46,142 nt of DNA from the NCBI GenBank assembly GCA_017441845.1, contig JAFRVB010000008.1, forward strand, positions 1 to 46,142. Direction: 5' to 3'. Shown piece after piece: positions 1 through 46,142 of this stretch (position 1 is its first letter; each line of letters opens with the position of its first letter). The notes below the pieces were generated by a model that was not told the DNA's origin, ran no database searches, and was given only the letters and a program-made list of their open reading frames with translations. The DNA comes from Bacilli bacterium (GTDB lineage: Bacteria; Bacillota_I; Bacilli_A; RF39; UBA660). A program made the translations under genes and the position numbers.

Positions 1-51
1 AAATTAGGGAAATCCTCTGGGGAAGGTTTTTATAAATACGACAAATCATAA
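1..51 (+). CDS. 3-hydroxyacyl-CoA dehydrogenase, C-terminal end only (partial)
   Basis: The first 16 codons are open in plus frame 1 and stop with TAA at 49-51. They read KLGKSSGEGFYKYDKS, which matches the usual C-terminus of 3-hydroxybutyryl/3-hydroxyacyl-CoA dehydrogenases (pattern LGRKSGKGFYDYSK). The enzyme interconverts 3-hydroxyacyl-CoA and acetoacyl-CoA with NAD(P)H, as in butyrate-type fermentation or fatty-acid metabolism. The rest lies left of the window, so the exact substrate class cannot be fixed. The gene faces the mgtC-like gene, and the hairpin at 170-189 probably ends both. The assignment rests only on this short signature tail. Confidence 0.6.
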   Translation, partial: KLGKSSGEGFYKYDKS

Positions 52-93
52 TCATTTGCAAATGTCATAATGTTGTGTTATATTTTATTTAGC

Positions 94-112
94 AATTGAG
101 AAAATCTCAATT
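94..112 (+). other. small inverted repeat after the dehydrogenase tail
   Basis: A perfect 8-bp inverted repeat (AATTGAGA, loop AAA, TCTCAATT) lies 40 bases after the stop at 49-51. It has no T-run on either side, so it is more likely an mRNA 3' stabiliser or a chance palindrome than a terminator. Nothing else is recognisable between 52 and 169. Confidence 0.35.
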
Positions 113-169
113 CATAGATTTGTGCCGATTTTTCGTAAACATGTTAAATTTGGGCCCCATATAAAAAAT

Positions 170-194
170 AACTAGTCAAAAGACTAGTTTTTTT
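170..194. terminator. bidirectional terminator between convergent genes
   Basis: AACTAGTC (170-177), loop AAAA and GACTAGTT (182-189) form an 8-bp stem. A T-run follows on the plus strand, and ATTTTTTAT follows on the minus strand. It can end both the plus-strand dehydrogenase and the minus-strand mgtC-like gene. Confidence 0.85.
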
Positions 195-882
195 ATTGTC
201 CATCTTCAGTAAGAGTATCATTCATTATCTCATGAGACCAAGATATTTTATTTACTCCCTCTTCATCAGATAAATCTGTAATTAATGGATCTAAAAATTT
301 AATGTTTTTACTTACAAATACAAAATTTAAATGAACTGATCCTTTATTAGTAAAACTCTTTTCAAAACTTTCCATAGTAATATTATCTTTACTTACTTTA
401 TCAACTATCATACTTCTTACTTTCATTTCACTTTCTTCATCGCAACCAACTTTAATATTACATTTATTATAAACAACTCTATGTTTTTTATAAGAACTAT
501 GAGTTAAATATCTTAAAGCAAAATTGAATATTAAGATTAAAATTGTTCCGATAGTCGCTTCAAAAAGAAGACCACCAGAGCAAAGAACACCAACACTGGC
601 TACACACCAAAGTGTTGCGGCAGTATCAATACCAATTATCTTATTACCATGTTGCAAGATAACTCCAGCACCTAAGAAACCAACACCAGTAACTACAGCC
701 GCAGCTAATCTCATTTGATCTCCTTCAAGTCCACTAAAGACAAATGTAACAAACAAGAAAGCTCCTAATCCAACTAATAAATTAGTTCTTATACCTATAA
801 TTCTATAATGATATTGTCTTTCTAAACCTAATGCACTACATAATATTACACAAAAACATATTTTTACTAAAAATTCACTCAT
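193..882 (-). CDS. MgtC/SapB-family membrane protein
   Basis: This is an MgtC/SapB-family inner membrane protein of about 229 residues. The hallmarks are visible: GLERQ followed by GIRTNLLVGLGAFLF, then GVGFLGAGVI and GIDTAATLW, in about four hydrophobic segments spanning the first 130 residues. A soluble C-terminal domain of about 85 residues follows, in the position of the ACT-like regulatory domain of MgtC relatives. Family members are linked to Mg2+ limitation, membrane potential and F-ATPase control; the exact role of this one is unknown. I chose the ATG at 882 because AAAGGGG (896-890) is 7 nt upstream of it, while the ATG at 888 is only 1 nt from that site. The ribosome binding site overlaps the stop of the preceding gene, so the two are translationally linked. 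Confidence 0.85.
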   Translation of the reverse strand: MSEFLVKICFCVILCSALGLERQYHYRIIGIRTNLLVGLGAFLFVTFVFSGLEGDQMRLAAAVVTGVGFLGAGVILQHGNKIIGIDTAATLWCVASVGVLCSGGLLFEATIGTILILIFNFALRYLTHSSYKKHRVVYNKCNIKVGCDEESEMKVRSMIVDKVSKDNITMESFEKSFTNKGSVHLNFVFVSKNIKFLDPLITDLSDEEGVNKISWSHEIMNDTLTEDGQ

Positions 883-894
883 AAACATACCCCT

Positions 895-1467
895 TTATAC
901 ATAGATTTTATATTTCTTTAATATTTTTAATACCTTATCAATATCTTTACTCTTATTAGTAATTTTATTATCTCCTTTTCCTATTAATATTATCTCTATA
1001 TCATCTTTTATCATAGATATAGATATTTCTCCATAATCATTCATTTCATTCTTAGTAGAATATTTTTCTTGTATTGTTTCTCTATATTTTAATAATTTAT
1101 CTAGATCTTTATCATCTATACTTTCTACTTTTCTTGTTAAACATTCTTTTGAATCATAAGAGTTCTTTTCACCACAATTAAATAAGTAAATATCCCCACT
1201 ATCCATTATCATTTCTCCATAATAAACATATGACCAAGCATAATTAGAATATGAAAACTCAATTAATTTATTATTATTACTATTAATATATCTAGTAGTA
1301 GCATTAACATTAGTCATCCTAGGATAATGAATACTCATATTACCTATTTTATCTGTTCTATCATCATTAGTATACATAATCACTATTAATAATACTAATA
1401 TAGCTAATATAATACCAAATACTAATAATGGAATATTATTCTTAATAGCCTTTCTCTTACTCTTCAT
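895..1467 (-). CDS. membrane-anchored protein of unknown function
   Basis: I do not recognise this 190-residue protein. It has a basic start (MKSKRKAIKNN), one strongly hydrophobic segment at about residues 13-31, and then a hydrophilic domain presumably outside the cell. The domain has two cysteines, in FNCGEKN and KECLTRK, about 10 residues apart, that could form a disulfide. The C-terminal third is Lys/Asp/Ile rich. It is the first gene of an operon with the mgtC-like gene: its stop overlaps that gene's ribosome binding site. AGGTGG lies just upstream of the ATG and a promoter lies at 1484-1492. Confidence 0.75.
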   Translation of the reverse strand: MKSKRKAIKNNIPLLVFGIILAILVLLIVIMYTNDDRTDKIGNMSIHYPRMTNVNATTRYINSNNNKLIEFSYSNYAWSYVYYGEMIMDSGDIYLFNCGEKNSYDSKECLTRKVESIDDKDLDKLLKYRETIQEKYSTKNEMNDYGEISISMIKDDIEIILIGKGDNKITNKSKDIDKVLKILKKYKIYV

Positions 1468-1483
1468 ATTACCACCTATTAAA

Positions 1484-1492
1484 ATTATAACA
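1484..1492 (-). promoter_or_regulatory. extended -10 promoter of the 895-1467 / mgtC-like operon
   Basis: The minus strand reads TGTTATAAT, a perfect extended -10 element, about 20 nt before the ATG at 1467. It sits directly after the T-tail of the terminator that ends the secreted protein gene at 1505. Confidence 0.6.
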
Positions 1493-1497
1493 TAAAA

Positions 1498-1518
1498 AAA
1501 GATATTAATTATATCTTT
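1498..1518 (-). terminator. terminator of the secreted surface protein gene
   Basis: On the minus strand AAAGATAT, a 5-nt loop and ATATCTTT form an 8-bp stem followed by T residues. The stop codon (1505-1507) is inside the hairpin. Confidence 0.75.
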
Positions 1519-2521
1519 TTAACATTCTTCCAAATATTAGTAATCCACTAAGTATAGAAATCATTCCAACAAGAGCAAGAATTAAACTTTGATTAGCAGC
1601 AGTATTACCAACTTTAACTACATCAATAACTTCATCATCAACATCTCCAAAGTCACCAACATAGTCATCTCCTAAAGTTGACATATCTATTTGATCAATA
1701 TAATTACCCATACCACTAATAATACTAAACATAATAGCTTTATCACCAGTATTCACAGTATTTATATCAAAGTTTTCACTTTCTGAAAATAAACCATAAT
1801 TTAAACCACTTATTCCATCATCAATATTATCTTGAGTAAGATCAGTAGTAATATCTATTTTATCAATAGGTGCGCCAACATCTTCAGGATCAATATCATT
1901 ATAAGTAAATAAGTTTAACATTTGTACTGTAGAGAAAGCTGTTCCTGCAGTTAAAGCTTTAGTTTCATACGCTGGTTTAGCTAAATTAATACCAGTATCT
2001 ATTTCATCATCACCAGTAAAAGCTTGTGCAAAAAGTTTTGGAAATTCAGCAATCACTGTTCTATATCCATTAATTTGTGTAAATGATTTATAATTTGATG
2101 GAAATGAATTAACAGTATATTTTAATTCTATATCTCCATAATACTTTTTAGTCTTATCAAAAGTTTGTGCTTCTAAGAAATCACTTAAACTTTCATCATC
2201 GAATGAATTTGCTATTTCAACTAAAGTTAAATCTAATGTTTGATCATTTGAAACTTTTAATTGTTTAGGAGTTGAATTAGTACCAGTAAAATAAGCACTA
2301 ATATCAGCAGCAGGTATTTCAAATGTAATAGGATTATCAAACATAGTAATAGATGAAGCATTTGCATCATCATTATATACATATAAATTTACTTGAACAC
2401 CATTGATAGTTACATTGAAATCACCAATATTAAAAGTTTGAGCCATTTCTGCTTTAACATCAACTACTCCTATAAATAAAAATACAAATAACATAAGTGT
2501 AAAATATCTTAATTTTTTCAT
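1505..2521 (-). CDS. secreted, C-terminally anchored surface protein
   Basis: This is an exported protein of 338 residues with an unknown central region. The N-terminus is a clear signal peptide (MKKLRYFTLMLFVFLFIGVVDVKA, cleavage likely after VKA). The C-terminus is hydrophobic for about 20 residues (SLILALVGMISILSGLLIFG) and ends RMLKRYN, the layout of a wall-anchoring signal. No LPxTG is present. The residues just before the hydrophobic stretch are VGNTAANQ, which could be a non-canonical sorting motif, or the helix may simply anchor the protein in the membrane. The ectodomain is acidic (Asp-rich) and beta-like. It stands alone between its own terminator and the glmS terminator. I infer a structural or adhesive role only from this layout. 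Confidence 0.75.
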   Translation of the reverse strand: MKKLRYFTLMLFVFLFIGVVDVKAEMAQTFNIGDFNVTINGVQVNLYVYNDDANASSITMFDNPITFEIPAADISAYFTGTNSTPKQLKVSNDQTLDLTLVEIANSFDDESLSDFLEAQTFDKTKKYYGDIELKYTVNSFPSNYKSFTQINGYRTVIAEFPKLFAQAFTGDDEIDTGINLAKPAYETKALTAGTAFSTVQMLNLFTYNDIDPEDVGAPIDKIDITTDLTQDNIDDGISGLNYGLFSESENFDINTVNTGDKAIMFSIISGMGNYIDQIDMSTLGDDYVGDFGDVDDEVIDVVKVGNTAANQSLILALVGMISILSGLLIFGRMLKRYN

Positions 2522-2537
2522 ATCATCACCTATTTTA

Positions 2538-2565
2538 ATTATATATCAAACATATCTAATGTACA
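2538..2565 (-). promoter_or_regulatory. probable promoter of the secreted surface protein gene
   Basis: On the minus strand TGTACA (2565-2560), a 16-nt spacer and TATAAT (2543-2538) precede AGGTGATGAT and the ATG at 2521. The -35 is imperfect, so confidence is moderate. Confidence 0.45.
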
Positions 2566-2608
2566 CGTTTACTAAATTAAAAAAAAGATTATTTACGTAA
2601 ACTAAATT
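2566..2608. repeat. 13-nt direct repeat upstream of the surface protein gene
   Basis: CGTTTACTAAATT (2566-2578) and CGTAAACTAAATT (2596-2608) are near-identical copies spaced exactly 30 bases apart. They lie just upstream of the putative promoter and may be a regulator binding pair. This is inference; the region is AT-rich. Confidence 0.3.
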
Positions 2609-2617
2609 TCATATAAA

Positions 2618-2643
2618 AAAGATTATATTTATATATAATCTTT
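2618..2643 (-). terminator. glmS terminator
   Basis: On the minus strand AAAGATTATA, a 6-nt loop and TATAATCTTT form a 10-bp stem followed by TTTATATG. It begins at the glmS stop codon (2643-2645). Confidence 0.75.
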
Positions 2644-4385
2644 TATTCTACAGTAACACTTTTAGCTAAATTTTTAGGTTTATCTATATCACAACCTCTT
2701 TTAAATGCTACATAGTATGCAATTATCTGTAATACAGGTACTACAAGTATAGGTTGTAATTTACTATGTACTTTAGGTACTATTATTTGATCTTCATATT
2801 TAGTTTCTTCAGTACCAACATATATAGCTTTAGCACCACGAGAGATAGCCTCCTCTAGATTAGATATCGTTTTATCGCGAATGAAGTCATCAGTTACAAT
2901 ACCAAAAACAACAGTTCCATCTTCAACAAGTGAAATAGTACCATGTTTTAACTCCCCTGCTTGGTAAGCATCACTATGGATATATGATACTTCTTTTAAT
3001 TTTAAACTTCCTTCTAAACAAATCGCATAATCTATCTTTCTACCTATAAAGAAAACATCATCTCTTACATATATTTGATCTGCTAATTTTTTGAAATAAC
3101 CTGTTCTATCTAAAAGTACATTTAATTGTTGTGGTAATTTCTTTAAGTCTTTTAAATATTTATTATCAGGATTCATCTTATAAGATAATAAACTTAGTAT
3201 TAATACTTGTAAGATATAAGCTTTTGTTGTTGCGACAGCTACTTCTCTACCCGCTTCAATTAATACTTTATAAGTAGATTCTCTAGCTATAGTAGAGCCA
3301 TCTACATTGACAATTGCTAAAGTATCAATCCCCTCTTCCGTAGCTTTTCTCATAGCTGCTATCGTATCAGCTGTTTCACCTGATTGAGATATTAATATTA
3401 CTAAAGTTTTATCATCATAAATAATATTACGATAACGATATTCACTCGCAACATCACATTCTACTCTTATACCATCTTCTTCAAATAAGTTTTTAGCTAT
3501 CATACCAGCATAATAAGCAGAACCACATCCAATAATATGAATATTATCATATTTACTTAAATCAGGTAAAGCATCTAAATTATCAGCATATTTATTAATA
3601 ATATGATCAACTAATACTGGTTCTTCCATTATCTCTTTTAACATATAATGAGGATACCCATGTAAATCGTTATCTTCATCAGTTAGATTACTAGTCATAA
3701 CTTCTCTATGTATTTCTTTACCATCTTTGACTATTTTATAACCATTATCATCTATAACAACTATTTCATTTTCACCTAATAAAGAATATTTATTTGTATA
3801 ATTTAAAATAGCTCCAATATCACTAGTAACAAAAGTACCTTTATCACTAATTCCTAAAATTAAAGGAGATTCACATCTAACAGCATATAACTTATCACTA
3901 TCATCACAAATAATAGCAAGAGCATAACTACCCTTTAAATCATCAATAGCTTTAGCTATTGCCTCCTCCAGAGAATTCTCATAATAGAAATCTATAAGTG
4001 CGGCAATGACTTCAGTATCAGTATTAGAGTTAAACCCCACACCCTTCGAAATCAAATTATCTTTTATTTCTTTAGCATTCTCAATAATACCATTATGAAC
4101 TAAAGTGATTTTTCCAACTCGATGTGGATGAGCATTTTCTTCATTAACTTCACCATGAGTAGCCCATCTAGTATGCGCAATACCCATGTCAGTATCTATT
4201 AGCTCAGTCTTCTTTACTTTCTCTTCTAAATCACTGATTCTACCAACACTTTTGATTATTTGAATATCTTTCCCTTTTAAAGCAATACCACTACTATCAT
4301 AACCACGATATTCTAACTTCTTTAAGCCTGAAATCAGTACATCTATGACATTGTCTTTACCTTTATATCCGATTATTCCACACAT
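2643..4385 (-). CDS. glmS: glutamine--fructose-6-phosphate aminotransferase
   Basis: GlmS makes glucosamine-6-phosphate from fructose-6-phosphate and glutamine, the first committed step to UDP-GlcNAc and peptidoglycan. The 580 residues start MCGIIGYKG; Cys2 is the glutaminase nucleophile after Met removal. Glutaminase signatures GIAHTRWATHG and LVHNGIIEN follow. The two SIS (sugar isomerase) domains carry GCGSAYYAG, ISQSGETADT and the EGSLKLKEVSYIHSDAYQAGELKHG region. The C-terminus LAKSVTVE is typical of the family. Length is close to the usual 600. The leader contains a glmS ribozyme, so expression should be shut down by glucosamine-6-phosphate. AGGGAGG lies 8 nt upstream of the ATG. Confidence 0.97.
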   Translation of the reverse strand: MCGIIGYKGKDNVIDVLISGLKKLEYRGYDSSGIALKGKDIQIIKSVGRISDLEEKVKKTELIDTDMGIAHTRWATHGEVNEENAHPHRVGKITLVHNGIIENAKEIKDNLISKGVGFNSNTDTEVIAALIDFYYENSLEEAIAKAIDDLKGSYALAIICDDSDKLYAVRCESPLILGISDKGTFVTSDIGAILNYTNKYSLLGENEIVVIDDNGYKIVKDGKEIHREVMTSNLTDEDNDLHGYPHYMLKEIMEEPVLVDHIINKYADNLDALPDLSKYDNIHIIGCGSAYYAGMIAKNLFEEDGIRVECDVASEYRYRNIIYDDKTLVILISQSGETADTIAAMRKATEEGIDTLAIVNVDGSTIARESTYKVLIEAGREVAVATTKAYILQVLILSLLSYKMNPDNKYLKDLKKLPQQLNVLLDRTGYFKKLADQIYVRDDVFFIGRKIDYAICLEGSLKLKEVSYIHSDAYQAGELKHGTISLVEDGTVVFGIVTDDFIRDKTISNLEEAISRGAKAIYVGTEETKYEDQIIVPKVHSKLQPILVVPVLQIIAYYVAFKRGCDIDKPKNLAKSVTVE

Positions 4386-4412
4386 ATAAAAAACCTCCCT
4401 AAAAGATATAGT

Positions 4413-4543
4413 GAGGATATATACTTTGTTATAATTTTGATTTTACTTTTTAATATATATCTAACGAAGCACTTACTCCGTAGTAGCACCCGCCGAATTT
4501 TCGATAACTACTAACCTCGTCAACTATTTCTAGTTCTGGCGCT
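4413..4543 (-). ncRNA. glmS ribozyme/riboswitch in the glmS leader
   Basis: The minus strand from 4543 matches the glmS ribozyme core: AGCGCCAGAACT at the cleavage site, GTTGACGAGG, TTATCGAAAATTCGGCGGG and GTGCTACTACGGAGTAAG. Closing arms follow near 4461-4452 (GATATATATT) and 4424-4415 (AGTATATATC). In known members, glucosamine-6-phosphate acts as coenzyme and cleavage occurs between A-1 (4543) and G+1 (4542); the cleaved mRNA is then degraded. The element ends about 30 nt before the glmS start. The 3' boundary is my estimate from the P4 arms. Confidence 0.93.
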
Positions 4544-4619
4544 ATACAAATAATACAACCTTTCATTACTTGTATTTAATTTAATATTAACATAAATACT
4601 AAAAAGTATAAATAAAAAA

Positions 4620-4643
4620 GGAGATGGTTTACATTCCATCTCC
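4620..4643 (-). terminator. terminator of the AAA+ gene
   Basis: On the minus strand GGAGATGG, an 8-nt loop and CCATCTCC form an 8-bp stem followed by TTTTTTATTT. The stop codon TAA (4631-4629) lies in the loop, so the terminator overlaps the last codons. Confidence 0.9.
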
Positions 4644-5573
4644 TAACTTTTCTAAAGGTTCTTTTCTAACTTCAAGCATTGCCTCTTCCTCTTTAAATAT
4701 TTCATCAAATTCAGGAATAGATTTTTTAATAACATCTGGATAAATATTCTTACTATTTAGAATAGCTAATCTAAAATCATTAATATTTACTTCTTTTCTA
4801 TTATCAAACAAAGCATTAGAGAAAGCTTGTTGCATCAAAGTTAATGTAACATCTGGGTATCTTGACCCAATCTCATAAATTCTTTTATATTCAGAAGTTA
4901 AATCTGTTAAAAACTCCATTAATCTTCTCTTCTTAAAATCTGTGTATAAAAGTTTAGCTCCAGTTCTCTTCTCTATCTTAGGAAGAGTACCTAATAATAT
5001 TTGAACATTTTCATTTCTAGTAGGTTCATTAATCTCAATCTTTTGAAAACGTCTAACAAAAGCTTTATCTCTTAAGATAAATCTTTCATATTCTTCAGAA
5101 GTAGTTGCTCCAATTACTTTAATATCTCCACGGTCTAAAGCAGGTTTAAATACATTCGCAAAATCTAGGCTCTCATCTTTATTACCCATTAAAGTATGAA
5201 CCTCATCAATAAACAAAATCAATTTAGATTTAGTTTTTATTTCATCAATTAAATTTTGTATTTTACTTTCACCAGTATTAGGATCTACTCCAAGTAAAGC
5301 AGAAGTATTCATCTTAATAACTGTATAATCTTTTAACAAATCAGGAACTAATCCCATTTGAATTCTCCAAGCAAGCCCTTCAACTACAGCAGTTTTACCA
5401 ACACCAGGTTTACCTGTTAATATCGCACTTTTATCAGGTGTTAAAAGTATTAAAACTAATTGTTTAATCTGTTCATCTCTACCTATAGCTGGATTAGTAA
5501 TATAATCTTTCTTTTGAAAATTCTCACCATATGTCTCCAACATACTAATTCTTTTTTCTTTAATATTATCCAT
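4629..5573 (-). CDS. stand-alone ClpA/ClpB D1-like AAA+ ATPase
   Basis: The protein is a single AAA+ domain of about 314 residues, closest in motifs to the first ATPase domain of ClpA/B/C. Counting from the upstream start: the NPAIGRDEQI box at 31-40, Walker A GKPGVGKT at 58-65, Walker B LILFIDE at 122-128 followed by VHTL, sensor 1 GATTSEEY at 159-166 and arginine finger RRF at 178-180. There is no Clp N-domain, M-domain, second ATPase ring or ClpP loop. The usual aromatic pore loop (KYRGE) is replaced by LLGVDPNTGES, so protein threading is doubtful. I chose the ATG at 5573 because GGTGA is 5 nt upstream; the ATG at 5585 lacks a site. It overlaps the preceding membrane-protein gene by 8 nt, suggesting they act together. 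Confidence 0.85.
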   Translation of the reverse strand: MDNIKEKRISMLETYGENFQKKDYITNPAIGRDEQIKQLVLILLTPDKSAILTGKPGVGKTAVVEGLAWRIQMGLVPDLLKDYTVIKMNTSALLGVDPNTGESKIQNLIDEIKTKSKLILFIDEVHTLMGNKDESLDFANVFKPALDRGDIKVIGATTSEEYERFILRDKAFVRRFQKIEINEPTRNENVQILLGTLPKIEKRTGAKLLYTDFKKRRLMEFLTDLTSEYKRIYEIGSRYPDVTLTLMQQAFSNALFDNRKEVNINDFRLAILNSKNIYPDVIKKSIPEFDEIFKEEEAMLEVRKEPLEKLGDGM

Positions 5574-6075
5574 TATTATCACCATCCAATAGACTTACAA
5601 TATTATCATAGTCTTCTTTAATAATCTTATATGAAGGATCATTCTTATAAGCCATATAATATTGATTTTCATCTACATATAAATATATATCATATTCTTT
5701 ATTAATATTTAATATAACAGTATATTTATCAGTTAATTCAAAATCTTTAACTACCCTCTTAGTATTAGTTTTACTATATCTATATATAATAAAATAAATA
5801 TATTTTATAGTAGAATCATCAGTAAAAGTCTTACTCTTATCTATTCTAGTAACAGTAATACTCTTAACATCAGAATAATTAACTTTTCCATTTAAAACAT
5901 CTAATTTTCTAGAATTCAAAGTATTAACAATAATTATTATCACTACTAAAGCAATAATAACTGATATTATAATTATCTTTTTCTTTTTACTTAATTTAGG
6001 TTCAATAACTTCACCATTCTCATCAGTTTTAGTTTTAAATATTTTAGATTTTATTTTATCAATTAAATTCTTCAT
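5566..6075 (-). CDS. single-pass membrane protein paired with the AAA+ ATPase
   Basis: I do not recognise this 169-residue protein. It has a basic cytosolic head of about 30 residues (rich in Lys), one transmembrane segment (IIIISVIIALVVIIIIV, about 33-50) and an extracellular domain of about 115 residues rich in Tyr, Lys and Asp with regular beta-like spacing. No signal peptide cleavage site is evident. Its 3' end overlaps the start of the Clp-D1-like ATPase gene, so the two are translationally coupled; a membrane partner or substrate of the ATPase is a reasonable guess. Confidence 0.75.
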   Translation of the reverse strand: MKNLIDKIKSKIFKTKTDENGEVIEPKLSKKKKIIIISVIIALVVIIIIVNTLNSRKLDVLNGKVNYSDVKSITVTRIDKSKTFTDDSTIKYIYFIIYRYSKTNTKRVVKDFELTDKYTVILNINKEYDIYLYVDENQYYMAYKNDPSYKIIKEDYDNIVSLLDGDNNG

Positions 6076-6091
6076 ACTTACACCTATAATA

Positions 6092-6120
6092 ATTATATTA
6101 AAAAATCTATATCAAGTAAA
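6092..6120 (-). promoter_or_regulatory. promoter of the membrane protein / AAA+ operon
   Basis: On the minus strand TTTACT (6120-6115), a 17-nt spacer and TATAAT (6097-6092) precede AGGTGTAAGT and the ATG at 6075, giving a very short leader. Confidence 0.6.
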
Positions 6121-6147
6121 CAAATACACTATTTACTTTACAAAAAA

Positions 6148-6165
6148 AGATGTATTTCTACATCT
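6148..6165 (-). terminator. terminator of the 9-8-7 operon (genes 6164-8304)
   Basis: On the minus strand AGATGTA, loop GAAA and TACATCT form a stem followed by seven T. The stop codon of the gene ending at 6164 lies in the first arm. Confidence 0.85.
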
Positions 6166-6670
6166 ATGATAATGCTTTATAAACTACATGTGAATTCTCT
6201 TCATATACATCATGTGGATGTTTATAATAAGCAGTGATTTGACCACCTTTATTAATTAAATGATCTACATTACTAGCTAATTTTGTTTTTACTAAGTTAG
6301 TTAATTCTAAATAATACAAGTCATAATTTCCATCTATATAATAAACATTATTAGAAGCTCCTGAAAATCCAGATAATTGCTCTGACTGGATTGCGCTAAC
6401 TGTAGTTGTTTTATCTCCACTACCAAATTCATTAGTATAAGTATATGTATTTGTATTAGAATTCTCATTAGAATTATTATTTGTACTTTCACTACTTTCA
6501 GATGAAGAATTATCTGTTGGTGTAGGTGTATTAGTAACTGTAGGAGTTACTATATCATTTTCAAAATCTGGTTTTACATTATCTTTAGCACTTAAATTAT
6601 AATATAAAGATATTACTATTATAATTACAAAGAAAGCAACTATAAAACCTATAAAACTATGTTTACTCAA
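6164..6670 (-). CDS. membrane-anchored protein with Ser/Thr/Asn-rich stalk
   Basis: This 168-residue protein has an uncleaved-looking N-terminal anchor (FIGFIVAFFVIIIVISLYY, about 6-24). A low-complexity stalk of Thr, Pro, Ser and Asn (about 40-75) follows, and then a small ectodomain of about 90 residues (DGNYDLYYLELTNLV and similar) of unknown fold. The stalk resembles wall-spanning linkers. The start is TTG at 6670, supported by GGAGGG six nt upstream; no in-frame ATG fits better. It is the last gene of an operon with the zinc-ribbon protein 23 nt upstream. Confidence 0.75.
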   Translation of the reverse strand: MSKHSFIGFIVAFFVIIIVISLYYNLSAKDNVKPDFENDIVTPTVTNTPTPTDNSSSESSESTNNNSNENSNTNTYTYTNEFGSGDKTTTVSAIQSEQLSGFSGASNNVYYIDGNYDLYYLELTNLVKTKLASNVDHLINKGGQITAYYKHPHDVYEENSHVVYKALS

Positions 6671-6693
6671 GTTAATCCCTCCAAAAAGATATT

Positions 6694-7659
6694 TTACGCT
6701 TCAATTCCACTTTTATCAACAAATTTTAATGATTTAGAAAATCTTTTAATATTATCAGAACAAAAACCATCATCATCTTTACTTACATTATAATTAATTG
6801 TATATGATTTCTCTCCATTTAAAGCCATATAAACATATCTAGTATAAATATACTTATTACTACTATAATTCTTTTTTTCAATATAATAATACCAAGTATG
6901 ACCATTTATATCATCAGTTAATAAATCATTACCATTAGCCCTTCTAGTAAAATATTCTTTTTCTGTTGAAGTATCATATTTAGTATAATTATAAACATAA
7001 ATAGTACAATAACGATTACCATTATTAGAAACATAACCATTACTACTAGTTCTTTCAAAACCAGTATAATCAAATTCTAATTCATTATCATCTTTTGGAT
7101 AAGTCTTTTCTTCTGTATTATTATAATTATTTTGTTGATAATCATAATCTTTTATTCCATAAAAAAGTAAAAACATCAACGCAGTTAAAAGAGATATTAT
7201 AACTATGACTATAAGTACATAAATTAATGGAGGAACAATACTAGTACCACCCTTTTTTCTACATAACTCTATTATTTCATGATTATTTAAACCACTATTA
7301 TTTAATTTAATATTTTTAACATCTTCACTAGCTTTATTTAAATACATTCCATTAACAAAAAATCCCAAAATTAAATTAGGTACTATAGGTATCCAAGAAA
7401 AAAACATAGCTATTAATATATATATAAAAGTATATAGATACATTTTTCTATAAAGTAAATATATTGGTCCTAAAAAGAAAGCACCTACATTAAAAGTACC
7501 ATTCTTAAACTTATCATATTTTTCTCCAACATATTCTTTTATATATTTTTCATCATCACTAATTGTCTTTTCTACAGTACCATCTTTTAGATTAGCACCA
7601 CAATATCTACAAAAATTAGCACCTTCTACAACTTCATTATTACATTTAGGACACTTCAT
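6694..7659 (-). CDS. zinc-ribbon DUF2628-like membrane protein
   Basis: The N-terminus is a zinc ribbon: CPKC at 3-6 and CRYC at 17-20. A cytosolic linker follows. A DUF2628-type membrane region then contains NVGAFFLGPIYLLYRKMYLY and further hydrophobic stretches up to about residue 105. After a basic loop, another membrane segment at about 145-170 (YVLIVIVIISLLTALMFLLFYG) is followed by a hydrophilic ectodomain of about 150 residues rich in Asn, Tyr and Asp. Proteins of this layout are common in Bacillota, and their function is unknown. The gene begins 3 nt after the stop of the preceding gene, so it is in the same operon. Confidence 0.75.
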   Translation of the reverse strand: MKCPKCNNEVVEGANFCRYCGANLKDGTVEKTISDDEKYIKEYVGEKYDKFKNGTFNVGAFFLGPIYLLYRKMYLYTFIYILIAMFFSWIPIVPNLILGFFVNGMYLNKASEDVKNIKLNNSGLNNHEIIELCRKKGGTSIVPPLIYVLIVIVIISLLTALMFLLFYGIKDYDYQQNNYNNTEEKTYPKDDNELEFDYTGFERTSSNGYVSNNGNRYCTIYVYNYTKYDTSTEKEYFTRRANGNDLLTDDINGHTWYYYIEKKNYSSNKYIYTRYVYMALNGEKSYTINYNVSKDDDGFCSDNIKRFSKSLKFVDKSGIEA

Positions 7660-7662
7660 TAT

Positions 7663-8304
7663 TTACTTCCTTCTTCCATTATTAATATCATTAATATATT
7701 TAGTTTCTTCCAAATAAGAAATAGAATAATCTTTATTAAACTTATTATAACTATCTACACTACTACATTTAATATGAGCATAATCTAGAAAATCATCTAT
7801 TACATTATGTTTTAATTTAATATTAAAACCATTCATATAACTATTTAATTCATCTAAATTATAACTACCACTAACATAATCTTTATCTACAATATTATTA
7901 AATATATCATTAACTAAATCTAATCTTTTTCTATCTTTAGTAAGAATCTTCTCATTAAAATCAATAATACTAAGTAAATTATCTAACATATTCTTTTTCA
8001 TATTACGAGCATTCTTACTATTACCTGTTTTAGAATTTAAACTAGAGTTAAATTCTTTCTTTTCTTTACATATTTTATTAATCCTAGAATTAATATTAGA
8101 TACTAGATGATATTCAATTATCTTTTTACTAATAACAAACTTACTAGAATTATTTAATTTAGAATATATATTAGTCTTTAGATCATATTCTTCCACAATA
8201 AAATCATTTAGGTATATTTCACCTTTTTCTTCATAGTAAGGTATATCTATATTATTAGTATCTATATATAATTCTTCTTTATTGAAAGGAATATATTTGT
8301 CCAT
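7663..8304 (-). CDS. hypothetical cytosolic protein
   Basis: I do not recognise this 213-residue protein. It has no signal peptide or membrane segment. It is rich in Asn, Lys, Asp and Ile. A stretch at about 70-130 (KKIIEYHLVSNINSRINKIC through KNMLDNLLSIIDFN) looks helical. AAGGTG lies upstream of the ATG and a good promoter lies at 8329-8357. It heads the operon with the zinc-ribbon membrane protein and the stalked protein. Confidence 0.7.
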   Translation of the reverse strand: MDKYIPFNKEELYIDTNNIDIPYYEEKGEIYLNDFIVEEYDLKTNIYSKLNNSSKFVISKKIIEYHLVSNINSRINKICKEKKEFNSSLNSKTGNSKNARNMKKNMLDNLLSIIDFNEKILTKDRKRLDLVNDIFNNIVDKDYVSGSYNLDELNSYMNGFNIKLKHNVIDDFLDYAHIKCSSVDSYNKFNKDYSISYLEETKYINDINNGRRK

Positions 8305-8328
8305 ACAAACACCTTCTATCTTAATTTA

Positions 8329-8357
8329 ATTATAATTTATATTATAATTCTAATCAA
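8329..8357 (-). promoter_or_regulatory. promoter of the 8304-6164 operon
   Basis: On the minus strand TTGATT (8357-8352), a 17-nt spacer and TATAAT (8334-8329) lie about 25 nt before the ATG at 8304. Confidence 0.6.
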
Positions 8358-8361
8358 TAAA

Positions 8362-8385
8362 AAAGGCTTATATTACAAAGCCTTT
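8362..8385 (-). terminator. terminator of the 10478-8384 operon
   Basis: On the minus strand AAAGGCT, a 10-nt loop and AGCCTTT form a stem followed by a T-run. It begins at the stop codon at 8384-8386. Confidence 0.75.
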
Positions 8386-8941
8386 ACAAATCTATTCTTC
8401 CAATCATTATTAGTCTATCTAAATTTTCATCTTCTTTAACTACTATAGTACTTCCTCTTAATAAATTATCATATAATTTAGAATCACTAAGTAATCCACA
8501 AATTATCCCATCATTACTATAACCCATTACTAAAGACCAAATTTCTTCAGTATCATTATCTTTCTCAATAGATACTAATAATGTATCAGGATTACTTTTT
8601 AATCTATATTTATCTAATTCTTTGATATCTCTGACTTTATTAATATCAGAATCTACATAATATGAATCTATAAGTTTATTAACTAATTCTTTATCTTTAT
8701 AATCATAAGAATTAATCTCTATATTTTTAATATCATCATATCTTAAGATATTAACTTTATCTAATAAAGTAGTATTATCATCACCTATTATTCTTAAACT
8801 AATACCATTCTTATGATCAATATATATTATTCCATAGAAAGGTATATTTAATTCTAAATTTAATTTATCTAAAATAGTTTTATCTTCTATCTTTATTATT
8901 TCTCTATCTATTTCTCTAAAATTATAATCAATAATCTTCAT
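8384..8941 (-). CDS. hypothetical protein
   Basis: This 185-residue acidic protein is not recognised. It is rich in Asp, Ile and Leu, and has no signal peptide or transmembrane helix. The beta-like pattern (IPFYGIIYIDHKNGISLRI; IWSLVMGYSNDGIICGLL) suggests a compact alpha/beta fold. The start has AGGTGAT ideally placed, overlapping the intergenic 7 nt after the 8949-10478 gene, so the two are one operon. Confidence 0.7.
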   Translation of the reverse strand: MKIIDYNFREIDREIIKIEDKTILDKLNLELNIPFYGIIYIDHKNGISLRIIGDDNTTLLDKVNILRYDDIKNIEINSYDYKDKELVNKLIDSYYVDSDINKVRDIKELDKYRLKSNPDTLLVSIEKDNDTEEIWSLVMGYSNDGIICGLLSDSKLYDNLLRGSTIVVKEDENLDRLIMIGRIDL

Positions 8942-8948
8942 AAATCAC

Positions 8949-10478
8949 CTATTTAAACCAATATTTTTTAAAATCATATTTATATACTTTATTAATATTA
9001 AAATTAGTTTTATAGCTATTAACTATTTCAAATTTCTTATTATATTCAATATAAGTATTATTAATACTACTATTAAATATATAATTACCTTTATATCTTT
9101 GTAATGAACCATTAGTTGAAGTATATGGTACTACATTACTCTCTATTAACTTATAACTTTTCTTTTTATCATTAACTTTTAATTTATAGAAAAGTGATTT
9201 AGTGCCTGTCTTTTTATCAGTATTTTTTACTTTTAATTCATCATAAATATCTTTTTTACTATTATAATTACTTTCAGATACATAATTATTATTTAACATA
9301 GTAATATAATTACCATTTACTTTTACTTCACTCTGTCCAAAGAATAAATTATCTTTATAATTATAAATATATTTATAATATTCTTTATCCCATAGTTTCT
9401 TATTACCTAGAATATATTTAATATAAGGTTTTTTATAAATATCATTAATTCTAATTATAGAAGAAGTTTGTTTACTACTTAATACAATATCTCCATCTAT
9501 AGAGTCTATTGATACTAAATTTAAATAATATTTACTATTATTATTTTCTTTATATTTAGAAAATAACTCTGTACCATCAATTAACTTAGTAACATCATGA
9601 TTACTTAGATTAATACTTATTATTTGATCATTAATAGTATCATATTTATTATCATTACCTATATATAATATTCTATTATTATCTATAATATAATCAGTAC
9701 TTATATCATATTTAGTATAATAAATATCCTTAATTTCTCCCAATCTATTAACTTTAACAATATTATTCTTATCTATAGGATAATACATATAATTATCTTT
9801 AAATAATATATCTTTAGCACTATAATCATCTAACAATATATGACTTCTTATAATACCTTTATTATCATAAAAATATATATTATCTTTACTAAATACAGTA
9901 AATAATCCATCACTAATATAAATATCTTTACCAGCATAAATATCTAATTTAGATGAATATTTTTTTAAATTAGTTAAATCTATTTCATAATTAGTTTTAC
10001 TAATAGTATCATCATTCTCATCAAATAAAGTTACTTTTATATTATTAATATATCCTGGTACTAAACCTATTATTTGATATTTATGATTTTTACTTATATT
10101 TTTCCAAGTATTAGTAAAATCATCTATATCTTCATCATCAACACTAATAGTATATGAAATATAACTGTATTTTTTAGTTTTTAAATATAAGTTAACAGAT
10201 AAATCATTAGTACCATAAGCATTATATATAAGAAGAGTATTTTTCTTTTCTTTTAATTCATTTATCTTTTTAGAGATAATATCTCTATATTCAGTAGAAT
10301 AAATATCTGATCCATAATTATAATTTACATAATAGATATCATCTTTAAGTTCAAGTTTCATATCTTCATTTAATTGTTCTTCATCTACTATAGTATTATT
10401 ACTTAACTTTATATAACTAAATACAGCTAAGAATACTACTAAAATAAGTATTATGATTATTCTTATATATCTTGCCAC
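8949..10478 (-). CDS. membrane-anchored protein with possible beta-propeller-like ectodomain
   Basis: About 509 residues. After MARY there is an N-terminal anchor (IRIIIILILVVFLAVFSYI). The rest is a large extracellular region rich in Tyr, Asn, Lys and Asp. Short repeated beta blades recur, such as DIYISDGLFTVFSKDNIYFYD, NYMYYPIDKNNIVKVN and NRILYIGNDNKYDTIND, spaced about 40 residues apart in the manner of a WD/PQQ-like propeller. This fold is inferred from pattern only. The longer open frame begins GTG at 10487, but that codon is inside the AGGTGA site (10490-10485). The GTG at 10478, six nt downstream, is the better start. It is cotranscribed with the 8384-8941 gene. Confidence 0.7.
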   Translation of the reverse strand: MARYIRIIIILILVVFLAVFSYIKLSNNTIVDEEQLNEDMKLELKDDIYYVNYNYGSDIYSTEYRDIISKKINELKEKKNTLLIYNAYGTNDLSVNLYLKTKKYSYISYTISVDDEDIDDFTNTWKNISKNHKYQIIGLVPGYINNIKVTLFDENDDTISKTNYEIDLTNLKKYSSKLDIYAGKDIYISDGLFTVFSKDNIYFYDNKGIIRSHILLDDYSAKDILFKDNYMYYPIDKNNIVKVNRLGEIKDIYYTKYDISTDYIIDNNRILYIGNDNKYDTINDQIISINLSNHDVTKLIDGTELFSKYKENNNSKYYLNLVSIDSIDGDIVLSSKQTSSIIRINDIYKKPYIKYILGNKKLWDKEYYKYIYNYKDNLFFGQSEVKVNGNYITMLNNNYVSESNYNSKKDIYDELKVKNTDKKTGTKSLFYKLKVNDKKKSYKLIESNVVPYTSTNGSLQRYKGNYIFNSSINNTYIEYNKKFEIVNSYKTNFNINKVYKYDFKKYWFK

Positions 10479-10495
10479 AAAAATCACCTATAAAT

Positions 10496-10504
10496 ATTAT
10501 AACA
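10496..10504 (-). promoter_or_regulatory. extended -10 promoter of the 10478-8384 operon
   Basis: The minus strand reads TGTTATAAT, directly after the T-run that follows the previous gene. The leader to the GTG start at 10478 is about 11 nt. Confidence 0.6.
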
Positions 10505-10507
10505 AAA

Positions 10508-10533
10508 AAAGAAAACTAGTGAATAGCTTTCTT
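10508..10533 (-). terminator. weak terminator of the 10516-10995 gene
   Basis: An imperfect hairpin (AAAGAAAGCTA ... TAGTTTTCTTT on the minus strand, with one mismatch) overlaps the stop at 10516-10518 and is followed by T residues. Some read-through into the next gene is plausible. Confidence 0.45.
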
Positions 10534-10995
10534 TTTTGTTTTTTTATTACCCATATTTATCAAATCATCTAAAGTAGTAGATGTAGCTATTAAAGCTTCA
10601 TAAAAATCTACATCTCCATAAATAGTATTAATAACTTTAGTAATATCATCTTTAAATTTAATTAATCCTACTTCATAGAATACTTTAGCATAATCTACAC
10701 AACAAGAATCTATATAACTATTAACATATTCTTTTTGTTCTTTAGTAGGATTACCACTATTTAGAATAGTACCCACAATATACATTCTTTTTAAAATATT
10801 TGTATTTTCTCTATTTATAGATTCAACACTTACTTCACTTTTAGCAAAATCTTTAGCTAGAGATATATCATCTACTATATCTAGAAAATATTTACTAGCT
10901 TTTTCATCTATATCATATTTTGAATTAACAAAAACATTAGTAAAAAGATCTCTACGTGATTTCATTCTACTGCATTCTTTTTCATCATATAACAT
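10516..10995 (-). CDS. hypothetical cytosolic protein
   Basis: This 159-residue protein is mostly helical by pattern, with no membrane segment. Four cysteines are present (one near the start, an SCCVDY pair in the middle); no metal motif is clear. It ends in a basic tail (KKTKKKAIH). AAGGAGAG is well placed before the ATG. It appears to be a single-gene unit between recG and the propeller-like gene. Function unknown. Confidence 0.7.
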   Translation of the reverse strand: MLYDEKECSRMKSRRDLFTNVFVNSKYDIDEKASKYFLDIVDDISLAKDFAKSEVSVESINRENTNILKRMYIVGTILNSGNPTKEQKEYVNSYIDSCCVDYAKVFYEVGLIKFKDDITKVINTIYGDVDFYEALIATSTTLDDLINMGNKKTKKKAIH

Positions 10996-11032
10996 TTCTA
11001 TCTCTCCTTATAAATCGCCACAAACGTTTAAT

Positions 11033-11061
11033 AAGATATCATTAGTTTAACAAAAAGTCAA
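11033..11061 (-). promoter_or_regulatory. promoter of the 10516-10995 gene
   Basis: On the minus strand TTGACT (11061-11056), a 17-nt spacer and TATCTT (11038-11033) begin right after the recG terminator T-run. Confidence 0.55.
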
Positions 11062-11066
11062 CAAAA

Positions 11067-11085
11067 AAAGAGGATTAACCTCTTT
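11067..11085 (-). terminator. recG terminator
   Basis: On the minus strand AAAGAGG, a 5-nt loop and CCTCTTT form a stem followed by TTTTG. The recG stop codon (11077-11075) is in the loop. Confidence 0.85.
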
Positions 11086-13087
11086 CTATAGTTGATATTA
11101 AATAATCTTTTAATTCTTTATTCTTTGAATCATCATCTAGTAAGAATTTTTCACTATCTTCTTTAGCTTGTAATAGTATTTTATAATCACTCTTAATATT
11201 AGCAATTTTAAATATCATATCACCAGACTGTTTAGTTCCAAATAAATCTCCATGTCCTCTTAATTTAAAATCTTCTTCACTAATTTCAAATCCATCAGTA
11301 ACATGTTCCATTATTGATAAACGTTCAGTATCACTATCACTAACTAAGATACATTTACTTTCAGATTCTCCTCTACCAACACGTCCTCTTAACTGATGAA
11401 GTGTAGAAAGACCAAATCTATCAGCATCAAATATTACCATACATGTAGCATTAGGTACATCTACTCCTACTTCTACAACTGTAGTAGAAATAAGTATTTG
11501 TACTTCATTATTTTTAAATTTATTCATAATAGCATCTTTTTGATTAGGAGCAACTTTACCATGTACAATATCTATCTTATAGTATTCTCCAAAAGCTAGT
11601 TGCATCTTATCTTTTAATTCTAAGACACTAGTTAAATCAGAATTATCTCCTTGATCTTCAATTAAAGGAGCTATTACATATACTTGATGATGATTCTTTA
11701 ATTCTTCTAACATCATTTCAAGTACTTCTTTTATTTCATCATTTCTCTTAACATAAGTATCTATTTTCTTTCTACCACTAGGTAACTCTTTAATAATAGA
11801 TACATCCATATCTCCATAGATTGTTAAAGCATAAGTTCTAGGTATAGGAGTTGCACTCATATAAAGTACATCTGGTCTAATACCCTTATTTTGTAAATTC
11901 ATTCTCTGATGAACTCCAAATCTATGTTGTTCATCAGTAACCACAAGTCCTAAGTTATAGTATTCTACATCATCTTGTATTAAAGCATGAGTACCAATAA
12001 CTATATCTATTTTTCCATCATGTAATTTATCATATATTTCAGTCTTTTCTTTCTTTGTAGTAGAACCAGTTAATAAAACAACTTTTACTTTCTTTTCATT
12101 TTTTAAGAATTTAACAAAGTTTTCATAATGTTGAGTAGCCAAAATCTCAGTAGGTGCCATTAAAGCTCCTTGATATCCAGCATAATAATTAGCTAACAAA
12201 GCAATAAACGAAACAATAGTTTTACCACTACCAACATCACCTTGTAATAATCTATTCATTCTAACATTATCAGATAAATCTTTTAATATTTCATCAATAC
12301 ATTTATTTTGATCTTTAGTAAGTTCAAAAGGTAATTTTGAAATAAATTTATCTAACTTTTCTCTATCTATATTTCTAACTAAACCATTAGATTCTTTTTT
12401 ATTTTGATATTTTAAATAATTAATTTTAAACATAAAATTAAATAACTCTTCATATTTTAATCTAATAGTAACGTCTTTTAATTTTTCTAAAGTAGATGGG
12501 TTATGAATAATATTTAAAGATGTTTTCTTATTTAAGAAATTATACTTTTCTCTTAAATATTCAGGAATATAATCATTAATAGTATTACCATATTCAAGTA
12601 ATGCCATATTAATATAAGTAGATAAGTTCTTAGAAGTTAATCCACTAGTAGAATGATAAACAGGTTCAATTCTCGCGGTATTAGATAAACCACCCATTTT
12701 TATCTCATTAGCGGTAATAATATTTTTTTGTTTATCAATTTTACCTATAACAGTAATAGTAGTACCAATAGTTAATTGATTCTTAAGGAATGCTCTATTA
12801 AATATAGATACACCAATCACTACTCCATTAGTCGTAACAAATCTAAAGTTCATCTTATTAAGACCAGCTTTAAATCTCATCAACATAGGAACACTTTCTA
12901 CTTTTCCATCGATAATTACCTTATCTCCATCCTCTACTTTAGACATATCAGTTCTCTCTAAAACATCATATCTAAAAGGATAATGAGTAACCAGATCATC
13001 GATAGTGTTTATATTTAATTTTTTCAAGTATGTTAACCCTTTCGGACCAACACCTCTCACATCTTTCAAATTAGCCAATATACCCAC
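11075..13087 (-). CDS. recG: ATP-dependent DNA helicase RecG
   Basis: RecG reverses stalled replication forks and branch-migrates Holliday junctions. The 670 residues contain the N-terminal helix-hairpin region (VRGVGPKGLTYLKKLNI), the OB-fold wedge, and the SF2 helicase core: Walker A GDVGSGKT, DEQHRFG (motif II, DEQH), SATPIPRT (motif III), STTVVEVGVDVPNA and the motif VI RGRVGRG. Length is close to the usual 680-690. The recorded start is GTG at 13087, only 1 nt from AAGGG; the in-frame TTG at 13078 is an alternative. An extended -10 lies just upstream. It forms its own transcription unit. Confidence 0.95.
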   Translation of the reverse strand: MGILANLKDVRGVGPKGLTYLKKLNINTIDDLVTHYPFRYDVLERTDMSKVEDGDKVIIDGKVESVPMLMRFKAGLNKMNFRFVTTNGVVIGVSIFNRAFLKNQLTIGTTITVIGKIDKQKNIITANEIKMGGLSNTARIEPVYHSTSGLTSKNLSTYINMALLEYGNTINDYIPEYLREKYNFLNKKTSLNIIHNPSTLEKLKDVTIRLKYEELFNFMFKINYLKYQNKKESNGLVRNIDREKLDKFISKLPFELTKDQNKCIDEILKDLSDNVRMNRLLQGDVGSGKTIVSFIALLANYYAGYQGALMAPTEILATQHYENFVKFLKNEKKVKVVLLTGSTTKKEKTEIYDKLHDGKIDIVIGTHALIQDDVEYYNLGLVVTDEQHRFGVHQRMNLQNKGIRPDVLYMSATPIPRTYALTIYGDMDVSIIKELPSGRKKIDTYVKRNDEIKEVLEMMLEELKNHHQVYVIAPLIEDQGDNSDLTSVLELKDKMQLAFGEYYKIDIVHGKVAPNQKDAIMNKFKNNEVQILISTTVVEVGVDVPNATCMVIFDADRFGLSTLHQLRGRVGRGESESKCILVSDSDTERLSIMEHVTDGFEISEEDFKLRGHGDLFGTKQSGDMIFKIANIKSDYKILLQAKEDSEKFLLDDDSKNKELKDYLISTIERG

Positions 13088-13100
13088 GCCCTTCTCGCAT

Positions 13101-13109
13101 ATTATAGCA
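13101..13109 (-). promoter_or_regulatory. extended -10 promoter of recG
   Basis: The minus strand reads TGCTATAAT, a perfect extended -10, 13 nt before the GTG start. The upstream region is T-rich with no clear -35. Confidence 0.6.
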
Positions 13110-13148
13110 CAGATTAAAAAAAATATCTAGAAAAATTCCATAAAAAAA

Positions 13149-13178
13149 GAAGATATCAAACTAAAGTTAAATATCCTC
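13149..13178 (-). terminator. terminator of the BspA-like gene
   Basis: On the minus strand GAGGATAT and ATATCTTC form an 8-bp stem with one G-T pair, followed by seven T. The stop TGA (13158-13156) is in the loop. Confidence 0.7.
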
Positions 13179-14580
13179 CTTGAGTAGTAGGTTTGGCCAT
13201 AGTTACATCAATATAACTTGAATTGAAATTAGGTAAATTAGAACAATCATAAAACATATAATCACTATTAGTAACATTACTAACATCCCACAATGATGAT
13301 ATTTTTATTTCCGTTATACCACTACAATTTTGAAACATACCATCCATAATTGTAACATTTGAAGTATCAAAATTTGTTAGATTCAAACTAGTCAATTTTG
13401 AACAACCATAAAACATATATCCCATATCTGTAGTATGTGAAGTGTTAAAACTTAATATATCTAAATTAATTAAAGAACTGCAATTCCAAAACATGGCTTC
13501 CATTCTTTGTACATTACGAGTATCAAAATTACTAATGCTTAAATTCGTTAAATCATTACATTCTTCAAACATAGATCTCATATTAACAACCTGAGAAACA
13601 TCCCAATTAGATAGATTTAAACTTGATATTTTTTTGCACTTATAAAATAAATATTCCATATTAGTTACCTTAGATGTATCAAAATTTCCTAAATATATAG
13701 TGGTGGCAGCAGAACAACCAGCAAACATACGGTCAAGACTAACAGTCGCAGAAGTATCAAAATTAGAAATATTAATATTCGTTAAACTATTACAACATTC
13801 TACCATTCCGTACATTAATCTAACTTTTGAAGTATCAAAACCACTTAAATCCAAATTAGTGAGACTTTTACAATGATAAAACATATATGACATATCTGTT
13901 ACTTTAGAGGTATTAAAACTCGATAAATTAATACTTTGTAAATGCTGACAACGTGCAAACATTTGATCCATATCTGTTACTTTAGAAGTATCAAAATTTT
14001 CTAAACCATTAATAGTTTTAAGAGCAATAGCAAAATCATAACTTTCATAACCAGGGCCTAAATAATGTCCACCATCATATATGAAAAACATTCTTCTCAT
14101 ATCTGTCACTTTGGAAGTATCGAAATTATCATTAAAACTAATAGTTTCAAGTTCAGTCATACCATTAAAAATATAGCCACTTGAATAATTTCCAACTACA
14201 TCTCCATTAGCTCCTATATACAGTTTATAGTATCCGGAATTATTTGAATCATTTATTATCCATGCCATTACTTTTCCATCACTGTTTACTGATACATCCC
14301 ATGTTTCTACCGCATTATTAGGTATATTTTTACTATCTAAAAAATCTACTGTTTTTATTTTTGTTTTATACGTAGAACTATGAAAATCATCAGTTGGAGA
14401 AAAAGACCAAGATTTAATCATATTACCAGCATCTTGAACATAATCTACATCACCAGCTATATTTAAATTTTGATTTAAAGCACCAAAACCCACACTTGTT
14501 AGTGTAGTTATAGTCATCAGTATTAATAATACTGTTGTTATATAGAATTTATAATTAGTTTTAACTTTAGGAAGTTTCAT
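13156..14580 (-). CDS. BspA-type leucine-rich repeat (DUF285) surface protein
   Basis: Exported protein of 474 residues. After a basic head and a hydrophobic helix (FYITTVLLILMTITTLTSVGFGA) comes LNQNLNIAGDVDY, a segment often seen at the start of gut-bacterial surface proteins. From about residue 150 to 465 there are about a dozen repeats of about 25 residues, with the core FDTSKVTDMxxMFxxCxxLxxLxLSxF, the DUF285/BspA leucine-rich type. Known relatives bind host proteins or other bacteria. No C-terminal anchor or sorting signal is visible, so the N-terminal helix may hold it in the membrane. The adjacent small-RNA locus is divergent. Role in adhesion is inferred from the family. Confidence 0.88.
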   Translation of the reverse strand: MKLPKVKTNYKFYITTVLLILMTITTLTSVGFGALNQNLNIAGDVDYVQDAGNMIKSWSFSPTDDFHSSTYKTKIKTVDFLDSKNIPNNAVETWDVSVNSDGKVMAWIINDSNNSGYYKLYIGANGDVVGNYSSGYIFNGMTELETISFNDNFDTSKVTDMRRMFFIYDGGHYLGPGYESYDFAIALKTINGLENFDTSKVTDMDQMFARCQHLQSINLSSFNTSKVTDMSYMFYHCKSLTNLDLSGFDTSKVRLMYGMVECCNSLTNINISNFDTSATVSLDRMFAGCSAATTIYLGNFDTSKVTNMEYLFYKCKKISSLNLSNWDVSQVVNMRSMFEECNDLTNLSISNFDTRNVQRMEAMFWNCSSLINLDILSFNTSHTTDMGYMFYGCSKLTSLNLTNFDTSNVTIMDGMFQNCSGITEIKISSLWDVSNVTNSDYMFYDCSNLPNFNSSYIDVTMAKPTTQGGYLTLV

Positions 14581-14600
14581 AATTATAATCTCCTATATTA

Positions 14601-14606
14601 ATTATA
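14601..14606 (-). promoter_or_regulatory. probable -10 element of the BspA-like gene
   Basis: The minus strand reads TGTATATAAT, about 20 nt before the ATG at 14580 and followed by TAGGAGAT. The -35 is weak (TTTAAA-like). Confidence 0.4.
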
Positions 14607-14693
14607 TACAATATAATTAGTATTTAAAAGTTTAATGATTTTACCTTTACACTTTAGTGTTAATAAAAAAATTAAAAAAATGTTAATTTTTTG

Positions 14694-14722
14694 TTGACAA
14701 AACCCCCTTCCATAAGTATTAT
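14694..14722 (+). promoter_or_regulatory. strong sigma-70-type promoter of the small RNA
   Basis: TTGACA (14694-14699), exactly 17 nt, then TATTAT (14717-14722). The predicted start is near 14728-14730, exactly where the first hairpin begins. It is the best -35/-10 pair I found in the window. Confidence 0.85.
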
Positions 14723-14729
14723 AAGAATC

Positions 14730-14872
14730 ACCAATTCGGAAATTAGGCGAATTGGTCGCTAGTATCACACTAGCCAACCCCTTTTTATTCTTTTTGGAGG
14801 CTGCCCTCAGGGGGTGCAGCCTCTTGGATAGAAGACAAAGAAGATTGAGCCGAATCAATCTTCTTTTTGTTT
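14730..14872 (+). ncRNA. unrecognised structured small RNA, about 140 nt
   Basis: Between a strong promoter and a strong intrinsic terminator lie four consecutive perfect hairpins: ACCAATTCG/CGAATTGGT (14730-14756), GCTAGT/ACTAGC (14758-14774), GAGGCTGC/GCAGCCTC (14797-14823, loop CCTCAGGGGGT) and AAAGAAGATTGA/TCAATCTTCTTT (14837-14866). The loop AGGGG (14809-14813) can pair with upstream CCCCT (14778-14782), a possible pseudoknot. The region is far more GC-rich than its surroundings and codes for nothing credible. It does not show the marks of tmRNA, RNase P, SRP RNA or 6S RNA that I know. It could be a trans-acting sRNA, or the leader of the plus-strand zinc-ribbon gene, although a separate -10 after the terminator argues for an independent RNA. 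Apart from this element, 14581-14907 holds only the flanking promoters. Confidence 0.75.
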
Positions 14873-14876
14873 TTGT
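14837..14876 (+). terminator. intrinsic terminator of the small RNA
   Basis: A 12-bp perfect stem (AAAGAAGATTGA with TCAATCTTCTTT, loop GCCGAA) is followed by TTGTTTTTG. Confidence 0.9.
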
Positions 14877-14883
14877 TGATTAA

Positions 14884-14892
14884 TGATATAAT
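14884..14892 (+). promoter_or_regulatory. extended -10 promoter of the zinc-ribbon membrane protein gene
   Basis: TGATATAAT lies 15 nt before the ATG at 14908. GGTGATAAT serves as ribosome binding site. Confidence 0.55.
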
Positions 14893-14907
14893 TAATTTGG
14901 TGATAAT

Positions 14908-15654
14908 ATGAAAGTCTTTATGTTTGTTTTTTTAGGAGTATTACTAGCCATTCTAGCAGCATGCCTAATAGTACTTATAGTAATCCACTTCAAATTAAAA
15001 AAATCTTTAGGACCTCAGTATCCTGAATTGAAAAAAGCAATTAATGAAATACCACAACTCGCAAAGCAGGAATATTCCTCTATTAAAAGTATTGGGGGAA
15101 TGACTAATATAATTAAACCAAAAATATTAAAAGACTTTAAAGATTTTAATATAAACAGTTTATTTAATACTGTTGAAAAAGATATAACTAAATACTTAAA
15201 TGTTATAGAGAAAAAAGATCTTTCGCTAGTAGATAAAGATCTAATATATTTAAAGACTGAATTAAAAGATATTATAGATAATTATAAAGAAGAAAATATA
15301 TATGAAAAATTTTCTAGTATAGATTTTCATAAACATAGTTTAAAAGATTATACTAAATCTAATGGTACTGCGACTATAACAGTTTCTTCATCTATTTCAT
15401 ACTATTATGATACTAATCAAAAAGATATAGAACACTACGATGATGTTAAAAAGGGTACTAAATATGTAACAGAGTATGTCTATGTATATGATGAAACTAA
15501 ATTCGATGAGAAAGCTGTAAACTTTTCTCTTCATTGCCCTAATTGTGGTGCTCCAATAAAATCGTTATCTTCTGATTGTTCGTATTGTGGTATAGAGATT
15601 AAGCCTATTAATATGAGATGTTGGAAATTAAATAAAATTTATGAACTAAAATAA
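14908..15654 (+). CDS. membrane-anchored protein with Tim44-like region and C-terminal zinc ribbon
   Basis: 248 residues. One N-terminal transmembrane segment (VFMFVFLGVLLAILAACLIVLIVI) is followed by a soluble domain. At about 75-185 (DKDLIYLKTELKDIIDNYKEENIYEKF through the beta pattern ATITVSSSISYYYDTN) it resembles the Tim44-like/mitochondrial-import-motor fold seen in Bacillota membrane proteins. A zinc ribbon follows: CPNCGAPI ... CSYCGIEI. It is one of the few plus-strand genes and converges on the HAD-like gene. Substrate and partner are unknown; the Tim44-like call is from pattern only. Confidence 0.75.
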   Translation: MKVFMFVFLGVLLAILAACLIVLIVIHFKLKKSLGPQYPELKKAINEIPQLAKQEYSSIKSIGGMTNIIKPKILKDFKDFNINSLFNTVEKDITKYLNVIEKKDLSLVDKDLIYLKTELKDIIDNYKEENIYEKFSSIDFHKHSLKDYTKSNGTATITVSSSISYYYDTNQKDIEHYDDVKKGTKYVTEYVYVYDETKFDEKAVNFSLHCPNCGAPIKSLSSDCSYCGIEIKPINMRCWKLNKIYELK

Positions 15655-15678
15655 AAAGCAAAGTTATCTTTGCTTTTT
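15653..15678. terminator. bidirectional terminator between convergent genes
   Basis: AAAAAGCAAAG (15653-15663), loop TTAT and CTTTGCTTTTT (15668-15678). The A- and T-runs make it work on both strands, and it overlaps the ends of both genes. Confidence 0.9.
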
Positions 15679-16167
15679 TAATATCTTACCTACTTCTTCT
15701 TTATGTTTTGGAAGTAATCCTTCTTCTTCTGGATTATGAGAATAATAAACTGGTGTTACTAAATGATCTCTTACTTTATCTAAATCAGATACATCCCAAT
15801 GAAGCATATTTTTAGTATCATCATCATCTATTACACAGTAATGATCAATCTCAGGGTGTCTTTCTAAATACAAAAGTATTTCATCTTCTTTCCACATAGA
15901 AGCATCACCTTTTTTTACATTAGGAGTTCTCCCTATACACTCAATATTATATTTTTTAAATAACTTAAATACATTTCTAACCCATTTATTATAAATATAC
16001 CCCGTTTTTTCATCTATCGCATCTTTTGCGGAAGCTTCTATTACTACCTTACAATCATATTCACTACATATATCTGATAATATTTTTATCCTTCTTTCAA
16101 CATCTTCCATAGAACTATAATGAATAGTATCAAGTACTCCATCAAAATCAAGAAATATTACATTCAT
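15664..16167 (-). CDS. HAD-like hydrolase, Swiss Army Knife RNA-repair HAD type
   Basis: Small HAD-superfamily protein of 167 residues. Motif I is VIFLDFDGVLDT (two catalytic Asp at D7 and D9), a Ser in VIEASAKD is a candidate motif II, and motif IV is VIDDDD. The IHYSS...W.VRN region and the short cap resemble the HAD domain found in Swiss Army Knife RNA repair proteins, which act as 5'/3' polynucleotide or general phosphatases. The substrate cannot be told from sequence. The longer frame to 16221 has a hydrophobic head with no ribosome binding site. I chose the ATG at 16167, which has AGGTGAT 3 nt upstream and starts right at motif I. It is a single-gene unit. Confidence 0.8.
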   Translation of the reverse strand: MNVIFLDFDGVLDTIHYSSMEDVERRIKILSDICSEYDCKVVIEASAKDAIDEKTGYIYNKWVRNVFKLFKKYNIECIGRTPNVKKGDASMWKEDEILLYLERHPEIDHYCVIDDDDTKNMLHWDVSDLDKVRDHLVTPVYYSHNPEEEGLLPKHKEEVGKILKKQR

Positions 16168-16186
16168 ATAATCACCTGTAAAACAA

Positions 16187-16195
16187 ATTATAACA
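16187..16195 (-). promoter_or_regulatory. extended -10 promoter of the HAD-like gene
   Basis: The minus strand reads TGTTATAAT, 19 nt before the ATG at 16167 and directly after the PFOR terminator. Confidence 0.6.
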
Positions 16196-16203
16196 CAAAA
16201 GAA

Positions 16204-16225
16204 AAAGTTGTCATATGACAACTTT
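16204..16225 (-). terminator. PFOR terminator
   Basis: A 22-base palindrome (AAAGTTGTCA TA TGACAACTTT) is followed on the minus strand by TTC TTTTG. It ends at the PFOR stop codon. Confidence 0.85.
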
Positions 16226-19200
16226 TATTCTTTTTCATCTTCTTTATTAACTAAAGATTCATAATAATCATATCTACCTTGAGCATTATTTTGATTAGTT
16301 TCAAACATTTCTTCGCTTCTTTTATTAATCTTAGTTAATGTTAGATATCTATTTTCTCCTAATAAGAAATCTTTATATTTAGAGAAATCTGCTTGAGAGT
16401 CTGTACTAAATTCTTTAGTTGTTGGATTGTAATGGAATAATGGGAAGTAACCAGATTCAGTAGCATTCTTTTCTTCACTGATAGATGATTTCATTCCTTT
16501 GATTATTCCTTGAGCAATACATGGACAATAAGCAATTATAATACTTGGTCCATTATAACTCTCAGCTTCTTTTAATACTTTTATCGCATGGTTTGGATTA
16601 GCTCCAAGTGATATAGTACCAACATATACATGTGAATAATTTAGTGCCATTCTAGCAAGATCTTTCTTTTGAGATTCTTTACCAGTAGAAGCAAATTTAG
16701 CAATCGCACCAACACGCGTAGATTTAGATGCTTGACCACCAGTATTTGAATATACTTCTGTATCAAGTACTAAAATATTTACATTTTCTCTATTAGATAG
16801 AACATGATCTATTCCATTATATCCAATATCATATGCCCATCCGTCTCCTCCAATCATCCAGAAACTTCTAGGAGCAATATAATCTTTCAAATCTTTTAAT
16901 CCTTCTATCTTAGTTTCATCTACTACTTCTAATAATGCGTTAGCAGTATCTTCTGTTATATCAGTAACATAATCTTTATAGATAGATTTTTCGCTCTTTC
17001 TGACTTTATCCATATTTTCAGATATTAATGCTTTAATTCTATCTTTATAAGCATTATCAGCTATCTTCATACCATAACCATATTCAGCATTATCTTCAAA
17101 TAATGAGTTAGCCCATGGTAGATTATATGGCATAGATGGAACGCTCGCTCCATAGATAGAAGAACATCCAGTAGCATTAGCAACCACCATATTCTTTCCA
17201 AATAATTGAGTAACTAATTTAATATAAGGTGTTTCACCACATCCGGCACAAGCTCCACTATATTGGAATTTTGGTCTTACAAATTGGCTTCCTTTAACTG
17301 TATTAGTGCTCATTACATTTTCTTTATCAGAAACTTCTTCATATAAGTAATTAGCTTCTTCTCTCTTCTTATCATCAAGTAATTCTTTTTTCATTTTCAT
17401 AACTAAAGCTTTAGCTCCTGCTTTACCAGGACATACTTCAGCACAAGATCCACAACCAGTACAATCAGCTAAACTTATACCAATAATGAATTTATAAGTA
17501 TCGTCACCTATCTTAATATCTCTTAAGTTTCTTACTACTTCTACAGGAGCATCCATTACTTCTTTTTCATTAAGTAAGAACGGCCTAATAGCTCCATGTG
17601 GACATACTAGAGAACATAAATTACATTGTAGACAGTTATCTGCGTTATAGCAAGGTGACATATCAGCTGTATTTGGTTTATCAAATCTAGCGGTATCTGG
17701 ATCCATTCCTCCATCAGCATTCTTAATGAAACTACTTACTGGAAGATTTTCTCCTTCTAAATCATTTATTGTTTCAAATACATTTTTATTTCTTGGTATT
17801 TCATCCACGAAATCAGCATAAGGAACTTTTACCTGTACTAAAGCATCTAATGCCATATCTATAGCTTTTAAGTTCTTTTCTACTACATTTCCACCTTTAT
17901 TACCAAATTTAGTCTTTAAATTTTCTTTTATTTTAGTAATTGCGAATTCAAATGGAACAATCTTTCCTAATTTGAAGATAATCACTTCCATAATAGTACT
18001 TATCTTACCAGGAATACCTGCTTCATCTGATATCTTTTGTCCATCTACTACGTATAATTTAATATTTTTACTCTTTAAAATATTTTTATCATGAGATGAC
18101 ATAGTCTTTAATAACTCATCTCCACTCATAGTAGTATTAACTATAAACATACCATCTTTCTTAATAGTATCTAACATTCTCAATTTATTTATATAAGAAT
18201 CTTTAGTACAAACTACTAATGATGGTTGAGTTACATAATAACTTGCGCTTATTGGTTTTTTACCAAATCTTAAATTAGATATTGTTTTTCCTCCACTCTT
18301 ACGAGAATCATATCTAAAGTATCCTTGAACATAAGCATTAGTATTATCACCAGTTATCTTTAATAAATCTTTAGATGCTGAAATCATACCATCTGATCCA
18401 TAACCATATATTAAGAATTCTACATCATCACTTGGTATTACAAAGTTAGGATCATAATCTACAGATAAATGAGTAATATCATCTTCAATACCTATTGTGA
18501 AGTTATGATGAACTTCTCTAGTATCTAAGAAATCAAATACTCCTTTCATCATCGCAGGAGTTGTATTCTTAGAAGAAAGACCATATCTTCCTCCATAGAC
18601 ATTAACTCTTCTATCTACATTTCTAACTATATTTTGAACATCTAAGTATAGAGGTTCTCCAATAGAACCAGCTTCTTTAGTTCTATCAAGAACAGCAATC
18701 TTCTTAACTGTTTTAGGTAATGCTTTTAAGAAGTATTTTTCACTGAAAGGTCTATATAAATGTACTTCTATTAAACCAACATATTCACCTTTCTTATTTA
18801 AGTAATCTACTACTTCTTTAATAGTTTCACAGACAGAACCCATCGCTACAATAACTTTAGTCGCAGTAGAACTACCATAATAATTAAATGGTTCATAATC
18901 TTTACCAGTAATCTTATTAATTTGTTTCATATAATCATTAACTATATCAGGTACTTTATCATAATAAGGATTTCTTACTTCTACTTGTTGGAAGTAAATA
19001 TCTTCTCCTTGATTAGTACCATAGATTCTAGGTTTATTAGGATTCATTCCTCTACTTCTAAAATCAGCTAAGGCTTTTTTATCAATTAAATTTTTAACTT
19101 TTTCAGTATCTATTAATTCTACTTTATTAATCTCATGTGACGTTCTAAATCCATCGAAGAAATTTACAAATGGTACACTTCCTTTTATCGCAGATAAATG

Positions 19201-19659
19201 AGCTACTGCAGTTAAATCCATTACTTGTTGTACTGAAGACTCTGCTAACATCGCAAAACCTGTCTGTCTAACTGCATAAATATCCTGATGATCTCCAAAG
19301 ATTGATAAAGCGTGGCTTGCTAAAGATCTTGCAGAGACATTGATTACTCCTGGTAATAATTCTCCTGCAATCTTATACATATTAGGTATCATTAATAATA
19401 ACCCTTGTGAAGCTGTATAGGTAGTAGTTAAGGCACCTGCTCTTAATGAACCATGAACCATACCTGCAGCTCCTGCTTCAGATTCCATCTCTACTACTCT
19501 TGGTTTTGTACCAAAATAATTAAGTTTGTTTTCTCCACTCCATTTATCAGTAACTTCTGCCATAGGTGACGCTGGAGTTATCGGATATATTCCAGCTACT
19601 TCAGTAAAGTTATAAGATACATATGCACAAGCTTCATTTCCATCCATAATTTTCTTCAT
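16225..19659 (-). CDS. nifJ: pyruvate:ferredoxin (flavodoxin) oxidoreductase
   Basis: The enzyme oxidises pyruvate plus CoA to acetyl-CoA and CO2, reducing ferredoxin, the central step of anaerobic fermentation. The single-chain form (about 1144 residues) shows all expected parts. The N-terminal domain has GIYPITPASPMAE. Two ferredoxin-type [4Fe-4S] sites follow at about residues 675-705 (CLQCNLCSLVCP) and 735-755 (CTGCGSCAEVCPG). The proximal cluster is CAGCGE with ATGCSSIYG, and the thiamine-diphosphate motif GDGWAYDIGY continues to NTGGQASKS. The TTG at 19677 lies inside GGAGG; the ATG at 19659 (MKKIMDGNEA) matches the usual family start. It is transcribed alone from an extended -10 promoter. 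Confidence 0.97.
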   Translation of the reverse strand: MKKIMDGNEACAYVSYNFTEVAGIYPITPASPMAEVTDKWSGENKLNYFGTKPRVVEMESEAGAAGMVHGSLRAGALTTTYTASQGLLLMIPNMYKIAGELLPGVINVSARSLASHALSIFGDHQDIYAVRQTGFAMLAESSVQQVMDLTAVAHLSAIKGSVPFVNFFDGFRTSHEINKVELIDTEKVKNLIDKKALADFRSRGMNPNKPRIYGTNQGEDIYFQQVEVRNPYYDKVPDIVNDYMKQINKITGKDYEPFNYYGSSTATKVIVAMGSVCETIKEVVDYLNKKGEYVGLIEVHLYRPFSEKYFLKALPKTVKKIAVLDRTKEAGSIGEPLYLDVQNIVRNVDRRVNVYGGRYGLSSKNTTPAMMKGVFDFLDTREVHHNFTIGIEDDITHLSVDYDPNFVIPSDDVEFLIYGYGSDGMISASKDLLKITGDNTNAYVQGYFRYDSRKSGGKTISNLRFGKKPISASYYVTQPSLVVCTKDSYINKLRMLDTIKKDGMFIVNTTMSGDELLKTMSSHDKNILKSKNIKLYVVDGQKISDEAGIPGKISTIMEVIIFKLGKIVPFEFAITKIKENLKTKFGNKGGNVVEKNLKAIDMALDALVQVKVPYADFVDEIPRNKNVFETINDLEGENLPVSSFIKNADGGMDPDTARFDKPNTADMSPCYNADNCLQCNLCSLVCPHGAIRPFLLNEKEVMDAPVEVVRNLRDIKIGDDTYKFIIGISLADCTGCGSCAEVCPGKAGAKALVMKMKKELLDDKKREEANYLYEEVSDKENVMSTNTVKGSQFVRPKFQYSGACAGCGETPYIKLVTQLFGKNMVVANATGCSSIYGASVPSMPYNLPWANSLFEDNAEYGYGMKIADNAYKDRIKALISENMDKVRKSEKSIYKDYVTDITEDTANALLEVVDETKIEGLKDLKDYIAPRSFWMIGGDGWAYDIGYNGIDHVLSNRENVNILVLDTEVYSNTGGQASKSTRVGAIAKFASTGKESQKKDLARMALNYSHVYVGTISLGANPNHAIKVLKEAESYNGPSIIIAYCPCIAQGIIKGMKSSISEEKNATESGYFPLFHYNPTTKEFSTDSQADFSKYKDFLLGENRYLTLTKINKRSEEMFETNQNNAQGRYDYYESLVNKEDEKE

Positions 19660-19682
19660 ATAAACATCATCCTCCAATTATA

Positions 19683-19691
19683 ATTATATCA
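19683..19691 (-). promoter_or_regulatory. extended -10 promoter of the PFOR gene
   Basis: The minus strand reads TGATATAAT, followed within 12 nt by GGAGG and the start region. Confidence 0.6.
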
Positions 19692-19705
19692 CGATTAATA
19701 AAAAA

Positions 19706-19725
19706 AACTCTAATTACTTAGAGTT
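19706..19725 (-). terminator. terminator of the 23725-19733 operon
   Basis: On the minus strand AACTCTAA, loop GTAA and TTAGAGTT form an 8-bp stem followed by six T. Confidence 0.85.
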
Positions 19726-19732
19726 TTTTATT

Positions 19733-21265
19733 CTATTTGTAAAGTACATATCCTTCTAAAGAATCTACTATGTACTTTTCATTTTCCTTACTTATCATTA
19801 TATACTTAATATAGAAATCATATTTATCATTCAAATGTACTAAAGCATGTTTTTCAACATATTTATTAAATGCTTCATCTCCATTTTCTATACCATATTT
19901 ACCATAAGAAGTAAAATTATAATTAGTTCCTTTAATTGAAATCTTATCTATTTTTCCATTTGTCATTATTTCTTCTAAATATTTATATTTACTAATATCT
20001 ATCTTTTGATCTTCATTAACTGCGACAGCAGAATTAAATTCTTCTAAAGTCTTTACTTCATATTTATCTATCGCATCTTTATCTATATAATCAGGTAATT
20101 TATATTTAGATTTATCATCCATATCTACAATATAATCATAAATATTTTTTACCCTATTCTTATCAGTAACACTTAATGAATTAAATGTCATATTATTAGT
20201 ATAAATATTAGTTAATCTATTTACTTGAGAATTAATAACTGCATCTCTAATATTACATCCAGGTATTATAAACATTATAAATACTAATGAACAAAATACT
20301 AATAATGATTCAACTATATATTTCTTATCTTTATAAATTAATAATCCTAAAGCAAATACTTCAAATAATACAAACATTAATCCAACATATCTAGTAATTG
20401 TAAATCCATAATCATGTACTTGATTAAATAATACATATATTTGTAATATTAATGGAATTATAAATATATATTTTAACCATTTACTATTAAATTCATAATA
20501 TTTACCCTTATAATTATCAGCCATAATACTTAGAGGTAAGAATAATAAGAATAAACATCCTATAATCATATATACTGAGTATATAGAATAATTTAAAGTA
20601 AATAATCCTTTAAATACATATACTATTACTATTAAAAAGTAAATATTCATTATAATCATTAATACTTTACTTATTAATATATCACTAAGTACAGTAACTT
20701 TATCATCATTATAAACTAAACTCATTATTACTGAAGGTATTAAATAAACACCAGTTACTAAGTAATATATTACATAAATATAATCAGTTAATTTATCATT
20801 AAAGATCATATAATCTGTTAATAAGAATAATATTATTAAACCAAAAGCTAAAATTGAATAGATAATATATATTTGTAATAAATTTTCAAATAATTTACAT
20901 AAGTATTTAGGAAGAGATTTTTCTCTTCTAATTATTATATAGAAATCTAATGTAAATAATATTATAACTACTCCTATATAGAATAATACTAATTCTACAG
21001 GAGGTTTACCAGATAATAGTATTCCTGAAATTATACCTAGTATTAAAGCAATTACATACATTAATTTCTTATGAGAATATTCTGCATAAAATACTATAGG
21101 TAACATAATAGTAAAGGCATATGCGATAAATAAATATTCTTCAAAATTAAATATCATTGCATATAATGTAAATAATACTATTAAAATATTAATTATTTTA
21201 AAATTATTATAGAATTTAACATAATTTTTATTTAATTTTTTTAATTCTTCTTTAATAAATTTCAT
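19733..21265 (-). CDS. polytopic membrane protein, DUF4153-like
   Basis: 510 residues. The first 340 residues hold about ten to twelve hydrophobic segments (for example INILIVLFTLYAMIF, LFIAYAFTIMLPIVFYAEY). The last 160 residues are soluble: LSVTDKNRVKNIYDYI, DMDDKSKYKLPDYID, then a beta-rich part. This layout and the NRVKNIYDYI element resemble DUF4153 proteins, whose role is unknown. The gene ends an operon with the phosphodiester glycosidase and the two-unit membrane protein, so a role in envelope polymers is a fair guess. The family call is from pattern and layout. Confidence 0.7.
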   Translation of the reverse strand: MKFIKEELKKLNKNYVKFYNNFKIINILIVLFTLYAMIFNFEEYLFIAYAFTIMLPIVFYAEYSHKKLMYVIALILGIISGILLSGKPPVELVLFYIGVVIILFTLDFYIIIRREKSLPKYLCKLFENLLQIYIIYSILAFGLIILFLLTDYMIFNDKLTDYIYVIYYLVTGVYLIPSVIMSLVYNDDKVTVLSDILISKVLMIIMNIYFLIVIVYVFKGLFTLNYSIYSVYMIIGCLFLLFLPLSIMADNYKGKYYEFNSKWLKYIFIIPLILQIYVLFNQVHDYGFTITRYVGLMFVLFEVFALGLLIYKDKKYIVESLLVFCSLVFIMFIIPGCNIRDAVINSQVNRLTNIYTNNMTFNSLSVTDKNRVKNIYDYIVDMDDKSKYKLPDYIDKDAIDKYEVKTLEEFNSAVAVNEDQKIDISKYKYLEEIMTNGKIDKISIKGTNYNFTSYGKYGIENGDEAFNKYVEKHALVHLNDKYDFYIKYIMISKENEKYIVDSLEGYVLYK

Positions 21266-21275
21266 CTTATCACCT

Positions 21276-22355
21276 CTAATAATTCTTAACTGGAGCTTTA
21301 GCTGGTTTATTTAATTTATTTGTAACTATCCAAGCATTAGATACTGTTCTACCACCATATTCTCCTCCAGCAGATGGTCTATTAAATAGTTCTCCTTCTA
21401 CACTCATGGTAGCAGAAGCCCCTCCATCTAAATTAGCAGCGTTATATACTTTATAACGTTTTAATATTGTGATTAAGTCATTCATTGTAGCACCTATAGA
21501 GTATCCAGGTAATCTTCCCTCAATACTTAACATGATAACTACTCCATCTTTTCTTTGACCAATAACAGTTCTTGGAGCAATACCCCAACCTCCATCTCCA
21601 TGGACAGTTAAAGGTTTACCATTAACTATTAAGTTTGGACCAAATTCAACTGCATCCATCATACCATCAGCTATAGCTTGTTGTGGAGTTTCACTTGTTA
21701 AGAATAATTTATGATCTTTAGTAAATCCAATCAATTCACCAGAACCTCTATTATTCTCCCAAACAAGTTTTCCATCTTCAATGATATTACCATGAGGGAA
21801 TGAACCATTACCCCATCCATCAACATCTCTAAATCCTCCACCGTTAATACCAACTAAAGCATTATTATTTTTAACCATAGTATTAACACTCTCACCCATA
21901 ACTCCTAGTCTAGATGAAACAGCTAATTCTACATCTCTTGGGTCATATACACCAATAACATATCCCTTAAATGATTTCTCTTCTAAACGAATTATTTTAT
22001 ATACATCATTACCAGGATCTTTTTTAAATAATTCTCTTTCATATTTAGATGAATATTTCTTAGTAAACATATCTTCTCCATTAATACTAATATCATCTAA
22101 ATTAATATCTTCATCTGTTTCTTCTACATAGTTTCTAGCTAAAATCCTATTAATAGTATCTTCATCATATAAAGTTCTAGCTAAATAAGCATGAGACTTA
22201 GTAGTCATAGCTGTAGTAATAAAGAAATTCATAAATTTATCAGTATGAATAAGTACTAATACACCTATACATAATAAGTCTAATAATAATACAAATACAG
22301 TGAATTTTTTAAATTTAAATCTAAGTTTTTTCTTCTTTTTCTTCTTCCTTAACAT
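21276..22355 (-). CDS. membrane-anchored phosphodiester glycosidase (NAGPA domain)
   Basis: 359 residues. A very basic cytosolic head (MLRKKKKKKKLRFKFKK) and one transmembrane segment (FTVFVLLLDLLCIGVLVLI) are followed by an extracellular NAGPA-type domain. Its signatures are VGINGGGFRD, the GSFPHGNIIEDG segment, GFTKDHKLFL, APRTVIGQRKDGVV and NAANLDGGASATM. Relatives remove or transfer sugars in phosphodiester linkage, as in N-acetylglucosamine-1-phosphodiester glycosidase and exopolysaccharide proteins; teichoic-acid-like or glycan-phosphate substrates are plausible here. A paralog lies at 27736-28746 and shares the pre-domain element MTTKSHxYLA. It begins 2 nt after the upstream gene ends. 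Confidence 0.88.
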   Translation of the reverse strand: MLRKKKKKKKLRFKFKKFTVFVLLLDLLCIGVLVLIHTDKFMNFFITTAMTTKSHAYLARTLYDEDTINRILARNYVEETDEDINLDDISINGEDMFTKKYSSKYERELFKKDPGNDVYKIIRLEEKSFKGYVIGVYDPRDVELAVSSRLGVMGESVNTMVKNNNALVGINGGGFRDVDGWGNGSFPHGNIIEDGKLVWENNRGSGELIGFTKDHKLFLTSETPQQAIADGMMDAVEFGPNLIVNGKPLTVHGDGGWGIAPRTVIGQRKDGVVIMLSIEGRLPGYSIGATMNDLITILKRYKVYNAANLDGGASATMSVEGELFNRPSAGGEYGGRTVSNAWIVTNKLNKPAKAPVKNY

Positions 22356-22357
22356 AA

Positions 22358-23725
22358 TTACACCATATATGGATCATCTTCTAATCCACTACCTCTATTA
22401 ATTGATTGTTTATTGATTGTTATAACAGGTACTAAATATCTCGCATCAGTAAAACTAGCTTCTTCGATACTACCATTATTATGATATACATATAAAGTAT
22501 CCGCATCATTTGAATTAACTAAGTAATAATCATCTAAAATAGATGTATTATTATAATCAAATATATTAAGAAGTCCTACTTTACTAATATATTTCTCTGT
22601 AAATATATTTTTATATTTATATTTATTATCATATGTTAATTCTCCAATAAACTGATACTCATCTAATAATAATTTATTATATGTTCTAGAATAATAGAAA
22701 TCTGTATTTAAATATCTAGCTACACTTCCATAATCTAGTACATTGAAAACATTAGATTCATCAGAGAATTCCATACTAACAAATTGATTATTTTCTTTAA
22801 TATAACCATTATAAACTAATTTTAATCTACTATTATTATCAGAGAATACTTTCCACATATCATTACCTAATCTAACATAACCACCTACATAGTTAGTATT
22901 CTTACCTTGTTTAATAACATATGGAGTATTCATATCTCCATTACCACCAGTAATATTAGTATTCTTCTTAAAAGTCATAACTGCTCTAACACCATAACTT
23001 TCAGTAGAAGAAATACCATTAACAGTACCTTCTTCATCTACATATAAGAATTTATCAGTATCATTAGTTCCAAGTACATAGAAATATTTATTAATATTTA
23101 AATAACTATTCTTACCACCAGCCTTAGTATAATCACTAATACTTAAAGTAGTAACATAGTCTTTATACTCTTCTTCACCAGTTTCAATACTCTTAGCACC
23201 TATCTTATCAATAGTATATTTAGTCATTTTAATAAACTTATCTGGATAAGGAATAGTATCATAATAAACACCACTATGATCTCTAATTAAAGGATTATTA
23301 TCAGTTTTATTTAAGAATGTTTTAACATTACCAGTTAAATAATCATCTTCTCCATTCATAAAACTAGCATTAACATCATCACTGATTACTTTAACACTAC
23401 CATCATCTAAAACTCTAATAATTCTGAATAATCTGTTACCAAATTTAACATAGTTATTAGCAACATTACCTTTAAAGAAATATCCAGTATCATCTTTATA
23501 TAGACCTTTTCCATTAGTAGTAATTCTCATTTTACTAGTAACTACTTCACCTAATGTACCTTTAGATAATTCTTCTGTATTAAATTGTTTATCATATGCT
23601 TTATAGCATCTAATTTCATAATATAATCCTACTGATATTAATAAAAGTAAACTAATTATATTAAATATTAATTCACTCTTTTTAAAAGGATGTTTATTTT
23701 TCTTTTTTCTTCTTAACTTCATCAT
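22358..23725 (-). CDS. membrane-anchored protein with two tandem surface units
   Basis: 455 residues. After a basic head and a transmembrane segment (LIFNIISLLLLISVGLYYEI) two related extracellular units follow. Unit 1 (about 80-275) starts NNYVKFGNRLFRIIRVLDDG and ends with VRAVMTFKK...GGNGDMNTPYVI. Unit 2 (about 280-455) starts GGYVRLGNDMWKVF and ends LVPVITINK...GSGLEDDPYMV. This F/W-R-I start and VxPVITL...GxGTxxxPYxV end are a repeated pattern in surface proteins of gut Bacillota (DUF6273-like). Function unknown. First gene of an operon with the glycosidase and the DUF4153-like protein. Confidence 0.75.
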   Translation of the reverse strand: MMKLRRKKKNKHPFKKSELIFNIISLLLLISVGLYYEIRCYKAYDKQFNTEELSKGTLGEVVTSKMRITTNGKGLYKDDTGYFFKGNVANNYVKFGNRLFRIIRVLDDGSVKVISDDVNASFMNGEDDYLTGNVKTFLNKTDNNPLIRDHSGVYYDTIPYPDKFIKMTKYTIDKIGAKSIETGEEEYKDYVTTLSISDYTKAGGKNSYLNINKYFYVLGTNDTDKFLYVDEEGTVNGISSTESYGVRAVMTFKKNTNITGGNGDMNTPYVIKQGKNTNYVGGYVRLGNDMWKVFSDNNSRLKLVYNGYIKENNQFVSMEFSDESNVFNVLDYGSVARYLNTDFYYSRTYNKLLLDEYQFIGELTYDNKYKYKNIFTEKYISKVGLLNIFDYNNTSILDDYYLVNSNDADTLYVYHNNGSIEEASFTDARYLVPVITINKQSINRGSGLEDDPYMV

Positions 23726-23750
23726 AATTAATTCCTAGTATTCATAATAA

Positions 23751-23779
23751 ATTATATCAAAAATAATACTCATATTCAA
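23751..23779 (-). promoter_or_regulatory. promoter of the 23725-19733 operon
   Basis: On the minus strand TTGAAT (23779-23774), a 17-nt spacer and an extended -10 TGATATAAT (23759-23751). It follows the terminator of the wall-enzyme operon. Confidence 0.75.
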
Positions 23780-23787
23780 CAAAGAAA

Positions 23788-23807
23788 AAAAGCAATTAAT
23801 TGCTTTT
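23788..23807 (-). terminator. terminator of the wall-enzyme operon
   Basis: AAAAGCAATT and AATTGCTTTT form a 20-base perfect palindrome followed on the minus strand by TTTC. It touches the stop codon at 23807-23809. Confidence 0.8.
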
Positions 23808-24817
23808 TAATAACCATTATATCTAAGTACATTAGTATAACTAGAATAATTTTTCTTAGTAAACTTTCTAACGGCGATAGAATCAGCACTCCAAGGACCA
23901 TGACCACTAGTTGCTTCTACGTATTTACCATTACCTATATACATAGCAACATGTCTACCTTCAATGAATAAAATATCACCAGCTTGTAGATTAGAATATG
24001 ATGGTTTGCCTAGATTAGTAACTCTACTACCTAATCTTTTTAATGATGGACTAACTCTACAACCACCATCTAACGCAGTACTACCTTTCTTACAATATTT
24101 TAAGAATATTGGATCGTTAGCACCATGAGCATAGGCAGCATTGATAAAAGTTACACATACATAAGTCTTATCCCAGGTTTTTCCAGCAGGTGGAGTTCCA
24201 TCACTATGTCCTTTCGCAGCTTTAGCCTTACGTCCATTGGTACCACAGAAATAACATCCACACTTAGAAGCATAAGGTTTCTTACCATAATTAAATGAAT
24301 CATCAGCAGCTATCTTAACTGCCCAACTGATTGCCCCTTGTACTTGAGCATCTCTATTACCAGAAGTAACGTTACTAGTATAATCAGTACCAGTACCATT
24401 AGGATCTCCATCTATACCACTATACTTACTAGGATCAATAATCATAGTACCAGTTTTCTGTTTACCAGAATCTTTCTTCTTTATGTAATTAGAACTACCT
24501 TTAGAAAAACTTACTCCTTTAGCTTCAGAAAAACATTGTGCTATTTGAAAAGTATCTTTCATAAAAGTCATATTCATAATTAAATTAACAAATATAGGTA
24601 AAAATACTACTATTAGTAAAGCTTTAACTACATTTCTAATTCTTTTCTTATATACTTCATTCTTATCAGCATCTACAGAAGTAACAACTCTAAAAAATAG
24701 GTACGCTAAAGATACCATTGCGATTATCGGTCCAATGATAAGAATCATATCAAAGATAGTTTTTAAGATCTTGGCTATTATTGCTATACCATGATCACTA
24801 CATGTAGTTAGTATCAT
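23807..24817 (-). CDS. pilin-like two-helix domain fused to NlpC/P60 wall peptidase
   Basis: 336 residues. The first 95 form the shared module: Cys6, helix 1 (about 22-45, with IIGP), a basic loop (KNEVYKKRIRN), helix 2 (about 62-83) and Cys95. Positive charges put the loop inside and both ends outside. A linker follows with KTGTMIIDPSKY (121-132). The C-terminal domain (about 160-336) is NlpC/P60-like: YVCVTFINAAYAHG with catalytic Cys221, then LQAGDILFIEGRHVAMYIGNG with His289. An extra cysteine-rich insert (KCGCYFCG) sits at about 185-191 before the nucleophile. Expected activity is cleavage of peptidoglycan stem peptides. It is the last gene of an operon with two siblings that share the module. 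Confidence 0.85.
   Translation of the reverse strand: MILTTCSDHGIAIIAKILKTIFDMILIIGPIIAMVSLAYLFFRVVTSVDADKNEVYKKRIRNVVKALLIVVFLPIFVNLIMNMTFMKDTFQIAQCFSEAKGVSFSKGSSNYIKKKDSGKQKTGTMIIDPSKYSGIDGDPNGTGTDYTSNVTSGNRDAQVQGAISWAVKIAADDSFNYGKKPYASKCGCYFCGTNGRKAKAAKGHSDGTPPAGKTWDKTYVCVTFINAAYAHGANDPIFLKYCKKGSTALDGGCRVSPSLKRLGSRVTNLGKPSYSNLQAGDILFIEGRHVAMYIGNGKYVEATSGHGPWSADSIAVRKFTKKNYSSYTNVLRYNGY
24398..24817 (-). repeat. copy 1 of a duplicated membrane-module coding segment
   Basis: Codes for residues 1-140 of the NlpC/P60 fusion. It is a close copy of 25664-26083: over the first 100 residues I count 8 differences. A third, more diverged copy is at 27258-27677. The similarity stops after the linker, where the enzymes diverge. 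Confidence 0.85.
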
Positions 24818-24829
24818 TTAATCACCCTT

Positions 24830-26083
24830 CTATTTAATTAAATTCTTTATAGTCCAATTATATATATTATTAGAAACTATTCCTCTTAAATCACCCTCAG
24901 CTTTAAAATTAAAACCAAGTGCAACTATATAATATCTTTTATTTTTATAATTAAATCCCCATACACCATGTTTATAACTCTGAGTACCACTCTTTATATA
25001 AAATTTACCATTAGTATTACGATTACTAATACCAGAAGCAAAATATTGATTATTCATAGCAGCAATTGTAATTAAACCTAAATCTCCTGCAGTAACACCA
25101 TCTGTTCCCTTAGATATTCCATATTTATTACAACAACCAACTTTAGTTTTATAATTATAATTTACCCCACTAGCACTAGGAATATGTGTCTTTTCACATC
25201 CAACTTTTTTCAATAAATTATTAATATCATCCATTCCTAATAGATAAGCTTCTCCATCACTACTACAATTATGATATTTTTTACCTATAGCAATCGCTAT
25301 ATTAGCAGCTGTAATATTAGAAGATCCAGGAAAATCTTTAGTAGCAGCTTTACTTACAGAAAACTTATTTCCAACTTTAACATCAGGAGTACCAGCATAT
25401 TTCATAGTTTGAGCATATTGAGTACAAACAACAACATCTTTAGTTGGATCAAGTAATGTAACAGCAGCATATCCAGTAAATATCTTAGTAGTTGATCCAC
25501 CTTCTCTTAATAAATGTGATTTACGTTCAGCAAGTACCATACCATTACTATCTACTACTAAAACACTCAAATCACTTTTAGATGCTTTACTTAATACACT
25601 ATCTGGTACAGTAACAGCATTAGAATAATTCAACTTACTAGTAGTTGTTCCACTTTCGGTACTATTAGGATTACTATCAGTACCAACATATTCACTAGGA
25701 TCTATAATAAATGTTCCAGTTTTCTGTTTACCAGAATCTTTCTTTTCTTTATAGTCACTCATCTTAGTAGAAAAACTAATACCTTTAGCTTCAGAAAAAC
25801 ACTGTGCTATTTGAAAAGTATCTTTCATAAAAGTAATATTCATAATTAAATTAACAAATATTGGTAAAAATACTACTATTAGTAAAGCTTTAACTACATT
25901 TCTAATTCTTTTCTTATATACTTCATTCTTATCAGCATCTCTATCAGTAATAATTCTAAAAAACAAGTACGCTAAAGATACCATTGCGAGCATCGGTCCA
26001 ACGATTAATATCATATCAAAGATAGTTTTTAATATCTTTGCTATTATCGCAATACCATGATCACTACAAGTAGTAAGTATCAT
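24830..26083 (-). CDS. pilin-like two-helix domain fused to S11 D-Ala-D-Ala carboxypeptidase
   Basis: 417 residues. Residues 1-100 are almost identical to those of the neighbouring NlpC/P60 fusion (Cys6, two helices, basic loop, Cys95), followed by the KTGTFIIDPSEY linker. The rest is a penicillin-binding-protein-type serine peptidase: SxxK is S197-T-T-K200 in GGSTTKIFTGY, SxN is S254-S-N256 in GSSNITAANIAIAIG, and KSGT near residue 365 serves as the KTG box. These three motifs fit an S11 D,D-carboxypeptidase, which trims the terminal D-Ala of stem pentapeptides. Classical S11 enzymes carry a cleaved signal and a C-terminal amphipathic anchor; here anchoring is N-terminal through the shared module. 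Confidence 0.87.
   Translation of the reverse strand: MILTTCSDHGIAIIAKILKTIFDMILIVGPMLAMVSLAYLFFRIITDRDADKNEVYKKRIRNVVKALLIVVFLPIFVNLIMNITFMKDTFQIAQCFSEAKGISFSTKMSDYKEKKDSGKQKTGTFIIDPSEYVGTDSNPNSTESGTTTSKLNYSNAVTVPDSVLSKASKSDLSVLVVDSNGMVLAERKSHLLREGGSTTKIFTGYAAVTLLDPTKDVVVCTQYAQTMKYAGTPDVKVGNKFSVSKAATKDFPGSSNITAANIAIAIGKKYHNCSSDGEAYLLGMDDINNLLKKVGCEKTHIPSASGVNYNYKTKVGCCNKYGISKGTDGVTAGDLGLITIAAMNNQYFASGISNRNTNGKFYIKSGTQSYKHGVWGFNYKNKRYYIVALGFNFKAEGDLRGIVSNNIYNWTIKNLIK
25664..26083 (-). repeat. copy 2 of a duplicated membrane-module coding segment
   Basis: Codes for residues 1-140 of the carboxypeptidase fusion; nearly the same protein sequence as 24398-24817 in direct orientation. Recent duplication or gene conversion is likely. 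Confidence 0.85.
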
Positions 26084-26087
26084 TTAA

Positions 26088-26753
26088 TCACCTTTTCTTT
26101 TTTTTAAAAATAATATAAATATCAACACCTATAAATATAATTAAAAGTATTATAAAGAATAAAGTAATATTATCTCCACCACTAGTACTAGTATTATCAT
26201 CTAAAATCATCTGAATATTAACATTATTCTCATTATTATCATTAATAATCCAAGTATAAGTATTATTATCTACATCATTCGCAGTATCATCAATTACTTT
26301 TCTATCTGTTCTAACATTTATAGTTAAAGAATCTCCATATAAACAACTAAATTCTCCTAGAAAAGCTAATCTTAAATAACCATCTTTTCTCTCAATAACA
26401 GATTTTTGAAAACATTCATTATAAACTCTACTATTTTTAAAATTATCTACAGTATAATCATAATTTAATTTAACTATTGTATTTAATCCGTTCTTAGATA
26501 CATCTTTTTTATATTTAATTTTATTATTATTTGTGAATGGATATTGATCATTATTAATAAATGGAGTTATTTGATCATCATTTTCTATACCAGCTGCTTT
26601 TTCTTCAGCAGTTTGAGTAGTTATTTCATTATTAGGTATAGTTGAAATAATCTCTTCACTAATAGTATCTCCATTAATAGTAAGATTATATTCATTACTA
26701 CATCCAGTTAACACTAATACAAAAACTAAAATTAGTAATAATTTCTTCTTCAT
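26088..26753 (-). CDS. lipoprotein with LppM-like ectodomain and C-terminal membrane helix
   Basis: 221 residues. Type II signal peptide with lipobox LTGC (Cys about 18). The start of the mature part, YNLTINGDTISEEI, resembles LppM/DUF3153-type domains. The middle has two cysteines (YNECFQK, EFSCLYG) that may pair. A C-terminal transmembrane segment (ITLFFIILLIIFIGVDIYIIF) ends in a basic tail KKKKR, so the protein would be held to the membrane at both ends. It lies between the CHAP and carboxypeptidase fusions in one operon (12 nt and 4 nt gaps). A regulator or scaffold for the wall enzymes is a reasonable inference. Confidence 0.78.
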   Translation of the reverse strand: MKKKLLLILVFVLVLTGCSNEYNLTINGDTISEEIISTIPNNEITTQTAEEKAAGIENDDQITPFINNDQYPFTNNNKIKYKKDVSKNGLNTIVKLNYDYTVDNFKNSRVYNECFQKSVIERKDGYLRLAFLGEFSCLYGDSLTINVRTDRKVIDDTANDVDNNTYTWIINDNNENNVNIQMILDDNTSTSGGDNITLFFIILLIIFIGVDIYIIFKKKKR

Positions 26754-26765
26754 AAACCCCTCCTA

Positions 26766-27677
26766 CTACCAAGAACAATATCCATATATTTTATGACTAT
26801 TCTTAGGATACTGTCTAGTATGAACACTATTACTAGTATTTCCTTCAATAGTGTGTACTTTACCTCCAGAAACACCAGTAACTATTCCAATATGATCTTG
26901 TCCTCCACCATCCCAATCGAAGAAGATTAAATCTCCTTTTTGAGGTGTAAAACTATTACCACTATAATAAGTAGTTTTTTTATTCTTTTTACAATAATTT
27001 ATCCAACTACCACAACTAGCAGTTTTATGATTAAGCACACTAGATACTTTTTGACCATTATATTCAGCATGATGAACATTCCATGATACAAAACATGCAC
27101 ACCAAGCTACTCTACTTCTGAAGCCCATGAATTGCCAATACTTCTTTCCTCCTTTATGAGAAGGATCTTTTAATTGAGCTAAAGCTAAATCTGCTAAAGA
27201 ATCTTTTAAACTAGTAGAAGAAGTAGAATTAATTTCGTTTCCTCCTTCTCCCCTAAGTGAAGAGTTAGGGTCTTCGTTAGTACCTTTATATTTATTAGGA
27301 TCAATAATCATAGTACCAGTTTTCTCTTTACTAGATTTTTTACTTATATATTTACCACTAGTTACTTTGAAAGAATCAACTTCTTTCCAACAAGCACTAA
27401 TCTCAAAAGTATCTTTCATAAAAGTAATACTCATTATTAAAGTAACAAATATTGGTAAAAAGAATGTTATAAGTAAAGCAACTATACAATTTCTAATTCT
27501 TTTCTTATTTACTTCAAATGATTTCCCATCAGATGCAGACACTGATCTTAAACATATCCACGCTAAAGAGACTATTGCTAGTATTGGTCCAAGTATTTGG
27601 ATCATTTGAAAAATAGTCTTTAATATTTTAGTAATTTGTATTATTCCAGGATCGGAACATGTAACTGCTAATATCAT
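26766..27677 (-). CDS. pilin-like two-helix domain fused to CHAP amidase/endopeptidase
   Basis: 303 residues. Module: Cys7, helix 1 with QILGPILAIVSLAW, basic loop (EVNKKRIRN), helix 2 (CIVALLITFFLPIFVTLIM), Cys96; then the linker EKTGTMIIDPNKY (about 118-130). The C-terminal CHAP domain (about 155-303) shows WCACFVSW with catalytic Cys193, QKGDLIFFDW, DHIGIV with His262, and TIEGNTS. CHAP enzymes cut peptidoglycan as amidases or endopeptidases. It is the first gene of the operon and the most diverged copy of the module. Confidence 0.87.
   Translation of the reverse strand: MILAVTCSDPGIIQITKILKTIFQMIQILGPILAIVSLAWICLRSVSASDGKSFEVNKKRIRNCIVALLITFFLPIFVTLIMSITFMKDTFEISACWKEVDSFKVTSGKYISKKSSKEKTGTMIIDPNKYKGTNEDPNSSLRGEGGNEINSTSSTSLKDSLADLALAQLKDPSHKGGKKYWQFMGFRSRVAWCACFVSWNVHHAEYNGQKVSSVLNHKTASCGSWINYCKKNKKTTYYSGNSFTPQKGDLIFFDWDGGGQDHIGIVTGVSGGKVHTIEGNTSNSVHTRQYPKNSHKIYGYCSW
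27258..27677 (-). repeat. copy 3 (diverged) of the membrane-module coding segment
   Basis: Codes for the module and linker of the CHAP fusion. It aligns along its whole length with copies 1 and 2 with one residue inserted near the start; the Cys pair, GP, basic loop and IIDP linker are kept. Confidence 0.75.
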
Positions 27678-27695
27678 ATATAATCTCCTATGATA

Positions 27696-27704
27696 ATAAT
27701 ATCA
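27696..27704 (-). promoter_or_regulatory. extended -10 promoter of the wall-enzyme operon
   Basis: The minus strand reads TGATATTAT, followed by TAGGAGAT and the ATG at 27677. Confidence 0.65.
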
Positions 27705-27720
27705 CAAAATCAAAAGAAAA

Positions 27721-27737
27721 AGTAGACTAAGTCTACT
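27721..27737 (-). terminator. terminator of the 29303-27736 operon
   Basis: On the minus strand AGTAGAC, loop TTA and GTCTACT, followed by TTTTTC. It overlaps the stop codon at 27738-27736. Confidence 0.8.
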
Positions 27738-28746
27738 ATTTTACTGCCCAAAATGTTGGAATATCTCGAAGTCCATTTTTACCACCCGCAACTGGTGTAT
27801 TAATAATCTTATTATTGATGACTAATTCTGACGAAGCACCTCCATCTAAATTAGCTGCATTATATGCTCCATAGTTTTCCATAATATCACATAAATCAGT
27901 CATACTAGCACCTATACTAGTAGCTAGACGACCATTGATAACTAAGAATAAAACTATACCATCTCTTCTTTGACCAATAACAGTTCTTGGAGCTAATCCC
28001 CAACCACCATTACCTTTAACAAAACTACGTTTACCATTTATCATTAAGAATGGTCCAAATTCAACCGCATCACGATAAGTATTAAGAGCTTCATCATCAC
28101 TCATCTTACCCAAAACTAAAACATTATTTGGAGTAAAACCAATAAATCCTCCACCCCAATCAGCTTTTCTAAATTTACTAACTATTATTCCATCCTTAAT
28201 AACCGTACCATGAGGAGTCGCTCCATTACTATTCCAATTAGGATCATGAAATCCATTACCATTAATCATAATCGAAGCATTTTCTCTCTTACTAACAGTT
28301 AAAATATCTTCTCCTTTGATACCTAAATATCTAGTAGTCGTTAAATAAACTCTAGAAGGATCATATACAGCTACTAAATAACCATTATATCCTTTACCAG
28401 ATACTTTAATTAATTTATATAAATCACCTTCATCATGAGTTAATAATTCTTTTTCATATTTATTTTTATAAATACTTGTAGAATACTTCTTTAACTTAAT
28501 TAAAGAAGTATCAGTAACTTCATTTACTGGTACAACAATATTCTCACTCAATACTTTTTTAATAGTCTCATCATCATAAAACCATTTAGCTAAATATTGA
28601 TGAGATTTAGTAGTCATACTAGTAGTAATCCAAAAAGTCCTAAAACCATGCCAAGGTCCATAAAATAAAAAAACAAAACTGAATAAGAACAGACAGTCAA
28701 GCACGATAAAAGTAATTAGATATTTCCTTTTTATCCTAAGTAACAT
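27736..28746 (-). CDS. membrane-anchored phosphodiester glycosidase (NAGPA domain), paralog
   Basis: 336 residues; paralog of the protein at 21276-22355. Basic head, transmembrane segment (ITFIVLDCLFLFSFVFLFYG), a shared TTSMTTKSHQYLAKWFYD element, then the NAGPA-type domain: MINGNGFHD, GATPHGTVIKDG, GGGFIGFTPNNVLVL, GLAPRTVIGQRRDGIV and YNAANLDGGASSEL. Where the other paralog has INGGGF this one has INGNGF. It is paired with the 28749-29303 gene (2 nt gap) and sits upstream of the wall-enzyme operon. Likely acts on sugar-phosphate linkages of envelope polymers (family inference). Confidence 0.87.
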   Translation of the reverse strand: MLLRIKRKYLITFIVLDCLFLFSFVFLFYGPWHGFRTFWITTSMTTKSHQYLAKWFYDDETIKKVLSENIVVPVNEVTDTSLIKLKKYSTSIYKNKYEKELLTHDEGDLYKLIKVSGKGYNGYLVAVYDPSRVYLTTTRYLGIKGEDILTVSKRENASIMINGNGFHDPNWNSNGATPHGTVIKDGIIVSKFRKADWGGGFIGFTPNNVLVLGKMSDDEALNTYRDAVEFGPFLMINGKRSFVKGNGGWGLAPRTVIGQRRDGIVLFLVINGRLATSIGASMTDLCDIMENYGAYNAANLDGGASSELVINNKIINTPVAGGKNGLRDIPTFWAVK

Positions 28747-28748
28747 GA

Positions 28749-29303
28749 CTACATCTTCCCATCTATAGTTTTATCTTTATTATAATCAATATATTTTCTA
28801 TTAGTTTGATAAACATTAACTCTATTAACATTAACTAAGTTATATGTTTTAACATTCTTATTATAATTATCTATATCACTAACAAAATAATTATTAACTT
28901 GTTCATAAATTAATTTATAATTAGAGCATTTATTATTAACAGAAGCATCCATATAATATGAATCACATAATGAATTCATAATATTAACTTTCTTTTCTAT
29001 CTCATTAACCATTGATTCAAAATTAGATAACTTCTCTAATATTTCACCGTTAGTTTTATAAAAATTATCAAAGTATGTTTCATTTAAAGATGTTCCATAT
29101 AATTTTTCTCTTTCATCTTCAAATAAACTAACATTAGTACTTAACTCTTCATATGTATTATTAACATCTACTGCTCTTTTACTAACCATTTCATGGTCTT
29201 TTTTAAGTCCATCTATATAACAAGAAAAGGCACCACCAAAAATCATAAGAAAACTTAAGGCTACTAATACATATATAGTTTTTCTCTCTCCTATGATTTT
29301 CAT
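28749..29303 (-). CDS. membrane-anchored coiled-coil-like protein
   Basis: 184 residues, not recognised. N-terminal transmembrane segment (IYVLVALSFLMIFGGAFSCYI, about 10-30), then a helical, Glu/Asn/Lys-rich ectodomain with heptad-like Leu/Val spacing at about 45-105 (ELSTNVSLFEDEREKLYG, GEILEKLSNFESMVNEIEKK). Two cysteines (NSLCDSYY and NKCSNYK) follow. The partner gene is the second NAGPA glycosidase, so it may position that enzyme. GGGAGTG precedes the ATG. Confidence 0.72.
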   Translation of the reverse strand: MKIIGERKTIYVLVALSFLMIFGGAFSCYIDGLKKDHEMVSKRAVDVNNTYEELSTNVSLFEDEREKLYGTSLNETYFDNFYKTNGEILEKLSNFESMVNEIEKKVNIMNSLCDSYYMDASVNNKCSNYKLIYEQVNNYFVSDIDNYNKNVKTYNLVNVNRVNVYQTNRKYIDYNKDKTIDGKM

Positions 29304-29330
29304 ACTTACACTCCCTTATTATCTAAATTA

Positions 29331-29339
29331 ATAATATCA
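29331..29339 (-). promoter_or_regulatory. extended -10 promoter of the 29303-27736 operon
   Basis: The minus strand reads TGATATTAT with a poor -35 (TTGTGT, 17-nt spacing). Confidence 0.55.
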
Positions 29340-29400
29340 AATAACGTAAATTGACACAACACATTACACTCAAATTTACACAATAGGAATGTAAAATAAA

Positions 29401-29421
29401 AAAGCGATTTTACATCGCTTT
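29401..29421 (-). terminator. terminator of the glycosyltransferase gene
   Basis: On the minus strand AAAGCGAT, a 5-nt loop and ATCGCTTT, followed by TTTATTTT. The stop codon TAA is in the loop. Confidence 0.85.
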
Positions 29422-30600
29422 CTTTAATAAATCTAACCACATAGTAGAAACATACTTTATATCATACTTAGAAGCACTCTTTTTAGCGTTAGCTCCAAGT
29501 TTTTTTCTTAACTTCTCATTAACAATCAATTCTTCCACTTTTAAAGCATATTCTTCTAAATTTCTATCTTTAATCAAATATCCATTATATCCATCATCTA
29601 TTATTTCACGAGCACCTTCCGCAGAATCAAATGCGATACAAGGAAGACCCTCATTCATAGCTTCAATTAATGTTATACCAAATGATTCAGTATATGATGT
29701 CATCAAGTATATAGAACTACTTCTTAAAGATTCAATAATAAATTCTCTATCTCTAAATCCATAGAATTTAACATTAGCTATCTCTCTATCTTTAACATAT
29801 TCTTTTAATTTAGATTTTAATGCTCCATCACCTATGATATCTAATTTCCAATCAGGATAATCTTCATTAACACGTTTAAATATCTTAAGCAAATCAAAAT
29901 GTCCTTTTTCATATACTAAATTACTAGTACATATACATTTCTTACTAGTAAGTTTAGATCCAGTCTTTAACACTTTATCTAAAGCATTAGGTATATATAC
30001 ACATTCACATTTATATTTTTTTAATTTACTACTATAAAAATCTCTTAAACTCTTAGATACTACTACTAAGTAGTCTAAATTTTTAGTAAATTTAATAAAC
30101 TTTCTCGCATATTTCATATTACCATGATAATGTTCATGTTCCCAACCTATCTTTAAAGATTTCTTACTACCATATCTACTCAACCATTTATGAAAAACAT
30201 CTTTACTAGAAATAATAATATCAGAGTCACAACTCTTAATAAAATCTTTCATCGTTTTAGCTCTCTCATTATATATACTAATACCTGCATAAGTATCTTT
30301 AAACAACTTTTTAGTTTTATTTTTAGTAATATACTCTTCTCTTAATCTTCTATTTAATTTTAAAAACTTCTTCTGTTTCAACATAGTATTATAATCTTGA
30401 AGTAAAACAGGAAGTCTAGTCTCAATCAAATATTTAATATCTACTTTAGGATCCACAGGAAAACTAGGTTTATCATATAACTTATATGAGCACACTATTT
30501 CTACTTCATATTTAGATGATAATGCATTAGCCAAATGAACAACACTCTTCGCAATACCATCATATCCTAAATGTAGCGCTAAAATAGTAACTTTCTTCAT
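29410..30600 (-). CDS. glycosyltransferase family 4 protein
   Basis: About 396 residues, GT-B fold. N-terminal VTILALHLGYDGIAKSVVHLANAL is the usual acceptor-domain start (G-I-A-x-S). The C-terminal nucleotide-sugar domain has EKGHFDLLKIFKRV, LDIIGDGAL, VKFYGF and the E-x7-E motif ESFGITLIEAMNEGLP. The retaining GT4 class transfers sugars to polysaccharide, teichoic acid or lipid acceptors; the donor is not deducible. The ATG at 30600 is preferred: the GTG at 30606 lies within the GAGGTG site. It is a single-gene unit with a good promoter. Confidence 0.9.
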   Translation of the reverse strand: MKKVTILALHLGYDGIAKSVVHLANALSSKYEVEIVCSYKLYDKPSFPVDPKVDIKYLIETRLPVLLQDYNTMLKQKKFLKLNRRLREEYITKNKTKKLFKDTYAGISIYNERAKTMKDFIKSCDSDIIISSKDVFHKWLSRYGSKKSLKIGWEHEHYHGNMKYARKFIKFTKNLDYLVVVSKSLRDFYSSKLKKYKCECVYIPNALDKVLKTGSKLTSKKCICTSNLVYEKGHFDLLKIFKRVNEDYPDWKLDIIGDGALKSKLKEYVKDREIANVKFYGFRDREFIIESLRSSSIYLMTSYTESFGITLIEAMNEGLPCIAFDSAEGAREIIDDGYNGYLIKDRNLEEYALKVEELIVNEKLRKKLGANAKKSASKYDIKYVSTMWLDLLKKAM

Positions 30601-30620
30601 AAACACCTCACCCTATATTA

Positions 30621-30649
30621 ATTGTATCAAAAGTATTTAAAATAATCAA
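30621..30649 (-). promoter_or_regulatory. promoter of the glycosyltransferase gene
   Basis: On the minus strand TTGATT (30649-30644), a 17-nt spacer and an extended -10 TGATACAAT (30629-30621). Confidence 0.6.
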
Positions 30650-30674
30650 AATAGAGGTAAATTATTTTACAAAA

Positions 30675-30695
30675 AAAGATGGCTTAGCCATCTTT
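30675..30695 (-). terminator. terminator of the Pro/Val/Glu/Gln-rich protein gene
   Basis: On the minus strand AAAGATGGC, loop TAA and GCCATCTTT, followed by a T-run. Confidence 0.9.
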
Positions 30696-30697
30696 TA

Positions 30698-31717
30698 TTA
30701 ACTTTGAATTGTTGGGATTGCAGGTTGTGCTTCTGGTTGAGGTGCAGCAGGTACAGCCTCTACTTGAGGAACTGCTGGTGCTACAGGTTGAACTTCTGGT
30801 GCTGCTGGAGCAACAGGTGCAACTTCTGGAACCACAGGTTGTGCTTCAGGCATTGCTGGAGCAACAGGTTCTACTGCAGGTGCTACAGTTTGTACTTCTG
30901 GTACAGCTGGAGCAACAGGTTCTACAGCAGGTGCTACAGCTTCAACAGTTGGAACTTGTGGAACAGGTTGTGTATTTTCTAATGGATCAGCTCCACCATA
31001 TATTTGATGTGGTTGATCATCATTGTTTATTTGAATATTATCTACAACTGGACTTGCACCACCATAAATTGTTGGTTGTGCTTCAGGTGCTTGAGGTGCA
31101 ACTTCTGGAGCAACAGGTGCAGGTGCTACTGGTTGAGGCTCTGGTGCAGCAGGTGCTACAGGTGCAACTTCTGGAGTTGCTGGATTAGTAGCCATCACAT
31201 CGCCAGTTGCATCAACTGGTGCAGCATCAGTAGGTAAAATCTTAACGTCAGCCATTGTACCACCATTTTCTTCTGGCATTACAATTGGTTGTGCTGGCTC
31301 AGCTTGTGGTTGAACTTCTACTTGAGGAGTTTCAACTGCTACTGGTTGAGCTTCAACTTGTGGTTGTTCTACTGGTTGATCCATTGGTTGAACCTCAACA
31401 GGTTGTACTTCAACTGGTTGAACTTCTACTGGTTGTTCCATAGGTTGAGCTACAGGTTGAGCCATAGGATCAGGTGCTCCTCCCATTTGCATGTTCATAT
31501 CTTGGTTAAGTTGTTGCATATCAACAGCTTGACCAGTTACAGGATCTACACTTCCTTGTGAATTATCAACTGCCATTGCAGCATCAACTTTAGCTTTCTT
31601 TCCTTTTCTTCCTTGAACAATAACTAAAATCAAGGCTAAAACCAATAATAAAATTCCACCAGTAATTAATAAATTAGGAACTTCAGTGAAAAATTTTAAA
31701 TCAAATAGTATCATCAT
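30698..31717 (-). CDS. membrane-tethered Pro/Val/Glu/Gln/Ala-rich repeat protein
   Basis: About 339 residues. A short N-terminus and one transmembrane segment (LLITGGILLLVLALILVIV) are followed by GRKGKKAK, which predicts an outside N-terminus and a cytosolic C-terminus. The rest is low complexity: three VEVQP repeats, many PVAPA and PEVQP units, and two IYGGA(S/D)P motifs about 30 residues apart near the middle. The layout (N-terminal helix plus long P/Q-rich arm) recalls FtsZ-tethering proteins such as ZipA, but no FtsZ-binding domain is seen; function is unknown. I chose the ATG at 31717, with GGGAGTG 8 nt upstream. GC content is well above its neighbours, and long antisense frames through it are artefacts. 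Confidence 0.75.
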   Translation of the reverse strand: MMILFDLKFFTEVPNLLITGGILLLVLALILVIVQGRKGKKAKVDAAMAVDNSQGSVDPVTGQAVDMQQLNQDMNMQMGGAPDPMAQPVAQPMEQPVEVQPVEVQPVEVQPMDQPVEQPQVEAQPVAVETPQVEVQPQAEPAQPIVMPEENGGTMADVKILPTDAAPVDATGDVMATNPATPEVAPVAPAAPEPQPVAPAPVAPEVAPQAPEAQPTIYGGASPVVDNIQINNDDQPHQIYGGADPLENTQPVPQVPTVEAVAPAVEPVAPAVPEVQTVAPAVEPVAPAMPEAQPVVPEVAPVAPAAPEVQPVAPAVPQVEAVPAAPQPEAQPAIPTIQS

Positions 31718-31758
31718 ATGTAATACACTCCCTTTATTATATTCTATATCTATTATAT

Positions 31759-31787
31759 ATGATATCAAAAAAAAATACGTTATGCAA
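31759..31787 (-). promoter_or_regulatory. promoter of the Pro-rich protein gene
   Basis: On the minus strand TTGCAT (31787-31782), a 17-nt spacer and an extended -10 TGATATCAT (31767-31759). The leader is about 35 nt. Confidence 0.6.
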
Positions 31788-31864
31788 ACATTTTATTTTC
31801 TATACATTTTTAGACATTGTAAAAATCGTATAGTATGTTTTAAATTAGTGTAAAACATTAAATA

Positions 31865-31898
31865 AAAATGTTGTAATACAACGATTTCACAACATTTT
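31865..31898 (-). terminator. terminator of the rluA-like gene
   Basis: On the minus strand AAAATGTTGT and ACAACATTTT form a 10-bp stem with a 14-nt loop holding the stop TGA (31889-31887), followed by TATTT. Confidence 0.75.
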
Positions 31899-32558
31899 CT
31901 TGACATTATAATTCTTGAAATAACCATAGTTTTTAGGTATGATTTCGAACTTCATAGGCACCTGTTTTACAGGGTGAACAAACTCCAATTTATAAGCATA
32001 AAGTGCTACTGGTAAATTATCATTATCTACTCCATATCGATGATCTCCTAGGAGTGGAAATCCACGTGATGAAAATTGTACTCTAATCTGATGATGACGT
32101 CCTGTTAATAATTTGATTTTTACTACAGATGTATCAGTTTTTTTATCATACTCTAATAGCTCATAAGTAAGAGTCGCTTCTTTACCCTTCTCACTAACTA
32201 TACTATTTCCATTATCTAGTTTTTCTATCTTATCAGTAAATTTACCTTCTTTATCTATTTTACCATGACATATCGCAATATAAGTTTTATTGAAATCACC
32301 TTCTTTAATCATTTTACTTAGTCTAGCTGCAGCTTTAGAAGTCTTCGCAAAAACCATTACTCCTCCAACCATTCTATCTAATCTATGAACTAATCCAAGA
32401 TAGACATTACCTGGTTTATGATATTTTTCCTTTATATAATCTTTTAAAAGTGATAATAAATCAGGATCTTTAGTACTATCAGCTTGACTAAGCATATTTA
32501 TAGGTTTTTCCACAACTAATAGATGATTATCTTCATATAAAATATTAATATTAGTCAC
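31887..32558 (-). CDS. RluA-family rRNA/tRNA pseudouridine synthase
   Basis: The enzyme isomerises uridine to pseudouridine in rRNA or tRNA. Family motifs are clear: ILYEDNHLLVVEKP at the start, GLVHRLDRMVGGVMVFAK with the catalytic Asp in HRLD, and LLTGRHHQIRVQFSSRGFPLLGD. The single-domain form, about 223 residues, has no S4 domain, so the target base is uncertain. The start is most likely the GTG at 32558, with AGGTGG just upstream, overlapping the end of the methyltransferase gene by 8 nt; an ATG at 32573 is an alternative. Cotranscribed with the methyltransferase, so the pair is an RNA-modification operon. Confidence 0.92.
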   Translation of the reverse strand: MTNINILYEDNHLLVVEKPINMLSQADSTKDPDLLSLLKDYIKEKYHKPGNVYLGLVHRLDRMVGGVMVFAKTSKAAARLSKMIKEGDFNKTYIAICHGKIDKEGKFTDKIEKLDNGNSIVSEKGKEATLTYELLEYDKKTDTSVVKIKLLTGRHHQIRVQFSSRGFPLLGDHRYGVDNDNLPVALYAYKLEFVHPVKQVPMKFEIIPKNYGYFKNYNVKKML

Positions 32559-33411
32559 ATTCCCACCTACCATAGTTACCACATGGTAATACTAAGTCAT
32601 TTGAACTACATTTTAATCCTATTTCATCACAAGTAATTTTACCTTTAAATTTACTATTAATATTTAATTCTAATATATTTTTTAATGTTTCTGGAGATAG
32701 TCCACTATAAGTATTAATTAAGAAAAGTATTGGTTTATCACTTAATAGTTCTGAACATAAACTAACTAAGTTATTTAAATCTTTATCTAAATCCCAAACT
32801 TCTCCATTAGCACCTCTACCATAACTAGGAGGATCCATGATAATTACATCATATTTATGTCCTCTTCTTATCTCCCTTTTTACAAACTTCACTACATCAT
32901 CAACTATATATCTTATTGGTCCATCTTGATATCCCGAATCATTTACATTTTCTTTAGCCCAATCTACCATACCACGAGAAGAATCAACATGACATACTGT
33001 TGCACCTGCTTTTAAACAAGCTACTGTAGCTCCTCCTGTATAAGCAAATAAGTTTAATACAGAAGCTCCTTTTCCTTCTAACTTTTCCATTAAATAATCC
33101 CAATTATAGGCTTGTTCTGGAAAAAGACCAGTATGTTTAAAACCCATTTGTTTAATATTAAATGTTAAATCTTCATACTTAATCTTCCATCTTGGAGGAA
33201 TAACCTTTAAGTTTTCCCAATGTCCTCCTCCACTATTACTTCTATAATATATAGCATCTATTTTACCTTTATATTTCTCTTCTAAATTACCATTATCCCA
33301 AATAACTGCTGGATCTGGTCTTAATAGATAAACATTACCCCATCTTTCATATTTTTGTCCTAATGAAGAATCTATTAATTCATAATCTTTCCACTTATTA
33401 GAATAATTCAT
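32551..33411 (-). CDS. RlmI/RlmK-like class I SAM-dependent methyltransferase
   Basis: 286 residues. The Rossmann SAM site is VLNLFAYTGGATVACLKAGA, followed by VCHVDSSRGMVDWAKEN (acidic motif II) and the catalytic VIIMDPPSYGRG. This is the RlmI/RlmK/RlmL rRNA cytosine/guanine methyltransferase pattern, without the N-terminal PUA domain of RlmI. Probable 23S rRNA modification. Its 3' end overlaps the start of the pseudouridine synthase gene. AGGTGATATT precedes the ATG. Confidence 0.88.
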   Translation of the reverse strand: MNYSNKWKDYELIDSSLGQKYERWGNVYLLRPDPAVIWDNGNLEEKYKGKIDAIYYRSNSGGGHWENLKVIPPRWKIKYEDLTFNIKQMGFKHTGLFPEQAYNWDYLMEKLEGKGASVLNLFAYTGGATVACLKAGATVCHVDSSRGMVDWAKENVNDSGYQDGPIRYIVDDVVKFVKREIRRGHKYDVIIMDPPSYGRGANGEVWDLDKDLNNLVSLCSELLSDKPILFLINTYSGLSPETLKNILELNINSKFKGKITCDEIGLKCSSNDLVLPCGNYGRWECD

Positions 33412-33431
33412 AATATCACCTCTATCAAAAA

Positions 33432-33447
33432 AGGATCCTAAGATCCT
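33432..33447 (-). terminator. terminator of the lipoprotein gene
   Basis: On the minus strand AGGATC, a 4-nt loop and GATCCT followed by TTTTT. The stop TAG (33440-33438) is in the loop. Confidence 0.8.
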
Positions 33448-34304
33448 GCAGTAAACACTCTTCCATAATCAGTAATTATAGTATTACCATTAAAAGCTAT
33501 AATTCTATCTTTATATTCATTTAGAACAGCATCACTTTTTTCTGCATAATTACATGGAATATCCACATATTTATTACATTTCTTTGAATTAGTTATCTTT
33601 CTAGTAATTATTTTATCTTGAGTTCTATAATAAGTACCTAGAGAATCTCCTTCATAATTAAAATCAATTATTGAACCATAGAGATTTCTACTAATTACAG
33701 GTTGAGCATCTTTATTTGTTAAAACATATTTATCAGTGTTATCTTCTTTCTTTAAAATATAATTATAAATTGCTCCATCTTTTTTCAAAACCCAATAACT
33801 ATTAATATTAGAGTTAACAGTAACAACTTTTACTACATCTGCTTCTGCTAATAATAATTTATATAATGAATATTCTTTATCAGCACTAGTAACTCTAGTA
33901 TATCTAGCAGCTGCATCATTAGTATCTAAATAATAAAACCATCCATCGCTACCTTTAACTATACTTTGATCTAGTATCGCAACTACTGGAACATTTATAA
34001 TAGGTGTATTACTATAAGCGCTCATACCAGGTTTTCTACAATTCATATCATTAGAATAAAGTCCACTAATATTGATCTCATAAATATTACCTGTTTCACT
34101 AATAATATAATTAGCTGTTAAAAACTTAACTTTCTCAGTAGTATTTTCTTCTTTAGATTTATTAATAAAGAAACTACAAGTAAATTTATTACTTTGTACA
34201 GTATATCCATCTCTTCTAATATCTCTAGTAATAGTACCATTACAACCAGTAATTAATAAACATACTATTAATAAAGAACTAATCAACCTTATTTTATTCT
34301 TCAT
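33438..34304 (-). CDS. lipoprotein of unknown function
   Basis: About 288 residues. Type II signal peptide with lipobox LITGC (Cys about 21). The mature part contains two regions with the same rhythm (RYTRVTSADKEYSLYKLLL and VVKVTVNSNINSYWVLKKDG), beta strands rich in Tyr, Lys and Asn, and one pair of cysteines (NKFTCSFF, DMNCRKPG). The pattern of short strands with DG turns could be a propeller-like fold, but no family is recognised. The ATG at 34304 follows AGGTGAAT; the GTG at 34313 lies inside that site. Confidence 0.75.
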   Translation of the reverse strand: MKNKIRLISSLLIVCLLITGCNGTITRDIRRDGYTVQSNKFTCSFFINKSKEENTTEKVKFLTANYIISETGNIYEINISGLYSNDMNCRKPGMSAYSNTPIINVPVVAILDQSIVKGSDGWFYYLDTNDAAARYTRVTSADKEYSLYKLLLAEADVVKVVTVNSNINSYWVLKKDGAIYNYILKKEDNTDKYVLTNKDAQPVISRNLYGSIIDFNYEGDSLGTYYRTQDKIITRKITNSKKCNKYVDIPCNYAEKSDAVLNEYKDRIIAFNGNTIITDYGRVFTAGS

Positions 34305-34320
34305 ATTATTCACCTATTAA

Positions 34321-34345
34321 AAATATACCACATTTTGGTATATTT
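34321..34345 (-). terminator. terminator of the 34351-35172 gene
   Basis: On the minus strand AAATATACC, a 7-nt loop and GGTATATTT form a 9-bp stem with a T-tail. The minus-strand TGGTATATT in the second arm could double as an extended -10 for the lipoprotein gene. Confidence 0.75.
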
Positions 34346-34350
34346 TTAAA

Positions 34351-35172
34351 TTATTTTAAGAAATCTTTTAAAGTATTATACACATATATAATCTTATCAC
34401 TATTATCTTTATCATACTTATTAACTATAGTAATAATACTCTTATTTTTCTTCTTTATTTCAATTAACTTTTTATAAACAATATCTATTCCTTCTAAATC
34501 ACTAATAGCTTTATCACTATCTATTAACATAATACTAAGTTTTCTACTTTTACCACTAAATTCATATATCTTATCATCTATCCATCTTAATAAATTATTT
34601 CTATTCTTATTATTAATAATCATAATACTGTAAATTAATAATTCTAAATCTTTATCTTCATATTTTAAATTATATTTATTTTTATACTTAGTATATTGAA
34701 TTCTTATTTCATTATCTTCTAATTTACTATTAGTAGTAAACTTATTATTAAATATTTTATTAGTACTTATAAATTTATATAAACCTATAATTATTATTAA
34801 CCATATAATTACTTTCAATTGTTCACTACTTAGAAATATTGTTTCTACTTGATTAATAAAATATGCATTTAATAAATAACCTAATACTATTAATATTAAA
34901 TGATAATTAAGTCTACCTTTACTAAAGAAATCTTCTCCTAATATATAAGTAGTATGAACTATATCTATAATCATATAAAAGATAAGTATTATAAATACAT
35001 CTCCACTAAAGGCTTTATATGGATGAAATATTCCTCCTAGTAATAATATATATAATAAGGAAAGAATAATTCCTTGTGTCTTAGATATATTATATTTATC
35101 TATAATAAAATTATTACCTAGGAATAATATAATACCTAAAATGAAATAAATTATTATAATCAACCCACTCAT
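34351..35172 (-). CDS. polytopic membrane protein of unknown function
   Basis: 273 residues. About five to six hydrophobic segments fill the first 145 residues (for example GLIIIIYFILGIILFLGNNFI, VFIILIFYMIIDIVHTTYIL). A soluble cytosolic domain of about 120 residues follows (KDLELLIYSIMIINNKNRNN, RKLSIMLIDSDKAISDLEGID, SIITIVNKYDKD). The last part has an alternating beta/alpha feel (IMLIDSD, SIITIVNKYD) but no P-loop or receiver signature. Not recognised. Confidence 0.72.
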   Translation of the reverse strand: MSGLIIIIYFILGIILFLGNNFIIDKYNISKTQGIILSLLYILLLGGIFHPYKAFSGDVFIILIFYMIIDIVHTTYILGEDFFSKGRLNYHLILIVLGYLLNAYFINQVETIFLSSEQLKVIIWLIIIIGLYKFISTNKIFNNKFTTNSKLEDNEIRIQYTKYKNKYNLKYEDKDLELLIYSIMIINNKNRNNLLRWIDDKIYEFSGKSRKLSIMLIDSDKAISDLEGIDIVYKKLIEIKKKNKSIITIVNKYDKDNSDKIIYVYNTLKDFLK

Positions 35173-35196
35173 AATAATCCCCCTAAATTAGGCTAT

Positions 35197-35205
35197 ATTA
35201 TATCA
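35197..35205 (-). promoter_or_regulatory. extended -10 promoter of the 34351-35172 gene
   Basis: The minus strand reads TGATATAAT. A GGGGG-type ribosome binding site lies before the ATG at 35172. Confidence 0.6.
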
Positions 35206-35224
35206 TAAAACAGTAAAAAAGAAA

Positions 35225-35245
35225 AGAAGTATTAATGTAACTTCT
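35225..35245 (-). terminator. terminator of the 36013-35232 pair
   Basis: On the minus strand AGAAGT, a 9-nt loop and ACTTCT followed by TTTCTTTTTT. Confidence 0.65.
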
Positions 35246-35711
35246 CTACTTCCTTTAAACAATTCTCTTCTATTTCTTTATAATTTATTAATTCTAATAA
35301 TCTCTTTATCTCATCTACTAAGTTATCATAAGTACCTACTATATAGAATAATTTATTATAATTAATTACCCAATATTCTCTTTTTAATTCTGGATTATAA
35401 TAATTATTTCTTAATTCTTCTAAGTTTAATTTATTAATTTCTTCTACTAATTCATTAGTTATATCAATACTTTTCTCTATAGTTTTAATATCAAATTCAT
35501 CATTATAATCTCTATAAGCATGAGTAATTCTACCTTTAAAATTAAATCTTCTCTCTATATAATCATAATCTGATATAATTCTTAATTCAGTGAAGCAAGA
35601 ACTTCCTCCTAACTCAGTATCATCATAATAATGAGTAAAATTAAGATCTGTTATTTTATAATTATTATTCTTAATTATATATTCTTCTTCATTATTATAT
35701 ATCTCTTCCAT
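35232..35711 (-). CDS. hypothetical acidic protein
   Basis: 159 residues, very acidic, with no membrane segment. Beta-rich start (ITDLNFTHYYDDTELGGSSCFTELRII) and helical end (LVDEIKRLLELINYKEIEENCLKEVEKL). No family recognised. Its ATG overlaps the stop of the upstream gene as TAATG, so the two proteins are made together; the composition suggests a heteromeric complex or immunity-like pair, which is only a guess. Confidence 0.7.
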   Translation of the reverse strand: MEEIYNNEEEYIIKNNNYKITDLNFTHYYDDTELGGSSCFTELRIISDYDYIERRFNFKGRITHAYRDYNDEFDIKTIEKSIDITNELVEEINKLNLEELRNNYYNPELKREYWVINYNKLFYIVGTYDNLVDEIKRLLELINYKEIEENCLKEVEKLH

Positions 35712-36013
35712 TAAAAATTCTCCCTTCTACCCAATTTTTTTAAATAACTCTTTACTAAGAATACTAATTCCATAGGTCCATTCATACTTTGAAGTACTAA
35801 TAAACTATCTTGTAGTTTAACCCTATCAGAATAAGTATCTCTTACTTCTTCTTTTATTCTTTCTGTATCAAAGTCTATTTTATTAGTATTAATAAAATCA
35901 TCTATATATTTATCTACTTCTATTAAGATATATTCTTTTAGTTTATATTCTTCTATTAATTCAATACCAAATCTACCCGCAATCATATATCTATAAGTAT
36001 CTTCTATCTTCAT
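35711..36013 (-). CDS. hypothetical small cytosolic protein
   Basis: 100 residues, mostly helical, not recognised (MKIEDTYRYMIAGRFGIELIEEYKL...). It ends basic (KKLGRRENF). It is translationally coupled (TAATG) to the next gene. AGGTGATAT precedes the ATG. Confidence 0.7.
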   Translation of the reverse strand: MKIEDTYRYMIAGRFGIELIEEYKLKEYILIEVDKYIDDFINTNKIDFDTERIKEEVRDTYSDRVKLQDSLLVLQSMNGPMELVFLVKSYLKKLGRRENF

Positions 36014-36043
36014 TATATCACCTAATTAACATTTACTATACAT

Positions 36044-36052
36044 ACTATAACA
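36044..36052 (-). promoter_or_regulatory. extended -10 promoter of the 36013-35232 pair
   Basis: The minus strand reads TGTTATAGT, 30 nt before the ATG at 36013. It is divergent from the promoter of the plus-strand SipW-type gene. Confidence 0.5.
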
Positions 36053-36081
36053 TAAAATAACTTAAAAAAATAATATTATTA

Positions 36082-36090
36082 TGATATTAT
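36082..36090 (+). promoter_or_regulatory. extended -10 promoter of the plus-strand SipW-type surface protein
   Basis: TGATATTAT, followed by TAATGTAGGTGATAAT and the ATG at 36107. Confidence 0.55.
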
Positions 36091-36106
36091 TAATGTAGGT
36101 GATAAT

Positions 36107-36709
36107 ATGAGTAATGCGTCACATAAAAAGAGATATATTACCATGTTTTGTACTCTACTTATAGTATTTACTTGTTTAGTAGTGTTATTCTATCAAATAA
36201 CATATGCGAAATATCATAAAGAAATAACAGGTACTGTAGAGAACGATGTTGCAGATTGGCATATTAAAATAAACAATGAAGATGTATATGGTAAATCTAA
36301 ATTAACTAATACTATTCAAGCTACATTTGAGAATAATAATTATACTAAAGATGGAGTTATAGCTCCTGGATCAGTTGGTTATTTTTATTTAGATATAGAT
36401 GCGACTAATTGTGATGTTGATTTTAACTATACTATTACATTAGCTGTATCACAAGATTCAACATTACAAGATTTAGTACCAACAACATATCAGATAGGTA
36501 CTGGTGGTACTCCAACTGCTTATACTAACTCTGGTATAACTGGTAGTATTGTTAAGAATAGTGCTTCTCAAAGATTTATAATTAATATTAAATGGAATGA
36601 TTCCACTGGACAGACACAAGATAACGCTGCAGATACCGCGATTGGTGCGAATAGTAGTGCAACTGCCTTGATGGAAGTAACGATTAATTTAAGTCAAAAG
36701 ACTAGTTAA
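36107..36709 (+). CDS. TasA/camelysin-like (SipW-type) exported surface protein
   Basis: 200 residues. The N-terminal signal segment (YITMFCTLLIVFTCLVVLFYQITYAKY) runs into KEITGTVENDVADWHIKIN, the A-D-W element typical of SipW-dependent proteins. The beta-sandwich core carries IAPGSVGYFYLDIDA. These are hallmarks of the TasA/CotN/camelysin group, whose members form extracellular fibres after cleavage by a SipW-type signal peptidase. No C-terminal anchor. The gene is on the opposite strand and converges on the operon that encodes such a peptidase (40252-40941), so it is probably one of its substrates. The family call is from the signal and the core motif. Confidence 0.78.
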   Translation: MSNASHKKRYITMFCTLLIVFTCLVVLFYQITYAKYHKEITGTVENDVADWHIKINNEDVYGKSKLTNTIQATFENNNYTKDGVIAPGSVGYFYLDIDATNCDVDFNYTITLAVSQDSTLQDLVPTTYQIGTGGTPTAYTNSGITGSIVKNSASQRFIINIKWNDSTGQTQDNAADTAIGANSSATALMEVTINLSQKTS

Positions 36710-36737
36710 AAAAAGAATCAATTAATTGATTCTTTTT
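36710..36737. terminator. bidirectional terminator between convergent SipW-type gene and repeat-protein gene
   Basis: A 28-base perfect palindrome (AAAAAGAATCAATT with AATTGATTCTTTTT) lies between the two stop codons and works on both strands. Confidence 0.85.
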
Positions 36738-39490
36738 CTTTTGTCTGAAAATAATTCTTTATCGATAGCATTAATTATACTTAAATACTTTTCATCGATA
36801 TCTCCATAAATACTCTTCTTCATAGGAGTAAATTTACGTCCATGTTTTTCATAATCTTCTTTAGATACAACTATTGCATCTACTAAGTTTTCATCATTAC
36901 CAAAGTATTTTTTAAATACTTCATCAGAAATAATTCTATAATCTTTATTATCTTTTTTCTTATAATCATTATATATATCATAAGATAGTAATAATACATT
37001 ATCATTTTGTTTTAAATATTCATCTACAGGTATAGATATTATTTCATCATGATTTTGAGCAAATACATCATATATTTCTTTAGAAACAACTATTCCCCTA
37101 CTATCTTTTAAATATTCATCATAATCTTCATAATTAATAAATTGAGTATGTTCTTCTATATACTTATTATAATCCTCTTCTGAAACAGAAACCTTATCAT
37201 TAGAATACTCATCATAATCATTTAATGAAACGATAATAGGATCTTCATTTTCTAAATAAACTCTCTTAGATACAACAATAGGTTCTTCATCTTTAATATA
37301 TTCATTATATACTTCTTTTGATACTACTTTTCCCTTTTCTTCATCTTTTCTAAAGTACTTATCAAATATTTCTTTAGTAATTATTGTAGTTTCTTCTTCT
37401 AATTCTTTTTCATTTTTATATTCATTATACTTATCAAATGGAATCATAACTATATGATCACTTCTCTTAGCAAATTCCATGAATGGCATAGATATCATAT
37501 CTTCATATTGATTATTATGTTTATTATAATCTTCTAATGAAACTACTATAGCTTCAGTATCATAATCTTTATCAAATATTTCATCATCTACTACTACCAT
37601 AGCTTCTTCATCATCTTTTGAATTAATTAAGAATTCTTCTTCTTTATCAATATTAGAATTAATTACAGGTAATAAGTATTTATTAAAATATTGTCTATAA
37701 TAAACATTATATTCTTCTAAAGATTCTCCTTCTTTTATACTTCTAGGTCTCTTAATATTAGTACCTGAAATATAATCATCCATTGTCTCTACATCTTCTA
37801 CAACACTTACCATATTATCATTTTCCTCTATTACTTCTACTCTATTACCAACTTTAATAGGTTCTACTAAAGTTTCTTTTTCATCATAAACTAATTGTCC
37901 ATTCTTTAATACTTCATAGTTCTCAACAACATGATAATCTTTAATAAAGATGTTATTGTCTCTAATTTCATTAGCTTTTCTATAGCAATCTTTAATCCTT
38001 TGAATTTCATTATCATCAATAGCAGGATTAACACTTCTTTCAACACTAAGTAAAGCTTCAAACATCACTTCATCATCAATACCTTTAGTTAATCCATCTT
38101 CATTAATCTTATTAATATATTCATATAAATCATCTAAATCATACTTATCATCTTCTTTTATACCAATAAGCTCTAAGAATTTATAAGTATTACCTCTATC
38201 ATCATACTTAGTATTATAGAATACTTCTAAATTATCAGATGATCTATATTTTAATTCATTATAAGTTTTTTGATCTAATACTAATGAATTACTAACAGCA
38301 AGTGTTTCATCATAACCATAACACTTTAACATATCTCTAAGTGAATAAATAAAATTACAATATTCTGATCCCAAATTAGGAAAATATAAGTAATTACTAA
38401 AATCTTCACTAAACTTATATTCATCAACATCTATATTAAAATCAACTACTCCTATAGTATCTACACTATATTTAGGATCTGTTACTCTTAATATATTTTT
38501 ATTAGATCCTAGAGAAGAATATCTAAATACTTTTTCTCCAGCTCTTCTAAGTATAGCTGAAAATACATTACTACGATCAGTATTTAAATCATTTTCTCTA
38601 ATATATTTATAAGTCCAAACAATTGCTTCTAAAGGAGAATAAGCTTTATCATGAATATATTCTTCTCCTCCATCTATTAGTCTTAATAAATCAATATATT
38701 CATCTAAACTATTAGAAGCATTTATTTCTAACTGATTATCATAATTAATTAAATTACCAAATGGTTCTCCAGTATAATAATTAATAACTTCAGGATTACT
38801 ACTATATTTAATATTAATATTATTCTTAAATTCTTTTAATTCATCAAATACTCCTCTAGTATCAACTAATACATTACTTAAAAGATTTATATTAATATCT
38901 CTTTTTAATCCTAAAAATTCAAGTTTAGTAATAAATTCATGGTAATAAGATGGATCATATAAATCTAAATCTATTTCTGAATCAATACAGTTATTAGCAT
39001 CCATTACTAATTTACCTATTTCAGTATCATTTAATCTATGAGTTATATGAAATACATCTCTATACTCTTCTTCATCTGAATTTATCTTTTCATATTGCCT
39101 TTTATATATACCTTGACCAGTAAATACTTTAAATAAACTATAATTAAAATTATCTACTCTATCTACATATATAGATTGAGCAAAATCTAGTTTTCTATAA
39201 TCTTCTTCAGTTAATATATAATTTTCATTAATAATTCTAATTCCTGAAGCATTTTTCTCTCTTAAAGCATTAACAATATCATCATCATTTAATAGTTCAG
39301 CGTCTATACTAATAGTTGGGGATAAAGTGCATCTATCTGATCTAATTAAGTTAATTAATGCATTTTTATCAAATTGTAAATTTCTGAAATCTAAAGATAA
39401 GATATCTAAATCTTCATCTTGACCTACAACTCGTAAGTTCCAGTAATCATCATTATATAATAACGAATTTATAACATACTCATTGATCAT
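36722..39490 (-). CDS. large repeat protein of the SipW/McrB-like operon
   Basis: 922 residues, cytosolic by sequence (no signal, no helix). The first 620 residues are not recognised. A stretch at about 285-420 (YSPLEAIVWTYKYIREN; GSEYCNFIYSLRDMLKCYGYD) is laid out like a degenerate transglutaminase-like domain with a central Cys, which I cannot confirm. Residues 628-884 contain about 15 divergent tandem units of 14-22 residues with the core IVVSxEDYxxY (examples AIVVSLEDYNKH, KVVSKEVYNEY, IIVSLNDYDEY). The protein is very acidic. It is the last gene of the operon with the SipW-type peptidase and AAA+ protein; AGGAGG precedes the ATG. Confidence 0.78.
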   Translation of the reverse strand: MINEYVINSLLYNDDYWNLRVVGQDEDLDILSLDFRNLQFDKNALINLIRSDRCTLSPTISIDAELLNDDDIVNALREKNASGIRIINENYILTEEDYRKLDFAQSIYVDRVDNFNYSLFKVFTGQGIYKRQYEKINSDEEEYRDVFHITHRLNDTEIGKLVMDANNCIDSEIDLDLYDPSYYHEFITKLEFLGLKRDININLLSNVLVDTRGVFDELKEFKNNINIKYSSNPEVINYYTGEPFGNLINYDNQLEINASNSLDEYIDLLRLIDGGEEYIHDKAYSPLEAIVWTYKYIRENDLNTDRSNVFSAILRRAGEKVFRYSSLGSNKNILRVTDPKYSVDTIGVVDFNIDVDEYKFSEDFSNYLYFPNLGSEYCNFIYSLRDMLKCYGYDETLAVSNSLVLDQKTYNELKYRSSDNLEVFYNTKYDDRGNTYKFLELIGIKEDDKYDLDDLYEYINKINEDGLTKGIDDEVMFEALLSVERSVNPAIDDNEIQRIKDCYRKANEIRDNNIFIKDYHVVENYEVLKNGQLVYDEKETLVEPIKVGNRVEVIEENDNMVSVVEDVETMDDYISGTNIKRPRSIKEGESLEEYNVYYRQYFNKYLLPVINSNIDKEEEFLINSKDDEEAMVVVDDEIFDKDYDTEAIVVSLEDYNKHNNQYEDMISMPFMEFAKRSDHIVMIPFDKYNEYKNEKELEEETTIITKEIFDKYFRKDEEKGKVVSKEVYNEYIKDEEPIVVSKRVYLENEDPIIVSLNDYDEYSNDKVSVSEEDYNKYIEEHTQFINYEDYDEYLKDSRGIVVSKEIYDVFAQNHDEIISIPVDEYLKQNDNVLLLSYDIYNDYKKKDNKDYRIISDEVFKKYFGNDENLVDAIVVSKEDYEKHGRKFTPMKKSIYGDIDEKYLSIINAIDKELFSDKRKRIN
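36839..37609 (-). repeat. coding repeats, about 15 VVSxEDYxxY units
   Basis: Codes for residues 628-884 of the 922-residue protein. Units of 14-22 residues begin with three or four aliphatic residues, then S/P/T, two variable residues (often K/E and E/D), then Y or F and three residues later another Y/F/H. The DNA is not a simple repeat; the copies are diverged. Confidence 0.8.
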
Positions 39491-39500
39491 AATTTACCTC

Positions 39501-40268
39501 CTAACTATTATTTTGAACAGCTCTTAAACCAACTGTAAAGTTAAAACATGTATCTGAATGACTAGCTTCATAATCACCACAGAATTCTCCGATATAACTA
39601 TCTATATCATCTTTTACCATATATAAATTATTTACCATAGATGAATAAGTACTCGATGTGACGGTCGCTTTTGAATAAGTCGAACCACTCAAAGTGTAGT
39701 AATCCCAATCATCTGTATATGGTAAGATAGGTATTACTTTATAATATTTATTTGTCTCATTAAATGGCCAGTATATTTGAACAGTAAAGTCTGCGCTATC
39801 GATATAATCTAAATTAATTTTAGTTGATGAAAAGGCCACTTTAAATGGATAATCATCAGCTAGAGCAGCCGATATTGCGGATGAATTAGACTCATCAGCA
39901 AACATTCTTTGTCCACCAAAGTAAATATCTTTAGGTGTCCATACAACAGTAGCTCCAGTATCAGAAGCATTAGTTATAGTTATTGTTTTTTCAACACTTT
40001 GCATACCCGGATAAATCTCAGGCGTAATCACAACATTCTTAACTAAAGCTGATCCATCATAGAAGTTTAAGTCCCAAGCAGCTACATTCGCATCTGTATG
40101 AATTTGGGCTTCAGAAATATAAACAAACCAAGCAAATACGTTCACGCCAAAAAGGAATAAAACTAACAAGAATGTTCTAACGCCCATTCTTTTTTTAATG
40201 CGTTTTACTCTTTCATAGTCTTTTTCTAGTTGCTCGTAAGATGTCTCATTTCTAAATAACTTCTTCAT
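39501..40268 (-). CDS. TasA/camelysin-like (SipW-type) surface protein with long cytosolic head
   Basis: About 255 residues. A charged head of about 30 residues (NETSYEQLEKDYERVKRIKK) precedes the hydrophobic segment (VRTFLLVLFLFGVNVFAWFVYI) and HTDANVAAWDLNFYDG, again the A-A-W SipW-type element. The ectodomain is beta-rich with VITPEIYPGMQSVEKTITITN, as in camelysin-like cores, and a Cys pair near the end (EFCGDYE, DTCFNF). The ATG at 40268 is used; the TTG at 40271 adds one residue. It overlaps the signal peptidase gene by 17 nt, so peptidase and substrate are cotranslated. Confidence 0.82.
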   Translation of the reverse strand: MKKLFRNETSYEQLEKDYERVKRIKKRMGVRTFLLVLFLFGVNVFAWFVYISEAQIHTDANVAAWDLNFYDGSALVKNVVITPEIYPGMQSVEKTITITNASDTGATVVWTPKDIYFGGQRMFADESNSSAISAALADDYPFKVAFSSTKINLDYIDSADFTVQIYWPFNETNKYYKVIPILPYTDDWDYYTLSGSTYSKATVTSSTYSSMVNNLYMVKDDIDSYIGEFCGDYEASHSDTCFNFTVGLRAVQNNS

Positions 40269-40941
40269 CAAACTCTTGTTTCTCTTCTTCTTCGCTCCTT
40301 ATCAATTCTTCTATCTCTTCTACTTTTTCTTCTTTCTTGTCTTCTTTTTCTTTTATTTCTTTTTCTATTCTAATCAATTCTTCTTTATCTAATTTTAATG
40401 CTAATCTAGTTTCAATTACTTCTAAACATATTATTAATACCAATGGTAAAAATATTAAGAAGAAGAAACCAAATATATTCTTTAAGATATGATTTATTGG
40501 AGTAATAATTGGTATAACCTCAACTACTCTACCGAGTACTTGTTCTGGTCCAATAGAAGGATCTGTTCCTTCAGCATTCAAACCTTGAGTAAATATTCTT
40601 TCTACTTTCCCATTAGATTTATCTATCTTAATAATTCTATGGGAAACAACTAATCCTTCAACTCCTCCTCTTTTACCAACATAAACAATATCTTCTCCTA
40701 CTTGTAAAGTATTAACATTACAATCTTTAACTAAGATAACATCATTTACGTTATATACAGGAATCATTGATCCTGAAGCTACAGAGAATACTCTATAACC
40801 AAATATACTACTATTATTAGTGATCTTTTGAATCGCTATAAATAATATGTAACTAGCAAGTATAAATATAAGTACAACTTTTATAATATTAAATACTATT
40901 CTAAAATATGTATTCTCAAAGAGATCTAATACTTTTGTCAT
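40252..40941 (-). CDS. SipW-type (Ser/His) signal peptidase I
   Basis: 229 residues. The ER/archaeal-type signal peptidase I motifs are present: SVASGSMIPVYNVND with Ser58 before Met as nucleophile, VVSHRII with His101 in place of the bacterial Lys, and TQGLNAEGTDPS with Asp127. This class (SipW) processes TasA-like substrates rather than general precursors. There is one membrane segment at about 18-38 and another at about 150-172. An unusual C-terminal tail of about 50 residues is almost all Glu, Lys, Arg and Ile (KEELIRIEKEIKEKEDK...), probably a coiled coil in the cytosol. The start overlaps the DUF2357 gene as ATGA. Confidence 0.92.
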   Translation of the reverse strand: MTKVLDLFENTYFRIVFNIIKVVLIFILASYILFIAIQKITNNSSIFGYRVFSVASGSMIPVYNVNDVILVKDCNVNTLQVGEDIVYVGKRGGVEGLVVSHRIIKIDKSNGKVERIFTQGLNAEGTDPSIGPEQVLGRVVEVIPIITPINHILKNIFGFFFLIFLPLVLIICLEVIETRLALKLDKEELIRIEKEIKEKEDKKEEKVEEIEELIRSEEEEKQEFDEEVI

Positions 40942-42038
40942 TGATAATCTCCTTTAAGAAGATAAATCATATCACTAATCTTTTTCTCTTCACTATCTAA
41001 TCTATCTCTTAAAATATTATAAATACTCTTTCTCTTATCTTTATTTATACTCTTAATTTTATCTATTTCTTTATTAACTTTTACTTTTAATTCATCTTCT
41101 TCTATAGGAGCAGCACTCTCTATAATATTTTCAATGAATCTATCAATCATATCAGTAATAACTCTATCATAGTTATTAGTCTCAGCAGTATCTTCAATTA
41201 AAGCATTAGCTGTATATAACATCATGAACATCTGATTATATTGATTTCTTAATTCAGAATCATCTAAATAATCTTTTTTATCTTTCTCAGTCTTATCTTT
41301 AGATTCAAATGTTTGAATATAATTCCATAATTTCTCTGCTTGTTGGAAATTAGGGTTTTTCAAGATAACATTTGTCTTACGAATAGGACTTCTAACTGGA
41401 GAAACATGTAAGTGAGTTAGAGTTTTATGTAATTCAGTTTGAGTAAATCCATCTAACTGTAATTTTACTTTTTTAAGTCTATCACTGATAGTTTCTCCAT
41501 GTTCATTAACTATTTCTTTTGAGTCTCTTGCGATAGATGAGAATACTACATCTATTTTCATATTCTCAATACCTATATTAGTATTCGCAGTATAGTTAAA
41601 ATATTTTTTATCTTGAAACAATGAATTAAGACCAGTTTCTTTAGTTCTCATCTGATAGAACAATCTCATATTTTCAATTAGTGTATAAACAAATCTATTT
41701 TCATATGTATCAAGTGACTCATCTTTATTGATATTTAAGACTTTACTAGGTTTAACTTCATTAGTATCTTCGTTGTAATCTTGGATTAAGTTAGTATGTT
41801 GTGTTAAATGGATAATTGATTCAACAGTAGTCTTTTTAGATTGCTCTACTTTAACAATCTCTTCTTCATTGATAATGAATCTTTTCGGATTACGTAAGAT
41901 ATTATCAATATAAGGTAAAGCTGTTTCAATCTTTTCAAGCCATTCATAATCATATTGCATATTTTGATAATCTCTTTTAACTAATAATGTCGAATTAAGA
42001 TTCTCAAAGAAATCATCTTGATTGAATTCATTATCCAT
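40938..42038 (-). CDS. DUF2357 (McrC-like) protein, no nuclease motif seen
   Basis: 366 residues. The DUF2357 signature PSKVLNINKDESLDTYENRFVYTLIE is at about 97-122; it is the conserved part of McrC and McrC-like partners of McrB AAA+ proteins. The rest is helical and charged. The PD-(D/E)xK nuclease of restriction-type McrC proteins is not visible. It follows the McrB-like gene by 12 nt and overlaps the signal peptidase gene by 4 nt (ATGA). In classical McrBC the McrC part stimulates the AAA+ hydrolysis, and it may do so here. Confidence 0.85.
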   Translation of the reverse strand: MDNEFNQDDFFENLNSTLLVKRDYQNMQYDYEWLEKIETALPYIDNILRNPKRFIINEEEIVKVEQSKKTTVESIIHLTQHTNLIQDYNEDTNEVKPSKVLNINKDESLDTYENRFVYTLIENMRLFYQMRTKETGLNSLFQDKKYFNYTANTNIGIENMKIDVVFSSIARDSKEIVNEHGETISDRLKKVKLQLDGFTQTELHKTLTHLHVSPVRSPIRKTNVILKNPNFQQAEKLWNYIQTFESKDKTEKDKKDYLDDSELRNQYNQMFMMLYTANALIEDTAETNNYDRVITDMIDRFIENIIESAAPIEEDELKVKVNKEIDKIKSINKDKRKSIYNILRDRLDSEEKKISDMIYLLKGDYQ

Positions 42039-42050
42039 AGATCACACCTC

Positions 42051-43655
42051 CTATACCATCTTTTTAAGTCTTAATAAATACTCCTTACATTCATTAAAGT
42101 GTTCTTTTCCAAAACTCTTATCTAAATATTCAACAAACCCATCTATTTCATCTCTAATATAAGCTAAGTTTAACTGTTCAAACTTACGTAAGATTTTTCT
42201 GGCTATATAGTAGTCAACCCCATCTACTTCAGTTCCTCCACATTCTACATATGTTGCGACAAAGTCTTTCATTTGTTTAACGATACGGTTACCGAACGCT
42301 ATACGGAAATGTTTAATTACGTATTCGTCCATTTCATTAATTTTGTTTTCCATATCAGTAGATAATGGATTATTCTCTTTAGCTTTATTAAATAAGCCTT
42401 CTAAGTAACTTGAATTAATATTTATCGCATCCGTATCTTCTGGTTCAAATGGAGGGAATTTTTCGTTGATATCTATTGGCATAGCACGGTCGTACACTTT
42501 ATCAGTAACGGCGAATGTTGAATCGTCGTTATTGATTGTTCCGATATACCACATATTATCAGGAATTTGTAATTTACCACCATTTAATCCAACTGGGTCA
42601 TTATCCCAAGAGTTAGGAACTAACTCGATTATCCACTCATCACGAGATGGCATCTCTAAGATAGATAACATTTCTGCGAAGTAGTACTCAACACGGGCGA
42701 TGTTCATCTCGTCCAAGACTACTGCGTAAACATCATCAGTATAGTTAGCTTCATACATTGCTCTTAACACTTCTGTTTCATTGAACTTCTTAGTGAACTC
42801 GTTGAAGTAACCAAAAAGTTCAGTTCTATCTCTCCAAGACGGTTGAACAGAAGCAATTATCGCATCATTCTTTATAAATTTACCCCAAGCATAAGCAAGT
42901 GATGTTTTACCTGTACCAGAGATACCTTGTAAGATAATAAGTCTTGTAGCAGACATACCTGAGATAAATAATCTCATCATATCAGTCGTATAATAAAGTC
43001 TTAACTTAGAAGCAGCAAATTGTCTAAATGTTTCACATAACTCTTCTAAAGTAAAGGTATTACCATACTCTTGAACTTTATAATTCATATATTTAACATC
43101 GATAGCGTGTAATTTAGAGAATCTAGCATTTGGATCATCAATAACAATATTGTTTTTGTTTTCTCCTTCTTCTCCTTCTAGTTCTTCTCCTTCGCCACCC
43201 ATAACTTCAACAGAACCTGAAACATTAACATTAGAAGTACCACCAGCTGCGACTGCAACACCTTCTGTTGGAGATAATCCAATCTGTGATACTTTCATAG
43301 CAAGCAACTTATCTTTTTCATCACTAAGTTTAACAACTTCTTTTTGTAAATTACCAATCTCTTCTAATAAAGATTCTTCCTTCACAAGTGTCTTTCTAAA
43401 TCTGATATATTTACGTAGGGCAAAGAATAATACCAATATTATTAACCCTAAAATAATAAGTAATAAGATAATTGCGATTACTACAAGTATCCATTCTGCA
43501 GCATGTAAATCATTATGATAATTACTAACTACATAAGCATATTGTCTAAAATCAAACATTTGCGCTATACCTGATACTAATCCTTGGAAAATCTTACCTA
43601 TTCCACCAAAGAAAACAGACATAAACTCATATAAAAATCTTATAAATGTATCCAT
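42051..43655 (-). CDS. membrane-anchored McrB-like AAA+ GTPase/ATPase
   Basis: 534 residues. N-terminal amphipathic region, one strong membrane segment (about 54-80), a coiled coil (about 90-120) and an acidic Gly/Glu linker (about 130-170) precede an McrB-type AAA+ domain. The motifs are Walker A GISGTGKTS (244-252), the family element WRDRTELFGYFN (274-285), Walker B VVLDEMN (312-318) followed by IARVEYYFAEMLSILE, sensor 1 GTINNDDS (372-379) and DR at 389-390. Classical McrB has a DNA-binding N-domain; here it is replaced by a membrane anchor. GTP versus ATP use is open. It overlaps the upstream unknown gene by TAATG. Confidence 0.88.
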   Translation of the reverse strand: MDTFIRFLYEFMSVFFGGIGKIFQGLVSGIAQMFDFRQYAYVVSNYHNDLHAAEWILVVIAIILLLIILGLIILVLFFALRKYIRFRKTLVKEESLLEEIGNLQKEVVKLSDEKDKLLAMKVSQIGLSPTEGVAVAAGGTSNVNVSGSVEVMGGEGEELEGEEGENKNNIVIDDPNARFSKLHAIDVKYMNYKVQEYGNTFTLEELCETFRQFAASKLRLYYTTDMMRLFISGMSATRLIILQGISGTGKTSLAYAWGKFIKNDAIIASVQPSWRDRTELFGYFNEFTKKFNETEVLRAMYEANYTDDVYAVVLDEMNIARVEYYFAEMLSILEMPSRDEWIIELVPNSWDNDPVGLNGGKLQIPDNMWYIGTINNDDSTFAVTDKVYDRAMPIDINEKFPPFEPEDTDAININSSYLEGLFNKAKENNPLSTDMENKINEMDEYVIKHFRIAFGNRIVKQMKDFVATYVECGGTEVDGVDYYIARKILRKFEQLNLAYIRDEIDGFVEYLDKSFGKEHFNECKEYLLRLKKMV

Positions 43656-44692
43656 TAGCTTTCCTCCTTATATATAAGTAAAGATTTACCATCCAAAAAC
43701 TTATATCCCTTTAAATAATCATAATCTCTTTCTTTCCATCCACATACCAAAGTATTTGCGCAACCTAAGTTCTTACATGCTTCTAGTTTTAATCCAATGT
43801 CGTTAATATATGTAAAATCTACTTTGATAGTTAAGTTATAGTTAAGAGTATCTAATTTCTCTTTACCATCTTTAATCACATCAAATGGTAAAATCAAATA
43901 TAGATGTTGTCTTAACATATTATTATCGAGTAATCTAATTAACTCTTCATTCAGTACTCCTCGTTTGAAAATATCTTTATCAAGTGATAAGAAATATTTC
44001 CTTTCTATTTTTTTATCTCTTATCATATCGTTTAATATCATCAATGAGAATTTTTGTATTGATGTTTTCCATCTATCTAAATCTAATCTATCATCATGAA
44101 ATACTTCTTTTATCATGAATCTCTTATACTTTCTTAAAGCATCTATATTTTCATTAAGTACTAACTTATAGCACTTATCTCCATTATCTATTCTGTCAAA
44201 ACTCAAAGTATAATATTCATCTTCCATACCAATAAACTTATTAATTCTATCTAGATAGTTTTCATATATCTTAATAACTTTATCAATATCTATTTCATAA
44301 TTTTCAAATATCTTTTTAATATCTTCTTGCCATGTATTATTAAATTTAATTTTATCTAGTTTAATTAAGTCTAATGAGAAATTTCTCATATCATGAAGCA
44401 TCTTTACTTTTTTCTTATATAACTGATTATCATCAACTAATTCAAATGCTTCATATTCTTTTAATAGTTCAATAAGTAAACCATCAAATTCTTTTTCTAA
44501 AACTCCTACTCCAAACAAACTATTATCTTTAACAGTATGCTTTATTCCGTAGTAGTAATTATCAATATAAGTATTTATAAATCTAGCAGTATTTTCCTCT
44601 ACAAAATACTGTTCTTGAGAAAAATAGACTACGGCAATACGACTATAGGTTTTAACCATATAGTCCATGTACACATTTATTAAATTGTCCAT
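43655..44692 (-). CDS. unknown partner of the McrB-like ATPase
   Basis: About 346 residues, cytosolic, not recognised. Helix-rich first half (INVYMDYMVKTYSRIAVVYFSQEQ; EKEFDGLLIELLKEYEAFELVDD) and a second half with mixed beta/alpha (YLILPFDVIKD, YNLTIKVDFTYINDIGLKLEACKNLGCANTLVCGWKERDYDYLKGYKF). The ATG at 44692 is chosen because GGGGTGATAAGC precedes it; the ATG at 44716 has no site. TAATG coupling to the McrB-like gene and an internal extended -10 at 44720-44728 suggest that this gene and those downstream can be made independently of the two surface proteins upstream. Confidence 0.78.
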   Translation of the reverse strand: MDNLINVYMDYMVKTYSRIAVVYFSQEQYFVEENTARFINTYIDNYYYGIKHTVKDNSLFGVGVLEKEFDGLLIELLKEYEAFELVDDNQLYKKKVKMLHDMRNFSLDLIKLDKIKFNNTWQEDIKKIFENYEIDIDKVIKIYENYLDRINKFIGMEDEYYTLSFDRIDNGDKCYKLVLNENIDALRKYKRFMIKEVFHDDRLDLDRWKTSIQKFSLMILNDMIRDKKIERKYFLSLDKDIFKRGVLNEELIRLLDNNMLRQHLYLILPFDVIKDGKEKLDTLNYNLTIKVDFTYINDIGLKLEACKNLGCANTLVCGWKERDYDYLKGYKFLDGKSLLIYKEES

Positions 44693-44719
44693 GCTTATCA
44701 CCCCTATTATTCTCATTTT

Positions 44720-44728
44720 ATTATATCA
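44720..44728 (-). promoter_or_regulatory. internal extended -10 promoter within the SipW/McrB-like operon
   Basis: The minus strand reads TGATATAAT in the gap between the upstream surface-protein gene and the 43655-44692 gene. Confidence 0.5.
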
Positions 44729-44730
44729 TA

Positions 44731-45645
44731 TTAAGACGGTGTTGTGGCAACAACATTGATGATTGGTGTCTGCCCGTTTACACCAGTATATGTATAGTTT
44801 GCGGTAATATCTGTCTTATAGAAAATTACCTTAGTATTACTATTAGGATCTACCTTAAACGAATACTTCTTAACATACTGGTTAGAACCAATTGTTTGTT
44901 CTTGATAATCGGTATTCAACCGATTGTGATATGTATTACTAGTCATATCTAAAAGTACATCTGTCGGATCAAAAGTTAAGACTATGATCGCTGAATAACA
45001 TTGTGATTGTTGTGCTGGAGTCAATTGTTCATATTCTTGAACAGTTTTTTGAACTCCATTACAATCATAATATCCAATCGAGTTAGTTAAGTTCAAAGTA
45101 CAGAACTTATCTCCTACCGCATCCTCTATTGAATAAGAGAAATTAGCTTTTTGAACTCCTAAGTGATATGTCGCAGATATCTCTTTCTTATACGGATAAT
45201 CACTAATTGCTTTAGTAGTTATCGTAACTGTATCCCCTGCTTCAAATGTTTGAAGTGGTGTAACGTTAATCGTATAAGAATCTGTATGATCATCTTTATA
45301 GATTGTTCCTCTATTTTTACTTGGAGTACATCTAACAGATGTTGGACAAATTACCACAATATCATAAGTAATATCACTAGTAGTATATACTTCATCATTC
45401 TTCTTATTATTAACATCTATCGTAAAAGGATAACTATTAACTCCATCCCAGTTATTAATACTATAACTTTTACCATTTAGTCTTAATACGGAACTGTTAA
45501 AATAAAATCCTTTAGATTCAATGATATAATTATGAATAACGTTATATACATATCTACCAAAAGTAACACTAATAATAAGAAATATTAATAGTCCTACCAG
45601 GATAATGATACTAAGTTTTCTATTTTCTTGAATCTTTCTTATCAT
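44731..45645 (-). CDS. SipW-type exported surface protein
   Basis: 304 residues. N-terminal membrane segment (LSIIILVGLLIFLIISVTFG), then RYVYNVIHNYIIESKGFYFNSSVL, a pattern that recurs at the start of SipW-associated surface proteins. The ectodomain is beta-rich, with Thr/Asn-rich strands and several cysteines (VICPTSVRCTPSK, DKFCTLNL, YYDCNGVQ, QSQCYSAI) that may form disulfides. No C-terminal anchor. AGGAG overlaps the stop of the upstream gene. Probable fibre or sheath component processed by the downstream peptidase. Confidence 0.78.
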   Translation of the reverse strand: MIRKIQENRKLSIIILVGLLIFLIISVTFGRYVYNVIHNYIIESKGFYFNSSVLRLNGKSYSINNWDGVNSYPFTIDVNNKKNDEVYTTSDITYDIVVICPTSVRCTPSKNRGTIYKDDHTDSYTINVTPLQTFEAGDTVTITTKAISDYPYKKEISATYHLGVQKANFSYSIEDAVGDKFCTLNLTNSIGYYDCNGVQKTVQEYEQLTPAQQSQCYSAIIVLTFDPTDVLLDMTSNTYHNRLNTDYQEQTIGSNQYVKKYSFKVDPNSNTKVIFYKTDITANYTYTGVNGQTPIINVVATTPS

Positions 45646-45653
45646 AATTACTC

Positions 45654-46142
45654 CTAAATAACTTGTTTTGAATTAATAATTACCTCTATATTCTCAGTTA
45701 TATCAACATATGTTGTATCTATTGCATAAGATGCTGGAAATTTAATGACTAATTCAAATACATCTTTAGTATTAGAATTATAATTCATTGGATAATCATC
45801 TGACTCAGTATAAAGTCTATACCAAGCTCCATCAGCATCTCGTCTCAACGTAGGACTACCAATAATATTAGTAGCTCCTGTATCGTCATAACTTTCATTT
45901 CTATATAATTCAATCTCCAAAGGAAGATTAGTTGTACTACGTATATTGATGTTATAAGTTAAATCAACATCACTAGTCTGAGTAGTATTATAGTTTTGAA
46001 CACTAAATGTATAAGTATAAGGATCAGCACTAGGTATTATTTTATTCTCATCAATATTGAAACTTAATCTTTCTTCTTCAAAAATATAAATAGCTTTATC
46101 AATATCAGCTCTTAATTTAGCTGTAGTAATATAACTACCATA
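45654..46142 (-). CDS. SipW-type surface protein, partial (runs off the right edge)
   Basis: The frame is open from the stop at 45654 to the window end; translated from the edge it begins YGSYITTAKLRADIDKAIYI. An internal TTG at 45920 is not the start. Visible elements: PYTYTFSVQN, VDLTYNINIRSTTNLPLEIELYRN, and a beta-sandwich ending TENIEVIINSKQVI. These strands (S-DVDLTYNI, TTNLPL-I-LY) recur in SipW-associated surface proteins of gut Bacillota. The N-terminus and signal lie outside the window. Confidence 0.78.
   Translation of the reverse strand, partial: YGSYITTAKLRADIDKAIYIFEEERLSFNIDENKIIPSADPYTYTFSVQNYNTTQTSDVDLTYNINIRSTTNLPLEIELYRNESYDDTGATNIIGSPTLRRDADGAWYRLYTESDDYPMNYNSNTKDVFELVIKFPASYAIDTTYVDITENIEVIINSKQVI

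Follow-up and report, generated by a model that had tools for sequence, protein, structure and literature searches.

Organization of the Locus

The window analyzed here is a stretch of 46,142 nucleotides (contig C4, positions 1-46142) from a genome assembly of 784 kb that is 68% complete. Among named genomes, its close relatives are uncultured Bacilli, Erysipelotrichaceae and 'Tenericutes' MAGs from gut and rumen. An operon on the minus strand encodes, in the order of transcription, a 205-aa preprotein whose gene is cut by the window end (45654-46142; the whole gene lies at L002:15655-16272), a 304-aa preprotein with an N-terminal transmembrane segment (44731-45645), a 345-aa protein that we label X346 (43655-44692), a 534-aa membrane-anchored AAA+ protein of the McrB family (42051-43655), a 366-aa DUF2357 (McrC N-terminal domain) protein (40938-42038), a 229-aa SipW-type signal peptidase (40252-40941), a 256-aa secreted or anchored preprotein with a VFAWF motif (39501-40271) and a 922-aa acidic repeat protein (36722-39490).

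The gene coordinates were checked, and the genes and their close spacing are as the first-pass annotation had described. The DUF2357 and SipW genes overlap by ATGA, the X346 and AAA+ genes share TAATG, and the remaining junctions are gaps of 8-38 nt or small overlaps. The best start for X346 is the ATG at 44692, with the ribosome-binding site AGGGGTG. The extent given earlier for the operon (36722-46142) is too short, as the operon runs past the window end and the block of surface genes continues for ∼23 kb more, to ∼69.6 kb on the contig. Beyond the window this block contains more SipW genes as well as genes for a sortase, a vWA protein and two giants (1214 and ∼1468 aa or more). A sortase-like protein with the motif TLVTCTP is encoded just past the window end (L002:17002-17907), together with large pilin-like or vWA proteins. 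A scan of the locus for promoters and terminators gave no excess relative to shuffled sequence.

The 922-aa repeat protein looks cytosolic and accessory. Orthologues were detected only in close relatives within the same genus, and three named loci have a protein of similar size at the corresponding position. A 200-aa preprotein is transcribed divergently on the plus strand (36107-36709), and across the family related loci have a preprotein of about this size at the same position and in the same orientation (L020-L027 and L076-L083). Unrelated to the operon, positions 30698-31768 of the window encode a 356-aa membrane protein with a long repeat tail rich in Pro, Gln, Val and Glu.

The AAA+ Protein and Its DUF2357 Partner

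The AAA+ protein has a Walker A motif (GISGTGKTS), a Walker B motif (VLDEMN) and the NxD-type McrB signature NNDD. Residues Asn-375, Asp-377 and Asp-378 are invariant among 38 homologues, in which the Walker A and Walker B motifs are also conserved. A profile of the family compared with the PDB matched McrB (E = 3.9e-6) and nothing else convincingly. The N terminus contains a hydrophobic segment and one strong transmembrane helix (residues 56-74), followed by the sequence RKYIRFRK, coiled-coil-type heptads (∼84-120, by inspection), a low-complexity linker and the AAA+ domain (∼178-534). According to the positive-inside rule, applied to the helix and RKYIRFRK, the AAA+ domain should be cytosolic. 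No DNA- or modified-base-binding domain was found in a domain search of the N-terminal part; the transmembrane helix and coiled coil stand where McrB has its DNA-binding domain, in agreement with the earlier description of a membrane-anchored protein lacking such a domain. The 25 Pfam families that the 38 homologues matched most often did not include DivIC/FtsB. Full-length homologues were absent from 72,556 plasmids and 50,697 phage records, which yielded AAA cores only, and plasmid- or phage-borne defence was rejected as a candidate.

The DUF2357 protein matches Pfam PF09823 (E = 1.7e-10). Its AlphaFold model (pLDDT 82) resembles McrC from Escherichia coli and Thermococcus, with Z values of 7.9 for 6hz4_M and 7.7 for 6ut5_G/6ut6_G (model residues 25-248; 137-144 residues aligned), and unrelated entries in the same comparison scored 6.2 or less. 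The matches are limited to the N-terminal half of McrC. The Z values are middling, and it is together with the Pfam hit that they identify the predicted domain. Residues 260-366 are all helical in the model, the C-terminal helix (336-365) being modeled at low confidence, and relatives have long charged C-terminal extensions. These extensions account for the outcome of a search of the PDB with a DUF2357 profile, which returned coiled-coil noise only, so that the structural route was the one that worked. No nuclease domain was detected, either as a Pfam match or in the model, which consists of the N-terminal half of McrC plus helices; the first-pass annotation had likewise seen none. Longer DUF2357 partners scanned in relatives contain DUF2357 as the only domain found.

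Signal Peptidase and Preproteins

The SipW protein scores above the cut-off of TIGR02228 (E = 1.5e-17), the model for S26 archaeal/ER-type signal peptidases. It also matches the SipW model NF046067 (E = 1.3e-15), although at 57 of the 190 bits required by the equivalog cut-off of that model. Ser and His residues are visible in the sequence, which has two transmembrane segments (19-37 and 158-176) and a charged, cytosolic C-terminal tail. The 256-aa preprotein occupies a conserved place directly after SipW. The 304-aa preprotein is found directly upstream of X346, or of a SipW-X346 fusion, in the family of the window.

The SipW peptidase and the nearby preproteins are conserved, and the earlier view that the company of the AAA+ gene is secretory is supported. 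The label of SipW-type or TasA-like surface proteins draws on an N-terminal transmembrane segment, a FAWF motif in one protein and the genomic context. TasA and camelysin models did not match any of the three window preproteins, and identification of these as TasA by sequence was not supported by the model searches. Among 32 proteins of the family, two match camelysin PF12389 (3.3e-6).

X346 Has a Predicted Degenerate EAL Fold

X346, described earlier as an unknown protein of 346 residues, indeed matched no sequence family, including Pfam EAL. The AlphaFold model of the 345-aa protein (pLDDT 82, pTM 0.81) nevertheless adds a candidate regulatory element: an N-terminal helical domain (residues 1-155) is followed by a degenerate EAL fold (157-345). 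Foldseek returned EAL matches at a probability of 1.00 (best E = 2.6e-4), and VIA-align gave Z values up to 12.7 (177 residues, root mean square deviation 3.8), with RbdA, FimX and LapD among the matches. Comparison with EAL by hhalign was weak (probability 9%), although it scored above the controls and aligned in the correct register, in which the EAL catalytic residues are missing from X346. The homology of X346 to EAL would be structural, as judged from the model, with a weak profile comparison.

EAL proteins of related operons range from those with 8/8 catalytic residues, through 6-7/8, to 0-3/8, and they appear to bridge the gap between X346 and EAL sequences. In at least 11 loci (4 plus 7 more labeled) X346 forms the C-terminal part of the signal peptidase in a SipW-X346 fusion gene. 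Outside the window's family GGDEF-EAL proteins stand in place of X346. A search of five genomes of the window's family, the window's own (68% complete) and four with a completeness of 93% or more, found no recognizable EAL gene; all five carry X346, and the window's own genome contains one GGDEF match. In seven genomes 14 of 39 EAL genes lie within 10 kb of an AAA+ gene, relative to 1.0 expected, in a test that treats genes as independent and so overstates its p value.

In these fusions, the segment that joins SipW to the EAL-like part contains 1-3 copies of a motif resembling [DE][LI]xKTx[LMF][FY]R[IV][IV][SP]V[DN] (L024:7003-9438, L025:10522-12918, L077:6797-8827 and L081:5962-8100; fused loci L144, L147 and L168). 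The motif may perhaps be a docking site.

Conservation and Subtypes

The first-pass annotation had proposed counting how often these genes occur together. A class-wide search found the AAA+ protein in 146 of the 395 genomes sampled from the window's class; it also occurs in Clostridia, and its carriers among gut and rumen bacteria number in the hundreds. Within 51 loci that were read, DUF2357 is found in 49 and SipW in 46. A further count used 80 named loci from Bacilli and Clostridia records, which are best matches and are therefore biased to close relatives; here SipW (78/80), DUF2357 (77/80), preproteins (71/80) and X346 (54/80) lie no more than five genes from the AAA+ gene. Conservation of the neighborhood is therefore strong, and it extends over many Bacilli families and to Clostridia. 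Most loci of at least 10 families, and named records of Bacilli and Clostridia, have the order preproteins - SipW or X346 - AAA+ - DUF2357 - SipW - preprotein, and in the window's own family X346 and SipW are constant operon partners of the AAA+ protein.

Because HMMs for preproteins and SipW may drift during iteration, we recomputed the principal SipW statistics using TIGR02228, a curated model. Of the 49 genes that match it in 12 genomes, 26 are within 5 kb of an AAA+ gene, whereas 0.65 would be expected (binomial p ∼8e-36, an overstatement because the test assumes independent genes, which SipW copies sharing an operon are not).

Three subtypes can be distinguished, sharing the AAA+ protein, DUF2357 and surface proteins, with EAL present in the first two. 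Subtype I, the kind seen in the window, is the SipW type. Subtype II is without SipW and consists of a giant of at least 2,471 aa with a C-terminal transmembrane segment, a degenerate GGDEF-EAL protein, AAA+ and DUF2357; in a tree it is nested inside the SipW clade. Subtype III has two or three AAA+ copies, DUF2357 and YDG-repeat giants. Both SipW-less subtypes still adjoin giant surface proteins. At L063, L072, L069 and L071 giants of at least about 2,470-2,650 aa, incomplete in the stretches read, lie directly upstream of degenerate GGDEF-EAL, AAA+ and DUF2357 genes, without SipW. Tandem AAA+ copies at L074, L075, L092, L059 and L094 often resemble one another more closely than they resemble the copies of other genomes, a pattern that suggests concerted evolution, and some tandem-copy loci have a third, diverged copy.

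Comparison with Known Systems

The pairing of McrB and DUF2357 with fibre proteins had been thought undescribed. It has in fact been named: Bell et al. 2024 (PMC11090510) devote one paragraph to 'CoCoPALM', an NxD-type McrB fused to transmembrane and coiled-coil segments and associated with signal peptidases. Further traits given there are an FtsB-homologous fusion and a coiled coil also on the McrC homologue. The window locus shares with CoCoPALM the NxD McrB-like domain, its fusion to a transmembrane segment and coiled coil, the DUF2357 partner and the signal peptidase in the operon. The main text of Bell et al. does not mention SipW, TasA, EAL or GGDEF, and no follow-up paper on CoCoPALM was found in the literature collection searched; we therefore regard the locus as a variant of a kind that has been named but not studied. 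What is new here is the EAL link, the SipW-EAL fusions, the short nuclease-less DUF2357 partner and the conserved preprotein context, together with the frequencies and subtypes.

McrBC is a textbook system of DNA restriction. The window proteins resemble McrBC of E. coli and Thermococcus in the AAA+ core and the McrC N-terminal fold, but they have no DNA-binding domain and no PD-(D/E)xK nuclease, carry NxD rather than NxxD, and have a membrane anchor. Type IV restriction at this locus was accordingly rejected on the lack of a nuclease and a DNA-binding domain.

The tapA-sipW-tasA operon of Bacillus subtilis is similar in having a dedicated SipW-type signal peptidase and secreted preproteins, but the window preproteins are not recognizable as TasA by sequence. 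To our knowledge, tapA-sipW-tasA has no AAA+, DUF2357 or EAL partner, and we know of no NTP-driven machine in the SipW/TasA pathway. By its predicted fold X346 can be likened to FimX and LapD, which have an EAL fold without catalytic residues and a link to surface structures (type IV pili and the LapA adhesin, respectively); X346 differs from them in its helical N-terminal domain and its tie to SipW and McrB.

Proposed Role of the Module

We consider it probable that the module is of the CoCoPALM type and that its McrB-family ring acts in the biogenesis or control of surface structures, not in DNA restriction. A more specific proposal, which we put forward tentatively, is that a ring of McrB and the activator half of McrC, a putative GTPase, serves as a membrane engine for the production of Gram-positive surface fibres, with a degenerate EAL receptor, in some loci fused to the signal peptidase, as its gate. 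It would then be an energized, second-messenger-controlled counterpart of the SipW/TasA pathway. Six AAA+ subunits would form a membrane-tethered ring at the cytosolic face of the membrane. By analogy with the action of McrC on McrB, DUF2357 would insert in the ring and stimulate NTP hydrolysis. Coiled coils and SipW tail would relay the stroke to the preproteins, which would in this way be licensed for processing, for release from the membrane or for assembly. The EAL-like protein, or GGDEF-EAL in relatives, could be the regulatory input, a non-catalytic receptor like FimX or LapD. Sequences and models support the components, hints of topology, fusions and conservation on which this scheme draws.

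Which step is driven is held more loosely than the broad role, the evidence pointing two ways. The SipW-X346 fusions point to processing, whereas the surface proteins themselves may be the target in subtype II, which is without SipW. Indeed, SipW cannot be the sole target, as the AAA+/DUF2357 pair of two subtypes occurs without it. Preprotein processing or release as the driven step is a rather speculative option.

Subtype II also bears on a narrower version of the broad surface role, overlapping with it, in which AAA+/DUF2357 is a general surface regulator linked to c-di-GMP, a LapD-like inside-out switch that alters membrane proteins in their state without driving processing, SipW and the preproteins being one of several clients. 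EAL proteins, including degenerate ones with 0-3/8 catalytic residues, adjoin AAA+ at the four SipW-less loci L063, L069, L071 and L072; the giants preceding the EAL/AAA+/DUF2357 unit have a short cytosolic tail after the C-terminal transmembrane segment, and the nesting of subtype II within the SipW clade is in keeping with such a switch. In the window's family, however, the EAL-like domain adjoins or is fused to SipW, in favor of the processing step, and we regard this narrower version as doubtful.

The McrBC lineage of AAA+ and DUF2357 could also recall defence. In an anti-phage system of CoCoNuT/McrBC type, anchoring and the secreted proteins would provide effectors or sensors, and the peptidase would free or activate an effector on infection. 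CoCoNuT relatives are predicted defence systems (PMC11090510), and the PADLOC candidate model PDC-M26A matches all 38 homologues (E = 1.6e-37 for the window protein), but the match spans the AAA core only. Moreover, nuclease-less CoCoNuTs always have another nuclease adjacent (PMC11090510), whereas no CoCoNuT-type HEPN, other nuclease or DNA-binding domain is present among the window operon proteins, and the longer DUF2357 partners scanned bring no further domain. With full-length homologues also absent from the plasmid and phage collections, an anti-phage function is improbable.

Quality control, with AAA+/DUF2357 as an unfoldase that extracts misfolded or stalled preproteins and not as a builder, is likewise improbable: the operon has many secreted preproteins and membrane-anchored AAA+ proteins such as FtsH do pull proteins from the membrane, but no protease domain or adaptor was found in the conserved operon, and the McrC stalk, which engages the McrB hexamer and occupies its pore, argues against threading.

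The preferred reading, a surface role for a CoCoPALM-type ring, points to the redeployment of a restriction-type engine in the construction or control of surface structures. It describes a widespread branch of McrBC that has kept motor and activator, has lost DNA binding and cleavage, and travels with a signal peptidase, surface proteins and EAL-type regulators, which cautions against annotating such AAA+/DUF2357 genes as restriction or defence. The regulator, motor and peptidase form a concrete unit that is testable in laboratory hosts. Most of the carriers are uncultured bacteria of gut and rumen, and very little work has been done on their surface structures; if the reading is true, they would provide a clear example of a defence engine put to new use at the cell surface.
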